NCBI RefSeq assembly: GCF_014281055.1 | Contig: NZ_JACRSE010000002.1 | Location: 558,001 to 622,000, forward strand | DNA length: 64,000 bases | Direction of reading: 5' to 3' | DNA from: Fluviispira vulneris | GTDB lineage: Bacteria > Bdellovibrionota_B > Oligoflexia > Silvanigrellales > Silvanigrellaceae | Shown: positions 1 through 64,000 of the stretch, piece after piece | Layout: each line of letters begins with the position of its first letter | Position numbering within the stretch: the stretch's first letter is position 1 | The notes under the pieces: model-generated | What the model saw: the letters and a program-made list of their open reading frames with translations, nothing else | Databases searched by the model: none | What the model was told of the DNA's origin: nothing | Translations under genes and position numbers: made by a program

Positions 1-32
1 ACAAATCTTTAATTAATTTGTGCTTCATCCCC

Positions 33-61
33 TTGCACTCTTAACTCGCCTCAAATATGAT
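33..61 (+). promoter_or_regulatory. Sigma-70-type promoter of the porin gene
   Basis: TTGCAC at 33-38 and TATGAT at 56-61 are separated by exactly 17 bases, close to the sigma-70 consensus. The site lies about 75 bases upstream of the porin start codon, leaving an untranslated leader with a GGAGG ribosome binding site at 127-131. This is read from sequence only. Confidence 0.55.
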
Positions 62-137
62 CACCAAAGAAATAAAGTTACATAGTTTTTCGTTAGTGTA
101 GTTAATGTTTTTAATGTTACCTTATTGGAGGATTTAC

Positions 138-1445
138 ATGAAAAGCTTTCTCAGAACGATTTCTTTTGTTTCTCTTCTTTCGGTTCCTACTCTTGCATTT
201 GGGCAAAGCCCAACAGATATGTCGAATTTCTCTTTTCGCTTAAAGTTACAAACACGTTTTGATTTGACAGATAGTTATAGGACAAATCAAGGCGATATCT
301 TTGGAACAACAGCTCGTACTGGATTAAATTATAATTATAAAAATGTTTTTGGTATAATCGAATTTCAAGGTGGTTCTGCTACGGATGCAACAACTTCTTC
401 TTCTTCCTCTACTACAAATGGGCAACAAGAATTGTTCGTTGTTAGACGTGCCCATGTAGGTCTAGATATATTTAATACTGAAATGGGTAAAATATCTTTT
501 GTAATAGGCCGTGATCACAATACGGCATCAATCGTTTATGCGCCAGATGCATTTGCGAATTTAATTGCGACGAATATTGACAATATGTCTGCATCAAATA
601 GCCAAGATGGGATTGCGTTACGTTACGCTGGAAAATTTGGATTTGGTGATGTTAAAGCACAAATTGGTTACTACAATAACTTCCCAGTAACCATTTTGAG
701 TGGTGGTGGCACTGGAGCAACATCTCAAACAAATCCATTCGGTACGTCTTCAAAGGGTGTAGGTGATGCAACTTATAACTCCCAATCTAAATCGGGATCG
801 AGAGCATTTGCGGGCCAGATTGGCGTAAATGCCAATGCCGGAGATGGTGTTGTCGAGGCACGCGCTTTTTATAGCATGCAAGCCAATGCAGTGACTAAAA
901 CGAGTGCAACTGTATCGAGTAATGAAGCAGCTGATTTAAGTAACGTTGAAGCCTCTCTCGGATATAATTACAAGGGTGGTATGTTGAAAGGAGGGCTTTG
1001 GGCTCAATCCTTTTCCGTAGGTAGAACACAAACTGCTAATGGCACTATCACTTCAAACAGCATCACTTATGTGGATGGTGCAACAGACGATTCATTCACT
1101 GCAACTGTTGTAGGGCTTGGTGTCACAGGTACGAGCGATCTTTTTGGTCTAAATAACTTGATCACCAGTGGAGATAAACTCACATATGGCTTAGGTTATC
1201 AAATGGTGCAGGGACATAACTTTACGAATTCAGGTGCGTCGAGTGTGGGGGTAACTGCTTTTACCAACCAAGTTTCGGCTTTGAATTTTTATAATATAGC
1301 GGCGGGTTATGCTCAAGGGGCTTATTCCCTTGAATTGAACTATGTTGGGGTAAATTCAGATAGACCAATATATGCTGACAAAGACGGAAGTTTAAATAAG
1401 GACTCTGCATATTTGATTTATTTAGTCGCTACAATAGTCTTGTAA
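138..1445 (+). CDS. Outer-membrane porin-like beta-barrel protein
   Basis: The protein (435 residues) begins with a signal peptide (MKSFLRTISFVSLLSVPTLA, cleavage probably after AFG) and continues as alternating short strands rich in Gly, Ser, Thr, Asn and aromatics, the pattern of a porin barrel. The segment FVIGRDHNTASIVYAPDAF and the repeated GxxxYNY-type strands resemble Gram-negative trimeric porins. The last residues (LIYLVATIVL) are hydrophobic and strand-like, although they do not end in the classical Phe. I start at 138 rather than an upstream in-frame ATG at 105 because GGAGG sits seven bases before it and the signal peptide then begins at once. It is a single-gene unit closed by a strong hairpin. 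The transported solute cannot be told; a phosphate- or sugar-selective porin is possible. Confidence 0.7.
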   Translation: MKSFLRTISFVSLLSVPTLAFGQSPTDMSNFSFRLKLQTRFDLTDSYRTNQGDIFGTTARTGLNYNYKNVFGIIEFQGGSATDATTSSSSSTTNGQQELFVVRRAHVGLDIFNTEMGKISFVIGRDHNTASIVYAPDAFANLIATNIDNMSASNSQDGIALRYAGKFGFGDVKAQIGYYNNFPVTILSGGGTGATSQTNPFGTSSKGVGDATYNSQSKSGSRAFAGQIGVNANAGDGVVEARAFYSMQANAVTKTSATVSSNEAADLSNVEASLGYNYKGGMLKGGLWAQSFSVGRTQTANGTITSNSITYVDGATDDSFTATVVGLGVTGTSDLFGLNNLITSGDKLTYGLGYQMVQGHNFTNSGASSVGVTAFTNQVSALNFYNIAAGYAQGAYSLELNYVGVNSDRPIYADKDGSLNKDSAYLIYLVATIVL

Positions 1446-1479
1446 ATTTAATTAAAAGATAGATTTCTATCGTAATACA

Positions 1480-1512
1480 GTATAAAAGCGAGGCAGTCCC
1501 TCGCTTTTATAC
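1480..1512. terminator. Bidirectional hairpin between porin and SIS deaminase
   Basis: A perfect 14-bp stem (GTATAAAAGCGAGG with its complement) encloses a five-base loop. It lies between the convergent porin and nagB-II-like genes. A short T tract follows on each strand, so it can stop transcription from both sides. Confidence 0.8.
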
Positions 1513-1591
1513 TTTAAAATATTTAAAGAAGAGAATAAGAATATATTTAATTTGGCGCTGATTAAGAAAGCAGTAATAATAGTATTAACCG

Positions 1592-2650
1592 TTAACGGGT
1601 ATTTGTTACTTTCGTTAAGTTAGTTGGATTGTCCGGATCTCGTCCACGAGCAATAGCAAGTTTTGCTGCAAAAGGATAAAAAGTGTGAATAAGAGAAATA
1701 CAATCACACAAAGGATAAATTGAATTTGCAGTTGGCATTAATATTGGTTGATTTTTTAAATTCAAATCAGAAAAATTAAGAATATTATGAGCTCCACAGA
1801 TAATCATCTGCGCATTTTTTTCGTCAATTTTCTTTATCAGATCAAGCATAGTTTGATAAGTAGCATCTTTTTGTAGAAAAATGAGGACTGGATAATCTTT
1901 TTGAATAAGTTCAAAGGGGCCATGCAATACCTCTGCTCCACTGAATGCTTCAGCGTGTAGACCACACGTTTCCTTAAGTTTTAAAGCGGCTTCCATTGCA
2001 ATTGGAAAGCCATAGCCACGACCAATTACCAAAATATTTTGTGCTGATTTGAATTTTTCAATCGCTGGCTCTATTAAATAATTTTTCTTGGTATTTAAAA
2101 TTGTGGGCAAATCTTTTAGATACTGTTTTAGTTCTCCATTGAAAGTCCATTCAGCGATAAATTGAACGATACGGACAAGGGAGGCAATATAACTTTTTGT
2201 TGCAGCAACAGATTTTTCTTTATCAGCGAGTAAAGGAATATTAAATTCACTTGCCTTAGCTAATGGAGTATTTTCCTCGTTAATAAACGATAACGTAACA
2301 GCTCCATGTTGTCTCGCATAAGACAGGCTTTCAATTAGATCTTCGCTTTTTCCAGATTGTGAAATGCAAATAATGAGTGCATTTTTGTAGTTTAATTTAG
2401 CTTTATAAAGTGTGTGTACTGAAGGAGAAATTGTAGAAGTCAATATTCCCAAATGTGTTTCAAATGCATATTTTGCAAAAGAAGCAGCGTGATCGGAACT
2501 GCCACGAGCTATTGTTGCAATAAAAGGAGGAGGTTCTTTTTTTAATCTGCTAACAATAGCAGAAAAAATCTCAAGGTTTGCTTTCAATTGCTTCTCAATT
2601 ATTTTAGATGATTCTTGAACCTCTGATTCCATTAAGGTTACTTGACTCAT
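1592..2650 (-). CDS. Tandem-SIS sugar-phosphate deaminase/isomerase, probably glucosamine-6-phosphate deaminase (NagB-II type)
   Basis: Two SIS domains fill the protein (352 residues). The first holds IARGSSDHAA and the phosphosugar-binding ISQSGKSEDLI near residues 48 and 96. The second has VIGRGYGFPIAMEAALKLKE and EVLHGPFELI, which match the isomerase half of GlmS. There is no N-terminal glutaminase domain, so it cannot be a full GlmS. Families with this layout are NagB-II (glucosamine-6-phosphate to fructose-6-phosphate plus ammonia), AgaS and FrlB. The window also carries nagK, nagA and a FucP-type carrier but no classical NagB, so NagB-II is the best reading. It is the last gene of a leftward dsbD-sohB-nagB-II run, with only 11 bases to sohB. 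The substrate is inferred. Confidence 0.75.
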   Translation of the reverse strand: MSQVTLMESEVQESSKIIEKQLKANLEIFSAIVSRLKKEPPPFIATIARGSSDHAASFAKYAFETHLGILTSTISPSVHTLYKAKLNYKNALIICISQSGKSEDLIESLSYARQHGAVTLSFINEENTPLAKASEFNIPLLADKEKSVAATKSYIASLVRIVQFIAEWTFNGELKQYLKDLPTILNTKKNYLIEPAIEKFKSAQNILVIGRGYGFPIAMEAALKLKETCGLHAEAFSGAEVLHGPFELIQKDYPVLIFLQKDATYQTMLDLIKKIDEKNAQMIICGAHNILNFSDLNLKNQPILMPTANSIYPLCDCISLIHTFYPFAAKLAIARGRDPDNPTNLTKVTNTR

Positions 2651-2661
2651 GATTTCTCCTG

Positions 2662-3714
2662 TTACATTAAAAGAGGATATTTTTGTTCATTTTTCGTTGT
2701 ACATTTCTCCATGATTAACGAAACAAGAGCTGCTGCAGTCCCTGTCAGTTTATCTTTGAAAGATTCTTTTTTTGGTGTAAAAATATGATAAATGTCATAG
2801 TTCTGACTCGCTTCAAGTAAATAATCGTCGCTTGTCTTTATTTCATCGACTAATTTTAACTCTAGAGCTTTCAATCCATACCAATATTCACCGGTTGCAA
2901 CGGAACTTAAATCTAAATTGTCTCTATACTTTTTAATATGATTTTTAAAAAGTTCGTGTGTATCTTCAAGTTGTTCTTGAAACTTTGCCTTACCTTTTTC
3001 AGTGATTTCACCAAGTGGGGTCAATGTTCTTTTATATTCACCCGCAGTCATTTCGAGATAATCAATGTCATTTTTTTTAAGCAATTTATTTAAGTTTGGT
3101 AAACTCGCTACAACGCCTATCGAGCCAATAATTGCAAAAGGTGCAGATATAATTTTGTCGGCAAGACAAGCCATCATATAGCCGCCACTCGCTGCGACTT
3201 TATCGACACAGATAGTTAATGGAATCTTTTTTTCTCGAATGCGAGCAAGTTGGGATGCCGCCAAACCATATGAGTGAACCATACCGCCAGGACTTTCAAG
3301 ACGTATAAGAATTTCATCAACTGGTCGAGCTACTTGTAGAAGAGCAGTGATTTGTTCCCTTAAAGCTGTGACTGCACTTGCAGCAATATCTCCATTGAAG
3401 TCGAGAACAAATATATTTTTATCTCTTTCTGCAGGAGGTGATTTTTTATCTGCTTTCTTTTTTAATTTATTCTCTTCTTTCTCTTTTTTTTCAATTATTT
3501 TTAGCTCAGATGATGTTAAAACTTCATGCAATATTTTGTTTTTGTTTTCCGCGAAAATTTCGTTTATTTTCTTAATATTTATTTTTATATTATTATTTAA
3601 TTTATTCTTTTTTAAAGAAATAAGAGCAATAATTCCAAAAAATAGAAGGAATAAACCAATGACCCCAAGACCAGCAAGAGTTAATTGAAACCATGAAAAG
3701 AAACTGTTTGACAT
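2662..3714 (-). CDS. sohB: SohB-type inner-membrane serine protease (S49)
   Basis: A signal-peptide-peptidase-family protease of 350 residues, close to E. coli SohB in length. One membrane segment (residues about 9-34) is followed by a Lys/Glu-rich linker and then the S49 domain starting at FVLDFNGDIAASAV. The nucleophile serine is in KVAASGGYM (about residue 176) and the general-base lysine in GEYKRTLTP (about residue 228), so the Ser-Lys dyad is intact. The family degrades membrane peptides in the periplasm. It lies between dsbD (16 bases upstream) and the SIS deaminase in one apparent transcript, which hints at envelope protein quality control, though the deaminase does not share that role. 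Confidence 0.88.
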   Translation of the reverse strand: MSNSFFSWFQLTLAGLGVIGLFLLFFGIIALISLKKNKLNNNIKINIKKINEIFAENKNKILHEVLTSSELKIIEKKEKEENKLKKKADKKSPPAERDKNIFVLDFNGDIAASAVTALREQITALLQVARPVDEILIRLESPGGMVHSYGLAASQLARIREKKIPLTICVDKVAASGGYMMACLADKIISAPFAIIGSIGVVASLPNLNKLLKKNDIDYLEMTAGEYKRTLTPLGEITEKGKAKFQEQLEDTHELFKNHIKKYRDNLDLSSVATGEYWYGLKALELKLVDEIKTSDDYLLEASQNYDIYHIFTPKKESFKDKLTGTAAALVSLIMEKCTTKNEQKYPLLM

Positions 3715-3730
3715 TATTTACCCTCAGTTT

Positions 3731-5686
3731 TTAATTGTTGTCCGAAACATTTTTTGCAGAATTTATTAATTTTTGTGTTGAGATAAGACCTTGATATAAA
3801 ACATCAGGAATTTCATCAAACGATGAATTGCTTTTGAAAAAACCATATGCTGGTAAACCTGCAACTCCCCAACGATTGATTAAGACTTGCAGGTCATCTG
3901 GACTCTGAGTGAAATCCAGTTGGACGGCTATAAAATTTTTATTGATAATTTCAATGAGTTCTTTGTCTTTCCAAGTTGTTTCTTTCATTTCAAGACAGGC
4001 AGTGCACCAATCAGCCCAGACATCAAAAAGAATGGGTTTGTTTGTTTGCATTGCAAGTTTTTTGGCTTCATTAAAATTATAAAGCCAATTAATCCCAGAG
4101 CCTTGTACAATTGCTGATTCTATTTTTTTGCTTTTATTTTGAATAAAACTATTTGTTGTAAGTAACGTAAGCCACAAAGCGAGAATTGTACAACTTATGA
4201 TTAATGCAATTTTTGCTAATTTTCCAATAATGTTTGGTTTAATAAATAATAGGCAAAACACAATAGAAAGTAATAGTAAAATAATAACAATTAAAATATT
4301 GGGTTCAGCATAGAAATTTTGAATATATATTGTATTTTGTAGAAAACTTCGTAGGTAATAGAAAGAAAGTGCAAACATAAGTGAGGCAAAAAATATTTTT
4401 GTGAAATTGATAAGCTTAGGGAAACGAGGTAGTTTTAAAAACTTTTGGCCAAAAACCCCCAGAAAAATATATGGAATGCCAAAGCCAAGTGCAAAAAAGA
4501 ACATATAAGTAAAACCTGTAATAGGATTTTTATTTTGGGCTATCAGCACCAATATCATACTGAGCACAGGTCCGGTACAAGGAGCTGATATGAGACCAGA
4601 AACTGCACCCATTGTGCCGACAGCGACACGAGGATATTTGTCTGCTAAGGGGACTTTATGCGCTAAGTTTTGTAAAAGGCTGAGATTGAAAAGTCCCAGC
4701 ATGGAAAGTCCAAGAATAAACATAATGGCTGCAATAAAAATATTGAGCACTGGGTTGGCTAATTGCGCGCCAAAAATATTTCCAGTCATGCCAGCAAATA
4801 CACCCAAAAGCGAATAAGTTATAACCATGCCTCCCACATAGATTGAGGGAAGGGTTATAGCATGAAATTTTTTCTTTTTACCTTTTTGTGTACCAAATTG
4901 AGATAAAACATTAAGAGTAATAGGTATCATAGGGTAAACACAGGGAGTTAAATTCATAAGCAATCCTGCTATAAATAACGCAGGAAATAGAATAAAACTT
5001 CCCATGCTCAGAGCCTGTTGAATTTTTAGAGCGAGGCTATCATTTAAATAAGTAATATTTTCTGTTGATAAGTTTCTGAGATCTTTTTTTTCTTCAGAAT
5101 AAAAGTTTTCTTGCGTTTTTATGACAGATTTATTGTCCATAGGTTTAAAATAAAGTTCATCTTTTAATTCTTCAGCTATGCTATTGCCATTTACAGGTAA
5201 AATAAGTTTTGTTGGTACTAAGCAAATAGAATCGGAACAGGATTGCAGCATGATTTCTATTTTATCATTGTGAGAAAATGCTCGATAGTTCTTTAGTGTA
5301 AAGACAGTTCCTGATTCAAATACATTTTTACTTTTTTTATAAAAAGGATCTTTATAAACCTTTGAGGGTTTATTTGTAGAATAAGAAATTTCGTAAGGTA
5401 GATTGTCTTTTGAAATAACTAAAAATTTAAGTTTATCTTCATAGATTTTAAAATTATTCACAGTTTTTAGTGAAATTTGAAGATTTTTATTGTCGTGATT
5501 TTCTCCGCGAAAAATTTGGAAAAAGACAACCTCAGTGATTTTGATGTTTGAGTTTTCATTAGGTGCTTTATATTGAGAAAATGTTTTATTTGCATAGGAG
5601 TTTTGACTACAAAATAGTAAAATAAATGCGTAAATTAGATACACTATTGGGCGCTTAGTTATATTTATAAAATTATTTTTAGTCAC
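3731..5686 (-). CDS. dsbD: Thiol:disulfide interchange protein DsbD
   Basis: This protein passes electrons from cytoplasmic thioredoxin to periplasmic DsbC-like partners. All three modules are present in 651 residues. After a signal peptide comes a DsbD-alpha domain with the cysteine pair in QSCSDSICLVP (about 146-152). The eight-helix membrane domain carries its two cysteines in LTPCVYPMIP and SAPCTGPVLS. A C-terminal thioredoxin fold has DVWADWCTACLEMK (CxxC, about 562). Length and order match E. coli DsbD. The start is GTG with GAGG six bases upstream. It leads the operon with sohB and nagB-II and is divergent from gpmI-mazG. Confidence 0.93.
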   Translation of the reverse strand: MTKNNFINITKRPIVYLIYAFILLFCSQNSYANKTFSQYKAPNENSNIKITEVVFFQIFRGENHDNKNLQISLKTVNNFKIYEDKLKFLVISKDNLPYEISYSTNKPSKVYKDPFYKKSKNVFESGTVFTLKNYRAFSHNDKIEIMLQSCSDSICLVPTKLILPVNGNSIAEELKDELYFKPMDNKSVIKTQENFYSEEKKDLRNLSTENITYLNDSLALKIQQALSMGSFILFPALFIAGLLMNLTPCVYPMIPITLNVLSQFGTQKGKKKKFHAITLPSIYVGGMVITYSLLGVFAGMTGNIFGAQLANPVLNIFIAAIMFILGLSMLGLFNLSLLQNLAHKVPLADKYPRVAVGTMGAVSGLISAPCTGPVLSMILVLIAQNKNPITGFTYMFFFALGFGIPYIFLGVFGQKFLKLPRFPKLINFTKIFFASLMFALSFYYLRSFLQNTIYIQNFYAEPNILIVIILLLLSIVFCLLFIKPNIIGKLAKIALIISCTILALWLTLLTTNSFIQNKSKKIESAIVQGSGINWLYNFNEAKKLAMQTNKPILFDVWADWCTACLEMKETTWKDKELIEIINKNFIAVQLDFTQSPDDLQVLINRWGVAGLPAYGFFKSNSSFDEIPDVLYQGLISTQKLINSAKNVSDNN

Positions 5687-5712
5687 GTAAAGCCTCAGTT
5701 CCTTTTCTTAAA

Positions 5713-5741
5713 TTGACCAAATGCAATTGCATGAGTAGATT
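5713..5741 (+). promoter_or_regulatory. Candidate promoter of gpmI-mazG
   Basis: TTGACC and TAGATT with a 17-base spacer lie in the 108-base gap between the divergent dsbD and gpmI-mazG genes, about 55 bases before the gpmI start. The spacer holds the palindrome ATGCAATTGCAT, a possible operator. Sequence reading only; positions could be off by a base. Confidence 0.4.
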
Positions 5742-5794
5742 GACCTCGTCCTTCGTAAATTTAAAGCGAAGATTAACATTGGAGCAAGTTAATT

Positions 5795-8473
5795 ATGAGT
5801 CTTTCAAATTCTTTTAAATTAAAGCGTATTTTAAAACCACAAAACAATACTAAAGTTCTTACTATTGTAATGGATGGAGTGGGATATACCAATCCAAATA
5901 CGAATTTAACGGCAGAGCTGGCAAAAAATCAGGGGATTTTGCCTTCTGAGGCCTTTTCTACCGGCAATGCAGTAAATGCGGCTTACACTCCAAATTTAAA
6001 TCGCCTCATTGCAAGTTCATTGTTTCGCACCATAAAAGCACACGGCACTTCTGTAGGTTTACCAAGTGATGATGACATGGGCAACAGTGAGGTGGGGCAT
6101 AATGCGCTCGGTGCTGGAAGAGTTTTTGCTCAAGGTGCAAAACTTGTAAATTCTGCAATAGAGTCAGGCAATTTATTTTCAGGCAATGCTTGGAAAGAAA
6201 TTGTTGCTCGCACTGAACTCAAAGATGGAGCGAAAACTTTACATTTGTGTGGTCTCTTTTCAGATGGGAATGTTCATAGTCATATTGATCATCTCTTTGC
6301 TCTTATTATTGGTGCAAAGAAAGAAGGCATCAAAAAGGTTCGATTGCATCTTTTACTAGATGGTAGAGATGTGGGTCCATTAACTGCAACATCTTATATT
6401 GACAAGCTTGAAAACTTTTTAGGGACGATGAATTCAAATGAATTTAGTTGTCTTGTTGCTTCGGGAGGAGGACGTACTTTTGTCACTATGGATCGTTATG
6501 AAAGTGATTGGAGTATTGTTGAGCGTGGTTATAACGCGCACGTATTAGGAGAAGCGCGGTACTTTAAATCTATTCGTGAAGCCGTTGAGATTTTACGTGA
6601 GGAGAAAAATTACTACGATCAAGATTTGCCTCCATTTGTATTAGAAAATAATGGTAAACCTATTGGGACAGTTGAAGATGGCGATAGTTTTATTTTCTTC
6701 AATTTTAGAGGAGATCGAGCTATTGAAATCACGCGCGCATTAACCGAAGAAAACTTTTCTGCTTTTCCAAGGAAAAGATTTCCTAAAGTTCATTATGCTG
6801 GAATGATGCAATATGATGGTGATCTCAAATTACCTGAAATATTTTTGGTCACTCCACCAGCCATTGATCAAACAATGACGGAACTTTTGTGCAATGCAGG
6901 TGTGAAACAATTTGCTTGTAGTGAAACGCAAAAATATGGTCATGTTACTTATTTTTGGAATGGAAACCGCAGTGGGAAATTCAATGCAGATCTTGAAAAC
7001 TATGTAGAAATTGCTTCAGATCAAAGTCCTTTTCAAGAGCGGCCATGGATGAAATCAGCAGAAATTGCGGATGAAACAATAAAACAAATGCATAATAATT
7101 CATTTGAAATTGGTCGTATTAATTTTGCCAATGGTGATATGGTAGGGCATTCGGGTGATTTTGCTGCAGCTGTTCTTTCTGTAGCTGCTGTTGATTTAGC
7201 CTTAGGTAGAATCATGAAAGCAGCTAAAGAAACAAATACAATTTTAATTGTAACTGCTGACCATGGAAATGCAGATGAAATGTTTGAAGTCGATAAAAAA
7301 ACAAAAAAAGTTGTTTTTGACAAAAATGGTTTTCCTAAGGTTAAAACAAGTCATACTCTAGCACCAGTACCTCTTGCTATTTATAATACTGAAATTCTTG
7401 GGCGAAATATTGAATTAAAAGAAAACTTAGCAAATGCAGGATTATCTAATATTGCTGCAACAGTTCTTGAATTGGCTGGATTTGAAAGCCCTTCTTTTTA
7501 TGATCCTTCGCTGATTTCATTTTCCGAAAAAAAAAAATTAGTAATACATAATATCGATAAAATTTTTGCTGAAGAAAATCCTGCTGAGCGTTATGCATTG
7601 GCAAAATCTGCTTTAGAATTTGCTGATACAATTGCAAAATTGCGGTCAGAGGATGGTTGCCCATGGGATCGGGAACAAACGTTTTCTTCATTGCAAAAAT
7701 ATATGATTGAAGAAGCATATGAAGCTGTGGAATCTTCTCAAAATGTTATAGAAAATAATAATGAAAGTATTCAGAATTTTTGTTCTGAATTAGGTGATGT
7801 TTTATTACAAATATTTTTAAATTCACAAATTGCTCAAGAAAAAAAGTATTTTAATATTAGAAATGTTTTTGAAAATGTAAATAAAAAAATGATTTCACGT
7901 CATCCTCATGTTTTTCAAAAGGGGAATGAAAAGTTATCAAATGCGAGTGAGGTTATTTCTCTTTGGGATAAAATTAAAGAATCAGAAAAATCTAAAAATC
8001 AAGATCAAATAAAAGATCAAAAATTTTCACTACTAAAAAAAGCAATTAAGAAAAAATCATTACCAACATTAAATTTTGGTACTGAAATATCAAAATCAGC
8101 CTGGAAAATTGGTTTTAGTTGGCAAACTTTACAAGAAGTTTTTCAAGATGTTGTGTCTGAAGTTAAGGAACTTGAAGATGAGATTCTCGAAAAAGATTTC
8201 AATATTGAAAAAGTTATTGATGAACTAGGTGATGTCGTTTACGCTCTCTGTAATCTTGTGAATTTTATTAAAGAAACAAGAAGTGATGCTGTTACAATTG
8301 ATTTCGATTTGATCGCTCGTGCATCATTTCAAAAATTTATAAATCGTTTCGATGAAATGGAAAATATTATGCTAGAGAATAAAACTCCACTTGATGAAGA
8401 GTCTGCGAAAAAACTGACTCTTGATCAATGGAATGAGCTTTGGAAAAAGGCAAAAAAAAGGCGTTATCGTTAA
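5795..8473 (+). CDS. gpmI-mazG: Fusion of cofactor-independent phosphoglycerate mutase (GpmI) and nucleotide pyrophosphohydrolase (MazG)
   Basis: An 892-residue protein with two enzymes joined. Residues about 20-575 are the alkaline-phosphatase-like mutase that interconverts 3- and 2-phosphoglycerate: VMDGVGY starts the metal site, DDDMGNSEVGHNALGAGR contains the phosphorylated serine (about 97), LLLDGRDVGP and VTADHGNADEM complete the metal ligands. Residues about 600-892 are MazG: SEDGCPWDREQTFSSLQ near 618, the acidic EEAYEAVES helix, then a second repeat with ELGDVVYALCN. MazG hydrolyses NTPs, including aberrant ones, to NMP and pyrophosphate. The reading frame is open throughout, with ordinary codon use, so this does not look like an assembly artefact. 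GGAG at 5781 precedes the ATG. Separate genes encode these in most bacteria. Confidence 0.93.
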   Translation: MSLSNSFKLKRILKPQNNTKVLTIVMDGVGYTNPNTNLTAELAKNQGILPSEAFSTGNAVNAAYTPNLNRLIASSLFRTIKAHGTSVGLPSDDDMGNSEVGHNALGAGRVFAQGAKLVNSAIESGNLFSGNAWKEIVARTELKDGAKTLHLCGLFSDGNVHSHIDHLFALIIGAKKEGIKKVRLHLLLDGRDVGPLTATSYIDKLENFLGTMNSNEFSCLVASGGGRTFVTMDRYESDWSIVERGYNAHVLGEARYFKSIREAVEILREEKNYYDQDLPPFVLENNGKPIGTVEDGDSFIFFNFRGDRAIEITRALTEENFSAFPRKRFPKVHYAGMMQYDGDLKLPEIFLVTPPAIDQTMTELLCNAGVKQFACSETQKYGHVTYFWNGNRSGKFNADLENYVEIASDQSPFQERPWMKSAEIADETIKQMHNNSFEIGRINFANGDMVGHSGDFAAAVLSVAAVDLALGRIMKAAKETNTILIVTADHGNADEMFEVDKKTKKVVFDKNGFPKVKTSHTLAPVPLAIYNTEILGRNIELKENLANAGLSNIAATVLELAGFESPSFYDPSLISFSEKKKLVIHNIDKIFAEENPAERYALAKSALEFADTIAKLRSEDGCPWDREQTFSSLQKYMIEEAYEAVESSQNVIENNNESIQNFCSELGDVLLQIFLNSQIAQEKKYFNIRNVFENVNKKMISRHPHVFQKGNEKLSNASEVISLWDKIKESEKSKNQDQIKDQKFSLLKKAIKKKSLPTLNFGTEISKSAWKIGFSWQTLQEVFQDVVSEVKELEDEILEKDFNIEKVIDELGDVVYALCNLVNFIKETRSDAVTIDFDLIARASFQKFINRFDEMENIMLENKTPLDEESAKKLTLDQWNELWKKAKKRRYR

Positions 8474-8550
8474 TAAGAACCCTTGCCAAAACCAAGGACT
8501 CGTAGCATGTTTATGTTTTGTTGCCTAAGACACTCTTAAAGGAATTTATT

Positions 8551-9534
8551 ATGGTATTAAAAAATTTGTTTGGAAAAAAAGATCAAACACAAAAACCTGT
8601 TCAATCCAACGTAAATCCAACTGAAAATCATGACGATGTGTCTTCTTCAGCACAACAAAATCAGCCGAATGAACCACAAGCGGCTTTGCATCTTGAAAAT
8701 GCAATGGTTGAAAATGCACGCAACGACACTCCAGAAACAAGAGCAAAAGTTTATCAAGAGCTTTTATTTTCAGATCTCTTATTATCACTTGCCGATCCCA
8801 ATCCAAATGAAACACAAGAGCAAACATCTGAAGATGGTAAACCAGAAGTCAATGTTGCTATTCTCTCAAATGCTCAAGGTATTCAATTTGCTGCAGCTTT
8901 TACGAGTGCTGCCGCAGCACGTCGCTGGCGTGCCGAAGGTGGTCAGTATGTATCCATTCGTGGGCAAGATGTCTTTAAACTGCTTGAACCAAGTCCAGCA
9001 GAAGTGATCGTGGTAAATCCAGGCAGTGCACCATTTGTCGTTTTGAATAAAGTCGATTACCGCCAGTTAGCAATGGGCATAGTCCCTCAATCACAGAAAA
9101 GTCCTGTCCAAGTAAACGTTGGCGCAGAACAAGATCAGCAACAGCAAGAAGGGATGCAATTGGCATTTCCTCAAGATGTATTTACAGACGAACAAAAGCA
9201 ACACACTTATCATATCCTTTCATCGATTGAAAAAGTTGAAGCAGCTGCTCTAGGAGCAATTCTTCCGCCCAATGCACCACAGGATTCTGGCTGGGTTAGA
9301 ACTGTCTTTTTAAGGATTATAGGTGTTGAAGAAACCCAAGAAGCTGTTCAGTCTTTTTGTTTAAAAGTACGTGAATCAATGCGGAGCAATAATGAGCTTT
9401 TCCAAGAAACTCAATTTGAAGTTGGGGTTATGCCCGATCCAAACTTCTGGCTAGCGATGCATCAAAATAATTTTATCTTGCTGGATAAAAATCCACCCAA
9501 AACTCCTGCTCAAGAAGAAACTGTTTCCGTTTGA
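8551..9534 (+). CDS. SseB-family protein
   Basis: Residues about 50-185 match the SseB N-terminal domain (VYQELLFSDLLLSLADPNP, then VAILSNAQGIQFAAAFTS and VVLNKVDYRQLAMG). Residues about 205-310 resemble the SseB C-terminal domain (HILSSIEKVEAAALGAILP, FLRIIGVEETQEAVQSFC). In E. coli SseB is tied to serine sensitivity; its biochemical role is not settled. The first 45 residues are a Gln/Asn-rich low-complexity tail. AAAGGA ten bases upstream supports the ATG at 8551 over an in-frame ATG 33 bases earlier. It lies between gpmI-mazG and kdsD on the same strand with gaps of 77 and 27 bases, so the three may be cotranscribed. Confidence 0.75.
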   Translation: MVLKNLFGKKDQTQKPVQSNVNPTENHDDVSSSAQQNQPNEPQAALHLENAMVENARNDTPETRAKVYQELLFSDLLLSLADPNPNETQEQTSEDGKPEVNVAILSNAQGIQFAAAFTSAAAARRWRAEGGQYVSIRGQDVFKLLEPSPAEVIVVNPGSAPFVVLNKVDYRQLAMGIVPQSQKSPVQVNVGAEQDQQQQEGMQLAFPQDVFTDEQKQHTYHILSSIEKVEAAALGAILPPNAPQDSGWVRTVFLRIIGVEETQEAVQSFCLKVRESMRSNNELFQETQFEVGVMPDPNFWLAMHQNNFILLDKNPPKTPAQEETVSV

Positions 9535-9561
9535 GTCTGAAGTTATATAAGGCTTTTATTT

Positions 9562-10575
9562 ATGCAAAATTATATTATTGAAAATGCTGTTAAACGTGCT
9601 GAACATATTTCGAGTGCTGTCAACTGGTATACTCTCGCATTTAAAGAAAACGAAGAGTTTAAGAGAAATTTTTTGCAATTAATAGATGAACTTGTTCAAT
9701 GCTCAATATTAGAAAAATCTAATAAACAAGTTTTCTTTATTGCAGTCGGAAAATCAGCGCATGTTGCGCAATTAGCTGTGTCTATGCTTGTCAGCGTTGG
9801 TATTTTAGCTCGATTTGTTCATCCAACAGAAGCCTTGCATGGAGATCTTGGGGTCGTTGGGCAAAAAGATATAGTTGTTTTGATCTCCAATAATGGCAGA
9901 AGCTCTGAACTCTTGCAGCTTATACCTGGCTTAGAAGATAGAAACGTTAAAATTTTTGCTATGACTTCAAAAGAAGATTCTCCATTGGCAAAATTGGCAC
10001 AGTTTTTATTGTTAATTCCGCCTTTTGATGAAAATTGCCCTCTTGCACAGGCACCGATAACAAGCACAGTAACTTCTTTATCTCTCTGTCAACTGTTGGT
10101 TGCAGCAACCGTTGAAATGCGCAATTACCCGATCGATGATTACGCACGTAATCATCCTGGTGGGGCGATTGGGAAAAGAATATTCTTAAAAGCAGATAAT
10201 CTTATGATTCATGGGAACGACTTACCTACAGTTCATCTCACTGATTCATTTCAAACTGTCGTATCTACTTTTACTAAATATTCTAAAGCCGCAGTGCTCG
10301 TTTTAGAGCAACAAAAGTTTTTAGGTCTTATTACTGAAAAAGATCTGCGCAAAGCTATGGAAAAATATGGACCAAAGGTTTTTGAGTGCAGTGCTCATGA
10401 AATTATGAATAAAAATCCAACTTCTGTGCGTCCTGGACTCCTTGCCATTGAGGTTTTCCAATTGATGAATTCGAAAAATCCACCTTTTAACTTACTGCCC
10501 GTAATTGACAGTGAAGGCAATGGAGTGGGATTGGTTCGTCTGCTCGATTTCGTTGCGGCTGGTGTTACATTATAA
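9562..10575 (+). CDS. kdsD: Arabinose-5-phosphate isomerase (SIS plus two CBS domains)
   Basis: Converts ribulose-5-phosphate to arabinose-5-phosphate, the first committed step toward Kdo of lipopolysaccharide. An SIS domain (residues about 45-185, with VGKSAHVAQLAVSMLVSVG, the GDLG motif and ISNNGRSSELLQLIP) is followed by HPGGAIGKR, a hallmark of this family. A CBS pair then runs to the C terminus (LVLEQQKFLGLITEKDLR, LLPVIDSEGNGVGLVRLLD). The length of 337 residues is close to E. coli KdsD (328). Its presence supports an LPS-bearing outer membrane. Confidence 0.92.
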   Translation: MQNYIIENAVKRAEHISSAVNWYTLAFKENEEFKRNFLQLIDELVQCSILEKSNKQVFFIAVGKSAHVAQLAVSMLVSVGILARFVHPTEALHGDLGVVGQKDIVVLISNNGRSSELLQLIPGLEDRNVKIFAMTSKEDSPLAKLAQFLLLIPPFDENCPLAQAPITSTVTSLSLCQLLVAATVEMRNYPIDDYARNHPGGAIGKRIFLKADNLMIHGNDLPTVHLTDSFQTVVSTFTKYSKAAVLVLEQQKFLGLITEKDLRKAMEKYGPKVFECSAHEIMNKNPTSVRPGLLAIEVFQLMNSKNPPFNLLPVIDSEGNGVGLVRLLDFVAAGVTL

Positions 10576-10589
10576 TTATTATAATTGAT

Positions 10590-11531
10590 TTAGCGTTGTT
10601 TGATAGCAATTTTCTCTAAAGTACTCATAGCCATGTCTCGCATTTTTTCGTTCTGATGATTTTTAGAAAGCCAAATAATTTCTCTTTTTATTTCTCCTCC
10701 ACCTATCATTTCCATCAGTGGAAATAATCTAAATTGCACCCAAGCTTTTTCTTTACGAAAGCTTAAAATCCATTTTTCAACGTTATTACGTGCTATTTTT
10801 GCGATTTCATCTCCAAAAATTTCTCTATAAGATGTCGTGGATGCTCCATAGATAATATTTAAATTAGTAAATTCTTCCTCGGTTAATTTGCTTTTTCTTT
10901 TTACATTTTCAACTAAATATCTATTCATTAATATAGGAGTCCAAATTCTAAATTTATCTGGATTTTTTAAATCAATATTATCATTTTCAATTTTTCCATA
11001 TTCTGATATTTCGGATAGAGATGAGTTTTCACTTTCCCGAATTGCTTTAGCAACTTTGACAACCCAATTATTTAAAGCTTTGATATAAGCTTTATCATCA
11101 GTCGATTTAAGTGTATCAATCCAACTGCTCAAGCGACCTTCATTAATTTCTTTTTCAATAACATTATTTGCTTCAGGAATACCTGCAATAATGGCAAGGG
11201 AAAGTAGTCCTTGTTCGCCTAGTTGTGGTTCATAATCTTTTTTATTAGCCATATTTAAGACATACTCTCTTAATAAATTTTCACAACCCTTTATTTTTTT
11301 ATTGCTAAGATCTTTAGCGAATTGAGCTCGTACTTTTTCATCAAGTAAAACTTCATTTTTAATCCGCTCAATAAATTCTTTAAGGTAATTAAAACTCTTT
11401 CCTGTTTCAAATTCATTGCATAATTTAGTCACTTTTTTTTGTGGTGAAATATTTTCTTTGAGTGTTTTATCTTGGGCAAAAGCATTTAAAGACAAAAAAG
11501 AAAATAATATTATAATTTTTTTATTAATCAT
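10590..11531 (-). CDS. Exported protein of unknown function, helical
   Basis: I do not recognise this 313-residue protein. It begins with a signal peptide (MINKKIIILFSFLSLNAFAQ) and is helical and rich in Lys/Glu, with segments such as GEQGLLSLAIIAGIPEANNVIEKEI and WVQFRLFPLMEMIGGGEIKR that look like HEAT-style helix pairs. The start at 11531 is chosen over an ATG at 11567 because the signal peptide begins there; the gene then overlaps the end of the upstream membrane protein by eight bases, so the two are probably translationally coupled. It is convergent with kdsD (14-base gap). A periplasmic partner of the small membrane protein is the simplest guess. Confidence 0.6.
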   Translation of the reverse strand: MINKKIIILFSFLSLNAFAQDKTLKENISPQKKVTKLCNEFETGKSFNYLKEFIERIKNEVLLDEKVRAQFAKDLSNKKIKGCENLLREYVLNMANKKDYEPQLGEQGLLSLAIIAGIPEANNVIEKEINEGRLSSWIDTLKSTDDKAYIKALNNWVVKVAKAIRESENSSLSEISEYGKIENDNIDLKNPDKFRIWTPILMNRYLVENVKRKSKLTEEEFTNLNIIYGASTTSYREIFGDEIAKIARNNVEKWILSFRKEKAWVQFRLFPLMEMIGGGEIKREIIWLSKNHQNEKMRDMAMSTLEKIAIKQR

Positions 11532-11994
11532 TGACTCTCTCCACCTTCCATACATAATTATTTTCATTGTCAGTTTTATTTAAATAAGAAATATATAATT
11601 TTTTTATTTTATTATCAGCTAAAATATTTTGGGTGAATTCTTTAGCATTCATAGTTTTGTTATTAAATTCGTATTGGATTTCGGATTTCAAAGATTTTGG
11701 AATTAAAAGAGAACTGAGTGAAAGTAACAATCTTTGAGGATTTTTTTCCTCTTTAAAGCTATTGATATCAATTGAAAATTTAATTTTATATGAAATCGTC
11801 AATTCTTCTTCTAAAGTTCTCAAAGCTCTTATTAATAAACTTCTATTATCAGTCATATTTAAATTTTTAAGGCATAATGTGGGAACAAGATTTTCTCTCA
11901 ACGCGCGATATCTGTTGTTTAAGATAAACCAAGCAACACCTGCCCAGACTGCAAAGATTGTGAAAATAAAATGAAAAATAAAATTTGCGAGCAA
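11524..11994 (-). CDS. Small membrane-anchored protein of unknown function
   Basis: A 156-residue protein with one N-terminal membrane segment (FIFHFIFTIFAVWAGVAWFIL, residues about 4-25), followed by an NNRYR positive patch and a soluble domain of mixed strands and helices. No known family is recognised. The start is TTG (11994) with GGAG six bases upstream. It overlaps the following secreted-protein gene by eight bases and is divergent from relA, sharing a short promoter region. Confidence 0.55.
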   Translation of the reverse strand: MLANFIFHFIFTIFAVWAGVAWFILNNRYRALRENLVPTLCLKNLNMTDNRSLLIRALRTLEEELTISYKIKFSIDINSFKEEKNPQRLLLSLSSLLIPKSLKSEIQYEFNNKTMNAKEFTQNILADNKIKKLYISYLNKTDNENNYVWKVERVND

Positions 11995-12041
11995 AAAATT
12001 CTCCTTTTCTTTACAAAAAGCTTGTCTTTGTGCAAAATCTA

Positions 12042-12061
12042 ATATGCAAATTGTTGCATAT
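12042..12061. promoter_or_regulatory. Inverted repeat upstream of relA, operator candidate
   Basis: ATATGCAA and TTGCATAT form a perfect 8-bp inverted repeat separated by ATTG. It sits in the 104-base divergent gap between the TTG-start membrane protein and relA, 37 bases before the relA start. The size and spacing suit a dimeric regulator; no regulator is identified. Confidence 0.4.
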
Positions 12062-12098
12062 TTCTAGCATTTTATTGCACTAAGGGAGTTTTTTCTGC

Positions 12099-14411
12099 AT
12101 GGGATCTGAAAATACAAAGACACCACCAAATCAACCTGAAGCTCAAGAGTCAGACTCTAGGCAAACTCCCAATGAAGATATAGAGAAAATAGCACTCGAT
12201 GCCTACCTATCACTCAAAGAAAAATGCATGAGCTATTTGTCAGAAACCTCTGAACCTATTCTCTATAAAGCATTTAAATTTGCCCACAATTTACATGCTG
12301 GGCAAAGAAGAAAAAGTGGTGAACCTTATATCATTCACCCGCTTGCAGTTGCAGAAATCCTCGCTGAATTCAAAATTGATGAAACCTCGTTAGTTGCTGC
12401 TATTTTACATGATGTGGTAGAAGACACACATGTGTCGGTAGAAGAAGTCTCTCATGAATTTGGCGAGCCGGTCGCTGCTTTAGTTGAGGGTTTGACGAAA
12501 TTAGCAAAAGTTCAATTCCGTTCCTCACAAGAAAAAATGGCAGAAAATTTTAGAAAAATGATCGTAGCGATGTCGCGTGATATCCGTGTAATCATAGTAA
12601 AACTTGCAGATAGAACCCACAATATGCGGACTCTTCGTGCACTGAGTCTTGAAAAAAGACAGCGTATTGCAGAAGAAACGCTTGAAATTTATGCGCCCTT
12701 AGCAGGACGTTTGGGTATGTATAAAATAAAAGCTGAACTCGAAGATCTCTGCCTCAGAGAGCTAAAACCATCTGTTTATTATAGCCTTATATCTAGGGTG
12801 GCACAAAAGAAAACGGAAAGAGATAAAATCATTGAAACAGCGCGAGAGCATCTTGCTTTAAAATTAAAAGAGGCAGGAATTGAAGCGAAAGTTTATGGTC
12901 GAGCTAAACATTTTTACTCTATTTATCGCAAAATGTCGGACAAGCAAATGGAGTTTGAAGACATTTATGATCTTTTTGCGTTGCGTGTTATCGTTGATTC
13001 TCCCAATGAATGTTATGAAACATTAGGAATTATTCATAATATTTATAGACCCGTGCCAGGACGTTTTAAAGATTTTATAGCAATGCCGAAGGCAAACTTA
13101 TATCAAAGTTTGCACACAACTATTGTTGCTGCCAAAGGTGAATTGCTTGAAGTACAGATTCGCACTGCACAAATGCACCATATTGCAGAAAATGGGATTG
13201 CTGCCCATTGGGCATACAAAGAACGTAGAAAAGAAGCCGAAGGTAACAAATTAAATCCAGTAGATTTCGAAAAATTCAAATGGCTGAAGCAAATTGTTCG
13301 CCATCAAAAAGAATTGTCAGATCCTGATGAATTTATGGAAGCTGTAAAAGTCGATCTTTTTGATGAAGAAGTTTACGTTTTTTCTCCAAAAGGTGATGTG
13401 TTTGAATTACGGAAAGGCTCAACTTGTCTTGACTTTGCCTTTGCCATTCACACGGATTTAGGTCTCAGGACTACCGGTGCAAAAATCAATGGTCGGATTG
13501 CTACGTTACGCACACGTCTCCACAGTGGTGATGTCATAGAACTTCTTGTTGGTAATAAAATAAGAGCTACGAAGGATTGGTTGAACTTTACAACCACCAC
13601 AAAAGCACGGAATAAAATTCGTGCCTGGTTACGCAGTGAAGAACGCACACATGCCAAACAACTTGGTCAAGAAATGCTTGAAGAAGAGCTTACAAAAGTT
13701 GGTTCAAGTTTTGAAAAAGTGCAGAAAATGGGTGTTTTCCAAGAAATCAATAAATTTTTTAGTGTAGGTGGTTTTGAGGATCTTATCTTACAAATTGGTT
13801 ACGGAAAACTCGATGCCAAAGCTGTCGTGCAAAAGCTTTCGCTTGCTGTGCCAATCCAAAAAAATGAAGTCTTATCTGAACCGAGTAAAACGATTCAACA
13901 AGAGTTGATCGAGGTGCAAACTGCGCAAGAGATTTTAAAGAACAAGCAAAGTAAGAAGAAAATTGACAGTGAAGATGCCGTTCGAGTTCAAGGAATGACT
14001 GGTATCATTGTGAGAATGGCACGTTGCTGTGAACCCCTTCCAGGACAGCCAATAGTAGGTTTTGTTTCAAGGAGTCGAGGTGTTACAGTGCATGCAGCCA
14101 ACTGTTCTTGGGCTCTTTCAAATGACCCAGCAAGACGTGTGGATTGTACCTGGAACGTTGTTACAGCTGGTGCTCACAATGTGCGCGTGCGTATTACAGC
14201 CCATGATAAACCCGGAATTTTGGCAGCTATTACCAAAGTTGTTTCCTCATCGCAGATCAATATCGGAGGAATGGAGTGTTTTACAAATCCGCAAAAAAGA
14301 GCAGTCATTTTATTAAAACTTGAATTAGCTGATATTCATCAGCTTAAGGATATACATCAGAAAATTGAAGCGGTAGATGGAATTATCCATGTGGAAAGAA
14401 CAATGGGATGA
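12099..14411 (+). CDS. relA: Bifunctional (p)ppGpp synthetase/hydrolase (RelA/SpoT, Rsh)
   Basis: Makes and degrades the stringent alarmone. Order of domains in 770 residues: HD hydrolase (HAGQRRKSGEPYIIHPLAVA, ILHDVVEDT near 104); synthetase (YGRAKHFYSIYRKM, YDLFALRVIVDSPNECYETLG, then PGRFKDFIAMPKANLYQSLH near 325); TGS (EVYVFSPKGDVFELRKGST); a zinc-finger/RIS domain with ARCCEPLPGQPIVG; and a C-terminal ACT domain. The intact HD motif and the RFKD (RxKD-type) synthetase signature mark a bifunctional Rel rather than an E. coli RelA-type synthetase. Its stop codon overlaps the next start (ATGA), coupling it to a POT-like carrier, which is unusual company. Confidence 0.95.
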   Translation: MGSENTKTPPNQPEAQESDSRQTPNEDIEKIALDAYLSLKEKCMSYLSETSEPILYKAFKFAHNLHAGQRRKSGEPYIIHPLAVAEILAEFKIDETSLVAAILHDVVEDTHVSVEEVSHEFGEPVAALVEGLTKLAKVQFRSSQEKMAENFRKMIVAMSRDIRVIIVKLADRTHNMRTLRALSLEKRQRIAEETLEIYAPLAGRLGMYKIKAELEDLCLRELKPSVYYSLISRVAQKKTERDKIIETAREHLALKLKEAGIEAKVYGRAKHFYSIYRKMSDKQMEFEDIYDLFALRVIVDSPNECYETLGIIHNIYRPVPGRFKDFIAMPKANLYQSLHTTIVAAKGELLEVQIRTAQMHHIAENGIAAHWAYKERRKEAEGNKLNPVDFEKFKWLKQIVRHQKELSDPDEFMEAVKVDLFDEEVYVFSPKGDVFELRKGSTCLDFAFAIHTDLGLRTTGAKINGRIATLRTRLHSGDVIELLVGNKIRATKDWLNFTTTTKARNKIRAWLRSEERTHAKQLGQEMLEEELTKVGSSFEKVQKMGVFQEINKFFSVGGFEDLILQIGYGKLDAKAVVQKLSLAVPIQKNEVLSEPSKTIQQELIEVQTAQEILKNKQSKKKIDSEDAVRVQGMTGIIVRMARCCEPLPGQPIVGFVSRSRGVTVHAANCSWALSNDPARRVDCTWNVVTAGAHNVRVRITAHDKPGILAAITKVVSSSQINIGGMECFTNPQKRAVILLKLELADIHQLKDIHQKIEAVDGIIHVERTMG

Positions 14412-15595
14412 CAAAAAAAAACTATGAGTCCGTTATTTTGTTGATGGCAGCAGAAGCATTAGAACGATTTGCATATTTTTTTATTTCATTTATTTTTATT
14501 ATTTACATGATGACCCCACATGGCAGTGGGGGGCTAGGTTTTACCCAAGAGCTCTCATACAAAATAGCTGGTATTTTCTCTCTCTCAATTCTTTTGTTAC
14601 CACTTTTATTTGCTCCCTTTATTGATAGAAAAATTGGTATGAAGAAAGCAACTCAATGGGGTGCTATTGCTTTATTTATTGGATATATTTTTGCTTTTAT
14701 AGCTTTTTATTTAAATGCGAATTTTATTTATTTATCATTTTTTTTATGTGCGATTGGCACCTCAATTGTTAAGCCTACAATGAGTGCCCTTGTTTCTAAA
14801 GTATTGCCAGAAAACAATTTTATTTTAGATATTTTATACATAATATTTATAATTATTGTAAATATTTCTTCTATTTCATCAGCATATTTTGCTTCAGTTT
14901 TAATATCAAAATATGCGATACCTCTATATTTTAATTTTCTAGTTTCAGCTATTTTAATTATGTTTTATTTTATTTTAATAAAAGTATTTTATAAAAGTAT
15001 GCAAAAAGTACAGACTGAAGTCGAACCTAGTAACATTGAAAATACAAAATTCATTTATTTAGGGAGCTTCCTTCTTTGTTTTTTAATAGGAATAGCAGCG
15101 AGTTTATCGGCAAAAATATTTCCAGCCCCACTATCAGCGGTATACTGGGGAGGGATGACCTTAGGTTTAGTTTCGTTAGCCTATTTTCTTTATAAAAAAA
15201 GGATTGAAAAAAATAAATATTTTTATAATTACTTTATTCCTGCAACTATTCTGTTTTTTTGTGTAATAAATGTCTTTTTTAAAGATATTGGAACAATTTC
15301 TCCAATTATACCTGGAATGTATTCTTCTTTTGATCTCTTTTTTAATTTTGTTGCTTTTCCTATGGCTCTTGCATTTGTAGCGAAAGCTTCAAATGCAAAA
15401 TATTTGGTTACAGCTCAGGCTGCTCTCCTTTTTCTTTTTGCATATGGCTCAATATTAATGAAAAATTTTTTAAAGCATCCGATGTTTGTTGGTGATTTTA
15501 AATTATTATTTCTTGCTATATTAGTTTTCATTATTACATTTCTTATATTAAGAATCAGTAAAAAATATGTAAAAGAATTAAAAGAAAAAGATTAA
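14408..15595 (+). CDS. POT/PTR-like MFS carrier, possibly peptide transporter
   Basis: A 395-residue membrane protein with about twelve hydrophobic segments. The N-terminal ALERFAYFFISF resembles the ERFxYY motif of proton-dependent oligopeptide transporters, and GTSIVKPTMSALVSKVLPE resembles their conserved G-x-x-x-KP-x-x-S element. The protein is shorter than usual POT members (about 450-500) and the later signature regions are weak, so the substrate is uncertain. The start overlaps the relA stop by four bases. Coupling a candidate peptide importer to the alarmone enzyme may link uptake to starvation control; that is inference. Confidence 0.6.
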   Translation: MTKKNYESVILLMAAEALERFAYFFISFIFIIYMMTPHGSGGLGFTQELSYKIAGIFSLSILLLPLLFAPFIDRKIGMKKATQWGAIALFIGYIFAFIAFYLNANFIYLSFFLCAIGTSIVKPTMSALVSKVLPENNFILDILYIIFIIIVNISSISSAYFASVLISKYAIPLYFNFLVSAILIMFYFILIKVFYKSMQKVQTEVEPSNIENTKFIYLGSFLLCFLIGIAASLSAKIFPAPLSAVYWGGMTLGLVSLAYFLYKKRIEKNKYFYNYFIPATILFFCVINVFFKDIGTISPIIPGMYSSFDLFFNFVAFPMALAFVAKASNAKYLVTAQAALLFLFAYGSILMKNFLKHPMFVGDFKLLFLAILVFIITFLILRISKKYVKELKEKD

Positions 15596-15791
15596 AAATA
15601 TTTCCTATCTAATTTAATTTATTTTAAAAAATAAAAATCAACTTATTATTTCAGTCTTTTATATGTGTTAAATAATTGACGGATAGTACATTTTTATGAC
15701 GACACAGTTACATTCATTCCATTAAAATATCCTTATATAATATTTTATCTTCTGAGATACGTAATTAAATTTTTTACATTAGGAGATTACA

Positions 15792-16838
15792 ATGGTTTAT
15801 GGGTTGAAACACAAAAAACGGGATATTCTGTTAACTTGTTTTGTTTTAATTTCAGCATCCATAAGTTTACCTGTATTTAGTAAAACGCAATTTTCTGCTA
15901 AGGAAGTTATCAGTAAAGTCTATCAAGAAGTAAAAAATTCCGAGAAGAAATTAAGTGAACAAGAAAAAGGAAAAGTGGCAGATTATATTCCTGAATTGGC
16001 TGCTGCAAATCCAGAGTATTTTGCGATTTCGATAGCTAATATCAATGGTGGTGTTGAAAGCATTGGAGATTTTAATGTGCCTTTCTCCATTCAATCTATA
16101 TCAAAACCTTTTATTTATGGTTTAGCTCTCAAAGATCATCAAAACGATACAAAGTTTTCAGTAGATGAGCGTGTGGGTTTAAATGCCACGGGCCATGCAT
16201 TTAATTCAATTGTTTCAATCACTGAAAAAGAAGATCACAAACAAAATCCTATGGTGAATGCGGGCGCAATTCAAGTCACGAGTTATTTAAAAGAAGGAAC
16301 TGAACGCGATAAATGGAAGCATGCTTTAAACTATATGAATAGTTTATCAGATGGTAAAACTTTTTTAGGTGAAAAAGTTTATCGCTCAGAATCGGCAACA
16401 AATCAAAATAATCAAAAAATTGCTAATATGTTATTCGATTTTAAAATGATTGATGACAACCCAATGGACGCACTTGATCGCTACACTAAGGCTTGTTCCA
16501 TTATGGTGACCACAAAACAATTGGCTTTGATGGGTGCAACGCTCGCAAATGGTGGAATGAATCCTGTGAGCAAAAAACGCATTTTAAGTAATTCACAAGT
16601 AAGAAATATACTTTCACAAATGGTCGTGAGTGGTTTGTACGAAAACAGTGGTGCTTGGTGGACAGAAGTGGGCTTGCCAACAAAAAGTGGTGTTGCAGGT
16701 GGTCTTTTGGCTGTGTTTCCTCGTAATTATGCAATTGCTGTCTTTTCTCCACGCCTTGATAAAGCAGGTAACAGTGTGCGTGGGCAAGCCGTGATTAAGA
16801 AAATTTCACAAATGTACAATCTGCATATGTTAAATTAA
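15792..16838 (+). CDS. glsA: Glutaminase with signal peptide
   Basis: Hydrolyses glutamine to glutamate and ammonia. It belongs to the serine-dependent beta-lactamase-like glutaminases: the SxxK nucleophile element is in QSISKPFIYGLAL, followed by the family marker NPMVNAGAIQVTS, and YTKACSIMVTTKQLA and LPTKSGVAGG form the rest of the active site. The usual length is about 308; here 348, the extra residues being an N-terminal signal sequence (DILLTCFVLISASISLPVFS), so the enzyme should act in the periplasm or outside. AGGAG eight bases before the ATG. It converges with the receiver-TPR gene with a three-base gap and no hairpin. Confidence 0.92.
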   Translation: MVYGLKHKKRDILLTCFVLISASISLPVFSKTQFSAKEVISKVYQEVKNSEKKLSEQEKGKVADYIPELAAANPEYFAISIANINGGVESIGDFNVPFSIQSISKPFIYGLALKDHQNDTKFSVDERVGLNATGHAFNSIVSITEKEDHKQNPMVNAGAIQVTSYLKEGTERDKWKHALNYMNSLSDGKTFLGEKVYRSESATNQNNQKIANMLFDFKMIDDNPMDALDRYTKACSIMVTTKQLALMGATLANGGMNPVSKKRILSNSQVRNILSQMVVSGLYENSGAWWTEVGLPTKSGVAGGLLAVFPRNYAIAVFSPRLDKAGNSVRGQAVIKKISQMYNLHMLN

Positions 16839-16841
16839 TGT

Positions 16842-18113
16842 TCAATGCTCATGCTTACTTTTTTTACTGAGTTTTTCTGAGTATTCAGCTTCAAACTTTG
16901 CAGCACCTTTTGCCTGTAATTCTAATAATAATTTTTTCTCTGGAATAAGATCGAACTCATCTGAGGCAAGAGCTTCTTGAAAATAAGCACTTGCTTCTTT
17001 TATATCGCCTTTTCTAAAATGAGCAAGTCCTAAATTAAAATTGATATGTCCTCTGTACTTCTGAAAATATTGAATAGCATTTTTATAAAATGCTATCGCT
17101 TGATCGTATTTATGGTGTTTCACTAAAGAAACGCCTTTATTATTATAAAAACTAGCAAGGTGTTTATTTTCAAAATCTCCCTCAATTTTTTTAAAAAATT
17201 CCTTTGCTTCATTATGCTTTCCATTTAATGAATTAACCTTCCCAAGCCCTAATAATGCAGTGGTGTCATTTGGATTGAGATTTACAGCTTCTTTAAATTT
17301 TTCTTCCGCCATATAATTTTTATTTAAGCCAAGAAGTGCTTCACCAGTCATAGATTTATGGGAAATATTTTTGGAACTTTTTGCTTCGAGTCTTTCAAAA
17401 ATCATAAGAGCCTCATCAAATCTCCCTGCAAGACAAAGAGCTTTACCAAGTGAACTCATGGCTTTTAATGTAAGCATAGCGTTACTTTTTGTATCATCTT
17501 TTATATGACTTTGAAAAAAATCGATAGCTTCTCCGTATTGGTTTTTGAGCATATGAATTTCACCACCAATATGAAAAAAACGCGGATTCGTATTTATCTC
17601 TTCTTTGACAAGTGGGTCCTGGAGAATTTCATCGCATAATTTAATATTTTCGGTATGAATGGCATGTTCAAGTTTTTTTAGTTTCCGATGAAGTTCGGAT
17701 TGTGCCAAATATTTATTTTTGATTTCTGTCATTTTTAACATAAAAGAATTGCCATTTATAATTTTTGGAAAAGTGTAAATAATGTCTAATTCTGCCATGA
17801 GATATTTATCTTCATCATCAAAATGTTGGGAATAAGTTATAAAATCAATGTGATCATAATTATGATTTTGGCGAACTTGTTGTGCAAATATATTGCCTTG
17901 TATTTCCTTCATTTTCCAATCAAACAATATATAGTGAATATCATGACATTCAGACTCCAAAATTTCAAAAGCCACTCCGGTATTTGCTGCAGTTGTGACT
18001 GTAAAGCTATCACTTGCTTTAAGAAATCCTGAAAAAAAGGAACGAGCTTCTCTTTTTTCATCTACTAAAAGGATTCGAATTGCGTTTTTATTTTCGGTCT
18101 GAGTGTTTTCCAT
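16842..18113 (-). CDS. Response-regulator receiver domain fused to TPR repeats
   Basis: Residues about 10-130 form a receiver domain: RILLVDEK supplies the acidic pocket, YILFDWKM the phospho-accepting aspartate, and TFPK the conserved lysine. The rest (about 160-410) is a run of TPR helices, such as AKSSKNISHKSMTGEALLGL, NLNPNDTTALLGLGKVNSL and FNLGLAHFRKGDIKEASAYF. There is no DNA-binding or enzymatic output, so the phosphorylated form probably acts through protein contacts. The layout recalls single-receiver TPR proteins of Gammaproteobacteria. The start at 18113 has GGAG five bases upstream and is preferred to an ATG 15 bases earlier. No histidine kinase lies nearby. Confidence 0.8.
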   Translation of the reverse strand: MENTQTENKNAIRILLVDEKREARSFFSGFLKASDSFTVTTAANTGVAFEILESECHDIHYILFDWKMKEIQGNIFAQQVRQNHNYDHIDFITYSQHFDDEDKYLMAELDIIYTFPKIINGNSFMLKMTEIKNKYLAQSELHRKLKKLEHAIHTENIKLCDEILQDPLVKEEINTNPRFFHIGGEIHMLKNQYGEAIDFFQSHIKDDTKSNAMLTLKAMSSLGKALCLAGRFDEALMIFERLEAKSSKNISHKSMTGEALLGLNKNYMAEEKFKEAVNLNPNDTTALLGLGKVNSLNGKHNEAKEFFKKIEGDFENKHLASFYNNKGVSLVKHHKYDQAIAFYKNAIQYFQKYRGHINFNLGLAHFRKGDIKEASAYFQEALASDEFDLIPEKKLLLELQAKGAAKFEAEYSEKLSKKSKHEH

Positions 18114-18229
18114 AATGTCTCCAATCACTGTTTATTTAAATTATAACAAATTATGTGACGGAATTAAGAAAAGTCGAATCGCTAAAACATGACGGCCGAA
18201 TATATAAAGAATTTTCTTTGGAAAATTTT

Positions 18230-18269
18230 AAATTCCCATTTAATCTTATTATAATTATTATGGGAATTT
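18230..18269. terminator. Hairpin just after actC
   Basis: A 10-bp stem (AAATTCCCAT with its complement) encloses a 20-base AT loop that can itself pair. It abuts the actC stop codon. T-rich bases follow on the leftward transcript, so it probably ends the actC message. Confidence 0.55.
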
Positions 18270-19676
18270 TTAATGATTTGAGTTTAAATCGGGCTTTAAA
18301 TGAGGATCTGCTTGAGGCATAACCCCTTTCACTTCAGCCATATTTACCATTGGTAGGTAACGGACAAAAAGGCAGAATAAATGAAAGAAAAGAGCAATAG
18401 AACCAATAAATAAAGAGATATCCCAAAACGATGGAATAAAATATCCCCAAGAAGAAGGTAGAAATGTTCTGCTGAGTGTTGTCACAATTAGGACAAAGCG
18501 TTCAAGCCACATACCGATATTTATAAGAATAGCAGCCACAAAAAGCCAAATGACATTGTTTCTCCACTTCTTTATCCAAAATGTTTGAGGAATTGCAATA
18601 TTTAAAATAACCATAGCCCAATAAGCCCAACCATACGGACCATTGATACGATTCCAGTTCCAAAACTTTTCGTATGGGTTGCCGCTGTAAAAAATAGTGA
18701 AAAATTCAATTACATAAACATATGCCATAATAATACTGGTGAAGAGAATGAATTTTGCACAGATTTCAATATGTCTATCTGTCACTAAGTCTTTGAAATT
18801 GAAAATTGAGCGAACCATGATCAATAAATTTAAACAAAGACAAAAACCTGAGAATATTGCTCCCGCAATGAAGTAAGGAGGGAAAATGGTTGCATGCCAG
18901 CCTGGTAGGATAGAAGTTGCAAAGTCGAGTGATACGATTCCCGCAGTTGAGAAAACCGCAGGAGTTGCTATACCTGCAAGCAATATACATGCTCTTTCAT
19001 AGTTTACCCATTGCCGTGCCGATCCGTGCCAACCAAGGGCAAAGAAGCCATAAGCAAGCTTTCCTATTTTTGATTTTGCTTGGTCACGGAGTGTTCCAAG
19101 GTCAGGAATCATACCAACGTACCAGAAAATCACACCAATGCTTAAGTATGTATTAACAGCAAAAACGTCCCATTCAAGCGGGCTTTTAAAGTTCGTCCAC
19201 ATTTCCATTTGGTTAGGAAATGGGAAAAGCCAATAGGCAAACCAGGGACGGCCAATATGCACTGCTGGGAAAATAGCTGCTGCCATGACGGCAAAAATAG
19301 TCATCCCTTCGGCAATTCTGTTAATAGAGGTGCGCCATTTTTGTCTAAACAAGAGAAGAATTGCTGCAATGAGTGTACCAGCGTGAGCAATTTCAATCCA
19401 AAAAACAAAGTTAGTAATATCCCATGCCCAATCTACTCGGTTATTGTTTCCCCAAACACCGATCCCTTCCCAAAAAAGGTACGCAAGTGAGACAAGAAGA
19501 AGTCCAACTCCAAGTCCAGAAAGTCCAAATACTATGTACCAACCTGGCCCAGCTTTGCGCCCTGCGAGGGTGGCAACAGATTGTGTTACCATATGAAAAG
19601 AAGCATCTTTTCCTGTAACAAGAAGAGGGCGTCTGTCGACGGGATCGCGCCCTTTGAGTTCAACCGAATGTTCCAT
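18270..19676 (-). CDS. actC: NrfD/PsrC-family quinol-interacting membrane subunit, ActC of alternative complex III
   Basis: A polytopic protein (468 residues, about ten membrane helices) of the polysulfide reductase NrfD family. Recognisable stretches are FWIEIAHAGTLIAAILLLFR, AVMAAAIFPAVHIGRPW, FAVNTYLSIGVIFWYVGMIP and NIGMWLERFVLIVTTLSR, all typical of ActC/ActF, which oxidise quinol in the alternative complex III that replaces cytochrome bc1. ActC is normally encoded with actA (cytochrome c), actB (Fe-S/molybdopterin-like), actD, actE and actF. None of these flank the gene here: holA-like is divergent upstream and the receiver-TPR gene is downstream. It is therefore an isolated copy or a dispersed subunit. 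Confidence 0.85.
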   Translation of the reverse strand: MEHSVELKGRDPVDRRPLLVTGKDASFHMVTQSVATLAGRKAGPGWYIVFGLSGLGVGLLLVSLAYLFWEGIGVWGNNNRVDWAWDITNFVFWIEIAHAGTLIAAILLLFRQKWRTSINRIAEGMTIFAVMAAAIFPAVHIGRPWFAYWLFPFPNQMEMWTNFKSPLEWDVFAVNTYLSIGVIFWYVGMIPDLGTLRDQAKSKIGKLAYGFFALGWHGSARQWVNYERACILLAGIATPAVFSTAGIVSLDFATSILPGWHATIFPPYFIAGAIFSGFCLCLNLLIMVRSIFNFKDLVTDRHIEICAKFILFTSIIMAYVYVIEFFTIFYSGNPYEKFWNWNRINGPYGWAYWAMVILNIAIPQTFWIKKWRNNVIWLFVAAILINIGMWLERFVLIVTTLSRTFLPSSWGYFIPSFWDISLFIGSIALFFHLFCLFVRYLPMVNMAEVKGVMPQADPHLKPDLNSNH

Positions 19677-19868
19677 GGTTCACCTGTGATGGATAATAGG
19701 TCATAAAGTAAAAAACCAAATGTGGTTTAACGAATTTGTACTTCGTGATCAAGTATACGGTAAAAATTATCAAAAAAACACTTCACATTGTTTCTTCTAC
19801 AAATTATTGTCGCGTATGCATCGAAAAGGAATTGCGTATGCATTATCAACATAAATTTAAAGGAATGT

Positions 19869-20849
19869 ATGCAACGTATTGACGCTTCAAAACTTATATC
19901 ATTGCTATTCGCAAGTGAAAAGTCGGCAGAGATCAAATTTGTACTTGCTGAAAATCCAATTTTTAAAAGAATTATTGAAAATAAAATTAGCAGTGAAATT
20001 GGCGCATGTCCTCAAAGATTTGTTGGCAAAAATGCAATTTTGGAATTTTATGAATATGTAGCAACAGGTAGCTTATTTTCTGCTCCACAAAAATGCATAG
20101 TAGAAATGCCTGAAAAATTGACAATAAAACAATGGGAAGAAGAAAAAAAATTACTAAATAGAATCCCTACTCCGCTTGAAACTTCATCTTACATTTTTGC
20201 ACCGACTTCATATCGAAATATTATTAAAGAAACCGATTTAAAGAAATTAGCTTCTATTTATTTGTGCTATGAGCCAAATGAAATGGATTTATATCGTTGT
20301 GTTGAGCTTCTTTTGTTACGTTATAAAGTTCTTGCCAAAAAAAGTAAAAGTGAAATTACAGAAATTTGTTGTCATGCCCTAGAATGTTATTCAGGAGATC
20401 TTATCTCCTGTGATATGCATTTTTCTCGTATGGAAAATGCTAATTTAAGTTTTACAGCAGCTCTGGCTGGAAGTCCTGAAATCAATGGATTTCATGTGGC
20501 TGATGCTCTTTCGCGTGGTGACAAACATCTAATCGAATTGCGTCTCGCACAGTGTGAAGCCTGTGGAGAAGATGCTTCGAGTGTTTTTATGGCGCTTGTT
20601 TATTTTGTAAAACAAGTTTCGTTTATGCATGCAGCTCTTGAAGAATGTAGAGATATGCGCACAGCATTTGAAAGTGTGAGAATACCTTACCCTTCGCAAG
20701 CAAGGGTGCAAAGGGCATTACAGGTTTTAACAAAAGAAAAAACGGGACATTTTTTTATAGCTGCACCTAAAATTGAGATGCAGCTCAGAACACAAAAAAA
20801 TGCACACAAATGGCTATCATCTGAACTTATTTCTTTTATTTCAAATTAA
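19869..20849 (+). CDS. holA: Divergent DNA polymerase III delta subunit candidate (HolA-like)
   Basis: The 326-residue protein has the outline of HolA, the clamp-loader delta subunit. The start (KFVLAENPIFKRIIENKI) resembles the family's 'YLLxGDExxLxxE' opening, residues about 60-110 a strand-rich 'TGSLFSAPQKCIVEMP' segment, LECYSGDLISCDMHFSRMEN the domain II helix, and the C-terminal part (HVADALSRGDKHLIELRLAQ through AHKWLSSELISFI) the helical collar domain. No Walker box is needed in delta. The match is by pattern only and the sequence is diverged. AGGA four bases before the ATG at 19869 supports this start over one 81 bases earlier. The 3' end overlaps the convergent permease by 14 bases. 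Confidence 0.55.
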   Translation: MQRIDASKLISLLFASEKSAEIKFVLAENPIFKRIIENKISSEIGACPQRFVGKNAILEFYEYVATGSLFSAPQKCIVEMPEKLTIKQWEEEKKLLNRIPTPLETSSYIFAPTSYRNIIKETDLKKLASIYLCYEPNEMDLYRCVELLLLRYKVLAKKSKSEITEICCHALECYSGDLISCDMHFSRMENANLSFTAALAGSPEINGFHVADALSRGDKHLIELRLAQCEACGEDASSVFMALVYFVKQVSFMHAALEECRDMRTAFESVRIPYPSQARVQRALQVLTKEKTGHFFIAAPKIEMQLRTQKNAHKWLSSELISFISN

Positions 20850-22416
20850 ATTCATTTATATTTTTTATAACATTTTCCTTATTTAAAGAGTTTTTACGCG
20901 CTATATAGAAAACAATTATGCTGAATAAGATAGCGCACGTATTTCCTTCAAAGTTAGAAAGTTTTTGAATTCCACTGCCAAAACCTGAAAAGTAATTAAT
21001 AATTGTAAATCCAATTAAATATCCAACTAACCATAGCGAGCATTTGAAGTTATATTTGGCAAAAACCTCTTTACCCTCTTTATATTTAATAATGGCAAAA
21101 ATAATCGTAAATAAAGTAATAATAATTGATAATTTAAGTAGAACAACAAAACCAATCCAGTGCATCATAAGACCACAGATACAAAAAGCGATCAGTGACA
21201 TAATATGATAAAATGGTAATTTAAACGGTCTTTTTACGTCAGGACATTTATCTCTTAAAACCATAAGTGCAATTGGTGTTACAGATAAAGTCAACACAAA
21301 CGATGAGGTTAAAAATGTAACCATTTCCTTCCAACCTGGAAAAGGGAAAATGAGTATGAGTCCAACAAAGAAACAAACCCAGAGAGACGTTTCAGGCGAT
21401 CCGTGTTTATTTAAACGTGTCATTGCTTTTGGAGCTGCGCCGATGTTACCCAGGGTACGCAAAACACGGGAAGTTGTTGAAGTCATCATAAGACCCGATC
21501 CAAAGGGGGAGACAACGGCATCGAGATATAAAAGACTGCATAAAAAAGTAAAACCAGCGGCTAAAGCAAGACCAGCAAATGGTCCCATATCTCCAGTAAA
21601 ACTTAATTTACTCCAACCTTCATTTAAACTTTCTCCTGGTATGGCAATAATAAATGCAAATTGAATAAGGCAATATAATAAAGTTACAATTAAAATAGAA
21701 GACAAAGCAGCAAGCGGAATATTTTTTTGCGGGTTTTTGGTTTCACCTGCTAAAATTATCCCAGATTGAAAGCCACCAAATGCAAAAATAATTCCCCCAA
21801 CGGATAAACTAGCCATTATTCCTTGCAAACCATTTGGTGCAAATCCATGAAAATGATTAATATTTGAAAAATCACTGGATGGACTAAAAATAAAAGCTCC
21901 TGCAATTGCTAAAGGAACAAATAATTTCCAAATTGTTGCAAGAGTATTCGTCCGCGTTAAAAACTTTACGCTATAGCGATTGATAAAAATAATGACAAAT
22001 AAAATAAAGGCAGAAGCAATATATCCTATGACAGATAGTTCTGGTTTTGCTCCAGTGCGTTCTACAAGGTTAGGAAAATAATTGCTTGCGTATTGTACAA
22101 CGGCTAATGATTCTATTGGAGATATGGTTACAAAACAGAGAAAGTATATCCATCCAGTTAACACGCCAGAAAATTTTCCATGGGTAAAAAATGGATAACT
22201 GGTTAAGCCACCCATTATTGGAAACATAGATGCAAGTTCTGCAAATGTAAGAACAATAAAAATGAAGCAAAATCCGCCCAAAAGCCACGAAGTGATTGAT
22301 GCGGGACCTGCCATTTGTGCAGCGTAAAGAGGACCAAACAGCCACCCAGAACCGACCATGCTCCCTACAGAAGCTAAAGTCACACCGATTAAACCAACAT
22401 TTCGTTTAGGCAACAC
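20836..22416 (-). CDS. APC-family amino-acid permease
   Basis: A 526-residue carrier with about twelve to fourteen membrane segments. The glycine-rich opening IGVTLASVGSMVGSGWLFGP is the APC substrate-binding helix 1, and FAFGGFQSGIILAGETKNPQ the conserved helix 6 region. The start is a GTG at 22416, seven bases after AAGGAG; an upstream in-frame ATG at 22497 would add an unlikely Cys/Phe-rich tail. It follows proline dehydrogenase on the same strand (149-base gap) and may supply it with amino acid, but the substrate is not readable from the sequence. It is longer than many bacterial APC permeases, with extra C-terminal helices. Confidence 0.8.
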   Translation of the reverse strand: MLPKRNVGLIGVTLASVGSMVGSGWLFGPLYAAQMAGPASITSWLLGGFCFIFIVLTFAELASMFPIMGGLTSYPFFTHGKFSGVLTGWIYFLCFVTISPIESLAVVQYASNYFPNLVERTGAKPELSVIGYIASAFILFVIIFINRYSVKFLTRTNTLATIWKLFVPLAIAGAFIFSPSSDFSNINHFHGFAPNGLQGIMASLSVGGIIFAFGGFQSGIILAGETKNPQKNIPLAALSSILIVTLLYCLIQFAFIIAIPGESLNEGWSKLSFTGDMGPFAGLALAAGFTFLCSLLYLDAVVSPFGSGLMMTSTTSRVLRTLGNIGAAPKAMTRLNKHGSPETSLWVCFFVGLILIFPFPGWKEMVTFLTSSFVLTLSVTPIALMVLRDKCPDVKRPFKLPFYHIMSLIAFCICGLMMHWIGFVVLLKLSIIITLFTIIFAIIKYKEGKEVFAKYNFKCSLWLVGYLIGFTIINYFSGFGSGIQKLSNFEGNTCAILFSIIVFYIARKNSLNKENVIKNINEFNLK

Positions 22417-22565
22417 GCATGGGCTCCTTTTCAGACATAATAAACAAAAAAAGAGTTTATAAAAATTAACCTCTTTTAAAAAAATAAATCCTCTCATAAA
22501 GGCTTTTAGGAGAGGATTGTACTATTACACTAGTATGATCTGTTTATCAAGAAAATTGCTTCATT

Positions 22566-23414
22566 TTAAGATTTAAATAAATTTTTAAGAACAAAAAATA
22601 CATTTTCTTTTCTTTCAGCAAGTCTGCGCGCATAGTACGCTTGCCATTGATCTCCATAGGGGACATAAATTGTCATATTGTGCCCTTTCTCACGAATTCT
22701 TGTCCATGTTTTTTCACGCATACCATACAACATTTGAAATTCATAACGTTCTTTAGGAATGTTATTTTTCTCAATAAAATCCATACAAAAATCGATAATT
22801 TCATCGTCATGTGAAGCGATGCATATTCTCTGCCCTTCAAGCAGCAGTTTTTGAATAAGTTTTTTATAATTTTCAACTATCTTTGCCATTTTTTTTATGG
22901 CTTTGTCTTGGGGCTCTTTATATGCGCCCTTACAAAGTCGAACCCGCCCATTTGCTGCTAAAATACGTTTAACATCTTCTTCTGTTCTAAATAAATAAGC
23001 TTGTAAGACAATTTCGATATTTTTAAATTCTTTTGCGGCTCTTTCATAAATAACAATAGTCCGTTCTGTATAATCACTGCCTTCCATATCGAGAGCGACG
23101 CGAACATGATAGTGATCTGCGATGCGCATAATTTGAGAAAGATTGTTATAACAGAAATCAAAATCAATATCTAAACCCAGCATCGTGAGTTTAATTGAAA
23201 CGTAACAGTCTAATTTTTTTTCAGAAATTTTTTTAATTAGGATATCATATTCTTCAACAAATTTTATAGCTTGTTGTTTTTCGCTGATATTTTCACCAAG
23301 AAGATCAAGTGTAACACTTATTTTTTTATCATTAAGTCGCTCTACAGCAGCAAAAGCTTCTTCAATATTTATTCCTGAAACAAATTTTTTTGCATAGAAT
23401 GGAATAGAGCTCAT
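22566..23414 (-). CDS. Proline dehydrogenase (monofunctional)
   Basis: Oxidises proline to pyrroline-5-carboxylate with FAD and feeds electrons to quinone. The 282-residue TIM barrel has SVTLDLLGENIS, YVSIKLTMLGLDID, RVALDMEGSDYT, LQAYLFRTEEDV, RVRLCKGAYKEP, CIASHDDEIIDF, YEFQMLYGMRE, then the substrate-binding YYARRLAERKENV with paired arginines. It is the stand-alone PRODH; the P5C dehydrogenase half of PutA is absent here. The adjacent APC permease on the same strand may import its substrate. Confidence 0.9.
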   Translation of the reverse strand: MSSIPFYAKKFVSGINIEEAFAAVERLNDKKISVTLDLLGENISEKQQAIKFVEEYDILIKKISEKKLDCYVSIKLTMLGLDIDFDFCYNNLSQIMRIADHYHVRVALDMEGSDYTERTIVIYERAAKEFKNIEIVLQAYLFRTEEDVKRILAANGRVRLCKGAYKEPQDKAIKKMAKIVENYKKLIQKLLLEGQRICIASHDDEIIDFCMDFIEKNNIPKERYEFQMLYGMREKTWTRIREKGHNMTIYVPYGDQWQAYYARRLAERKENVFFVLKNLFKS

Positions 23415-23508
23415 CGGGCAGTCCTCATTTTGTAAAAAAGCATTTGTAAAAACATCGGTCGCTGTCTTTTTTACAATAATTTCTTAGAATGACAACTGAG
23501 GGGGGGAA

Positions 23509-23748
23509 CTATTTTTGGGGTTTGTCTGAAATTTCTTTAATCTGAGAAATAAGTTTATTTATTCTTTGTACACTTTTTTTTATGTTATCGATTTTCAAAT
23601 TTATTATATTTTCTTCGCTATCTTTTTCTTCAGCAAATTTGTAAAACTCTAATACATTGATATTTCTCTTGTTCTCGATTTCTGCAAGTTTTTTTAACTT
23701 AAATTCACTGATATGATAAATATTATTATTTTTTTCATCATCTAACAT
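23509..23748 (-). CDS. Small coiled-coil protein, unknown
   Basis: A 79-residue, charged protein (many Lys, Glu, Asn and Ile) that is predicted by eye to be a helical coil, with heptad-like spacing in IINLKIDNIKKSVQRINKL. I do not recognise a family. It lies between proline dehydrogenase and the MGDVID protein on the same strand. Low complexity and small size leave some doubt that it is translated. Confidence 0.4.
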   Translation of the reverse strand: MLDDEKNNNIYHISEFKLKKLAEIENKRNINVLEFYKFAEEKDSEENIINLKIDNIKKSVQRINKLISQIKEISDKPQK

Positions 23749-23792
23749 ACTATTGACCTAAGGTTTCAAGAATATCTAAGTACAAAGCAAAA

Positions 23793-23819
23793 GGCATTTT
23801 AAAGAAGCTCTAAAATGCC
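23793..23819 (-). terminator. Rho-independent terminator after the MGDVID gene
   Basis: GGCATTTTA and TAAAATGCC form a perfect 9-bp stem with a 9-base loop. On the leftward transcript the stem is followed by TTTTGCTTT. It lies 19 bases downstream of the 66-residue gene and 45 bases upstream of the next small gene, so the two are separate units. Confidence 0.75.
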
Positions 23820-23837
23820 GATTCGACTTTTATTTTA

Positions 23838-24038
23838 TTACTTTATTCTGTAACTTTTCATTACATTTTTATTTGCCTGCTCGCGCTCTTTGCGCAATCT
23901 TTCTTGATTTGCTTTATTTTGTGCTGTGGCTTTAGTAAAATCAACTTTTGCAGCAGGTTCTTTTTCTTTTTTAGCTAAATTTTTATTAGCATTTTCTTTA
24001 ATTATTTTTCTTGAGAAGAAATCAATTACATCACCCAT
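23838..24038 (-). CDS. Small basic protein resembling DUF4169
   Basis: A 66-residue protein that starts MGDVIDFFSRK and continues as a Lys/Ala/Glu/Asn-rich helix (AQNKANQERLRKEREQANKN). The opening MGDV-hydrophobic segment followed by a charged helix recalls the DUF4169 family of small proteins (typically MGDVVNLRR...), but the resemblance is partial. It has its own terminator. Function is unknown. Confidence 0.5.
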   Translation of the reverse strand: MGDVIDFFSRKIIKENANKNLAKKEKEPAAKVDFTKATAQNKANQERLRKEREQANKNVMKSYRIK

Positions 24039-24484
24039 AGGAGATACCTCATTTAAAAAACGTTCTTATTTTGCTTAGCAACTCTTATGCCTCGCACTTT
24101 AATAGTTTTTTTTAGTAAAAACAAAGGATAAGAGAAGAAGTTGCTCAGCTCTGTAAAAAGAGTGAACACTAAGTGCCCATAAAATGTGCTAATAGAAAAT
24201 AGGAGAACTTACAAGTAGAAGCTTTCTTTTTGTGCAAATTCTATGAGATTTTTAGTAATAATTCCGTCCTTTAGGAGAAGCTTAAGGCTTCTAAACAAAA
24301 AGTCTTGATATTACTATAGAAAAAAGACTATCAAAAGATTGGACACTCAAATTATAGATTTTGCTGAACAATTTTACAGCTCAACTCTATTAAGTGTTAT
24401 TTTACAATTATAATAATATCGAGTATGAATACATTTAGCGAGAAAATTGAAAACTTCTCAAATTCTGAGTCACGAGGAGAATGT
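24039..24484. other. Gene-free leader region before ppdK
   Basis: No supportable gene is seen in these 446 bases. A perfect TATAAT at 24409-24414 lacks a good -35 at the expected distance and may be the ppdK -10. A small hairpin, AGAAGC-TTAAG-GCTTCT, is at 24276-24292. If the -10 is real, transcription begins near 24420, which places the ATG at 24425 at the very RNA end and supports the start at 24485. Confidence 0.5.
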
Positions 24485-27073
24485 ATGAGTTATGTTTATT
24501 TTTTTGGCAGTGGATACGCTGACGGCAATGCTTCAATGAAATCAGAATTAGGCGGAAAAGGAGCAAATCTAGCTGAAATGACAGCACTTGGTTTGCCTGT
24601 ACCCGCTGGCTTCACAATCTCTACTCGAGTGTGTCTCGATTTTATAAGAGAAGGAGGTTCTTTTTCTCGAGAACTTATAAGTCAAATCGAAACGGCTCTT
24701 AAAAAAACAGAAGATTCGATGGGCGCTAAATTTGCGGACGCTCACAATCCTCTGCTGGTCAGTGTGCGTTCTGGTGCTCGGATCTCAATGCCAGGTATGA
24801 TGGACACTGTTCTAAATCTTGGGCTGAATGAAATTACAGTTGAAGCTTTGGCTAAGAAGACTGATAATCCACGCTTTGCATATGATTCTTATCGTCGTTT
24901 TATCCAAATGTATTCGAGTGTAGTTAAAGATCTTGAAACGCATTATATGGAAGATGAACTTGAATCTTTCAAAAAATTAAATGGTTATAAAGAAGATACC
25001 GAGCTCACTGCATCCGATCTCAAAGAATTGGTAGGGGTTTTTAAAGCAATTTATCAAAAACACATCATGGAGCCTTTTCCTGAAGATCCCTACGAACAAC
25101 TTTGGCAAGCGATTGGAGCGGTTTTTAAAAGCTGGAATTGCCCTCGTGCTAAAAAATACCGTGAGATCCATGCCATTTCCCATGATTGGGGAACAGCGGT
25201 AAATATCTGTTCGATGGTCTATGGCAATATGGGAGTCACTTCAGGTACAGGTGTTTGTTTTACCCGTGATCCTTCTACAGGTGAAAATGTCTTTTATGGT
25301 GAGTTTTTGATCAATGCGCAAGGCGAAGATGTGGTCGCAGGAATACGTACGCCAAAACCCTTGTATTTGCTAGAAAAAGAAATGCCAGAAGTCTTTATTC
25401 AGCTTGAAAATGTGCGTAATAAACTCGAAGCGCATTATCGTGATGTACAGGATATTGAGTTTACCATTCAGGAAGGAAAGCTTTATATTTTACAAACACG
25501 CAATGCAAAAAGGACAACTCAAGCAGCACTCAAAATAGCTATCGATTTTGCCAAAGAAGGATTGATGACAAAGGAAGAAGCTCTGCTTAGAGTGAATGCG
25601 CAGGACCTCGATAAACTCCTCCATCCAACCTTGGATCCTCGAGCGCATAAACAGGTGATAGCGAAAGGGCTACCCGCTTCACCCGGCGCCGTGTCTGGCA
25701 GAGCGGTTTTTACAGCTCTTGAAGCCGAGAGCTGGGCCGCTAGAGGAGAATTGGTGATATTGGTGCGTGATGAAACATCACCCGAGGACATCGGTGGTAT
25801 GTATGCTTCACAAGGATTTCTCACAGCACGCGGTGGGATGACTTCGCATGCCGCAGTCGTTGCACGACAAATGGGAAAATGTTGTATAGCGGGTTGTTCT
25901 TCATTAAATATTTCGCAAACACAAAAATCTGTAAAAGTTTCGGGCATAGAAATTCTAGAAGGGGATTGGCTCACTTTGGATGGAACGACGGGCGAAGTTA
26001 TGCTTGGCAAGGTAGAAACTAAAAACGCTGAATTAAGCGGTGATTTTTCGATTTTTATGGATTGGGCTAAAGAAATTAGACATATGAAGGTACGCGCCAA
26101 TGCCGATACACCACGTGATGCTCAATATGCACGGAGTTTTGGTGCTGAAGGTATAGGTCTTTGTAGAACAGAGCATATGTTTTTTGAAGAAAATAGATTG
26201 CCCGTTGTTCGTCAGATGATTTTATCAAAAAACAGTTTAGAGAGAAAATCAGCTTTAGATAAGCTACTGCCATTTCAAAGAGATGATTTTGTTGGTATTT
26301 TAAGTGCAATGGAAGGTTATGAAGTGACGATTCGTTTGCTCGATCCTCCACTACATGAGTTTTTGCCACATACTGATAAGGATATGATGACCTTAGCTGC
26401 ACAGCTTGGTCTTACTCTTGATGATTTAAAGCAACGTGTGCGAGCTCTCCATGAAGCAAATCCTATGCTTGGTCATCGTGGATGTCGCTTAGGCATTTCT
26501 CACCCTGAAATTTATGAAATGCAGGTGCGTGCCATCTTAGAAGCGAGTGAAATTTGTAAAGAACAAGGCAAAAAAGTCTTTCCTGAAATTATGATTCCAC
26601 TTGTCGGAATTGACTCAGAGTTAAAATGGCTGAGAGAACGTTTGCAAAAAATAGCGCCCAACATACCTTTTGGTACTATGATTGAAGTTCCGCGCGCGGC
26701 ATTAGTTGCCGATAAAATTGCTCGGCACGCAGATTTTTTTAGCTTCGGTACAAATGATTTAACTCAAACAACTTATGGTTTTAGTAGGGATGATTCTGCA
26801 CCATTTTTAAGAGTCTATAAGCAGGAGAACATTCTTGAAGAAGATCCCTTTGCAGTGATTGATCAAGAAGGGGTTGGGCGTCTTATAAAACTTGCCTGTG
26901 AACTGGGTCGTAAGGAAAATCCAGGACTTAAACTTGGTATTTGTGGTGAACATGGTGGTGAGCCAGCAAGTGTTCAGTTTTGTAATAATTTAGGTTTAAA
27001 TTATGTGAGCTGTTCACCTTTTCGCATACCAATAGCAATGCTTGCTGCAGCTCAAGCAGTAGTGAAAAAATAA
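24485..27073 (+). CDS. ppdK: Pyruvate, phosphate dikinase
   Basis: Interconverts pyruvate plus ATP plus phosphate with PEP plus AMP plus pyrophosphate. The start MSYVYFFGSGYADGNASMKS is the classic N terminus, and GAGGAG lies shortly upstream; an ATG 60 bases earlier adds a tail that does not fit. The ATP-grasp domain has SGARISMPGMMDTVLNLGLN and the FTRDP element. The phosphohistidine domain has GGMTSHAAVVARQMGKCC, with the catalytic His. The PEP/pyruvate barrel ends with LGICGEHGGEPASV, holding the catalytic Cys. Length 862 is normal. Together with gpmI and the sugar carriers nearby it suggests reversible lower glycolysis. Confidence 0.96.
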   Translation: MSYVYFFGSGYADGNASMKSELGGKGANLAEMTALGLPVPAGFTISTRVCLDFIREGGSFSRELISQIETALKKTEDSMGAKFADAHNPLLVSVRSGARISMPGMMDTVLNLGLNEITVEALAKKTDNPRFAYDSYRRFIQMYSSVVKDLETHYMEDELESFKKLNGYKEDTELTASDLKELVGVFKAIYQKHIMEPFPEDPYEQLWQAIGAVFKSWNCPRAKKYREIHAISHDWGTAVNICSMVYGNMGVTSGTGVCFTRDPSTGENVFYGEFLINAQGEDVVAGIRTPKPLYLLEKEMPEVFIQLENVRNKLEAHYRDVQDIEFTIQEGKLYILQTRNAKRTTQAALKIAIDFAKEGLMTKEEALLRVNAQDLDKLLHPTLDPRAHKQVIAKGLPASPGAVSGRAVFTALEAESWAARGELVILVRDETSPEDIGGMYASQGFLTARGGMTSHAAVVARQMGKCCIAGCSSLNISQTQKSVKVSGIEILEGDWLTLDGTTGEVMLGKVETKNAELSGDFSIFMDWAKEIRHMKVRANADTPRDAQYARSFGAEGIGLCRTEHMFFEENRLPVVRQMILSKNSLERKSALDKLLPFQRDDFVGILSAMEGYEVTIRLLDPPLHEFLPHTDKDMMTLAAQLGLTLDDLKQRVRALHEANPMLGHRGCRLGISHPEIYEMQVRAILEASEICKEQGKKVFPEIMIPLVGIDSELKWLRERLQKIAPNIPFGTMIEVPRAALVADKIARHADFFSFGTNDLTQTTYGFSRDDSAPFLRVYKQENILEEDPFAVIDQEGVGRLIKLACELGRKENPGLKLGICGEHGGEPASVQFCNNLGLNYVSCSPFRIPIAMLAAAQAVVKK

Positions 27074-27090
27074 ATGTCGTAAAGACATTT
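27072..27090 (+). terminator. Hairpin at the ppdK stop codon
   Basis: AAATGTC-GTAAA-GACATTT overlaps the stop codon. A second short hairpin (ATGAG-TGTTTTTG-CTCAT) follows at once with Ts in its loop, and TGTGG-ATAAA-CCACA comes next. This cluster is a weak, possibly rho-assisted stop region; no long T run follows. Confidence 0.4.
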
Positions 27091-27317
27091 GTATGAGTGT
27101 TTTTGCTCATATCAATATTTGTGGATAAACCACATAAATGCTTGTCCATATAGCCAAAACCACATAATTATATCCCTTAGATGTAAAAAAAACACAGAGA
27201 AGCTTCCCATCGAAGACAATTTCCCATAATTCATTCACTGAAGCTTTTCTTTGGATGAATAATTGAGTTCAATTATTTTCCCAGGAATCTTTTCCATTTC
27301 AAATATTAGAGGTTAAA

Positions 27318-28619
27318 ATGGTTACAGTTGCTCAGAATCCTCGTCCCCATGATCAAAATCCTATTCCAAAAATACAAAAAAATAGCAATCCCGCCATTGC
27401 CGTTGTCTCAACACTATTTTTTCTTTTTGGTTTTATCACTTGTCTTAATGACGTTCTTATTCCGCATTTAAAAGAATTATTTTCTTTAAATTATGCGCAG
27501 ACTATGCTTGTTCAGACAACATTTTTTGCAGCATATTTTATAGTTTCTATGCCTGCAAGTAAACTTATCGAAAAAGTAGGCTATAAAAATAGTTTTTTGG
27601 TAGGTCTTGCATTTACAGCTTTAGGCTGTTTTTCTTTTGTTCTTGCAGCGAAAGTTGCCATTTATGCTGTCTTTCTTGGTGGTTTATTTATTTTAGCCAG
27701 TGGTGTGACAATCATTCAAGTTGCTGCGAATCCTTATTTAACTACAATTGGTTCAAAAGCGCGTGCATCAAGTCGTCTTATTTTCGCTCAAGGTTTAAAT
27801 TCTCTTGGAACGACTATTGCTCCTTTAATTGGTTCAGCACTTATCCTATCTGTGGCAGTAAAATCAGCAGACGAAATTGTTGCATTATCTACTACTGAAT
27901 TAGAAATATATAGATCAGCTCAGGCAGGTTCTGTTCAGTTACCTTATTTGGGATTAACTCTATTTGTTATTTTAATAGCAGTTGCTTTATGCTTTTTTAA
28001 ATTCCCAAAAAATAAAGTTGCTTTTCAAAATAATTTAAATGCAAACATTAAGTTTAAACTTTTTGATCATCCAGATCTCGTCATGGGAACAATTGCTATT
28101 TTTGCTTATGTTGGAGCTGAAGTTGCAATAGGAAGTCTTATGATAAATTTCATTGCACAACCTAAGATTGGTAATATTCTTTTTGATGAAGCGGGGAAAT
28201 ATTTATCACTCTATTGGGGTGGTGCTATGGTTGGTCGTTTTATTGGTGCTTTTGTTACAACAAAAATAAAACCAAACAAAGTCTTATTCACCCATGCCAT
28301 TATTGCATGCGCGTTGGTCACCAGTACAATAATGGGTACAGGTTATTTTGCAATGACATGTATTGTAGCAGTTGGTCTCTTTAATTCTATTATGTTCCCA
28401 ACAATTTTTGTTTTAAGTACAGAGAGATTGGGTTCCTTTGTAGAAAAAGGTTCAGGAATTATATGTATGGCGATTGTTGGTGGTGCCATAGTTCCATTAA
28501 TCCAAGGTTACGTTGCAGATATTTCCAATTTAAGTATAAGTTATATCGTCCCCTTAGTTTGCTACGTTTATATTGCATTTTTCGCTCTTAGAGCTAAAAA
28601 TGGAATATCGGTTAAATAA
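27318..28619 (+). CDS. FucP-family sugar:H+ symporter (MFS), possibly N-acetylglucosamine carrier
   Basis: A 433-residue, 12-helix carrier. Its first helix (FFLFGFITCLNDVLIPHLKE) is the typical FucP/GluP/NagP signature with the acid-polar motif, and FQGL-type elements are matched by QTTFFAAYFIVSMPASKLIE and IFAQGLNSLGTTIAPLIGS. Family members carry L-fucose, glucose/galactose or, in Shewanella and Xanthomonas (NagP), N-acetylglucosamine. NagK, NagA and a NagB-II-like enzyme are encoded elsewhere in the window without another obvious GlcNAc transporter, so NagP is plausible but not proven. It is followed by xylFGH on the same strand with a 157-base gap and a candidate promoter between. Confidence 0.8.
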   Translation: MVTVAQNPRPHDQNPIPKIQKNSNPAIAVVSTLFFLFGFITCLNDVLIPHLKELFSLNYAQTMLVQTTFFAAYFIVSMPASKLIEKVGYKNSFLVGLAFTALGCFSFVLAAKVAIYAVFLGGLFILASGVTIIQVAANPYLTTIGSKARASSRLIFAQGLNSLGTTIAPLIGSALILSVAVKSADEIVALSTTELEIYRSAQAGSVQLPYLGLTLFVILIAVALCFFKFPKNKVAFQNNLNANIKFKLFDHPDLVMGTIAIFAYVGAEVAIGSLMINFIAQPKIGNILFDEAGKYLSLYWGGAMVGRFIGAFVTTKIKPNKVLFTHAIIACALVTSTIMGTGYFAMTCIVAVGLFNSIMFPTIFVLSTERLGSFVEKGSGIICMAIVGGAIVPLIQGYVADISNLSISYIVPLVCYVYIAFFALRAKNGISVK

Positions 28620-28703
28620 TTTATTTAATCCACAAAGTATTGAATAAAAGCTCCCCAGAGATAAATAAAATTTTTTAATTTACTTTATGTTTCCGAACTC
28701 GTT

Positions 28704-28731
28704 TTGACTTTTTATTTTTAATCTGTAATAT
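28704..28731 (+). promoter_or_regulatory. Candidate promoter of xylFGH
   Basis: TTGACT at 28704-28709 and TAATAT at 28726-28731 are spaced by 16 bases, about 45 bases before the xylF start. The downstream leader carries AAGGAG. Moderate match only. Confidence 0.4.
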
Positions 28732-28776
28732 TTATTGAGTTTCAATAAGCATTAGATCTAAAAATAAGGAGTCCGT

Positions 28777-29808
28777 ATGAATCTCTTGACCAGACGATTG
28801 TTCCTCCGTTTTTCATCTTTAAGTCTTCTCCTCTCATCTGCTTTTTCTGTTAACGCTTTAGCTGCTGATGATATTCGTATTGGCATTTCTTTACCGACTC
28901 AAAGAGATATTGTTTGGGTAAGATATAAGCAGGGTCTCGAAGATGCAGCAAAAAAACTCGGAGTTAAAATATTATTGCAAGTCTCCGATCAAGATGCCTC
29001 TGTCCAAGCCTCACAAGTCGAAAATTTACTTTCACAGAAAGTAAATGCTTTAATAATCGCCCCCCATGATGCTTCTGCTGCAAGTACCTTGGTAGAAAAA
29101 GCTCATAAAGCAGGGATTAAAGTAATTTCTCTCGATCGCTTGATATTAAATTCAGATCTTGATCTTTATGTTTCTTTCGACAATCCGAAAATTGGAGAAT
29201 TGCAAGGAGAGTATTTAGTTAAAAATGTGCCAAAAGGAAATTATGCTGTTTTTCTTGGAGCACCAACAGATAATAACTCCAAAATATTGCATGAAGCTGC
29301 TATGAAACATATTGCTCCTCTTGTAAAAAAAGGAGACATAAAAATTGTCACAGAACAAAATATTCAAGATTGGCAACCCAGTGTTGCACAGCGTTTGATG
29401 GAAAACTCTTTAACAGCAAATAAAAATAATATAAATGCAGTTTTAGCTCCTAACGACAATACAGCTGGTGGAATAATCCAAGCTTTATCCTCGCAAAAAT
29501 TAGCTGGGAAAGTTTATGTAACAGGACAAGATGCTGAGTTGACAGCAGCACAAAGAATTGCTGCAGGCACTCAATCAATGACTATTTTTAAGGATCAGAA
29601 TAAATTGTCAGAACTTGCACTGCAAATTGCTAAAGATATGGCAGAGAAGAAGCCATTTAAAGCTACTCATTATACAGCAAATGGAAAGAAAAATGTTCCC
29701 TCCGTTTTCTTAGAACCTATTATAGTGGATAAAAATAATATTGATAAAGAATTTATTCAATCCGGATTCTTTAAAAAAGAAGATGTATATAAATTTATAA
29801 AAAAATAA
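28777..29808 (+). CDS. xylF: Xylose-type ABC importer, periplasmic binding protein
   Basis: A 343-residue solute-binding protein of the ribose/xylose cluster, after a signal peptide (LFLRFSSLSLLLSSAFSVNALA). It parallels E. coli XylF along its length: VSDQDASVQASQVENLLSQ, VISLDRLILNSDLDLYVSFD, GELQGEYLVKNVPKGNY, LAPNDNTAGGIIQALSSQ, and VTGQDAELTAAQRIAAGTQS. The Asp/Asn/Arg residues that bind the pentose in XylF appear kept, so D-xylose or a close sugar is likely. No xylose isomerase or kinase is in the window. It is first in xylFGH. Confidence 0.88.
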   Translation: MNLLTRRLFLRFSSLSLLLSSAFSVNALAADDIRIGISLPTQRDIVWVRYKQGLEDAAKKLGVKILLQVSDQDASVQASQVENLLSQKVNALIIAPHDASAASTLVEKAHKAGIKVISLDRLILNSDLDLYVSFDNPKIGELQGEYLVKNVPKGNYAVFLGAPTDNNSKILHEAAMKHIAPLVKKGDIKIVTEQNIQDWQPSVAQRLMENSLTANKNNINAVLAPNDNTAGGIIQALSSQKLAGKVYVTGQDAELTAAQRIAAGTQSMTIFKDQNKLSELALQIAKDMAEKKPFKATHYTANGKKNVPSVFLEPIIVDKNNIDKEFIQSGFFKKEDVYKFIKK

Positions 29809-29819
29809 ATTTATTTTTG

Positions 29820-29846
29820 AAGGATTTAACTCTAAGTTAAATCCTT
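29820..29846 (+). promoter_or_regulatory. Intra-operon hairpin between xylF and xylG
   Basis: AAGGATTTAAC-TCTAA-GTTAAATCCTT is a perfect 11-bp stem followed by TTTAA, 12 bases after the xylF stop and just before the xylG ribosome site (AGGAG at 29851). Such hairpins often protect the binding-protein message or partly terminate it, giving more XylF than XylGH. Confidence 0.7.
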
Positions 29847-29862
29847 TTAAAGGAGAGTATTT

Positions 29863-31398
29863 TTGCTAAGCTATTCTTTAGAGTTAAAAAATATTAGTAA
29901 AAAATTTGGGACAGTAAAAGCATTGTCTTCAGTTAATTTGTCAATAAAAAAAGGTGAAATTCATGCACTCTGTGGTGAAAATGGTGCAGGAAAGTCAACC
30001 CTAATGAAAATTGTGAGTGGGTTATATTCAAGCGGAAATTATGAAGGTGAGATTTTCGTTGATGGTGTTTTGCAAAATTTTAAAGGAACAAGAGATAGTG
30101 AGCATGCAGGAATAGCAATTATTTATCAAGAATTGGCCCTCGTAAAAGATATGACTGTTTGTGAAAATATTTTTTTAGGTCATGAATATACTAAGAGTCT
30201 ATTTATTGATTGGGAAAAATCCTATAATGAAGCAAAAAAAATACTGCAAGAAGTGAAATTAAATGTAAATCCATCGGATAAAATTTCTCAACTCGGTGTT
30301 GGTGAGCAGCAGTTGGTTGAAATAGCAAAAGCTATTGCAAAAAATGCAAATATTTTAATTTTAGATGAACCCACAGCAGCTTTAACTGAAAAAGAAGCTG
30401 ATAATCTTTTAGAAATAATTAAAGAGCTCAGGAATAAAGGTAAAACTTGTATATATATTTCACATAGGCTCAAAGAAATTTATAAAATTGCTGATCGAAT
30501 CACAATTTTGCGCGATGGAAAAACAATTATTACAAGTGATGTAAAAGAGTTATGTGAAGACAAATTGATTTCTAAAATGGTCGGAAGAAATCTAACTGAA
30601 ATTTATCCACGTGTAGAGAAAAAACTTGGCAATGTGGTTTTCGAAGTGAGAAATTGGACGGTTGAAGACCCTGAAACTGGGCAAAAAGTCGTTAAAAATG
30701 TAAACTTTAAATTGTATCAAGGAGAAATATTAGGAATTGCTGGTCTAATGGGCGCTGGGCGCACTGAACTTGTTATGAGTTTATTTGGTGCATGGGGAAA
30801 AGTCACAAGCGGAGAAGTTTATTTAAACGGAAAAAAATTAAATATTTCAAATGAAAAAGATGCTATTCAAGAAGGAATTGCCTTGGTTTCAGAGGATCGA
30901 AAAAAGTTTGGTTTAATTCTTGGCATGAATATTAAAGAAAATATCACTTTGTCTAGTATTGAAAATATCACTCAATTTGGTATTGTTAATGAAAATAAAG
31001 AAATCTCAGCAAGTCATAATTACGTTCGTGATTTAAAAATAAAGATCCCTTCAATCGAAGAATTATCTGGAAATTTAAGTGGTGGAAATCAACAAAAAGT
31101 CGTGCTATCTAAATGGCTCATGACAAATCCAAAAGTATTAATCCTAGATGAGCCTACCCGTGGAATAGATATCGGCGCTAAATTTGAAATTTATAAAATT
31201 ATGAATGACTTGATTGAAAAAGGTGTTTGTATTTTAATGATATCCTCTGAATTACAAGAAATATTAGGGGTAAGTGATCGCATTTTAATAATGCATGAAG
31301 GTGAATTTAAGGGTGATATTCTATATAAGAACGCTTCACAAGAAAAAATAATGCGTTATGCAACAGGACATACAAAAGGAGATGAATTAACTTTATGA
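29863..31398 (+). CDS. xylG: Xylose-type ABC importer, ATP-binding protein (two ABC domains)
   Basis: A 511-residue double ATPase of the sugar-import class. The first domain has GENGAGKSTLMKIVSGLY, the signature LGVGEQQLVEIAKAI, and LDEPTAALTEKEADNLLEI. The second has GLMGAGRTELVMSLFGAW in place of a standard Walker A, then LSGGNQQKVVLSKWLMTNP and LDEPTRGIDIGAK. The degenerate second site is usual for RbsA/XylG. The start is TTG at 29863, nine bases after AGGAG. A weaker start than the binding protein would fit lower output of the ATPase. Confidence 0.92.
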   Translation: MLSYSLELKNISKKFGTVKALSSVNLSIKKGEIHALCGENGAGKSTLMKIVSGLYSSGNYEGEIFVDGVLQNFKGTRDSEHAGIAIIYQELALVKDMTVCENIFLGHEYTKSLFIDWEKSYNEAKKILQEVKLNVNPSDKISQLGVGEQQLVEIAKAIAKNANILILDEPTAALTEKEADNLLEIIKELRNKGKTCIYISHRLKEIYKIADRITILRDGKTIITSDVKELCEDKLISKMVGRNLTEIYPRVEKKLGNVVFEVRNWTVEDPETGQKVVKNVNFKLYQGEILGIAGLMGAGRTELVMSLFGAWGKVTSGEVYLNGKKLNISNEKDAIQEGIALVSEDRKKFGLILGMNIKENITLSSIENITQFGIVNENKEISASHNYVRDLKIKIPSIEELSGNLSGGNQQKVVLSKWLMTNPKVLILDEPTRGIDIGAKFEIYKIMNDLIEKGVCILMISSELQEILGVSDRILIMHEGEFKGDILYKNASQEKIMRYATGHTKGDELTL

Positions 31399-32726
31399 AT
31401 TTTCTTAATCAAAATTCTGTTGATAAAATAAATTCAGAGGTGAAAAAATCTGAATTATGGGAAATAATTACTGTTTCTTTTAAAAAAAATATCCGTCAAT
31501 ATACCATGCTAATTGCATTGTTTGTTATTTGGGCTGTGTTTACTTATTTAACAGGTTCCCTTTTTCTTTCACCAAGAAATTTATCAAATTTGTTTTTGCA
31601 GACTTCAACAGTGGGTGTTTTGGCTATCGGTATGACCATGATTTTAGTGGCAGGTCATCTCGATCTTTCCGTTGGTTCTGTAGCTGGATTTATTGGGGCA
31701 ACCAGTGCTGTTTTACAAGTGAATTACAATTGGCCAACTGTGCCAACCGTCCTTTCAACCCTTGCATTAGGTGCAATTATTGGGCTTTGGCAAGGTTACT
31801 GGGTAGCATATCGAAAAATTCCAGCATTTATTGTTACATTAGCAAGTATGATTGCTTTTCGTGGAGCGATATTAGGAATTACAGATGGCAGAACAATTGG
31901 ACCAATGAGTGATTCATTTAAGTTGATTGGACAAGGATATATCTCTCCTTTTATTTTTACACTTGGCAAACAATTGGATGAATCTGGAAAACCTGTTCTT
32001 GATGAATTTAATAATCCTGTCATGGGTTACAATTCTATATTTTCAAACAAATTTTATTTAGGTGAACAAGCTCCTTTCAATGATTTAACAATTTTAATTG
32101 CAATTTTTTGTATCGCACTTTTTATTTTGTTGAAGATTAAAAAAAGAAACTCAAGAATTAAATATGGTTTTGCTGTTCTGCCAAAAAGTCTCGAAATATT
32201 GAGTATTATTTTATATTCTATTTCAATTGCTGCATTTTTCTTGGTAATGGCATTTTATATGGGAATTCCTTATGCAGTTTTAGTTGTTTTTATTTTAGGA
32301 ATTACTTTCCATATCGTTACAAATAACACTATTTTCGGGAGACATATTTATGCGATGGGAGGAAATGTTGAAGCAGCAAGACTTTCAGGAATAAATATAA
32401 AAAGAAATACATTATTTGTTTTTATAATCATGGGGACTCTCACAGCAGTCGCAGGAATTATTTTAACTGCACGTTTGAATGCTGCTACCACTTCAGCTGG
32501 ACAAAACTTTGAGCTTGATGCAATTTCGGCAGCTATCATTGGTGGTACGAGCACAATGGGTGGGGTAGGTACGATATTTGGTGCAATTATCGGTGCTTTA
32601 GTTATGGCGAGCTTAGACAACGGCATGAGTCTTTTAAATATTGAAGTTACATGGCAGTACATCGTAAAAGGGAGTATTTTACTTTTAGCTGTCTGGGTAG
32701 ATATTGCCACACGTAAGAAAAGCTAG
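31395..32726 (+). CDS. xylH: Xylose-type ABC importer, permease
   Basis: The membrane channel of the importer; 443 residues, with about ten to fourteen helices. IGMTMILVAGHLDLSVGSVAGF is the diagnostic stretch of the RbsC/XylH permeases, and GGNVEAARLSGINIKRN is the coupling loop (EAA-like) that meets XylG. ISAAIIGGTSTMGGVGTIFGA near the C terminus is also conserved. Residues about 200-285 hold the extra loop and helices that distinguish XylH (about 393) from RbsC (321). The ATG overlaps the xylG stop by four bases. A perfect palindrome follows the stop codon. Confidence 0.93.
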   Translation: MNFLNQNSVDKINSEVKKSELWEIITVSFKKNIRQYTMLIALFVIWAVFTYLTGSLFLSPRNLSNLFLQTSTVGVLAIGMTMILVAGHLDLSVGSVAGFIGATSAVLQVNYNWPTVPTVLSTLALGAIIGLWQGYWVAYRKIPAFIVTLASMIAFRGAILGITDGRTIGPMSDSFKLIGQGYISPFIFTLGKQLDESGKPVLDEFNNPVMGYNSIFSNKFYLGEQAPFNDLTILIAIFCIALFILLKIKKRNSRIKYGFAVLPKSLEILSIILYSISIAAFFLVMAFYMGIPYAVLVVFILGITFHIVTNNTIFGRHIYAMGGNVEAARLSGINIKRNTLFVFIIMGTLTAVAGIILTARLNAATTSAGQNFELDAISAAIIGGTSTMGGVGTIFGAIIGALVMASLDNGMSLLNIEVTWQYIVKGSILLLAVWVDIATRKKS

Positions 32727-32728
32727 GA

Positions 32729-32754
32729 ATAATAGTTAATTAATTAACTATTAT
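32729..32754 (+). terminator. 26-base perfect palindrome after xylH
   Basis: The 26 bases centred on AGTTAATTAATTAACT are fully self-complementary and begin three bases after the xylH stop. It can fold as a hairpin and probably ends xylFGH transcription, although the T run after it is short and the stem is all A/T apart from two pairs. Confidence 0.5.
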
Positions 32755-32776
32755 GTCGTTTATATATCCTCCCTCC

Positions 32777-32795
32777 GATATTGATAATCGTTATC
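32777..32795. promoter_or_regulatory. Fur box upstream of feoA
   Basis: GATATTGATAATCGTTATC matches the 19-base consensus GATAATGATAATCATTATC at 17 of 19 positions. It lies about 90 bases before feoA. Iron-loaded Fur would repress the operon here. Recognition is direct from sequence; the Fur gene is not in the window. Confidence 0.85.
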
Positions 32796-32887
32796 ATGAG
32801 TGCTAGCATGATTTTGTGCTGGTTGCTTTCTTATCTTAGAAATAACCATTAATTTTATATATTATCAAATAGTTAGAGGTTTTCTCT

Positions 32888-33229
32888 ATGCAGACAAAAA
32901 TGGCCAATCCTTTGGAGTTTGGCATCGATCTCGATCATTGTGAAGTTTCATCAGACACAGAGCTTGTGTCCCTCTGCGAGCTCAAAATCGGCGAGAAAGC
33001 AGTAGTTGTAGAAATTGATGAACGAAAATTAGGATTAGAAAACACTCTTCCTACAGGCGAACTTGAAAAAAGGCTCTTAGAAATGGGATTTATCGAAGGA
33101 ACAGAAGTGACTTTAGAGCATGAGGGTATGATTGGCAAAGATCCCATCGCTGTCTTGATTCGTGTTTGCTCTTTAGTCGCCTTGCGTCGAAAAGAAGCTC
33201 AAGCAATTTTGGTTAGAAAGATCGCCTAA
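32888..33229 (+). CDS. feoA: Ferrous iron transport protein A
   Basis: A small SH3-like cytoplasmic protein (113 residues) that assists FeoB. LCELKIGEKAVVVEID, EKRLLEMGFIEGTEVTLEHEG, KDPIAVLIRVCSLVALRRKE match FeoA closely. The first 25 residues are an extra acidic leader before the FeoA domain. It is directly followed by feoB (one base gap) and preceded by a Fur box. Confidence 0.93.
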   Translation: MQTKMANPLEFGIDLDHCEVSSDTELVSLCELKIGEKAVVVEIDERKLGLENTLPTGELEKRLLEMGFIEGTEVTLEHEGMIGKDPIAVLIRVCSLVALRRKEAQAILVRKIA

Positions 33230-33230
33230 T

Positions 33231-35159
33231 ATGTCAATTCATGCAGATATTTTATCCCCTACCCGTATTGCTTTAGTTGGAAATCCAAACTGTGGAAAAA
33301 CTGCTCTTTTTAATGCTCTAACAGGGAGTCGCCAAAAGGTTGCAAACTATGCGGGTGTTACAGTCGAAAAGAAAGAAGGAACTTACTTAAGCCCACAGGG
33401 TAAAAAAGTAAAAGTTGTCGACTTACCTGGCACTTATAGTTTGAGAGCGAGGAGTCCTGACGAAGAAGTCACTCGCGATGTCGTGCTAGGCAAATTTGCA
33501 CATGAAAGTATTCCCGATGCCATAATTTGTGTGGCTGATGCCACGAACTTGCATCTCGGTCTTCGCCTTGTGCTTGAATTAAAAAAAGTTGGTAAACCTA
33601 TTGTTTTAGCTTTAAATATGATGGATGTTGCGCGCAAACGCGGTTACGATATTGATATTAAACTTCTCGCTAAAGAACTCGGCGTTCCTGTTATCCCTAC
33701 CGTTGCGATACGTAAAAATGGGATTAGCGAACTTGTTGCTGCTATTGAACAAGAAGTTTGTAATAATTCATCCGACAATTCTATAAATGAAGAAAATATA
33801 GAACAACAAAATCATACTTCACATTTAAAATGCGTTTGGACAGAACCCAATGCACGCGATGTTCGCTCTTATCACAAAGAAGTTGAGCGTATACTTTGTG
33901 TAGCGAATAGAAAACAAGGTGTTGCATCTGAGTGGACAAAAAGACTTGATAGCTTATTTTTGCATCCTATCCTTGGTACCATAACACTTCTGTTCCTATT
34001 ATTTGCAGTTTTTCAAGCAGTTTTTACATTAGCTGAATTTCCAATGGAATTCATCGAAAGCAGTTTTGCAAGTCTTCAAGCTCTTGTAACGGAAAGCATG
34101 CCTGATGGTGTCCTACGTAGTCTACTTGCGGACGGTATAATTGCTGGTGTCGGCAGTGTCCTTGTGTTTTTACCGCAAATTCTTTTGCTATTTTTCTTCC
34201 TGCTTTTATTAGAAGATACAGGATATATGGCTCGTGCTGCTTTCCTAATGGATAAACTTATGGGGGGTGTTGGTCTACATGGTCGTGCATTTATCCCACT
34301 TTTATCTAGTTTTGGCTGTGCTATCCCAGGAATTATGTCTACCCGTACAATCGAGAGTAAAAGAGATCGCATCATCACGATCTTGATTGCACCTCTAATG
34401 ACGTGTTCAGCGCGTTTACCTGTTTATGTGCTTATTATAGCGGCGTTTATTCCAGCAAAAACCGTGTTTGGCTTTGCATCTTTGCCTGGTTTAGTCATGT
34501 TTGGGCTTTATCTGATTGGTATTCTTTCTGCATTGGCCGTTGCATTTGTCCTCAAAAGATTCTTTATCAAAGGAAATGTGCATCCGTTGCTTATGGAACT
34601 TCCGACCTATAAAATGCCAAGTTTAAAAAATCTATTTTTAGGGCTCACAACCCGTGCTAAGTTGTTTATTACCAAGGCTGGTTCACTTATTCTAGCACTT
34701 ATGGTTCTCATTTGGTTTTTAGCGACATATCCTAATCCACCAGAAGGTGCGACATTACCTGCAATTGATTACTCTTTTGCTGGTATGATAGGCCGCTTTT
34801 TTGAACCTGTTCTTGCTCCTATAGGCTTTAATTGGCAAATAGCGATTGCACTCATACCAGGTATGGCAGCAAGAGAAGTCGCAGTTGCTGCACTTGGTAC
34901 TGTCTATGCAATCAGTGGAAGTGAAGAGGCTGTTGCGGAAGGTTTAGCAACCACTCTCTCTACTGCTTGGTCTTTGCCCACAGCTTTGGCTTTTTTAACT
35001 TGGTATATTTTTGCCCCTCAATGTGCACCGACTTTAGCTGTTGCAAAGCGTGAAACAAACTCTTGGTTTTGGCCAACAGTCATGTTCAGTTATATGTTTG
35101 GTTTAGCATATATTTGTGCATTTATTGTTTTCCATGTTTCACAATATATTATTGGATAA
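33231..35159 (+). CDS. feoB: Ferrous iron transporter FeoB
   Basis: The main Fe(II) permease. A GTPase domain fills residues about 10-175: GNPNCGKTALFNALTG (G1), YAGVTVEKKEG (G2), VVDLPGTYSLRARSPDEEV (G3) and LALNMMDVARKRG (G4). Then two Gate motifs sit in a membrane domain: SFGCAIPGIMSTRTIESKRD and FAPQCAPTLAVAKRETNS, each with the conserved cysteine. Length 642 is at the short end of the family (E. coli 773), the missing part being the linker and some C-terminal sequence. It is second in feoA-feoB-Cys-rich peptide. Confidence 0.96.
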   Translation: MSIHADILSPTRIALVGNPNCGKTALFNALTGSRQKVANYAGVTVEKKEGTYLSPQGKKVKVVDLPGTYSLRARSPDEEVTRDVVLGKFAHESIPDAIICVADATNLHLGLRLVLELKKVGKPIVLALNMMDVARKRGYDIDIKLLAKELGVPVIPTVAIRKNGISELVAAIEQEVCNNSSDNSINEENIEQQNHTSHLKCVWTEPNARDVRSYHKEVERILCVANRKQGVASEWTKRLDSLFLHPILGTITLLFLLFAVFQAVFTLAEFPMEFIESSFASLQALVTESMPDGVLRSLLADGIIAGVGSVLVFLPQILLLFFFLLLLEDTGYMARAAFLMDKLMGGVGLHGRAFIPLLSSFGCAIPGIMSTRTIESKRDRIITILIAPLMTCSARLPVYVLIIAAFIPAKTVFGFASLPGLVMFGLYLIGILSALAVAFVLKRFFIKGNVHPLLMELPTYKMPSLKNLFLGLTTRAKLFITKAGSLILALMVLIWFLATYPNPPEGATLPAIDYSFAGMIGRFFEPVLAPIGFNWQIAIALIPGMAAREVAVAALGTVYAISGSEEAVAEGLATTLSTAWSLPTALAFLTWYIFAPQCAPTLAVAKRETNSWFWPTVMFSYMFGLAYICAFIVFHVSQYIIG

Positions 35160-35178
35160 ATCTAAAAGGGACTCTAGT

Positions 35179-35358
35179 ATGCTTCAAGAAATTATTGTTA
35201 TAACGATCGTTGCAGCAGCAGCTGTCTTTCTTGTTTATAAATGGTTACCCAAAAAAAAGACCTCAGTTGAAAAATCCAAAGGATGCTCATCTTCTGGTTG
35301 CAGTGGTTGTTCTGTGGAAAGTAATCCGCAAAACTTAAAAAGTTATCATAAGAAATAA
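35179..35358 (+). CDS. FeoB-associated Cys-rich membrane peptide
   Basis: A 59-residue protein with one membrane helix (MLQEIIVITIVAAAAVFLVY) and a cytoplasmic Cys-rich tail (KGCSSSGCSGCSVES). This fits the FeoB-associated Cys-rich family that often follows feoB. The spacing of the three cysteines could bind iron or an Fe-S cluster. Start chosen at the ATG 19 bases after feoB ends; an upstream in-frame start lies inside feoB. Confidence 0.85.
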   Translation: MLQEIIVITIVAAAAVFLVYKWLPKKKTSVEKSKGCSSSGCSGCSVESNPQNLKSYHKK

Positions 35359-35408
35359 ATTGAAAAATAATTCTATATAAGAATTAATAATATTGGAATA
35401 GAAAATGG

Positions 35409-35437
35409 AGGTTCTTTTCATAAAAGAACCTTTTTTT
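35409..35437 (+). terminator. Rho-independent terminator after the feo operon
   Basis: AGGTTCTTTT-CAT-AAAAGAACCT, a perfect 10-bp stem with a 3-base loop, is followed by seven Ts. It ends only 10 bases before the ATG of the sigma-54 regulator, so that gene must rely on read-through or on a promoter upstream that transcribes the hairpin. Confidence 0.85.
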
Positions 35438-35447
35438 GTGAGAATTT

Positions 35448-36893
35448 ATGAAATCCGTTTTTTCAAGAGAAATAAAAGAAGAATATATATTGATTCATTT
35501 AGATGATGATCCTCTTGAGTTAAAAAACTTTGCTCGAAAAATACAAGCGAATAAGAAAAATATTTCTTTTAAAATTATTTCAGTTGTTAATTTATTTGAT
35601 TTTAAGAGAATTATTCGATCCTTTAAAAAAATTGATTTTGCTGTTCTAGATATATTTTTATCTGAAAAAGATCATAAAAATGGAATTTCAATCGTATCGG
35701 AACTAAGAGACCTGCATCCTGAAATTATTGTGCTTATGAGTTCAAATCTAGATGATCCTGACTCAATTTTACAGAGTTTAAATGCAGGAGCCGATGAATT
35801 TCTTTCCAAAAAACTCAAAACCGAAAATATAGTCGATAAGATTCTTACTATTAGAAAATCTGCTTATTTAAAAAGAGGGATTGAGCATAAAAATATTCCC
35901 TCTGACAGAAAGTATGACACAATTGATTTTGCTGGGGAATCTTTAAAAAAAGTTTACTTACGTATACCTCAAATTATCAACTCAGCTATCACCGCTGTTT
36001 ATGTTGAAGGTGAATCTGGAACAGGCAAAGAAATTATTGCAGATTTATTTTCTTCCTTCATTCTGAATGGACCTTTTATTAAAATCAATTGCGGAAGTAT
36101 TGCGCCAAGTTTACTTGAAAGTGTGTTGTTTGGTTATGTAAAAGGCGCATTTACCGGAGCAATTTCACATAAATCAGGGTTGCTAGAAGATGCAAATGGC
36201 GGTTGGTTGTTTTTAGATGAAGTTTCTAGTCTTTCCGCAAACGCACAGGTGGCACTCCTTAGAGTTCTTGAGAATCAAGAAGTCACACGTATCGGGGAAT
36301 CCACCCCTAGAAAAATAAATGTCCGTTTTCTCGCCGCATCCAATATTCCACTCAGTTCTCAAGTTGAAAAGGGAGAATTTCGCAATGACCTCTGGCAAAG
36401 ACTGTGTGAAACAGAGATTTTATTAAAACCATTGCGGGAAAGAAAAAAGGAAATTCCCGATCTTATCCTATTTTTCTGTCAAACTATGCAAGGCGGTCCT
36501 TATCGAATTGAAAAAACAGCTATGAATGTTCTGTGCCAATTGCCTTGGGATGAAGGCAATGTACGTGAATTGCGCAATTGTCTGCGCGCCATGACCGAAC
36601 ATCAAAGCGATAAAGTCTTATCCCCCATGGGTATTCCAGAAAGAATCTTAGCAAAATCAAAAAAACATGATGAACAAAACGAAATCATATCTGATTGTAA
36701 AAATAATATTCTTATCAGAACCACTGACGAAAATGGGAAAGCTCTCACATTTAAGCAAATGTGTGATGAACTTTTAGATAAGTATTTACAAAAATTTTAT
36801 CCAAGCAAAATAAATTTAAGTGATGCAGCAAAAAAACTCAAAATAGCGCGCAGCACATTGCAAATTAAGTGTAAAAAATTAAAGAAATATTAA
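35448..36893 (+). CDS. Sigma-54-dependent response regulator (REC-AAA-HTH)
   Basis: A 481-residue NtrC-type activator. The receiver (residues about 12-130) has LDDDPLELK and VLDIFLSEKDHKNG with the phospho-aspartate. The AAA+ core has GESGTGKE (Walker A, about 188), the sigma-54-contacting KGAFTGA (about 233), and GGWLFLDEV (Walker B). A Fis-type helix-turn-helix (INLSDAAKKLKIARSTLQIK) ends the protein. No histidine kinase lies adjacent. Its ATG follows a terminator hairpin by ten bases and has only a weak ribosome site. Targets unknown; the feo genes just upstream use Fur. Confidence 0.92.
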   Translation: MKSVFSREIKEEYILIHLDDDPLELKNFARKIQANKKNISFKIISVVNLFDFKRIIRSFKKIDFAVLDIFLSEKDHKNGISIVSELRDLHPEIIVLMSSNLDDPDSILQSLNAGADEFLSKKLKTENIVDKILTIRKSAYLKRGIEHKNIPSDRKYDTIDFAGESLKKVYLRIPQIINSAITAVYVEGESGTGKEIIADLFSSFILNGPFIKINCGSIAPSLLESVLFGYVKGAFTGAISHKSGLLEDANGGWLFLDEVSSLSANAQVALLRVLENQEVTRIGESTPRKINVRFLAASNIPLSSQVEKGEFRNDLWQRLCETEILLKPLRERKKEIPDLILFFCQTMQGGPYRIEKTAMNVLCQLPWDEGNVRELRNCLRAMTEHQSDKVLSPMGIPERILAKSKKHDEQNEIISDCKNNILIRTTDENGKALTFKQMCDELLDKYLQKFYPSKINLSDAAKKLKIARSTLQIKCKKLKKY

Positions 36894-37205
36894 GTATAGA
36901 TCTTTTGTTAGATTTGTTTTAGCTTCAATAATAATTAAATAAAGTATAAGTTGATACAGCTTTAATTTCTGCAAGGTATGTGAAAAGTTAGAAGCTTCTT
37001 AGGGCAGCGTTGTTAGAAATAAACACTCATCATTGGTAATTTTAAATTGTTAATAATATTCGTTATATTTCTTAAATTTAATGTCAAAACAAAATAAAAT
37101 TTCGCTTTACTTATATGATAAAAATAAATTTTGATAATATAATATATATTTTCATTGAGTTATATTTTATTAATATTAATGATTCATTAAATATAATTTA
37201 TATTC

Positions 37206-37236
37206 TTGACTTCGGTATAAAAAAATGGATTATATT
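37206..37236 (+). promoter_or_regulatory. Candidate promoter of secreted unknown protein
   Basis: TTGACT (37206-37211) precedes TATATT (37231-37236) by 19 bases, or a shifted TTATAT by 18. The following inverted repeat begins at the -10 edge, so a repressor bound there could cover the start site. Confidence 0.35.
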
Positions 37237-37272
37237 TTAAAACACAATTAAATAAACATTGTGTTTTAAAAT
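37234..37272. promoter_or_regulatory. 14-bp inverted repeat in the leader of the secreted unknown gene
   Basis: ATTTTAAAACACAA and its exact complement flank an 11-base spacer. It ends eight bases before AAGGAGG, the ribosome site for the gene at 37292. It may be an operator overlapping the promoter or an RNA hairpin that controls translation. Confidence 0.6.
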
Positions 37273-37291
37273 TATTTATTAAGGAGGATAT

Positions 37292-38059
37292 ATGTTATTA
37301 AAGAAAGTTTTAGCCACGCATTTTCTTGTTTTTTCATTGAGTGCATATGCAACTAACGAAGATAAAGTGAATGAATCATTGATGCTAGGACCGAATGATA
37401 ATACTCAGCATTTGACTGATAATTTTCCATTAGCGACGAATTCTCAAGAAGGTTTTATTGAATCAGATAAAGAGCACTTTAAATATAATGAAAATCCAGA
37501 ATATATTATCGTAGCAAATCCATATTTTAGTTCCTATGAATATAAACCTGGTTCCATCGAAATTGAGTTAGTGGTACCAACATATTATGAAACTTCCTTC
37601 GAAAAAAATATTTTTTCAATACCAAAATATATAGTATTTCATCTGAATGAAGCATTAACGAATGAGTTTCAAAGATTAGGAATAAGTTTTAATGACTTTA
37701 CTTCATTGGAATTAAATTCACCAAATCCTGAAGTACCTAAAAATTATTCTGGTATATCTATTAAAAGCACTGAAAGTACTCTTGAAATGAGAATCGAAAA
37801 TGTTGAAAGTGCAGAAATGATAGCTGGACACTTACTTAGACAAGGAAAAGTCTTAGATAGAAAGAAGAATTTAAAGGACAAATTAGCAAGCAAATTACCA
37901 AAGAAAAAATTTGACGATAGTTTATATGCTAAGTTTATAAATGAGAATAAATTTGTTTTGAATATTAAACTAATATCAAGTCTTGCAAAATATCGTAAAT
38001 GTAAGAATGGTGAAGAACCTAAATATTTATCTATCCGATTACCTGAGACAAATTCATAG
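37292..38059 (+). CDS. Secreted protein of unknown function
   Basis: A 255-residue protein, unrecognised. A short signal peptide (KKVLATHFLVFSLSAYA) is followed by an acidic, Asn-rich region and then alternating strands (SIEIELVVPTYYETSFEK) and a Lys-rich C-terminal part (GKVLDRKKNLKDKLASKLPK). AAGGAGG lies four bases upstream of ATG, so it is probably well translated. It opens the accessory AT-rich stretch. No neighbour gives a function. Confidence 0.55.
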   Translation: MLLKKVLATHFLVFSLSAYATNEDKVNESLMLGPNDNTQHLTDNFPLATNSQEGFIESDKEHFKYNENPEYIIVANPYFSSYEYKPGSIEIELVVPTYYETSFEKNIFSIPKYIVFHLNEALTNEFQRLGISFNDFTSLELNSPNPEVPKNYSGISIKSTESTLEMRIENVESAEMIAGHLLRQGKVLDRKKNLKDKLASKLPKKKFDDSLYAKFINENKFVLNIKLISSLAKYRKCKNGEEPKYLSIRLPETNS

Positions 38060-38070
38060 TCCATTGTTTT

Positions 38071-38109
38071 CCCCATTTCTTGGTGAAAAAGTGTCAATTT
38101 GAAATGGGG
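38071..38109 (+). terminator. Hairpin after the secreted unknown gene
   Basis: CCCCATTTC and GAAATGGGG form a 9-bp stem with a 21-base loop, 12 bases after the stop codon. No T run follows, so it is only a possible terminator. Confidence 0.4.
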
Positions 38110-38339
38110 GTTATGATCAGATTTAATATTTTTAAAATCAAATACTTCAAAAATCACCTACAAAATAATGATTCATTATAATTTTAATTAACTTCCAAAA
38201 TCTGTCACAATAATAAGTAGTAATTTTAAATTTCCAAGCTGCACTCCCTATTTACTTAGTGATTTTTTACTAATAGTGATATAACATTATTTGTTTTTGG
38301 TAGTCAATTTTATTTCACATATTATAAGGAATATAAATC

Positions 38340-39057
38340 ATGAAACTAATCAAAGGGATGTTTGGATGGCATTCTAATAAACAGATTTTTCAGACAGATG
38401 TCTGTAAATTAAGTGGGAAAAAATTTTCTGATTTCCCGCTTAATTTTACAAATCATCCAATGAAATTTCCACCATTTATTAATTTAGATTGTCCTTTTTT
38501 CTTTCAAGAGCAAATAAATGCATGTGGAGATACAAGTGTTAAAATGTTAGTTTCATTTCAAATCTAATCCTGAGTTTTCTATACAACTAAAGTACATCAA
38601 CGACTTTATTTCTAAAAAGAGAGGTCATTTTACAGGTACATCTGATAATGATCTGAAAAAGATAGGATTGAAAACATTAAGTTTACCAAATATGATAATA
38701 AATAATTTGAAATATTTCAGTTCTTGGATTGCATATGCATTATATCACTTAGGGCCACTTATTGTAACAATTAAAGGTCGCCTTGTTCTCCATGCAGTTG
38801 TTATTAAAGGTATAGAAAATGAGACATTATTAATTCATGATCCATGGCATGGTTCGGATCAATATGTTAAATTTAGCAATTTCTTTAAAATTTTTGATAA
38901 AAATAATGAAATATTTATGTATCTACCTAATAGAAGTTTAAATAAAATTTACCCAACGCGTGAAACTGAATTGGTTATTAATTTAACATATTGTGATTGT
39001 ATAAAGCCAATTCCTTTATTAAAATCTAGTGATATCATAAAACCTATATCAGTTTAG
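38340..39057 (+). pseudogene. Papain/C39-like cysteine peptidase, interrupted by a frameshift
   Basis: The first frame (38340-38567) encodes CPFFFQEQINACGDTSVKML, a C39/papain-like catalytic-cysteine motif (Cys at residue 62), then stops after SFQI. Shifting by one base near 38556-38560 gives an open frame (KSNPEFSIQLKYINDF...) that runs without a break to 39057 and contains the partner motifs: LHAVVIKGI with the catalytic His, and LLIHDPWHGSD with the third residue. Together they form one peptidase of about 238 residues. So the gene is broken by one indel, or uses frameshifting, or contains a sequence error. Members of this fold process or cleave peptides and are often effectors. AAGGA precedes the ATG. 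Confidence 0.7.
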
Positions 39058-40012
39058 CTGTCAACTTGTCTTTTTCGCTTTTGCAATTTGAGTTAACAGT
39101 TTTGAGACTATTTATTATCAATAAAATAAAGATAATCATTAGCAGAAAAAAACATACAGCACTGCTCACGCTCCATATGCGAGGGAGAAGTGACTTTTCG
39201 CTAGAAAATATTTCCAATGCCTTGCTTCCCAAGAAAATACCTATGCCAGTTCCCAGTGCCTCAAACAAAGTTGCAGTGCTAAACACAATTCCACTTTGGT
39301 TTTTTGCTCCAAGAGAGGCTAAATAAGAATCAGCAATGGGTGAAGAAATAACCTCGGAAATTGTTATCAAAATACATAAAATAAAAACACTCAGTATTGG
39401 GTTTATGAAACTTGCTGTCAGGCCAAGTAACACATACGAAAATGCAAAAATTGAAACGCCAATAATAAAAAGCCATGATTTATTAAAATTCTCGATTGCC
39501 CTATATTTATTGTAGCATAAATACATGACAGGGATAACGATAAGAGCTTGAATCGAAAAAAAGCCAGAGGCAAGCTTTATGTTATTGAAATAATGCAGAC
39601 TAAAATATGAAAAGCAAAATATAAACATTTGCAGCAGAGCGAACTGAATGACATAGCCTAGCATAAACAACAGAGTCTCTGTTTTAATTCTAATAAAGAC
39701 AAGAAAATGCGCTGCAAGAGAAGCATCTTTGGGAATAAAGATAAGGGCAGAAACTGCGAGCATACTTACAAGATTTGCATAAATTATGAAATATTTTCCA
39801 CCGTATTTGTCGACCAATGCTCCTAAAGGAAATAAAATGAATCTAGAAATAACAATAAATATCCCGATAGATATACCTACAGTTTGAAGTCCCACTTTAA
39901 AGTATGAAGTCATGATAATGGCGAGAAAAGGAAACAGCGAATAGTACGCTGCCTGACTGAAAAAGCGGGATGAAAGTAAAAGAGAGTCAGAATATTTCTC
40001 ATTTGTTACCAT
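39044..40012 (-). CDS. Shortened MFS transporter
   Basis: A 322-residue membrane protein of MFS type with about nine helices rather than twelve. It begins with a clear first helix (SLLLSSRFFSQAAYYSLFPF) and has the loop 2-3 motif GALVDKYGGK. After helix 3 and AAHFLVFIRI, the sequence jumps to KTETLLFMLGYVIQFALLQ, which looks like helix 7, so helices 4-6 (about 80-90 residues) seem to be missing without loss of frame. It may be non-functional. It overlaps the end of the broken peptidase by 14 bases and follows the GNAT gene by 18 bases in one transcript. Confidence 0.65.
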   Translation of the reverse strand: MVTNEKYSDSLLLSSRFFSQAAYYSLFPFLAIIMTSYFKVGLQTVGISIGIFIVISRFILFPLGALVDKYGGKYFIIYANLVSMLAVSALIFIPKDASLAAHFLVFIRIKTETLLFMLGYVIQFALLQMFIFCFSYFSLHYFNNIKLASGFFSIQALIVIPVMYLCYNKYRAIENFNKSWLFIIGVSIFAFSYVLLGLTASFINPILSVFILCILITISEVISSPIADSYLASLGAKNQSGIVFSTATLFEALGTGIGIFLGSKALEIFSSEKSLLPRIWSVSSAVCFFLLMIIFILLIINSLKTVNSNCKSEKDKLTAKLI

Positions 40013-40030
40013 AATATTCTCCGCAAAGAG

Positions 40031-40567
40031 TCAATGATCGAGATCGTTATTATGAATGCCTAATTTCATATTCTCCCAATTTTCCCATGAAATACTTCTT
40101 CCAGGATAAGCGACTCTTTTAAATGACCATTCATTTTTAATGAATTTAAGTATTTTTTTATAAACTTCAGCATCGATAGCGATATTATTTTTTGTAACCG
40201 TCCAAAATAAAACTTGCGCATCAAAATATAATTTTCTGAGGTCTAAATCACTCTTAACTTTAATTGGTTTTATATAAATACAGCCTAGATATTCCCTAGT
40301 GTCTTTTGAAAGAATGCTAAAAGTAAAAGCTTTTTTTTCATTAAAATCATTTTGATGTCGCAAGATGCTTAAAAGATTATCAGCATATGTTAAAGACGAT
40401 GAAGCCCAATTCTCATTACCGCCAAAAACTTCTTGGATCTCTATGAGGCTACTCATTACTGTTTCATAATCTATTTTTGCATATTTTTCACTTAATTTTG
40501 AGAAAATAAATTTATCTATAATGTACTCTTCATGTACAATTTGTTTAGCAGAAATAAAATTTGTCAT
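40031..40567 (-). CDS. GNAT-like acetyltransferase
   Basis: A 178-residue protein whose centre (AFTFSILSKDTREYLGCIYI) resembles the beta-4 core of GNAT enzymes, and whose end (FIKNEWSFKRVAYPGRSISW) matches a small family of GNAT-like proteins with a PGR motif. The pyrophosphate-binding loop Q/RxxGxG/A is not obvious, so catalytic activity is uncertain. It is the first gene of a two-gene unit with the shortened MFS carrier. Substrate is unknown; acylation or resistance to a small molecule is conceivable. Confidence 0.6.
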   Translation of the reverse strand: MTNFISAKQIVHEEYIIDKFIFSKLSEKYAKIDYETVMSSLIEIQEVFGGNENWASSSLTYADNLLSILRHQNDFNEKKAFTFSILSKDTREYLGCIYIKPIKVKSDLDLRKLYFDAQVLFWTVTKNNIAIDAEVYKKILKFIKNEWSFKRVAYPGRSISWENWENMKLGIHNNDLDH

Positions 40568-40984
40568 TATACTTTCCTTTAATTTTCATGAATTTCTTGA
40601 AAACATTTAAAATAAAATTTAGACAATAAATATTATTTTAAATGTATCTTATTTTCTTATAAATATAAGAACCATATTGAGGGAAAAAATATTAATTTTT
40701 AATTAAAATTTAACATATATCTGTTCTTAATTTATTTTATTTAAAAATAGCCAATTTTAATAAAAGTTATTATAAAAAATTTGTCAAGGCAGCAAATTAA
40801 ATATTATAAATATGAGTAAAATTATTGCATTATAGGAGATGAATGATCTTAAAATTTTTTGAATGATAGTATGGGAGAGATTTAAAAAATTAAGTAAAAT
40901 TTTAGTTTTAGTATAATTGACAAATTTATTAAAACAATTTAAAAAAATAGATTACAAAAATTAATGAATATTGGAGAAAGACCA
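40568..40984. other. AT-rich divergent intergenic region
   Basis: About 417 bases without a supportable gene between the GNAT gene and the ABC exporter, nearly all A/T. A candidate exporter promoter is at 40917. Nothing else can be named. Confidence 0.5.
40917..40945 (+). promoter_or_regulatory. Candidate promoter of the ABC exporter
   Basis: A consensus TTGACA at 40917-40922 is followed after 17 bases by TAAAAA. The start codon is 40 bases downstream. In such A/T-rich DNA chance matches are common. Confidence 0.35.
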
Positions 40985-42757
40985 ATGCATCCTTTTAAAC
41001 GACTTTTTCATTACTCTAAGAACTATCAAAAAGACATTGGTTTAGGAGTCTTATATTCTTCTATCAACAAAATCTTTGACATTATGCCCGAAATATTGAT
41101 TGGTATTGCGATAGACACCGTTGTGAATAAAGAGCGTTCACTTCTGGCAAAATTAGGTTATCAAGTAGCAAAAGAGCAAATAATTATTTTAGGAGTCATC
41201 ACCGCTCTTATCTTTGTTTTTGAATCCTTATTTGAATATTTATACTCCGTTAAATGGAGAAATTTAGCGCAAAATCTCCAGCACGATCTACGACTCGATG
41301 TATATTCACATATTCAGAATTTAGACATGGCATATTTTGAAAATAAAAATACAGGAAATTTACTATCTATTTTAAATGACGATATCAACCAAATAGAACG
41401 CTTTTTGAATAATGGAATTAACTCTATTATCCAGGTCTTTTTGTCATCTATACTCATAGGCATTGTCTTTTTTATTTTAAATCCATCCATTGCAGTCTTG
41501 TCGCTCCTCCCTATTCCTTTTATTTTATTTGGGGCGTTTTATTTTCAAAACAAAATTGGCCCCAAATATTATCAAGTCAGGGAGAATGCAGGTATTTTAA
41601 ATTCCAATCTCAATAATAATATTTTAGGAATTTCAACTATTAAAAGTTTCACCACAGAAAATTATGAGTATGAAAAGATAGAACAATTGAGTTCTCAATA
41701 CAAAAATGCCAACTACAATGCGATAAAATTCAGCTCTGCCATCACCCCTGTTATTCGTATGGCAGTTATGTTTGGCTTTATAATTATTCTCGTTTATGGT
41801 GGGTATTTAACACTAGACAATCAGTTAAATGTTGCATATTATAGTATATTAATTTTTCTCTCACAAAGACTGTTGTGGCCTTTGACGGATCTTTCTGAAA
41901 TAACCGATAACTACCAACGGTCGCTCGCTTCAATCAATCGTGTGATGGATTTATTAAAAATACCAACCAAAAGAATTGATGCTGGGCAAAAATTGACACA
42001 TGCAAATATCAAAGGGCAAATAGAATGTAAAGATCTTACTTTTGCCTATACAAATAGGCCTATTTTAAACAAAATCTCCATTAAAATAAACTCTGGTGAA
42101 ACAGTTGCATTTGTTGGCACAACCGGTTCAGGAAAAAGCACTTTACTAAAACTTTTACTGCGTTTTTATGAAAAAAATTCTGGGCAAATCCTTTTAGATG
42201 GCAAAGATATTTCTACATTAAATTTATTTGATCTCCGGCGATCGATTGGTTATGTGAGTCAGGATATTTTTTTAGTGAATGGAACAATTGCAGATAATAT
42301 TGCTTATGGTTCTTTTCATGCATCACGTGAAGAAATAATTCATGCAGCAAAACTAGCTGAGGCTCATATCTTTATCTCTGCCTTTGAAGAAGGTTATGAT
42401 AAAATGGTCGGAGAACGAGGACAAAAACTTTCAGGTGGACAAAAGCAAAGGATTGCAATTGCGCGCGCTATTTTAAAAAATCCACCCATACTTATTTTGG
42501 ATGAAGCGACATCTGCTGTTGATAACGAAACAGAATTAGCTATTCAGAAATCCTTAGAAAAATTGGTGATTGGGCGTACAACAATCATCGTTGCACATAG
42601 ATTATCAACGGTTCGTCATGCAGACAAAATTTTTGTTTTCAACAATGGAGAAATCGTCGAAAACGGTAAACATGAATCACTCGTTGAGAAAAATGGAATT
42701 TATGCCAGTCTGTGGAATATTCAGATGGGTGAGAAAAATTTGAATATGAACTTTTAA
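40985..42757 (+). CDS. ABC exporter, fused membrane and ATPase domains
   Basis: A 590-residue half-exporter of the MsbA/lipid A or multidrug class. Six helices occupy residues 1-310, with HIQNLDMAYFENKNTGNL the coupling helix region. The ATPase holds FVGTTGSGKSTLLKLLLRFY (Walker A), SIGYVSQDIFLVNGTIADNI (Q loop), LSGGQKQRIAIARAILKNP (signature), LILDEATSAVD (Walker B) and VAHRLSTV (H loop), all intact. GGAG ahead of 40985 makes this the likelier start over an ATG 21 bases upstream. The neighbouring secreted unknowns and broken peptidase may be cargo or partners, but nothing proves it. Confidence 0.9.
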   Translation: MHPFKRLFHYSKNYQKDIGLGVLYSSINKIFDIMPEILIGIAIDTVVNKERSLLAKLGYQVAKEQIIILGVITALIFVFESLFEYLYSVKWRNLAQNLQHDLRLDVYSHIQNLDMAYFENKNTGNLLSILNDDINQIERFLNNGINSIIQVFLSSILIGIVFFILNPSIAVLSLLPIPFILFGAFYFQNKIGPKYYQVRENAGILNSNLNNNILGISTIKSFTTENYEYEKIEQLSSQYKNANYNAIKFSSAITPVIRMAVMFGFIIILVYGGYLTLDNQLNVAYYSILIFLSQRLLWPLTDLSEITDNYQRSLASINRVMDLLKIPTKRIDAGQKLTHANIKGQIECKDLTFAYTNRPILNKISIKINSGETVAFVGTTGSGKSTLLKLLLRFYEKNSGQILLDGKDISTLNLFDLRRSIGYVSQDIFLVNGTIADNIAYGSFHASREEIIHAAKLAEAHIFISAFEEGYDKMVGERGQKLSGGQKQRIAIARAILKNPPILILDEATSAVDNETELAIQKSLEKLVIGRTTIIVAHRLSTVRHADKIFVFNNGEIVENGKHESLVEKNGIYASLWNIQMGEKNLNMNF

Positions 42758-42916
42758 AATTCTTTTGTGAAAATGATCGTAATTCAGTTGCAATACAAAA
42801 TTTTGTTAGAGTCAGTTTATTTTTAGATAAAAAACTTAATAATATTATTTTATAATTATATATGAATTGGTAAGCTAGAAAATTTTACAATTTTATTAAA
42901 TTTTTATAATTTACCA

Positions 42917-42938
42917 AATCCGATTTTTTTGTCGGATT
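42917..42938 (+). promoter_or_regulatory. Hairpin before small secreted protein gene
   Basis: AATCCGA and TCGGATT pair around an eight-base T-rich loop, six bases ahead of the AAAGG ribosome site of the gene at 42956. It may be a leader structure or a weak stop for the exporter transcript. Confidence 0.4.
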
Positions 42939-42955
42939 AATATGAAAGGTTTATT

Positions 42956-43414
42956 ATGATAAAATTAATAAAAATTGCGATAGCTATAACTCCAATTTTT
43001 TTTGCTGCAAATTCTTTTTCGCAAGAAATTAGTGAAAATGAAAGAAATCGAATAGAGCAAGAATGCCATGCAGTTAATCAAAGAAATATGGAAATTCTTA
43101 GAGCTTATGGTAATAGAACGGTGAGTGCAGAAACCCTTCTGCAAAAATGTATAAATAGTCGGATAGAAATATCAATTTTTAATAGTTACAATACTATAGA
43201 AAATACACAAGAACTTTACAGCTACACAGTGTCTGCGCTCGAAAATAAATTAGCTGAGCTGCAAAACATAAACACTCCGGAGTCAAACCTAGAATATAAA
43301 TGTTTGGAAAAACAAAAGTTTGCAATTGAGTTTGCAACTCTTGCGAATGAAAGTTTTTTAAAACGAGCTCTCATTACAGCAAACAATTTATTAAGATTTA
43401 ATTGTGTTAATTAG
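42956..43414 (+). CDS. Small secreted protein, unknown
   Basis: A 152-residue protein with a signal peptide (KIAIAITPIFFAANSFS) and a helical mature part. Four cysteines in the mature part (RIEQECHAV, LLQKCINSR, LEYKCLEKQ, LRFNCVN) could form two disulfides in the periplasm, where the DsbD system acts. No family is recognised. It stands alone, 198 bases after the ABC exporter. Confidence 0.55.
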   Translation: MIKLIKIAIAITPIFFAANSFSQEISENERNRIEQECHAVNQRNMEILRAYGNRTVSAETLLQKCINSRIEISIFNSYNTIENTQELYSYTVSALENKLAELQNINTPESNLEYKCLEKQKFAIEFATLANESFLKRALITANNLLRFNCVN

Positions 43415-43482
43415 CTTTAAATAAAATTCTTCAACGTTCTAAATCAAATCACAATTTTGAAGTGCTTTGCAAGAGTCGTTCT

Positions 43483-44139
43483 TTATATATCAGTATTTTT
43501 TTCGGGAAGAGGATCATCTTTTTCAATCCAGCGTGAGGATTGTCTTAGTTTTTTGTTCATTATATTATAAACATCTTGCATATATTCACGATTGTCCGCA
43601 CGGCGTTCGATCAAGGAAAGATGCATTTTTAATGTTTCCATAGAATTATATGCAGTTTCAATTACGACATCCGCTTGTTCGTAGGACTCTTTTCTTTCTT
43701 CCCAAAGGTTATTTACTTTTTCTTGAACTTGTTCAAGAGTTTTACAATGTGCAAAGAACGGACGGTTATCTTTCGCAGCGAAAATGCGTTGACTGATGAT
43801 ATCGAGTGGAGTTTTTAACGTAACAATAAGTCCCAAACGGCGAGCGTAATTTAAATTCTCAGGTTTTTGCAGAGTTCCCCCACCCATGGCAATTACGAAA
43901 TTATGTCTGCGTTCGAGTTTGTGCAATATTTTTTCTTCGAGTCGCCTAAAACCTTCTTCGCCTTCAAGTTCAAATAATTGGGGGATAGATTTCCTTGTCG
44001 TAGACTCAATAAAAGAATCGAAATCTAAAAATAAACGATCGCTCATATGTGCATATATTTTTCCAAATGACGTTTTACCTGCACCAGGCATGCCTGTGAG
44101 AATGATATTTTTAAACTTCTTTGCCCAATACTTTGTCAT
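43483..44139 (-). CDS. aroK: Shikimate kinase
   Basis: Phosphorylates shikimate in chorismate synthesis. LTGMPGAGKTSFGKIYA is the P loop, FLDFDSFIESTTRKSIPQLF the shikimate site with the DxD aspartate, EGEEGFRRLEEKIL the conserved RxxE-type helix, AMGGGTLQKPEN the GGG loop, and KDNRPFFAH the lid. With the start at 44139 (AAAGGA six bases upstream) the protein has 218 residues, longer than usual (about 175) by a charged C-terminal helix. A longer frame reaching 44349 would overlap the divergent carbonic anhydrase and adds an unrelated tail. Confidence 0.9.
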   Translation of the reverse strand: MTKYWAKKFKNIILTGMPGAGKTSFGKIYAHMSDRLFLDFDSFIESTTRKSIPQLFELEGEEGFRRLEEKILHKLERRHNFVIAMGGGTLQKPENLNYARRLGLIVTLKTPLDIISQRIFAAKDNRPFFAHCKTLEQVQEKVNNLWEERKESYEQADVVIETAYNSMETLKMHLSLIERRADNREYMQDVYNIMNKKLRQSSRWIEKDDPLPEKNTDI

Positions 44140-44257
44140 TTTTGTCCTTTCGAAGCAACTGTCTAGCATGTGAGCGTGTTTGCATCCTAGATTGATCATT
44201 TGTAAACTATAATTAATGTTAACTGAAGACAAATCTTTTAGCGAGGAGGAAATCTCT

Positions 44258-45040
44258 ATGAAGGAAGGCAATGGGAAAGCTTCCTTTATATTTGTTTTTA
44301 CAGTTCTCATTATATTTTTGCGCTTAAATGCATCCGCTGTCCCAGGCAAATATGTTGAAAAACATTGGAGTTATGAAGGGAGTACGGGACCGGCAAAATG
44401 GGGTATGCTTATGCAGGAATTTCAAGCCTGTATTGCTGGAAAAAAACAATCCCCTATCGATATTAAAGAGCAAAATTTAAAGCAAGACAACGATATTCCT
44501 TCATTAAGTTTCGCATATTTTAGCACACCGCTTAATATTTTTAACAATGGTCACACGATTCAAGTGAATTATGAAAGAGGAAGTAAGCTTACTATTGCTC
44601 ATGATGTGTATGAATTGAGCCAATTTGATTTTCACAGGCCGAGCGAACATGCCATCGAAGGGAAACGAGCAGATATGGAAGTTCACTTTGTCCACAGAAA
44701 AGAAGACGGTACACAGGTTATCATTGCGATATTAATGAAAAAAGGTTTTAGAAATAAACCGTTAGAAAAATTGTTCAATAACTTGCCTGGAAAAAATGTC
44801 TCTGAAAAAAAAGTAGAAGCGAGGATCAATGCTTTGGATATTTTTCCGCAAAAGGGTGGATTTTATACATACTCAGGCTCATTAACTCATCCGCCTTGCT
44901 TAGAAAATGTAACTTGGTATGTTTTAAAAAATCCTATAGAGCTGTCAGCTGAGCAATTAAATCAATTTTCTAAGTTATTTCAAATGAATGTCAGGCCTTT
45001 GCAGAAGCTAGAAGGGCGCATTATCGAGGTTAAAGATTAG
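44258..45040 (+). CDS. Alpha-class carbonic anhydrase, exported
   Basis: Interconverts CO2 and bicarbonate in the periplasm. After a signal sequence (FIFVFTVLIIFLRLNASA) the mature enzyme opens HWSYEGSTGPAKWG, then CIAGKKQSPIDI, and FDFHRPSEHAI plus MEVHFVHR give the three zinc-binding histidines; YTYSGSLTHPPC closes the active site. The two Cys (ACIAGKK, PPCLENV) can form the usual disulfide. Of 260 residues; GAGGAGG precedes ATG at 44258. It ends two bases before nagK, a surprising partner, and is divergent from aroK. Confidence 0.93.
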   Translation: MKEGNGKASFIFVFTVLIIFLRLNASAVPGKYVEKHWSYEGSTGPAKWGMLMQEFQACIAGKKQSPIDIKEQNLKQDNDIPSLSFAYFSTPLNIFNNGHTIQVNYERGSKLTIAHDVYELSQFDFHRPSEHAIEGKRADMEVHFVHRKEDGTQVIIAILMKKGFRNKPLEKLFNNLPGKNVSEKKVEARINALDIFPQKGGFYTYSGSLTHPPCLENVTWYVLKNPIELSAEQLNQFSKLFQMNVRPLQKLEGRIIEVKD

Positions 45041-45042
45041 AA

Positions 45043-45951
45043 ATGATGAAAAAAAACTTTTTCATAGGAGTCGATGGCGGGGGGACGAAGACACTGATTC
45101 GCTTGGAGTCTGAAGATGGAAAGGTGCTTGGAGAAGGGTTAGCAGGGCCGGCAAACATAAGATTATCTGTTGATGTTGCCATCAATTCCATCGCAAGTGC
45201 TTTTGAACACGCATTGCAAGTTGCAAATCTCACTGAAATGCGTTTTTCGGATGATGTGCAATTTCATGTTGGCATGGGACTCGCTGGCTATGAAGTCCTT
45301 TCCGCTCGAGAAGAGTTTTTAGCGAAACAAAAAGGTCTTGGTTTTGCTCATTGTCACATTCAATCCGATGCATTTGTGGCATGTCTTGGTGCTCATTCAG
45401 GAAATTATGGTTCAATTATTATATGTGGGACAGGAGTTGTTGGCTTAAAATATGCAAAAAAAGGTAAATATCAAGTGGGAGGCTGGGGATTTCCCCATGG
45501 CGATGAAGGAGGAGCCGCTTGGATAGGTCTTGAAGCTATTCGTAAAACTTTGCATCTATGTGATGGACGTGGAATAGAATCCCCACTTTTGTTGCATATC
45601 AAAAAAAAATTAGGCGATAAGGTTGAGAGTGTCACAGAGTGGGCTTGTTACGCCAATGCAACCAAATATGCAGAACTTGCTAGGGATGTTTTTAAATTTG
45701 CAGAAGAAAAAGACAGCATTGCTTTATATTTATTAAACAATGCTGCTACGCACATCGAAAAAATATTTTTTGCCCTTGATAAAGTTGAAAATGAGATAAA
45801 AATCAAACTCCCATGTTCTTTAGTGGGTGGTGTGTCGCAATTTATTTTACCATTATTAAAACCTAATATTAAAAAGAGATTGGTTCCTGCGCGAGGCGAT
45901 GCGTGCGATGGTGCTTTACTTATGATAAGAGAAAAATACAATCAAAGTTAA
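45043..45951 (+). CDS. nagK: N-acetylglucosamine kinase (BadF/BcrA ATPase family)
   Basis: Phosphorylates GlcNAc, giving the substrate for NagA. FIGVDGGGTKTLIRLES is the phosphate-1 motif of the actin-fold ATPases, and ICGTGVVGLKYAKKGKY with GGWGFPHGDEGGAAWIG is typical of eukaryote-like bacterial GlcNAc kinases. Length 302. It lies directly before nagA (31-base gap, with a hairpin across the stop codon), which supports the assignment. Some family members act on glucosamine, so that remains an alternative. Confidence 0.85.
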   Translation: MMKKNFFIGVDGGGTKTLIRLESEDGKVLGEGLAGPANIRLSVDVAINSIASAFEHALQVANLTEMRFSDDVQFHVGMGLAGYEVLSAREEFLAKQKGLGFAHCHIQSDAFVACLGAHSGNYGSIIICGTGVVGLKYAKKGKYQVGGWGFPHGDEGGAAWIGLEAIRKTLHLCDGRGIESPLLLHIKKKLGDKVESVTEWACYANATKYAELARDVFKFAEEKDSIALYLLNNAATHIEKIFFALDKVENEIKIKLPCSLVGGVSQFILPLLKPNIKKRLVPARGDACDGALLMIREKYNQS

Positions 45952-45963
45952 ATTTTGATTGTA
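45937..45963 (+). promoter_or_regulatory. Hairpin across the nagK stop codon
   Basis: TACAATCAAA-GTTAAAT-TTTGATTGTA, a perfect 10-bp stem, includes the nagK stop and ends 20 bases before nagA. It has no T run, so processing or mRNA stability is more likely than termination. Confidence 0.5.
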
Positions 45964-45982
45964 GAATCATAAGAGGTCATTC

Positions 45983-47140
45983 ATGCTATGCCTTAAAAAT
46001 GCAAGGATATTTGATGGTATTTCCTTTATTAAGAAAAAGAATATAATAATTTCTGAAGGAACAATTAAAGATCTCTCTAATCGAAAAATTAATAAAAATA
46101 TAAATAAAGAAATTGATTTAAAAGAAAATATTATTGCACCAGGTTTTATTGATATTCAATTAAACGGAGGAGGAGGTGCATTTTTTAACGAAACGCCAAC
46201 ACAAGCTGCACTCTTAAAAATTTCTCGAGCACATATATTGCATGGGACCACGTCATTTCTTCCTACCCTTATTACCGATGATTACTCTAAAATTCCTTTG
46301 GCTGTGCAAACAATAAATAAATGTATAAGTGAAAAAATGCCTGGAATTTTGGGTATTCATTTTGAAGGTCCATTTATCAGCAAAGAAAAAAATGGGATTC
46401 ATGCTAAACAATTTATCAGGACACCTTCTCTTGAAGAAATAAAACTTATGACATCCTTAAAAAATTGTAAAACTCTAATTACAATTGCTCCAGAAATTAT
46501 GGGAAGTGATCAGATCAAATCTCTATTAAAGAAAAATATAACTATATTTGCAGGACATACAAATGCAAGTTTTAATCAAATGAATAATGCATTCGATTTG
46601 GGTATCAAAGGTGTTACTCATTTATTTAATGCTTGCAGTCAATTTGGGAGCCGCGAACCTGGAGTTGTTGGTGCATTTTTGCTAAATGATAAAGCATGGT
46701 GCGGTATAATAGCAGATGGCTTGCATGTGAGTTTTGATTCACTAAGGTTGGCGTTTAAAATAAAGAACAGAAATAAATTTATTTTAGTTTCAGATACAAT
46801 GGCCCCATTTGGTACAAATATGAAAAATTTTTTTATAAATGATAATGAAATTTTTGTTAGAGATGGTAAATATGTGAATTCGGATGGGACACTTGCTGGC
46901 GCAGCTCTTTCGATATACGAAGCCTTTAAGAATTTAATAAAAAATAAACTTGTTTCTTTAGAAGAAGCATTGCCTATGACTTCAACAAATGCAGCAGAAT
47001 GTTTAGAAATAGATGGAAGCCATAAACATAGTATGATGAGAGGCAGAATTCTTCCAGGATTTGCTGCAGACTTAGTTGTTCTTGATAAAAGCAATTTAAA
47101 AATTAAGAATGTAATACAGTCAGGTAAAATTATATTTTAA
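45983..47140 (+). CDS. nagA: N-acetylglucosamine-6-phosphate deacetylase
   Basis: Removes acetate from GlcNAc-6-phosphate. APGFIDIQLNGGGGAFFNE opens the metal-dependent barrel, GIHFEGPFISKEKNGIHA carries the metal-binding Glu, FAGHTNASFNQM and VTHLFNACSQF the histidines, IADGLHVSF the substrate His, and LVSDTMAPFGT the catalytic Asp. Length 385 is normal. With nagK it forms the core of GlcNAc catabolism; the deaminase step is probably the SIS protein at 1592, 44 kb away. RBS AGAGG ahead of the ATG. Confidence 0.95.
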   Translation: MLCLKNARIFDGISFIKKKNIIISEGTIKDLSNRKINKNINKEIDLKENIIAPGFIDIQLNGGGGAFFNETPTQAALLKISRAHILHGTTSFLPTLITDDYSKIPLAVQTINKCISEKMPGILGIHFEGPFISKEKNGIHAKQFIRTPSLEEIKLMTSLKNCKTLITIAPEIMGSDQIKSLLKKNITIFAGHTNASFNQMNNAFDLGIKGVTHLFNACSQFGSREPGVVGAFLLNDKAWCGIIADGLHVSFDSLRLAFKIKNRNKFILVSDTMAPFGTNMKNFFINDNEIFVRDGKYVNSDGTLAGAALSIYEAFKNLIKNKLVSLEEALPMTSTNAAECLEIDGSHKHSMMRGRILPGFAADLVVLDKSNLKIKNVIQSGKIIF

Positions 47141-47154
47141 ATAATAGAGGAAGA

Positions 47155-48366
47155 ATGATGAAAATTAAAACAGAATGGACAGCAAAAGAATATCCCCACA
47201 ACTGGGAATTTATCGGTGAATGTGAAGAAGGTGAAAAAATAAATATTTCTGTAAAAAATGGTGACGCAATAAAGATTGCTCCGAATCCGAAAGAACTTCT
47301 TTTACAAGGAATGGCCTCTTGCACTTCCGTCGATGTTGTGAGCACATTACAGAAAATGCGACAACCACTTGAAGAGCTCAAGGTCGAATGTGAAGCAGAG
47401 CAAACCACAACCCACCCGAAAGTCTTTGCGAGTTGCAATTTAGTTTATTATGCAAATGGTGAAAACCTGAACAACGAAAAAGTTGCTAATGCTGTTTTTT
47501 TAAGTTTCACAAAATATTGTGGGGTGAGTGCAATGATTGAAAAATCGGGTTGCTATATTACTCCTAAGCTTTTTATAAATAATAAAGAAATAGATATATT
47601 TGACCCTGAGAATAAAATTTCAGATAAGCTAAAACATTGGAAGGATGAAATTGCGAGTCATTGCAAAAATGGAATCGCCTTTGTGACAGGCGCTTCAAGA
47701 GGCATTGGCCATGATCTTGTTCAGCAACTATGTGAAGATGGTTATGCAGTCATACCGTCTTCCCGCTCAAAAGTCACATTCGAGCATAAAAATATTTTTG
47801 ATTCATTGTATTTAGATGTTGAGAAATCCCATTCTATTCATTATTTAACAAATTTTTTAAAGAAAAATTCAATTAATTTTAATTTAATTGTACACAATGC
47901 AGGAGTCTTTAGTGCAGATGAAACGAGCACTAACTCAACAGTGAGTTTTACAGAAATACAAAGGATTTTTGCAACAAATGTGTTTGGCTTGATTGAAACA
48001 AATAATACATTTATGCAATTGATGAACCCAATCTCAACTATTGCTTTTGTTGCAAGTTTGATGGGGCATGATTCTTATGATACATATACTCATACAGCTT
48101 ATCGTATGTCAAAAAGATCTGTAATCCAATATGCTAAAAATCTTGCGCTTGAGTTTGAGAGTCAAAATAAAAAAATATCTGTTTTAAGTTTACACCCTGG
48201 CAGTGTTAAAACGGATATGAATCCGAATGGTAAAGTTTCAGTAAAAAATTCAGCACAACAGATCACCCAACTTGTTTCATCAAAAATGCTTGCAAATAGA
48301 ATGAAGCACAATGGTGGATTTTGGAATTATAATTTGACGAAGGAAGCTTGGGAGTGTTTAAGTTAA
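47155..48366 (+). CDS. Fusion of OsmC-type peroxiredoxin and short-chain dehydrogenase
   Basis: Residues about 1-140 are an OsmC/Ohr-fold domain: LLLQGMASCTSVDVVSTLQK holds the first redox cysteine, FTKYCGVSAMIEKSG the second. Residues about 165-403 are a Rossmann short-chain dehydrogenase: GIAFVTGASRGIGHDL binds nucleotide, LIVHNAGVFSADE the NAG motif, the serine near AFVASLMG, and YRMSKRSV the YxxxK pair. All key residues seem intact in both halves. OsmC domains reduce organic peroxides; the SDR substrate is unknown. A single frame joins them through a short linker. RBS AGAGG. It follows nagA by 14 bases, but no GlcNAc role is obvious. Confidence 0.85.
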   Translation: MMKIKTEWTAKEYPHNWEFIGECEEGEKINISVKNGDAIKIAPNPKELLLQGMASCTSVDVVSTLQKMRQPLEELKVECEAEQTTTHPKVFASCNLVYYANGENLNNEKVANAVFLSFTKYCGVSAMIEKSGCYITPKLFINNKEIDIFDPENKISDKLKHWKDEIASHCKNGIAFVTGASRGIGHDLVQQLCEDGYAVIPSSRSKVTFEHKNIFDSLYLDVEKSHSIHYLTNFLKKNSINFNLIVHNAGVFSADETSTNSTVSFTEIQRIFATNVFGLIETNNTFMQLMNPISTIAFVASLMGHDSYDTYTHTAYRMSKRSVIQYAKNLALEFESQNKKISVLSLHPGSVKTDMNPNGKVSVKNSAQQITQLVSSKMLANRMKHNGGFWNYNLTKEAWECLS

Positions 48367-48402
48367 TTATTAAAAAAGGGAAAATAAAAATTTGAGGTGA
48401 GC

Positions 48403-49755
48403 ATGAAAACAGCTGGTTTTTTAATTACAGGCAATGAAGTCCTTTCTGCAAAAACAAAAGATACGAATGGTCCATTTATGGGTATGCATTTGCGGAGAAT
48501 AGGCGTTTCTGTCAAAGCATCAATGATGTGTTCTGACTTAATAACAGATCTGAAAGACTGTCTGAATTATTTAGCCGAGCGATGCGATGTAATTTTAATG
48601 ACAGGAGGTTTGGGGCCAACTTCAGATGATTTAACAGCAGAAGTTGTAGCACAATTTTTCAATGTCCCAGTTCAATTTAATGAAGAAGCCTGGGAAGCCT
48701 GTGCTGCTTTTTTTATTAAATCTGGGAGGGAATCTATTCCTGAAAGCAATAAAAAGCAGGCACTTCTCCCACAGGGATGTGAACTCTTACCAAATAAACT
48801 TGGCACAGCCGCAGGCTTTTGCACGACAGGTAAAAAATTTGGTAAAACACTTAAAATTTATTCTTTACCAGGTGTTCCTTATGAAATGGAACCCATGTTT
48901 TTAGAATTTGTTTTGCCTAATTTAACAGATCAAACATCAATGCCCGTCGTAAAAAATTGGCAAGTTTTTATTATGGGTGAATCCTTTATGCAGACTGCAA
49001 TTGAAAAGGCAGAAAAATCTCTCATAACAAAATATCCCAATGCTGTTGTTTCCTACCAAGCTCATCCTTATTATGTGTCTTATGGTATTACTCTTTTTCC
49101 TAAATCTGTCAGTGAAAAGCTGGAATGTGAAAATTATTTAAATGCGGTTTATTCAAACGAAGTAGAGCAAGCATTTTCTAAACATATTTTATATGCTGAA
49201 GATAAAAAAGTCCCTAATTATATTTTAGATCGTCTCGAAAACTTAAAATTAAGTATTGCATTTGCAGAGAGTTCATGTGCTGGATATTTAAGTAAAGAAT
49301 TGAGTTCCTTAAATAAAAGTTCAAAATATTTTTTAGGATCGATAATTACAAGTAATAACAGTATTAGAAATAATATATTATTTAATTCTGAAGAAAATAA
49401 AATAAAATCAACTGAAGATCTCGTGATTGCAATGTCTTTATCGACCATAGAAAAATTTAACTCAGATATTTCCCTTTCGGAAAGTGAAAATAAAGAAGCG
49501 ACACACTTCGATTCAAACTCAGATAAAAAAGAAGGATTTTATTTGTCCATGGCTTTTAGAAAGAAAAGTTTAGATAATATAGAAAAAATAAAAGAACTTC
49601 TTACAAAATTTTCTTGGAAAAAAATTGAAAATATAAATAATCAGGATGTTTATGTTTTCTCATGTTTTATAAAATCAAATCAACGTCACACTCCAGATGT
49701 GCAAAAAACTAGAGCAAGTCATTATTTGCTTTGTTCTCTCTCCGCAGTTTTATAA
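48403..49755 (+). CDS. cinA: CinA-family protein, with degenerate C-terminal domain
   Basis: The N-terminal domain (residues 1-about 175) is the MoCF-like CinA fold: GFLITGNEVLSAKTKDTNG, LMTGGLGPTSDDLTAE, and YSLPGVPYEMEPMF, all typical; in the family it hydrolyses ADP-ribose. The C-terminal domain (about 270-450), which in CinA deamidates NMN, starts SIAFAESSCAGYLSKELSS where the usual motif is xAESCTGG, so the nucleotide-binding loop is changed and the amidase may be inactive. It also carries an acidic Asn/Ser-rich insert. GAGGTGAG ahead of ATG at 48403 decides the start over a GTG six bases upstream. Confidence 0.8.
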   Translation: MKTAGFLITGNEVLSAKTKDTNGPFMGMHLRRIGVSVKASMMCSDLITDLKDCLNYLAERCDVILMTGGLGPTSDDLTAEVVAQFFNVPVQFNEEAWEACAAFFIKSGRESIPESNKKQALLPQGCELLPNKLGTAAGFCTTGKKFGKTLKIYSLPGVPYEMEPMFLEFVLPNLTDQTSMPVVKNWQVFIMGESFMQTAIEKAEKSLITKYPNAVVSYQAHPYYVSYGITLFPKSVSEKLECENYLNAVYSNEVEQAFSKHILYAEDKKVPNYILDRLENLKLSIAFAESSCAGYLSKELSSLNKSSKYFLGSIITSNNSIRNNILFNSEENKIKSTEDLVIAMSLSTIEKFNSDISLSESENKEATHFDSNSDKKEGFYLSMAFRKKSLDNIEKIKELLTKFSWKKIENINNQDVYVFSCFIKSNQRHTPDVQKTRASHYLLCSLSAVL

Positions 49756-49805
49756 AAAAGTGGGTGCGAGTGTCTCTTCCCTTAGGAACGTAACAGACTC
49801 TGTTC

Positions 49806-50594
49806 TCAATGAGCATAACTTTCATGCCATTTTCTGAGTAAGAGATAAGATATAAAGTGGAATAGACTGTAAATGACAACCCCTAATGCTGTGATTATAA
49901 ATAATGCTGCAAATAATTTGTCTGTTTCTAAATTGTATCCCGCCATTAATAAAATATACGCTATTCCTGATGCTTTTCCTCCTGTGCCTGCAATAAACTC
50001 AGCTGAAATTCCTCCTATTAGGGCCAACGCTCCTGAAATTTTTAATCCATTTAAAAATGAAGGTAGAGCCGATGGAATAAATAATTTTTTCAGAATAAAT
50101 GTATTTGAAGCACCGTAAATTTTAAAAATTTTGATCAACGAATTGTCCGTACTTTTGAGTCCAGAAAGAGTTGAAGAAATTATAGGGAAGATACATGCAA
50201 TCCATGCACAAATAACCAAGGTTAAAAAAGTATTACTTTTAAACCAAATAATTAATAATGGAATAATTGAAACTATAGGAGTTGTTTGCAAGATAACGAT
50301 AAATGGAGAGATAGCTTTGTCGAGACTTTTAAATTGAAATACACTGATCGCAATGAAAACACCAGACAGAATTGATAAAAAAATTGCTAGAAATGTTACA
50401 CTTAATGTAATTAATGTTGCATAAACAAAAGTTTTTAAATAGATTATAAGTGCGATAAATACATCGAGTGGAGCGGGGAGAAAATATTTTGGTATATGAA
50501 AAATAATAATAATACTTTGCCAACAAATAAAAATAACAATAAGAAAAATAAAAGGATAAATAATTGAGGAGATTTTAGATTTTATTTTAGACAT
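49806..50594 (-). CDS. ABC importer permease (SsuC/TauC/ThiX type)
   Basis: A 262-residue membrane protein with six or so helices. The EAA loop, IFKIYGASNTFILKKLFIPS, is the ATPase contact, and LKISGALALIGGISAEFIAG is typical of the nitrate/sulfonate/taurine/pyrimidine-precursor permeases. Its start overlaps the end of the ATPase gene by eight bases. With the ATPase and the divergent THI5-like binding protein it makes a complete importer. Confidence 0.85.
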   Translation of the reverse strand: MSKIKSKISSIIYPFIFLIVIFICWQSIIIIFHIPKYFLPAPLDVFIALIIYLKTFVYATLITLSVTFLAIFLSILSGVFIAISVFQFKSLDKAISPFIVILQTTPIVSIIPLLIIWFKSNTFLTLVICAWIACIFPIISSTLSGLKSTDNSLIKIFKIYGASNTFILKKLFIPSALPSFLNGLKISGALALIGGISAEFIAGTGGKASGIAYILLMAGYNLETDKLFAALFIITALGVVIYSLFHFISYLLLRKWHESYAH

Positions 50595-51321
50595 TTTGGT
50601 TTTCCAATATCTTACGGATTATGACACAATTATTATGAAATTCTTCCGAGTTTCTATAGTTTTTAATACTGGTTTTTTCTTTTTCAATTTTAATTTGACC
50701 TATAATTTTTCCAGGATGTTCAGAAAAAATATAGATACGATTGCATAAGGAAACAGCTTCAGCAATATTATGCGTAACAAATACACTTGTTAATTTTTTT
50801 GTTAAATATATTTCATATATTTCATCTGCGAGTCTTTCTCGCATAATTTGATCAAGAGCCGCAAATGGTTCATCCCAAAGTATAACCTCAGGATCTGTGA
50901 TGAGAGCGCGCGCTATAGAAGCACGCATTTTCATTCCTCCTGATAGTTCTCTTGGAAAATGTTTTCTAAATTTTTGCAAGTCTAATATTTGTAAATATTT
51001 ATTTACTTTTTCATCAATTTCTTTTTGTGGTGCATTCAAAATTTCTAGAGGTATTGCTATATTTTGTTCTAGATTTTTCCAAGGCATCAGACATGAATCC
51101 TGAAAAACAAACGCTGATTTTCTTTTTGTAGAATTATTTTTTAAGTTACCTGAAGATATTTTTTCTAGACCTGAAATCAGTGTGAGAAGAGTAGATTTAC
51201 CACAACCTGAGGGACCTAAAATTCCTATAAACTCACCTTTTTCAATTTCCATTGTCACATTTTTTAGTACAGTTAGATTTTTATATGTTTTACTCACGTT
51301 CTCTAATTTGATAAAGTTCAC
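50587..51321 (-). CDS. ABC importer ATPase (SsuB/TauB/ThiZ type)
   Basis: A 244-residue ATPase: GILGPSGCGKSTLLTLISGL (Walker A), FVFQDSCLMPWKN (Q loop), RELSGGMKMRASIARALI (signature), VILWDEPFAALD (Walker B) and VTHNIAEAVSL (H loop). The LMPW stretch is typical of nitrate/sulfonate-type importers. The start is GTG at 51321. It is divergent from the binding-protein gene. Confidence 0.9.
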   Translation of the reverse strand: MNFIKLENVSKTYKNLTVLKNVTMEIEKGEFIGILGPSGCGKSTLLTLISGLEKISSGNLKNNSTKRKSAFVFQDSCLMPWKNLEQNIAIPLEILNAPQKEIDEKVNKYLQILDLQKFRKHFPRELSGGMKMRASIARALITDPEVILWDEPFAALDQIMRERLADEIYEIYLTKKLTSVFVTHNIAEAVSLCNRIYIFSEHPGKIIGQIKIEKEKTSIKNYRNSEEFHNNCVIIRKILENQNV

Positions 51322-51382
51322 TTGTTATCTCTTTTTCAGGAGTGTTTCATTTAGCACAACATATTTCCATAGGATAATGTCA

Positions 51383-52414
51383 ATGAGAAAATATCTTAAA
51401 TCAGAATTTAGAAGTGTACCATATTTTATTTTGCTACTAATAATAGCAGGGATTGTTATTTATGTCCTAGGAGCAAAAAAAGAGAAAAAAATTCAAGAAA
51501 ATGATGAAAACGATTTATTTTCTTTAACACTTGGAACCGATTGGTTTGCCCAAGCGGAGCATGGAGGATTTTATCAAGCAGTTGCAGCAGGTATTTATAA
51601 AAAATATGGACTCAACGTAAAAATAAAAATGGGTGGTCCGCAAGTCAATGGATTACAGCTCCTCTTAGCTGATGAAGTACAATTTTATATGCCCAATTCT
51701 TATATGATGATAAGCGCAGCAAAACAAAAATTACCTCTAATCAGTGTCGCTGCTATCTTTCAAAAAGATATTCAAGTTTTATTAGCACATCCTCATGTTG
51801 GAAATGATACAATGGAGAGTTTAAAAAACAAACCTATCTTTATTTCTGCGCCCACAACGGCTTCAATCTGGGGATTTTTAGTTGGGCGCTTTGGCTATTC
51901 TGACAGCCAGAAAAGATCTTATTCCCATTCTTTAACCCCATTTTTACAAGATAAAAATTCTGTCCAAGAAGGTCTTTTAACATCAGAGCCTTACTTAATC
52001 GAAAAAAAATATGGTTTTAAACCTGTTACCTTGCTTTTGTCAGATTATGGCTTTTCTGGATATGGAGAGTTGATGACCACAACTCTAAAATTTGAAAGAG
52101 AGCATCCCGAAGAGGTTGGAAAATTTATCCAAGCATCAATTGAAGGATGGAGAAATTATCTAGAAAATCCCGTTTTAGGAAATGATCTTATCAAAAAAGC
52201 TAATCCAAATATGACAGATGATTTGCTAAAATTTGCTCATAATAAGCTCATAAGTGAAAAAATTTTAACAGGAGAGGATACAAATCAATTTGGAATTGGC
52301 GCGATGACAGATAAACGTTGGTCTGAATTTATGAATATGCTTATCAAATATCAAGTTTTTGATGAAAATGTAGATTATAAATCCATTTATACGTTGAAAT
52401 ATTTAAACAAATAA
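51383..52414 (+). CDS. NMT1/THI5-like ABC binding protein, membrane-anchored
   Basis: LGTDWFAQAEHGGFYQAVAA and IYKKYGLNVKIKMGGPQVNG are the signature of THI5/NMT1-like proteins that bind pyrimidine thiamin precursors, riboflavin or related compounds. YGELMTTTLKFEREHPEEV continues the match. The N terminus has one membrane helix (SVPYFILLLIIAGIVIYVLG) with no clear cleavage site or lipobox, so it may stay anchored. Start at 51383 has AGGA eight bases upstream; an ATG at 51377 is an alternative. No thiamin riboswitch is visible in the short leader. 343 residues. Confidence 0.82.
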   Translation: MRKYLKSEFRSVPYFILLLIIAGIVIYVLGAKKEKKIQENDENDLFSLTLGTDWFAQAEHGGFYQAVAAGIYKKYGLNVKIKMGGPQVNGLQLLLADEVQFYMPNSYMMISAAKQKLPLISVAAIFQKDIQVLLAHPHVGNDTMESLKNKPIFISAPTTASIWGFLVGRFGYSDSQKRSYSHSLTPFLQDKNSVQEGLLTSEPYLIEKKYGFKPVTLLLSDYGFSGYGELMTTTLKFEREHPEEVGKFIQASIEGWRNYLENPVLGNDLIKKANPNMTDDLLKFAHNKLISEKILTGEDTNQFGIGAMTDKRWSEFMNMLIKYQVFDENVDYKSIYTLKYLNK

Positions 52415-52777
52415 TTTATTTTGTTATATTTTTTCTAATAAATTAATATTAAAAAATAATTTTTTATATTCTTGTTAATTTATAATTTCTAAAATTTACC
52501 TTAAAATACCTATTAATAATATTATTTAAAAAATTAAATATTTTAGAGAGAATGTATTTATGTTCTTTTCTTGATTTTGTATATCATTTGAATTAACCAA
52601 GGATCATAAGAATTTTCTTATAGGTGTTTATTTGTTTAAAGTCTGTTTGTAATTAATCTTTAGAAAGGAATTTGAATTAAATAATTAGGTAAAAATTATA
52701 TATGTATATCTACTATTTTTAATTTTTAAAAATAGTTGTTTTTTTTGTGTTAAAAATTTAAATACTTAGGTGAAACC
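52415..52777. other. AT-rich gene-free region with a terminator
   Basis: These 363 bases hold no supportable gene. The left end begins with a weak A/T hairpin and a T run near 52415-52440; the right end holds the terminator-like hairpin at 52712. The rest is very A/T-rich. Confidence 0.5.
52712..52746 (+). terminator. Terminator-like hairpin before the CotH-NAGPA gene
   Basis: ACTATTTTTAA-TTT-TTAAAAATAGT is a perfect 11-bp stem followed by TG and eight or nine Ts. It lies 32 bases before the GTG start at 52778, far (300 bases) from the upstream gene, and may act as an attenuator for the gene it precedes. Confidence 0.6.
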
Positions 52778-55700
52778 GTGTGTTATGAAATTAAAATAAG
52801 AAAAATTTTAGTCTGTTCTTTAGCGATTTTACTTGTTTCTTGTGGTAAATTGCAAAAAAAAGAAATATTATTAAAAAATGCTAATACTTATTTCGTCCCG
52901 CATACAAATGCTAAAAGAAAAGTTTATATAGATAATAAGAATGGAATTATAATTGTTCATGGTTTGAAAAAAATCAGTGAACTTGAAAAAAATAAAGATG
53001 AAATTATATTTCAATATGAGTCAAATTATGATCTATATGTGAATAAGATCTTAATGAAAAACTCGATTGTGACCATAGCGGATATTTTAAGTGCTTATAA
53101 GAATGAATTGCCAATCGAAATTCCGATTCATATTAAGAATAAGGTAAACTCAACAGATGAAAAAGTTTTTCTATTAACTTTTTCCCGTTTGCCAATTTTA
53201 GAAATTAAAGAGAATAATATTTTAAAACATCCAGTAATAAGAAATAATAGTATTTCAATTACAAAATATAATGATGAAAATATTTTTAATGCTGACATAA
53301 AGATAAATATAAGAGGGAAGGGGAGTGTAAAAAACCCAAAATCTTCTTATGCGATCTATGGTGATGACAATTTTTCAAATTATTTGAAAGATAATTTGAA
53401 AATATACTCTAAATCGAATGAATATAGTTTGTTGTCTTCATACAATGACTCATCTTTTTTAAGAGAAAAGTTTGCTCACGATCTATTCAATAGACAAATC
53501 TTGGGTAATGAGATTCATGAAACCATTCGTATGCATTATGTAGATGTATTTATCGAAGGTGAGTACGTTGGGGTGTATGCTCTCATGAACACGCTCAATC
53601 CATCGGACTTAGTTTTTGAAAACAAAGATGAGAATAAATATTCGATGCTTGAAATGAATGCACAGAATCTTTACTCCATTAAAAAAAGTAATGAAAAATC
53701 ATTAAGCGAAGCATTGCTTGGTCAAAAAGTTGATTTTTTTAGTGAAGGAAAGTTACATAACAATGCTTCAGGTTTAGCTCCATTTGCGAATCGAAATGTT
53801 TTGTGTCACCCAGATTATGTTAATTTAATTGATAAAAAATATGGGTTTGCGTATTTATCAACGATATTGGCTTTGCAAGCGGTCGATAATATAACGAATA
53901 ATGTTCATTTAGCCATTCACCCAGCTTTAAGTAAAAGTGAATTATGGAATAAAGAACATATGTTCTTGCCCAATTTTAAAATATATTACATACCTTGGGA
54001 TCTAGATATGTCCTTAGGAGCAATGGGTTGGAAAAAAGAAATTGTATTTCAGTTTGACGTGAATAACTATAATAAAATATATAATTATAACGGAATATTT
54101 ACAAAACCTCCATATAATGTTCCGTTAGAAAATCAGGCAAGTCTTTTGACTTGTTATACAAGATCTTATGGAACTCATGTTAGCTTTAAAGATGAGTTTA
54201 ATAAATATTGGCTAGAAAATAAAGAACATTATAATGGACATTTTAGTAATATCCGCATTAAAAAAGAGTTAAGTGAAAATTTTAATATTTTAGATGAAAA
54301 TGGGGCTTATGCAAGGGAGTTTAAGCGTTGGTCATCCCGTTCAGGCAGTAAATTTTCTACTTATGATTTAAATCAATTGATGGGTTGGATAGACAACCGC
54401 CTTAGCTTTGTCGAAAAAGAATTTTTGAAAATTGATACAAAAGAGATTATTAAATATAAGAAAAAACAAAGCGTTCGTGATCACTCCAATATCAATGTTA
54501 TTCATTTTGACCCTAAACAAGTACAACTTTCTATAGAAACAAAAGAACATATCACTGGACAAAGTGATTCAAACTTTGATCGTAATATTTTTAATAATGC
54601 TGCATTAACAATAACAGATCTTTATGCACAAGATAAAAATAATATAGCCGGTCTTACAGGTGGTTTTTTTGAATACTGGTACAATGGAAAATTTGTGCAT
54701 TATCAAGATAACCATTTAGATGATAACGATATTAATAATCATTTTAAAGTATTTAATGACAGAATGATTCATACCTGTGATAAAGAAGGTTATTATCCCA
54801 AAGATGGTGTTGTTACATTACCAATTGGAATATTAAAAATAAATAATAAATGGTATACATCTGAAGAAAATTTATCAGATGTTGTTGGGTGGAATGAAAA
54901 AGGTGAATATATAATTGATAGAGTTAAAGTCGTTTGGGATGTTGTAACAGGGACAGGCACATCGCTTTTTAAAAATCTTAAAAAGATTGATTCAAATTTT
55001 GTTTTATCTTCGCCAAAAATAAATGTCTTTCGCTCCGATGCAATCGATCAAGATGGAAGTCCGGATTACATAAGTAAGAATATTACTCTAAAAAGAGAAA
55101 CTCAAAACATTGTGATCTACTTTGATACTTTTTCGGATAGAACCAGAACTCCAGATGACGGTTTAGAAATAATCGTAGAAAATAATTATATTCGAGAGAT
55201 TACTCATAAAGGGAATAACATTATACCTAAAAATGGTTTTGTCGTTTCTATAAGCAAAGAATATATAAAAAATAGCGAATTGATGAAAGAAATTGAAAAT
55301 CTACAGGTTGGCACACCACTGCACGCTATATATGAATATTTAGATGCTAATAATAAACCTACTAATATATTTGATAATATGACTTTTATTCGTGGTAAAG
55401 TTCAGGCTCTTGTCTTGAATAAGAAAACCGCTGTGGTTAAATCTGTAGGAAATATTCGTAATGTATTCATCGATTCTACACGGAAAGTAAAAAATCTTCC
55501 TCAATACCTTGATGTAGATTTTTATGGAAAAAAGCATCCAAGAACTGCGTTGTGCTTTAGAAAAGATCTAAAAAATGGAGATATTGTTGAATCTAAGTGG
55601 TCCTTGGTATTGGTCGATGGACGGCAAAGAACCTCCTTTGGCATGAGAATAAATGAATTATCCGATTATCTTGTCAATCATTTAAAGTGTGATGATGCTA

Positions 55701-55843
55701 TTAATTTAGATGGAGGAAGTTCAGCTAATATGATCGCGCATGGCTTAAAAATGAATGTCAGTGGCTCATGGAGAGGTTATTGTTCAGGAATACCAAGACC
55801 TGTTTCCGATGCGATTGTTCTTAAAGAAAAAAGCTCAAAATGA
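52778..55843 (+). CDS. Lipoprotein fusing a CotH-like kinase and a phosphodiester glycosidase (NAGPA) domain
   Basis: A 1021-residue protein with a lipoprotein signal (ILVCSLAILLVSCGK, lipobox Cys). Residues about 130-560 match the CotH spore-coat kinase fold: INIRGKGSVKNPKSSYAIYG, SYNDSSFLREKFAHDLFN, VDVFIEGEYVGVYALMNTLN and YIPWDLDMSLGAMG. Residues about 600-1021 resemble NAGPA (phosphodiester glycosidase): GLTGGFFEYWYNGKF near 627, then WSLVLVDGRQRTSFGM and AINLDGGSSANM near 976. CotH domains phosphorylate proteins; NAGPA cleaves GlcNAc from phosphodiesters. The start is GTG with AGGTGA just upstream. Catalytic function is inferred from motifs; the partner and substrate are unknown. Confidence 0.8.
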   Translation: MCYEIKIRKILVCSLAILLVSCGKLQKKEILLKNANTYFVPHTNAKRKVYIDNKNGIIIVHGLKKISELEKNKDEIIFQYESNYDLYVNKILMKNSIVTIADILSAYKNELPIEIPIHIKNKVNSTDEKVFLLTFSRLPILEIKENNILKHPVIRNNSISITKYNDENIFNADIKINIRGKGSVKNPKSSYAIYGDDNFSNYLKDNLKIYSKSNEYSLLSSYNDSSFLREKFAHDLFNRQILGNEIHETIRMHYVDVFIEGEYVGVYALMNTLNPSDLVFENKDENKYSMLEMNAQNLYSIKKSNEKSLSEALLGQKVDFFSEGKLHNNASGLAPFANRNVLCHPDYVNLIDKKYGFAYLSTILALQAVDNITNNVHLAIHPALSKSELWNKEHMFLPNFKIYYIPWDLDMSLGAMGWKKEIVFQFDVNNYNKIYNYNGIFTKPPYNVPLENQASLLTCYTRSYGTHVSFKDEFNKYWLENKEHYNGHFSNIRIKKELSENFNILDENGAYAREFKRWSSRSGSKFSTYDLNQLMGWIDNRLSFVEKEFLKIDTKEIIKYKKKQSVRDHSNINVIHFDPKQVQLSIETKEHITGQSDSNFDRNIFNNAALTITDLYAQDKNNIAGLTGGFFEYWYNGKFVHYQDNHLDDNDINNHFKVFNDRMIHTCDKEGYYPKDGVVTLPIGILKINNKWYTSEENLSDVVGWNEKGEYIIDRVKVVWDVVTGTGTSLFKNLKKIDSNFVLSSPKINVFRSDAIDQDGSPDYISKNITLKRETQNIVIYFDTFSDRTRTPDDGLEIIVENNYIREITHKGNNIIPKNGFVVSISKEYIKNSELMKEIENLQVGTPLHAIYEYLDANNKPTNIFDNMTFIRGKVQALVLNKKTAVVKSVGNIRNVFIDSTRKVKNLPQYLDVDFYGKKHPRTALCFRKDLKNGDIVESKWSLVLVDGRQRTSFGMRINELSDYLVNHLKCDDAINLDGGSSANMIAHGLKMNVSGSWRGYCSGIPRPVSDAIVLKEKSSK

Positions 55844-55862
55844 TCATTTGATCCTTTTGAGC
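55833..55862. terminator. Shared hairpin across two convergent stop codons
   Basis: GCTCAAAA and TTTTGAGC form an 8-bp stem around 14 bases that include both stop codons (55841-55843 and 55844-55846). The convergent genes therefore use one hairpin inside their own ends. Confidence 0.55.
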
Positions 55863-56515
55863 CTTTGATAAATTTCCAGTACATCAATTGGAAATTTAGG
55901 ATCCTGCACTGCTTCGATAGGCAGTTGTAGATTTTCTGCAATGATTTCTTGAATGCGGGAAAGATGTAAGTTTGTTCGCTCCAATTGGCTTTTTTTAGCC
56001 CATTTTGCAGCAGCAACAATAAGACTTGAAACTTGATCGGCAGTGAGTTTTTCAGTGTTGATTGTCACGTCAAAGTCACTGTGATCATCGATATCTAAGC
56101 CATAAAGTCTTAAATATCTTTTTCTATTTTGCTCGTCTCGCTTCAATGTTTTATAAAGAACTTGCTCATAACTCGATTCTTTCTCACTTTCGCGCCGATT
56201 GATACGAGTCGCTCTCGTTTCGAGAGGGGCATGTAACCAGATGCGCAGTTCTGCATCCATTAACCAAGCTGCTAAGCGGGTTCCAACGACAATATTTTCA
56301 TTGGAAATTGCGTTTCGAATAAGAGTTAAATCTGTTAAATAATCATAGATAAGATTTGTACTTGCTTCTTTGTGAATTTCTTCAAAATTTAAAGATAAAT
56401 CACGCGCTAAATCGCGGAATGTGTAGTTTACTATTTTGAGCTGAAGAGCTTTACCAACATTTGTTGTTGCTGTTGTGTTGCCGCATCCGCTATGTCCTGA
56501 AATTGCAATTCTCAT
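55844..56515 (-). CDS. Cytidylate kinase-like P-loop protein
   Basis: A 223-residue nucleotide kinase of the cytidylate-kinase-like family. IAISGHSGCGNTTATTNVGK is the P loop (an Asn replaces the usual Lys before the Thr pair), and VGTRLAAWLMDAELRIWLHA and RATRINRRESEKESSYEQV (lid arginines) follow. The changed P-loop lysine is notable, because that residue normally binds the phosphates. The start at 56515 has GGAG seven bases upstream. It is divergent from gatC. Confidence 0.75.
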   Translation of the reverse strand: MRIAISGHSGCGNTTATTNVGKALQLKIVNYTFRDLARDLSLNFEEIHKEASTNLIYDYLTDLTLIRNAISNENIVVGTRLAAWLMDAELRIWLHAPLETRATRINRRESEKESSYEQVLYKTLKRDEQNRKRYLRLYGLDIDDHSDFDVTINTEKLTADQVSSLIVAAAKWAKKSQLERTNLHLSRIQEIIAENLQLPIEAVQDPKFPIDVLEIYQRLKRIK

Positions 56516-56636
56516 GAGAGTCTCCATTTTTTACGCGTCGCTTTATCCATAAATGCATTTGTTGGTTGATTCAATGCTCATGTCAGTTTAGTTTAACAAA
56601 TTGTCTATTGGATAGCTTTGAAAGGATTTTTCATTT

Positions 56637-56972
56637 ATGACAACTGATTTTTCACGTGAATCCGTAAAACGTATAGCTGAACTGAGCAGATTGCATCTGT
56701 CAGAAGATGAAATAACACGTTATCAAAAAGAACTAGCTAAAATTCTTCAAGCCTTTGAAGCACTCTCACAGGTGCCGTTGCCTGAGGAGCTTTCCGGTGA
56801 TGCCCGCTCAGCGCTTGGTCTAGCAAAAGGGCTTGCTGCCGATGAATCTCTTTCGAGAATGCGCCCCGATGAAGCTAAAAATACGATCGCTACGCCGGAT
56901 TTTCTTGCGCAAGCTCCCGATAGGGAAGGTGTTTTTCTAAGAGTTCCGGCTATATTAGCATCATCAACTTAA
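56637..56972 (+). CDS. gatC: Asp/Glu-tRNA amidotransferase subunit C
   Basis: A 111-residue scaffold. VKRIAELSRLHLSEDEITRY and the acidic helices with RMRPDEAKNT and PDREGVFLRVPAIL are typical of GatC, which wraps around GatA and GatB. It begins gatC-gatA-gatB in order with 20- and 24-base gaps. AAAGGA precedes ATG. Confidence 0.93.
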   Translation: MTTDFSRESVKRIAELSRLHLSEDEITRYQKELAKILQAFEALSQVPLPEELSGDARSALGLAKGLAADESLSRMRPDEAKNTIATPDFLAQAPDREGVFLRVPAILASST

Positions 56973-56992
56973 TAAGAATAAGAGAATTCATT

Positions 56993-58474
56993 ATGAGTCA
57001 TAAAAATAAATTTAGTTCTGAATTTGTCAATAATATAAATCAGCATTCAGCTTATTCTTTGGCAAAAGCATTCCGGACGGGAGAAAGAAAACCCAGTCAA
57101 TATTTGGAAGAACTGTTTGAGCACATAGAAAAGCAAAACCCTGAATTGAATGCTTTGACAAATCTTCAAAAAGAATATGCATTTGCCCGAGCAAAGGAAT
57201 TGGAAAGCAAAAAGCCTGAAGCCGACCAACTTCTTTATGGAGTTCCTGTTGTCATAAAAGAAAATATTCAAAAGATTGGTTTTTCAGTAGAATGTGCCTC
57301 AAAAATGCTGAAAGGTTATCGTGGTCAATTCGATGCCACAGCTATCGCCTCATTAGAAAAAGCAGGAGCCATACTTATAGCGAGTGCGAATATGGATGAA
57401 TTTGCTATGGGTTCTGCAAATGAACACAGTGCGCATGGAGCAGTTAAGAATCCTCACGATCTCAACCGCGTGAGTGGGGGATCGAGCGGTGGCTCATCCG
57501 TTGCTTGTGCGGCAGGTTTTGCTCCTATTTCATTGGGTTCTGATACAGGTGGGAGTGTCCGAGAACCAGCAGCTTTTTGTGGCATATTTGGCTTCAAACC
57601 CACTTATGGGCGAGTTTCACGCTATGGTCTCGTTGCGTTTGGCTCAAGTCTCGATCAGATTTCGCCCTTTGCTAGAACGGTTGAAGATCTCGACCTCGTT
57701 CTCAAAGTGATAGGGCATGAAGATCCACTTGATGCCACGACACTTAGAGGCTGTTATGAATCTCAAATAGAAAAAGCAACTCTGAAAGGAAAAAAAGTAG
57801 GAGTTATCCGTAGTCTATTAAAATCTGGATTGGATGAAAATGTCTCCGAACAGTTTACAAATCTAGAAGAAAGTTTAAAAAAACAAGGTGTTGAATTCGT
57901 AGATATTGAAATTCCGTCTTTGTCTCACACTTTAAGTGTTTATTATGTCATTGCCTGTGCAGAAGCTTCGAGCAATTTATCGCGCTTTGATGGCATTCGC
58001 TTCGGTCACCGAGCTGAAAATACCGATGATTTAGCAGACCTGTACAGTAAGTCTCGTTCAGAGGGTTTTGGTGCCGAAGTGAAGCGTAGAATTATGCTAG
58101 GGACATTTACTTTAAGTGCTGGTTACTATGATGCCTTTTATGGGCGAGCTCTCGCTGTGCGTGATATGATGGCGAAGGAGTTTGCAGCAGTTTTTGAAGA
58201 ATTAGATTTTATTTATATGCCTACAGCACCTACAAGTGCATTTAAATTTGGTGAAAATTCTCATGATCCACTCAAAGAGTATCTGTATGATGTTTTTACT
58301 ATTCCCGCTAACTTAACAGGAATTCCCGCAATATCTTTGCCGGCAAAAGTGAAAGAAGGATGCTTACCTGTTGGGCTTCAGTTTATGGCTGCTAAGGGAA
58401 GGGATGCTGAATTGATTGCGTTTGCTGCAGCTCTCGAAAAAGCAAAACTGGTTGGAACAACAGCACTGGTCTGA
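56993..58474 (+). CDS. gatA: Asp/Glu-tRNA amidotransferase subunit A
   Basis: Releases ammonia from glutamine for GatB. The amidase signature is intact: Lys in VVIKENIQ, SGGSSGGSSVACAAGF with the cis-Ser, and SDTGGSVREPAAFCGIFGFK with the nucleophile Ser. It is 493 residues, as usual. Its presence implies that Gln-tRNA and/or Asn-tRNA is made by transamidation. Confidence 0.97.
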   Translation: MSHKNKFSSEFVNNINQHSAYSLAKAFRTGERKPSQYLEELFEHIEKQNPELNALTNLQKEYAFARAKELESKKPEADQLLYGVPVVIKENIQKIGFSVECASKMLKGYRGQFDATAIASLEKAGAILIASANMDEFAMGSANEHSAHGAVKNPHDLNRVSGGSSGGSSVACAAGFAPISLGSDTGGSVREPAAFCGIFGFKPTYGRVSRYGLVAFGSSLDQISPFARTVEDLDLVLKVIGHEDPLDATTLRGCYESQIEKATLKGKKVGVIRSLLKSGLDENVSEQFTNLEESLKKQGVEFVDIEIPSLSHTLSVYYVIACAEASSNLSRFDGIRFGHRAENTDDLADLYSKSRSEGFGAEVKRRIMLGTFTLSAGYYDAFYGRALAVRDMMAKEFAAVFEELDFIYMPTAPTSAFKFGENSHDPLKEYLYDVFTIPANLTGIPAISLPAKVKEGCLPVGLQFMAAKGRDAELIAFAAALEKAKLVGTTALV

Positions 58475-58498
58475 ACTCTTCTAAAGGTAACAAAATTT

Positions 58499-59998
58499 AT
58501 GAGCGAAAATAATTTAACAAGTTATCCAAAAGTACTTGAGATAATGAAAAAATATGATGTTGTTATTGGTATTGAAGTACACTGTCAATTAGCAACCAAA
58601 AGTAAAATGTTTAGCTATGCCAAAAATGCATATGGCGATTCACCTAATTCTAATATTGATCCGACTTGTTTAGGATTACCAGGAGCTTTACCAACAATTA
58701 ATGAAGAGTGTGTAAACTTAGCTATCCGTATGGGATTGGCGCTTAAAAGTGACATCCAACCCGTGAGTGTTTTTGCACGGAAAAATTATTTTTACCCTGA
58801 CTTACCTAAGGGATATCAAATCACTCAATATGATAAACCCATTTGTTTTGGCGGTGAACTTCAACTTGCAAGTGGTAAAAAAGTGAGAATTGAGCGTGTG
58901 CAAATTGAAGAAGATGCAGGTAAAAATATTCACGTAGGTGCTACTTCACTCGTTGATTACAACCGCTCCGGAGTGGGGCTGATTGAAATTGTCAGTGCTC
59001 CAGATATGACTTCTCCAGAAGAAGCTAGTGATTATTTGCGAAAATTACATAGCTATGTTGTTAATTTAGATATTTCTGAGGGTGATTTAGAGCGAGGAAA
59101 TTTTCGTGCGGATGCCAATGTTTCTATTAAGCCAAAGGGTTCAAATGTACTTGGCCAACGCTGTGAAATTAAAAATGTGAACTCATTTAAATATTTAGAA
59201 AAAGCTATTGCATATGAAGTGGAACGCCAATTCGAAGTGCTCGAATCAGGCGGTACAATTCATATGGAAACGAGAGGATATGATAGCGATAAAAACATAA
59301 CAATTGGTCAACGTAGTAAAGAATCAGCAAAAGATTATCGATATTTTCCAGAGCCAGATTTGCCTCCGCTCGTTGTATCTAAAGAGAGAATTGAAAAAGT
59401 CAGAAGTCAAATGCCTGAGTTACCAGAAAGCAAAGCAGCACGTTTTATAGAAAAGTATGGACTTCCTGAATACGACGCCAAGGTCATCACATCTTCAAGA
59501 ATTAATAGTGCTTATTTTGAATCATTAGTTAATTCATTGCTTGGTAAAGTTGATCCTAAAAATATCTCAAATTATTTTATGACAGATGTTATGAGAGCGA
59601 GTAAGGTTTTTGCAGAAGAAAAGGGAATTTCTCTGGATGAATTGCAACAGGTTCCTGTTTCTTTAGAAAATAGCAATGCTCTTTTAAGTTTACAAGCTTC
59701 AGGAACAATAAGCGGACGTATTGCTAAAGAAATTTTTGAGGAAATGATTTTAAGTGGAAAATCACCAGTTGAAATTGTTAAAGAAAAAAACTTAATTCAA
59801 ATTTCAGATGAAACTTCGATAGCTAAAATTTGTGAACAAGTTATTTTAGAGAATCCTGAGCAACTTGCTCAGTATTTGTCTGGAAAAGAAAAACTTTTTG
59901 GCTTTTTTGTAGGTCAAACTATGAAAATTTCTGGTGGTAAATTAAACCCAAGTAAAGTTAATGAAATGTTAAAAAAATTACTTGAATCAAAAAAGTAA
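58499..59998 (+). CDS. gatB: Asp/Glu-tRNA amidotransferase subunit B
   Basis: Transfers ammonia to misacylated tRNA. VVIGIEVHCQLATKSKMF is the typical opening, and ERVQIEEDAGKNIHV, DYNRSGVGLIEIVSAPDMTS and GNFRADANVSIKPKG follow. The C-terminal YqeY-like helical domain is present (ISGRIAKEIFEEMILSGKSP). 499 residues. AAAGG lies ahead of ATG. Confidence 0.97.
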   Translation: MSENNLTSYPKVLEIMKKYDVVIGIEVHCQLATKSKMFSYAKNAYGDSPNSNIDPTCLGLPGALPTINEECVNLAIRMGLALKSDIQPVSVFARKNYFYPDLPKGYQITQYDKPICFGGELQLASGKKVRIERVQIEEDAGKNIHVGATSLVDYNRSGVGLIEIVSAPDMTSPEEASDYLRKLHSYVVNLDISEGDLERGNFRADANVSIKPKGSNVLGQRCEIKNVNSFKYLEKAIAYEVERQFEVLESGGTIHMETRGYDSDKNITIGQRSKESAKDYRYFPEPDLPPLVVSKERIEKVRSQMPELPESKAARFIEKYGLPEYDAKVITSSRINSAYFESLVNSLLGKVDPKNISNYFMTDVMRASKVFAEEKGISLDELQQVPVSLENSNALLSLQASGTISGRIAKEIFEEMILSGKSPVEIVKEKNLIQISDETSIAKICEQVILENPEQLAQYLSGKEKLFGFFVGQTMKISGGKLNPSKVNEMLKKLLESKK

Positions 59999-60019
59999 TT
60001 TTAATTATAAATATAAGGT

Positions 60020-60047
60020 TCCACCGAATTTTTTTAAATTCGGTGGA
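60020..60047 (+). terminator. Hairpin after gatB
   Basis: TCCACCGAATTT-TTTT-AAATTCGGTGGA, a perfect 12-bp stem with a 4-base loop, starts 22 bases after the gatB stop. Only a short T group follows, but the stem is strong. It probably closes gatCAB. Confidence 0.75.
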
Positions 60048-60224
60048 GTTTCCAACCTATTCGCATTGTCTGTTTACATTAAAATGACTATAACTGATTC
60101 TTTGCATATTGTCAAATTCTTCATGGCTAACATACTAAAATTAATAAGCAAAGAGTATTAAAAAAGAAAAAAATAGGATAGGTCTTTTGGGATATTTAAT
60201 ATTCGAATTTGATTTATCAAAAAT

Positions 60225-60860
60225 TTATCTAATTCCTACAGTAAAAATATCGATATATTGTTTTGCCAATTCAAAGCATTCTTCCTGTGGAATACCAAGT
60301 AAAGCTTGACGATTAAAGCCTATCATAAAGGCCAAAGAATAAATCATCATAACCAAAGCTTCGCAATCACATTTTGAAGAAATATCGCCCATCAATTGTC
60401 TATGTTTGAAAAATTCAATCTGAGGTTTTAAGAAATCCATATCTTTAAATCTTATTTTAAAATCGTCAAACTCTGGATCCGTGATAGCTCTTGAAAGAAT
60501 AACTCTTAAAAGTTGCTCACTTTCTTTAAATTTTTCAATATATATTTTCATAATCAAATAAATTTGATCTTCAATTTTATTTGAATCACATAGACAATCT
60601 AATATATCTTTTTGACTGTTTACTCTGCCATTATTTATCACTGCAATGAGAAGATCTGATTTTGATTTAAAATAACGAAACAAAAGTCCATCAGAACATT
60701 TAGCTTCTTTAGCAATGTCACGAATGGTTGCTGCATCATAACCCTTTTCAGCAAAAACTTTTTTTGCACTACAGATAAAATCTTCAAAACGATCTTCTTT
60801 GTTTTTTCTTTGCCGTTTTACAATAGTTTGTGCTTTGGGTTCAGAGGATTCTGTTTGCAT
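60225..60860 (-). CDS. TetR-family transcriptional regulator
   Basis: A 211-residue repressor. The N-terminal helix-turn-helix, FEDFICSAKKVFAEKGYDAA through TIRDIAKEAKCSDGLLFRYF, is typical TetR, and the rest is a helical ligand-binding domain. A Lys/Arg-rich tail of about 20 residues precedes the HTH. It stands alone; no efflux or enzyme gene adjoins it. A perfect inverted repeat sits 24-48 bases upstream and probably gives autoregulation. The ligand is unknown. Confidence 0.9.
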   Translation of the reverse strand: MQTESSEPKAQTIVKRQRKNKEDRFEDFICSAKKVFAEKGYDAATIRDIAKEAKCSDGLLFRYFKSKSDLLIAVINNGRVNSQKDILDCLCDSNKIEDQIYLIMKIYIEKFKESEQLLRVILSRAITDPEFDDFKIRFKDMDFLKPQIEFFKHRQLMGDISSKCDCEALVMMIYSLAFMIGFNRQALLGIPQEECFELAKQYIDIFTVGIR

Positions 60861-60884
60861 GATAATTTTTCTGCACTTTCTCTA

Positions 60885-60908
60885 TTGAGTAAATAATCAA
60901 TTACTCAA
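60885..60908. promoter_or_regulatory. Probable TetR operator
   Basis: TTGAGTAA and TTACTCAA, a perfect 8-bp inverted repeat with an 8-base spacer (24 bases total), lie upstream of the tetR-family start. Length and symmetry fit operators of this family. Confidence 0.65.
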
Positions 60909-60989
60909 ATGTAAGATAGTGCGTAACCTAAGATCGGGCGAGAGTCAAGCTTATTGGCATATAACAAGATGATATCTTATAATAAAAAT

Positions 60990-61397
60990 CTATCTGAGTT
61001 TTTCAGGTTGTGTGTCGTAAACCCTTGGGAGCTCTTTCGACCAGCGGATAAGTTGAGCTTGTTCATTGCGCAAATAATCTGAAACTTTTTTCATGCTCGG
61101 ATCTGTGCGCATTTTATCTATGATATCTTGTAAAGTTAATATTCTATCTGCTTGCACATCTAGATTCATAATATCATCCATAATGGAATTGAATGTGTCC
61201 TTTTCATCAGGAGTCAAGCCCGTGGTTATGGAATGGCGATGGTATTTTTGAATCATATCTTTATCAGTGTTAATTATAATGGTACCATCGTCTCTTTTAT
61301 CTTCAACTACGCCTGGGTTCGTATAAATTCCAACTTTAGAAACATAATCTCCAACTTGAATAAATGCACCTTTTTGTGGTGGTGGAATATAAACCAT
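60990..61397 (-). CDS. Unknown protein, paralog of the upstream gene
   Basis: A 135-residue protein with a small strand-rich N-terminal part (GAFIQVGDYVSKVGIYTNPG then DDGTIIINTDKDMI) and a helical C-terminal part ending in NEQAQLIRW. It shares order and key residues with the protein at 61423: a G-D/N-D-x-V start, V-E-x-K, I-I-x-D, a G-L-x-P-x-x-K-D turn (TTGLTPDEKD versus RNGLEPALKD), and a final Y-L-x-N-E helix. No signal peptide or known family is visible. AGGAG precedes the ATG. Confidence 0.6.
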   Translation of the reverse strand: MVYIPPPQKGAFIQVGDYVSKVGIYTNPGVVEDKRDDGTIIINTDKDMIQKYHRHSITTGLTPDEKDTFNSIMDDIMNLDVQADRILTLQDIIDKMRTDPSMKKVSDYLRNEQAQLIRWSKELPRVYDTQPEKLR

Positions 61398-61422
61398 ATT
61401 TTTATCTCCTCATAAAAAACTT

Positions 61423-61803
61423 TCAAATGCCTAAGGTAATCGGATCAACTGCGAAGTTTTCAGGTGCAAATTTTTCTCTGACAATTCTGTATTGCAATTC
61501 ATTCTCTAAATATTTTATAATACGAGGATTGCCATTGGCTTGTTTTAAACTTTCAATTTTAGCGTAAAGATCTCTTATCTCTTGTCGCTTATCTTCATTT
61601 TCTTGGTCAGATAATGTGGTCATATAAGCGTCTTTTAAAGCGGGCTCTAAGCCGTTACGTATGCCAAATTTTGCATTTTCTTGAACTTTTTCAAAATTAG
61701 GATCTAGGATTATTTTGCCTGTCTTTGGATCAGTTTTTTCGACTCGAGTCGGATCCCCTTTGCGTGTCCAAACAATATCATTGGGTACAATTGCGAGTGG
61801 CAT
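61423..61803 (-). CDS. Unknown protein, paralog of the downstream gene
   Basis: A 126-residue protein with the same plan as its neighbour: a strand part (IVPNDIVWTRKGDPTRVEKT, GKIILDPNFE) and a helical part (NGLEPALKDAYMTTLSDQEN, IIKYLENELQYRIVRE). It looks like an ancient tandem duplication, diverged to roughly one residue in four by eye. The 25-base gap places both in one transcript. No family is recognised; the pattern of a small beta domain plus helices would suit a structural or phage-like accessory protein, which is a guess. Confidence 0.6.
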   Translation of the reverse strand: MPLAIVPNDIVWTRKGDPTRVEKTDPKTGKIILDPNFEKVQENAKFGIRNGLEPALKDAYMTTLSDQENEDKRQEIRDLYAKIESLKQANGNPRIIKYLENELQYRIVREKFAPENFAVDPITLGI

Positions 61804-61915
61804 GGAGTATTCCTATCTATTAATTGAATCTTTCAAGTACTATTGTTAGCTCCAATTAAATAATCATGTGAGGCATTTTTTTTCTTATGGACAGAGAATT
61901 GACATTAAAAAATGT

Positions 61916-62896
61916 TTAAGGAATGCGCGGTGTAAGAATACGTATGTTTTCTTGTTGGAAATTATATAATTCTTTTGTAAAGGAAAAAGATTTTTCATTG
62001 GATTTCTGAATACCATCTGCATCAAATATTTTTTTAAAATCTGAATTATTTTCTTGTACACAAATTTCTAATCCATTAATTAAAGATTTTGAAATATCTA
62101 AAGGTATTTTAGGGTTCTCAACAATAACTTTAAGTGGAATACTCTGTGAAATACCAAGTATTGTAAAATGTCCTATTTGAGAACCAATTTGAAAAGGAAC
62201 AGAATTCGGAAATTTTTTTTCTAAAAACGTTTCTGATAATGCTCCTATTGTTGCTAAATTTTCTTCGATAGCTTGCAAAACAGAATCGTAATTACCAACA
62301 AAAATTGCGCTGCTAGGAAAAATATTACGTTGGAGAAAATACATTCGAGGTATTAAGAAACCGACGTCGCTTTCAGGATGGGTGTAAGCAACAGTTGAAT
62401 TATTAAAAAAATTAAGAGTGTGTTCATTCTGAAAAGAATATACATTCAAAGGCAATGCTGTTTTTATTAAGTAATTTTTCCAAGTTGAGCTTTTCCCTAA
62501 AATAATTGAACGAGTAAAAGGAGATTCTTTTTTAAGTAATAACAATATACTTTGTAGTGGAGTTTTTTCAGAAGCTCCAATATAGGATAAAGAACTCATA
62601 AGAGCAAACTGTGCATTTCCTCTTGACATAGCAGTGATCAATGCTTTCTCATCTGTAGCATAATTAAAATGGACTCTATAGCCGGAATTTTTTTCAATAC
62701 AATTCTCTAAATTTTCAACAGCAATTTCATCGGTATTTAATATATCTGGGCTTTCCAAATAGAACTCAATTGGCAAAGCTTTAGAACCCAATTCTGGTGA
62801 ATTTAAACAGAGTTGAGTGCAGCTCGTTAAGATCAATAAACTCATAATAAGACATACATGAAATGTTACTTTTTTCTTCCATTCATAAAAAATCAT
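61916..62896 (-). CDS. Lipoprotein with periplasmic phosphonate-binding-like (PhnD) fold
   Basis: A 326-residue protein with a lipoprotein signal (CLIMSLLILTSCTQLC, lipobox Cys). The following domain has the rhythm of PhnD-like binding proteins: IEKNSGYRVHFNYATDEKAL, RGNAQFALMSSLSYIGASE, ATIGALSETFLEKKFP. It lacks a partner ABC permease or ATPase here, so it may be a stand-alone sensor-type or orphan binding protein. It starts directly after the stop of the upstream binding-protein gene. Confidence 0.65.
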   Translation of the reverse strand: MIFYEWKKKVTFHVCLIMSLLILTSCTQLCLNSPELGSKALPIEFYLESPDILNTDEIAVENLENCIEKNSGYRVHFNYATDEKALITAMSRGNAQFALMSSLSYIGASEKTPLQSILLLLKKESPFTRSIILGKSSTWKNYLIKTALPLNVYSFQNEHTLNFFNNSTVAYTHPESDVGFLIPRMYFLQRNIFPSSAIFVGNYDSVLQAIEENLATIGALSETFLEKKFPNSVPFQIGSQIGHFTILGISQSIPLKVIVENPKIPLDISKSLINGLEICVQENNSDFKKIFDADGIQKSNEKSFSFTKELYNFQQENIRILTPRIP

Positions 62897-63790
62897 TTAA
62901 TATCCTTTTTCGATCCACATTTCATTGATAATTGTCATCAAATCACTTTCCTTCATTTTATAAAGTTCTCTTTCAAATTGCTGAATAATTTTATCTTTAT
63001 CAGGAAAAGTTGATTTGTTTGGGAAGATGCAATAATAATCTCGCCAGTAGAGCACATTTCTGTATTTAAAAACAGACTCTTCCGCCCCAATTTTTTTTAA
63101 TAGCATGGTTGTTCTTTCTCTATCAGCAATAAAGAGATCAATTTTTTTTTGTCTTAATTTAATAACGAGATCTTTGTAATCTCGTCCTTCATACAATAAT
63201 CGGTTCAATTGTAATTTTTCATATGGATAATTATCCCAGAACTCACTTGGATAGGTAAAGCCAACAACAATACCTACTGTTAAGTTTTGCCCCACTGCTT
63301 CTTCATAACTTAAAGTTTCTTTATTGCCAATTTCACTTGTGAGTCTGTGGAAAACATAATTTCTTGTGCGCAAGGGAATTCTTGGAAAATAAGCATATTT
63401 TTTATATTTCTCTGTTTTTTGAATGCCCAAAGCAATATCTGCTTTGCCCTCTTTGATCATGGGTTCCAATTCTTTCCATTTCACGATTTGGACTTCGTAT
63501 GGTATTTTTAACTTCTGCAATATTTTAGTTACAATATCAACATCCGAACCAACAACTTTAGGTGGAGCATTTGGGTCAACAATTTCAACTGGCTTTTTAG
63601 GATCTTCTTTTTTGGGGGGTGCTTTGGGATCAACAGGTTTTATCACCTCAAAAAAAGAATGCATATCAACTTCTTCTGCAATGATCTTAATTTTTTTGTC
63701 TTCTGCGCAAGAATTCTTTTGAAAAATTAGAAAAAGAATTATAATAACGATTGACGATTTCTTTAAATTTAGAAATTTTCTAGCCAGCAT
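62897..63790 (-). CDS. Family 3 periplasmic solute-binding protein with Pro-rich insert
   Basis: A 297-residue exported protein (signal SSIVIIILFLIFQKNSCA). After strand IKIIAEEVDMHSFFEV, an insert of about 25 residues (KPVDPKAPPKKEDPKKPVEI and then VDPNAPPK) repeats VDPxAPPK twice; then the fold resumes with DVDIVTKILQKLKIPYEVQI, IKEGKADIALGIQKTEKYKK and a domain 2 part with DLFIADRERTTMLL. This is the glutamine/amino-acid-binding (SBP_bac_3) family, often also found without a permease. The next gene follows without a gap. Confidence 0.7.
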   Translation of the reverse strand: MLARKFLNLKKSSIVIIILFLIFQKNSCAEDKKIKIIAEEVDMHSFFEVIKPVDPKAPPKKEDPKKPVEIVDPNAPPKVVGSDVDIVTKILQKLKIPYEVQIVKWKELEPMIKEGKADIALGIQKTEKYKKYAYFPRIPLRTRNYVFHRLTSEIGNKETLSYEEAVGQNLTVGIVVGFTYPSEFWDNYPYEKLQLNRLLYEGRDYKDLVIKLRQKKIDLFIADRERTTMLLKKIGAEESVFKYRNVLYWRDYYCIFPNKSTFPDKDKIIQQFERELYKMKESDLMTIINEMWIEKGY

Positions 63791-63873
63791 TGGCGTATCC
63801 TTTGAGGGAAGTTATACTGCAAATGTTGAATAATTTTTTTATAGATATGAGTGAGAAAGAGTAAAATTCCTTT

Positions 63874-64000
63874 ATGAAAATTTGGATTGATGCAGACGCT
63901 TGTCCTGCCGTTATCAAAGAAATTGTCTTTAAAGCTTCTGAAAGATTGAGTGTGGAAGTTTGTTTAGTTGCAAACCAAGAATTGAAGATCCCGAAATCAG
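63874..64000 (+). CDS. YaiI/YqxD-family protein, 5' part only
   Basis: The window ends inside this gene. The visible 42 codons, [20 protein letters not shown] and on to [14 protein letters not shown], match the start of the UPF0178 (YaiI/YqxD, DUF188) family with the DADACP motif. It is divergent from the binding-protein genes. The function of the family is unknown; a PIN-like nuclease fold is suspected. Confidence 0.85.

Follow-up and report, generated by a model that had tools for sequence, protein, structure and literature searches.

A conserved predicted lipoprotein of Fluviispira joining a CotH kinase-like domain to a NAGPA glycosidase-like domain

CotH kinases that act outside the cytoplasm occur widely among bacteria, and we know of few substrates for them beyond spore coats; the same applies to bacterial NAGPA proteins, for most of which we know of no substrate. 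The closest described relatives of the protein presented here are the CotH spore-coat kinases (PF08757; CotH of Bacillus subtilis and CotH of B. cereus, 5jd9/5jda) and the NAGPA/DUF2233 glycosidases (PF09992; the vertebrate uncovering enzyme, 3ohg, 5h3k and 6ozd). CotH resembles Fam20C and retains equivalents of residues D166, N171 and D184 of PKA (PMC12189002), and B. subtilis CotH is inactivated by substitutions of D228 and D251 (PMC7821199). Surface or secreted proteins in which NAGPA is joined to a second enzymatic domain are known, with either a ShfP-family calcineurin phosphoesterase (PMC11488536) or, in toxins, prok-TelC (PMC12419801). Our protein shares this general architecture, but the described cases have a phosphoesterase or lipocone enzyme as the partner domain, not a kinase fold. 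CotH and NAGPA in one protein constitute a new combination of known families, and a limited literature search retrieved no description of such a join.

The fusion protein is encoded by the 3.6-Mb genome of a bacterium placed in the same GTDB genus as Fluviispira multicolorata (Silvanigrellaceae, Bdellovibrionota), within the 64,000-nucleotide stretch of DNA that was analyzed as a whole (the window); its features are listed in Table 1. Using Pfam with curated cut-offs (23.8 bits for CotH and 25 bits for NAGPA), only these two families were called in the protein, and NCBIfam gave no match to it. The initial annotation had proposed a single very large lipoprotein with both domains, which was borne out by the uninterrupted reading frame, the Pfam calls and the sequence LVSC ending at residue 22. 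Its description of the surroundings stood in part. The 5′ flank is A/T-rich, as claimed (15% G+C), whereas on the downstream side the 3′ end of the gene touches a convergent cytidylate-kinase-like gene, with zero spacer. The terminator-like hairpin reported before the gene is present, but its energy is ordinary for A/T-rich DNA and not above chance (z -0.94, equalled by 29 of 200 shuffled sequences), and it is not among the terminators reported by a terminator scan. As Rfam also gave no match, an RNA element or terminator 5′ of the gene was rejected.

Table 1. Coordinates of the fusion gene, its parts and the upstream hairpin within the window.
Feature	Position	Strand	Basis
CotH-NAGPA fusion lipoprotein, 1021 aa, GTG start	52778..55843	+	Open frame, Pfam, relatives
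A/T-rich hairpin upstream of the gene, 11-bp stem followed by a U-rich run	about 52712..52736	+	Fold z -0.94
Predicted signal peptide of a lipoprotein, with lipobox LVSC at its end	52778..52843	+	Sequence; S21 and C22 invariant in alignment of fused proteins
Fast-evolving N-terminal region (residues 23-170) without a known family	52844..53287	+	No Pfam match
CotH kinase domain, residues 171-550	53288..54427	+	Pfam, alignment, profile-profile match
NAGPA phosphodiester glycosidase half, residues about 590-1018	54545..55831	+	Pfam; alignment with 15 stand-alone NAGPA proteins; AlphaFold2; Foldseek (5h3k, 6ozd, 6u11, 3ohg)

Fused genes were identified in four of the eight genomes of the genus, as six open copies without internal stops, and are absent from the other four; an artefactual join or frameshift read-through is ruled out by these copies. 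The genome of F. multicolorata (G005) carries one syntenic copy (62% identity to the window protein) at the same site as in the window, bordered by an NMT1-type binding-protein gene on one side and the cytidylate-kinase-like gene on the other, and two further genomes (G002 and G003) each carry a tandem pair of fused genes (896-912 aa) at another site. Family-level searches for CotH and NAGPA covered Bdellovibrionota. CotH occurs in 24 and NAGPA in 18 of 58 genomes of this group. Many of the 50 genomes outside the genus have one or both families as separate proteins, and in none of them do the two share a frame or a contig, which agrees with the earlier view that the pairing is unusual, here in the sense of rare within Bdellovibrionota. 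On the same result, a precursor that arose by adjacency of the two genes was rejected. When 84,980 species genomes were scanned for patterns specific to the window protein, the sole full-length relative was that of F. multicolorata; unrelated CotH and NAGPA domains may have fused independently in other phyla. Transport of the gene as mobile-element or phage cargo was also considered and rejected (no match in 72,556 plasmids and 50,697 phage records), a full-length profile confirmed no relative in viral contigs, and PADLOC gave no match to a known defence system.

The N-terminus consists of a basic and hydrophobic signal followed by LVSC-G-K, and the Ser-Cys pair of the lipobox is identical in four aligned relatives. 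According to the lipobox rule, Cys22 is expected to be lipidated, and we infer that the protein would be located in the outer membrane, held by a lipid anchor. Comparison with the G005 orthologue revealed 44% identity for residues 23-170, whereas the enzymatic halves reach 65%. The corresponding dN/dS values are 0.69 for residues 23-170, 0.18 for the CotH half and 0.23 for the NAGPA half (dS of the two halves is near saturation, which makes their ratios rough), and therefore both halves are under purifying selection and the N-terminal region is much less constrained.

The Pfam match to NAGPA covers residues 795-1015 (57.1 bits, E = 3e-15; positions 2-168 of the 169-position profile). Stand-alone NAGPA lipoproteins of the genus (400-430 aa) match the C-terminal half of the fusion in two separate stretches, so the region from about residue 590 is regarded as part of the same domain. 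In comparison with NAGPA/DUF2233 glycosidases, the fusion has a large insertion between motifs 1 and 2, which is partly common to these stand-alone lipoproteins. The following motifs were distinguished: (i) TGGFF (residues 627-631), (ii) HPRT (920-923), (iii) DGR (947-949), (iv) NLDGGSS (976-982) and (v) R1007; residues R922, G948, G955, D978, G979, G980, S982 and R1007 are retained. Conservation of the signature residues is found for HPRT, DGR, NLDGG-S and the C-terminal Arg, but not for the Asn of the NGGFF motif, which is replaced by Thr (Thr627) in all six fused copies and is Asn in 15/15 aligned stand-alone NAGPA proteins. This replacement could lower or change the glycosidase activity. 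The residue preceding R1007 also differs, being Glu in most stand-alone proteins and another residue in the fused copies. An AlphaFold2 model of this half, built from a 34-sequence alignment (pLDDT 75, pTM 0.80), matches the fold of solved NAGPA proteins, in line with the original assignment: Foldseek ranks 5h3k (E = 4e-18), 6ozd, vertebrate NAGPA and 3ohg first (prob 1.00), and nothing else had E < 0.001. The best viral structural match, BFVD A0A5B8RLV0 (Iridovirus Liz-CrIV, 1040 aa, E = 7e-7), is annotated as a "putative serine/threonine protein kinase"; going by this annotation, it is a lead that a join of kinase and NAGPA may have arisen independently elsewhere.

For the CotH half, Pfam matches residues 176-544 (60.7 bits, E = 2e-16) over positions 1-321 of the 322-position profile, and profiles of fused and canonical CotH proteins can be aligned co-linearly along 367 columns (profile-profile E = 4e-16, prob 98.7). 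The order of the domain is that of the CotH spore-coat kinases, with the pattern RG..K..D..R..G-x-Y..D-x4-N..WD-x-D..R represented by RG179-180, K188, D224, R229, D370-x4-N375 and W407-D408-L-D410. Residues R179, G180, K188, D224, G265, Y267, D370, D408 and R513 are invariant across all ten sequences aligned with canonical CotH, and R229 and D410 nearly so. D370, N375 and D408 align as the equivalents of D166, N171 and D184 of PKA, the D-x4-N spacing being the same as that of D166 and N171. The window copy therefore has an intact set of kinase catalytic residues (RG179-180, K188, D370, N375 and D408), and the catalytic and metal residues whose loss had been raised earlier as a possible objection (D370, N375 and D408) are kept. 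At the level of sequence, the fused CotH branch is very divergent from canonical CotH, with about 14-19% identity in the alignment. CotH was called by hmmscan in one of four fused relatives (a genome-wide search scores these relatives at 22-49 bits), and a profile of the fused branch together with a CotH-only protein (L007) did not retrieve the solved structure 5jd9 at E < 1, which a mixed CotH profile including the window protein retrieved at E = 4e-18. The full-length AlphaFold2 model of the fusion is poor (pLDDT 32). The fusion further differs from the spore-coat kinases in being a predicted lipoprotein of a Gram-negative non-sporeformer, joined to NAGPA; no Ser-rich CotB/CotG-like substrate was recognized near the gene, and the fusion has a paralogue with lost catalytic residues (see below). 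The CotH-only protein (L007:1492-2988, contig 4 of G002; 498 aa), a lipoprotein that falls in this divergent branch, also keeps the catalytic residues, and its gene adjoins a glycosyltransferase-like gene of the polyprenol-phosphate-mannosyltransferase type, as judged by eye.

The presence of both domains, their kept catalytic residues, the NAGPA fold, the conserved and constrained fusion and the lipobox together argue for two working halves. We tentatively favor the reading in which both are enzymatic and act extracytoplasmically on phosphate-linked groups, with activities, substrate and coupling predicted from these features. The NAGPA half would hydrolyze the bond between a sugar-1-phosphate and a group X, leaving a free phosphate on X, and a kinase fold of the CotH/Fam20 type would transfer phosphate to a protein or glycan hydroxyl. 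The common outcome would be surface phosphomonoesters, either added directly or "uncovered" by removal of a capping sugar.

The tandem genes of G002 and G003 bear directly on the kinase part of this proposal. The first copy (a) in each pair keeps the full kinase catalytic set, as do the window copy and its G005 orthologue. In the second copy (b; L015:5238-7940 in G002 and L016:8840-11530 in G003), R179 is changed to T, G180 to D and D370 to N, while the NAGPA motifs are kept, apart from the Thr627 common to all fused copies. Having lost the RG pair and the catalytic Asp, copy b is, by its sequence, probably a pseudokinase beside a possible kinase. It follows that a working kinase is not needed in every copy and that kinase activity cannot be the sole conserved function. 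The pair recalls, by analogy only and as far as sequences tell, the secretory kinase Fam20C and Fam20A, the latter being a pseudokinase and regulatory partner of the former. ATP is normally unavailable outside the cytoplasm, and this, together with the degenerate paralogue, leaves the putative kinase function less well supported than the putative glycosidase function. By analogy with Fam20A, the glycosidase half might be the only working enzyme. The CotH-like half would then be a pseudokinase-like module with a binding or regulatory role, to which a nucleotide or substrate docks. The state of copy b, the ATP problem and the strong divergence of the fused CotH branch all favor such an arrangement, which we consider possible but less likely than two working halves, as retention of the full catalytic set by the window protein, its G005 orthologue and copy a would be unexpected if catalysis were dispensable.

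Directly upstream of the tandem pair lies the gene of a small lipoprotein with an Asp-Pro-Tyr repeat (L016:4854-5456; PYDPYDPYDPYDPYNPY repeat). The pair is followed by the gene of a protein of 804 aa (L016:11742-14156), which has weak DUF7910 similarity and repeated segments and is a possible partner or substrate. A tract of about 7.5 kb (L016:7500-15000 compared with L015) is 96-100% identical between G002 and G003. It begins close to where the kinase and glycosidase halves of the first copy meet, whereas identity in the preceding DNA is about 70-90%, a pattern indicative of recent recombination or transfer between the two. This tract crossing the locus in sister species would suit, as would the fast-evolving N-terminal region, a surface adhesin or structural factor whose CotH half recognizes a partner surface and whose NAGPA half trims glycans. 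Analogies exist in the fungal CotH2/3 proteins, which bind host GRP78 (PMC9973265), and in the CotH proteins that are accessory parts of cellulosomes, for which structural roles have been suggested (PMC12484212). Since the catalytic residues are retained and Pfam finds no adhesive repeat domain, we judge such a role to be improbable, and editing by two enzymatic halves remains our preferred reading.

The neighbors of the fusion gene in the window include genes of an ABC permease, an ATPase and the NMT1-type binding protein. In G004 (L072), the CinA-like and cytidylate-kinase-like genes are separated by 59 bp, and hence the block composed of the ABC transporter genes and the fusion (window 49806-55843) is missing there; within the genus, the cargo at this site varies. 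The transporter neighborhood and the absence of the whole block from G004 would both accord with an uptake cargo module, in which the fusion is a catabolic enzyme scavenging phosphate or sugar from environmental phosphodiesters. To our knowledge, binding proteins of the NMT1/THI5 type are as a rule not phosphate or sugar importers, and the fused genes of G002 and G003 are located elsewhere, without ABC transporter genes, so we regard this explanation as very improbable.

Judged from the sequence, the protein is thus most likely a lipoprotein of the outer membrane and an editor of phosphate-linked sugars at the surface, with the glycosidase as the better supported of its two predicted functions. 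A more specific form of this proposal, in which a bifunctional extracytoplasmic phospho-glycan editor both adds and uncovers phosphate and the pseudokinase sister copy acts as its regulator in some species, seems to us unlikely in its entirety. The fusion ties CotH kinases and NAGPA glycosidases together, and its conservation suggests a substrate common to both halves, such as a glycan or protein of the surface that is phosphorylated or phosphodiester-linked. Natural tandem pairs, in which one copy is catalytically intact and the other broken, render the question testable. If true, the phospho-glycan editor would do at the bacterial surface what Fam20-type phosphorylation and the uncovering enzyme do in the Golgi.
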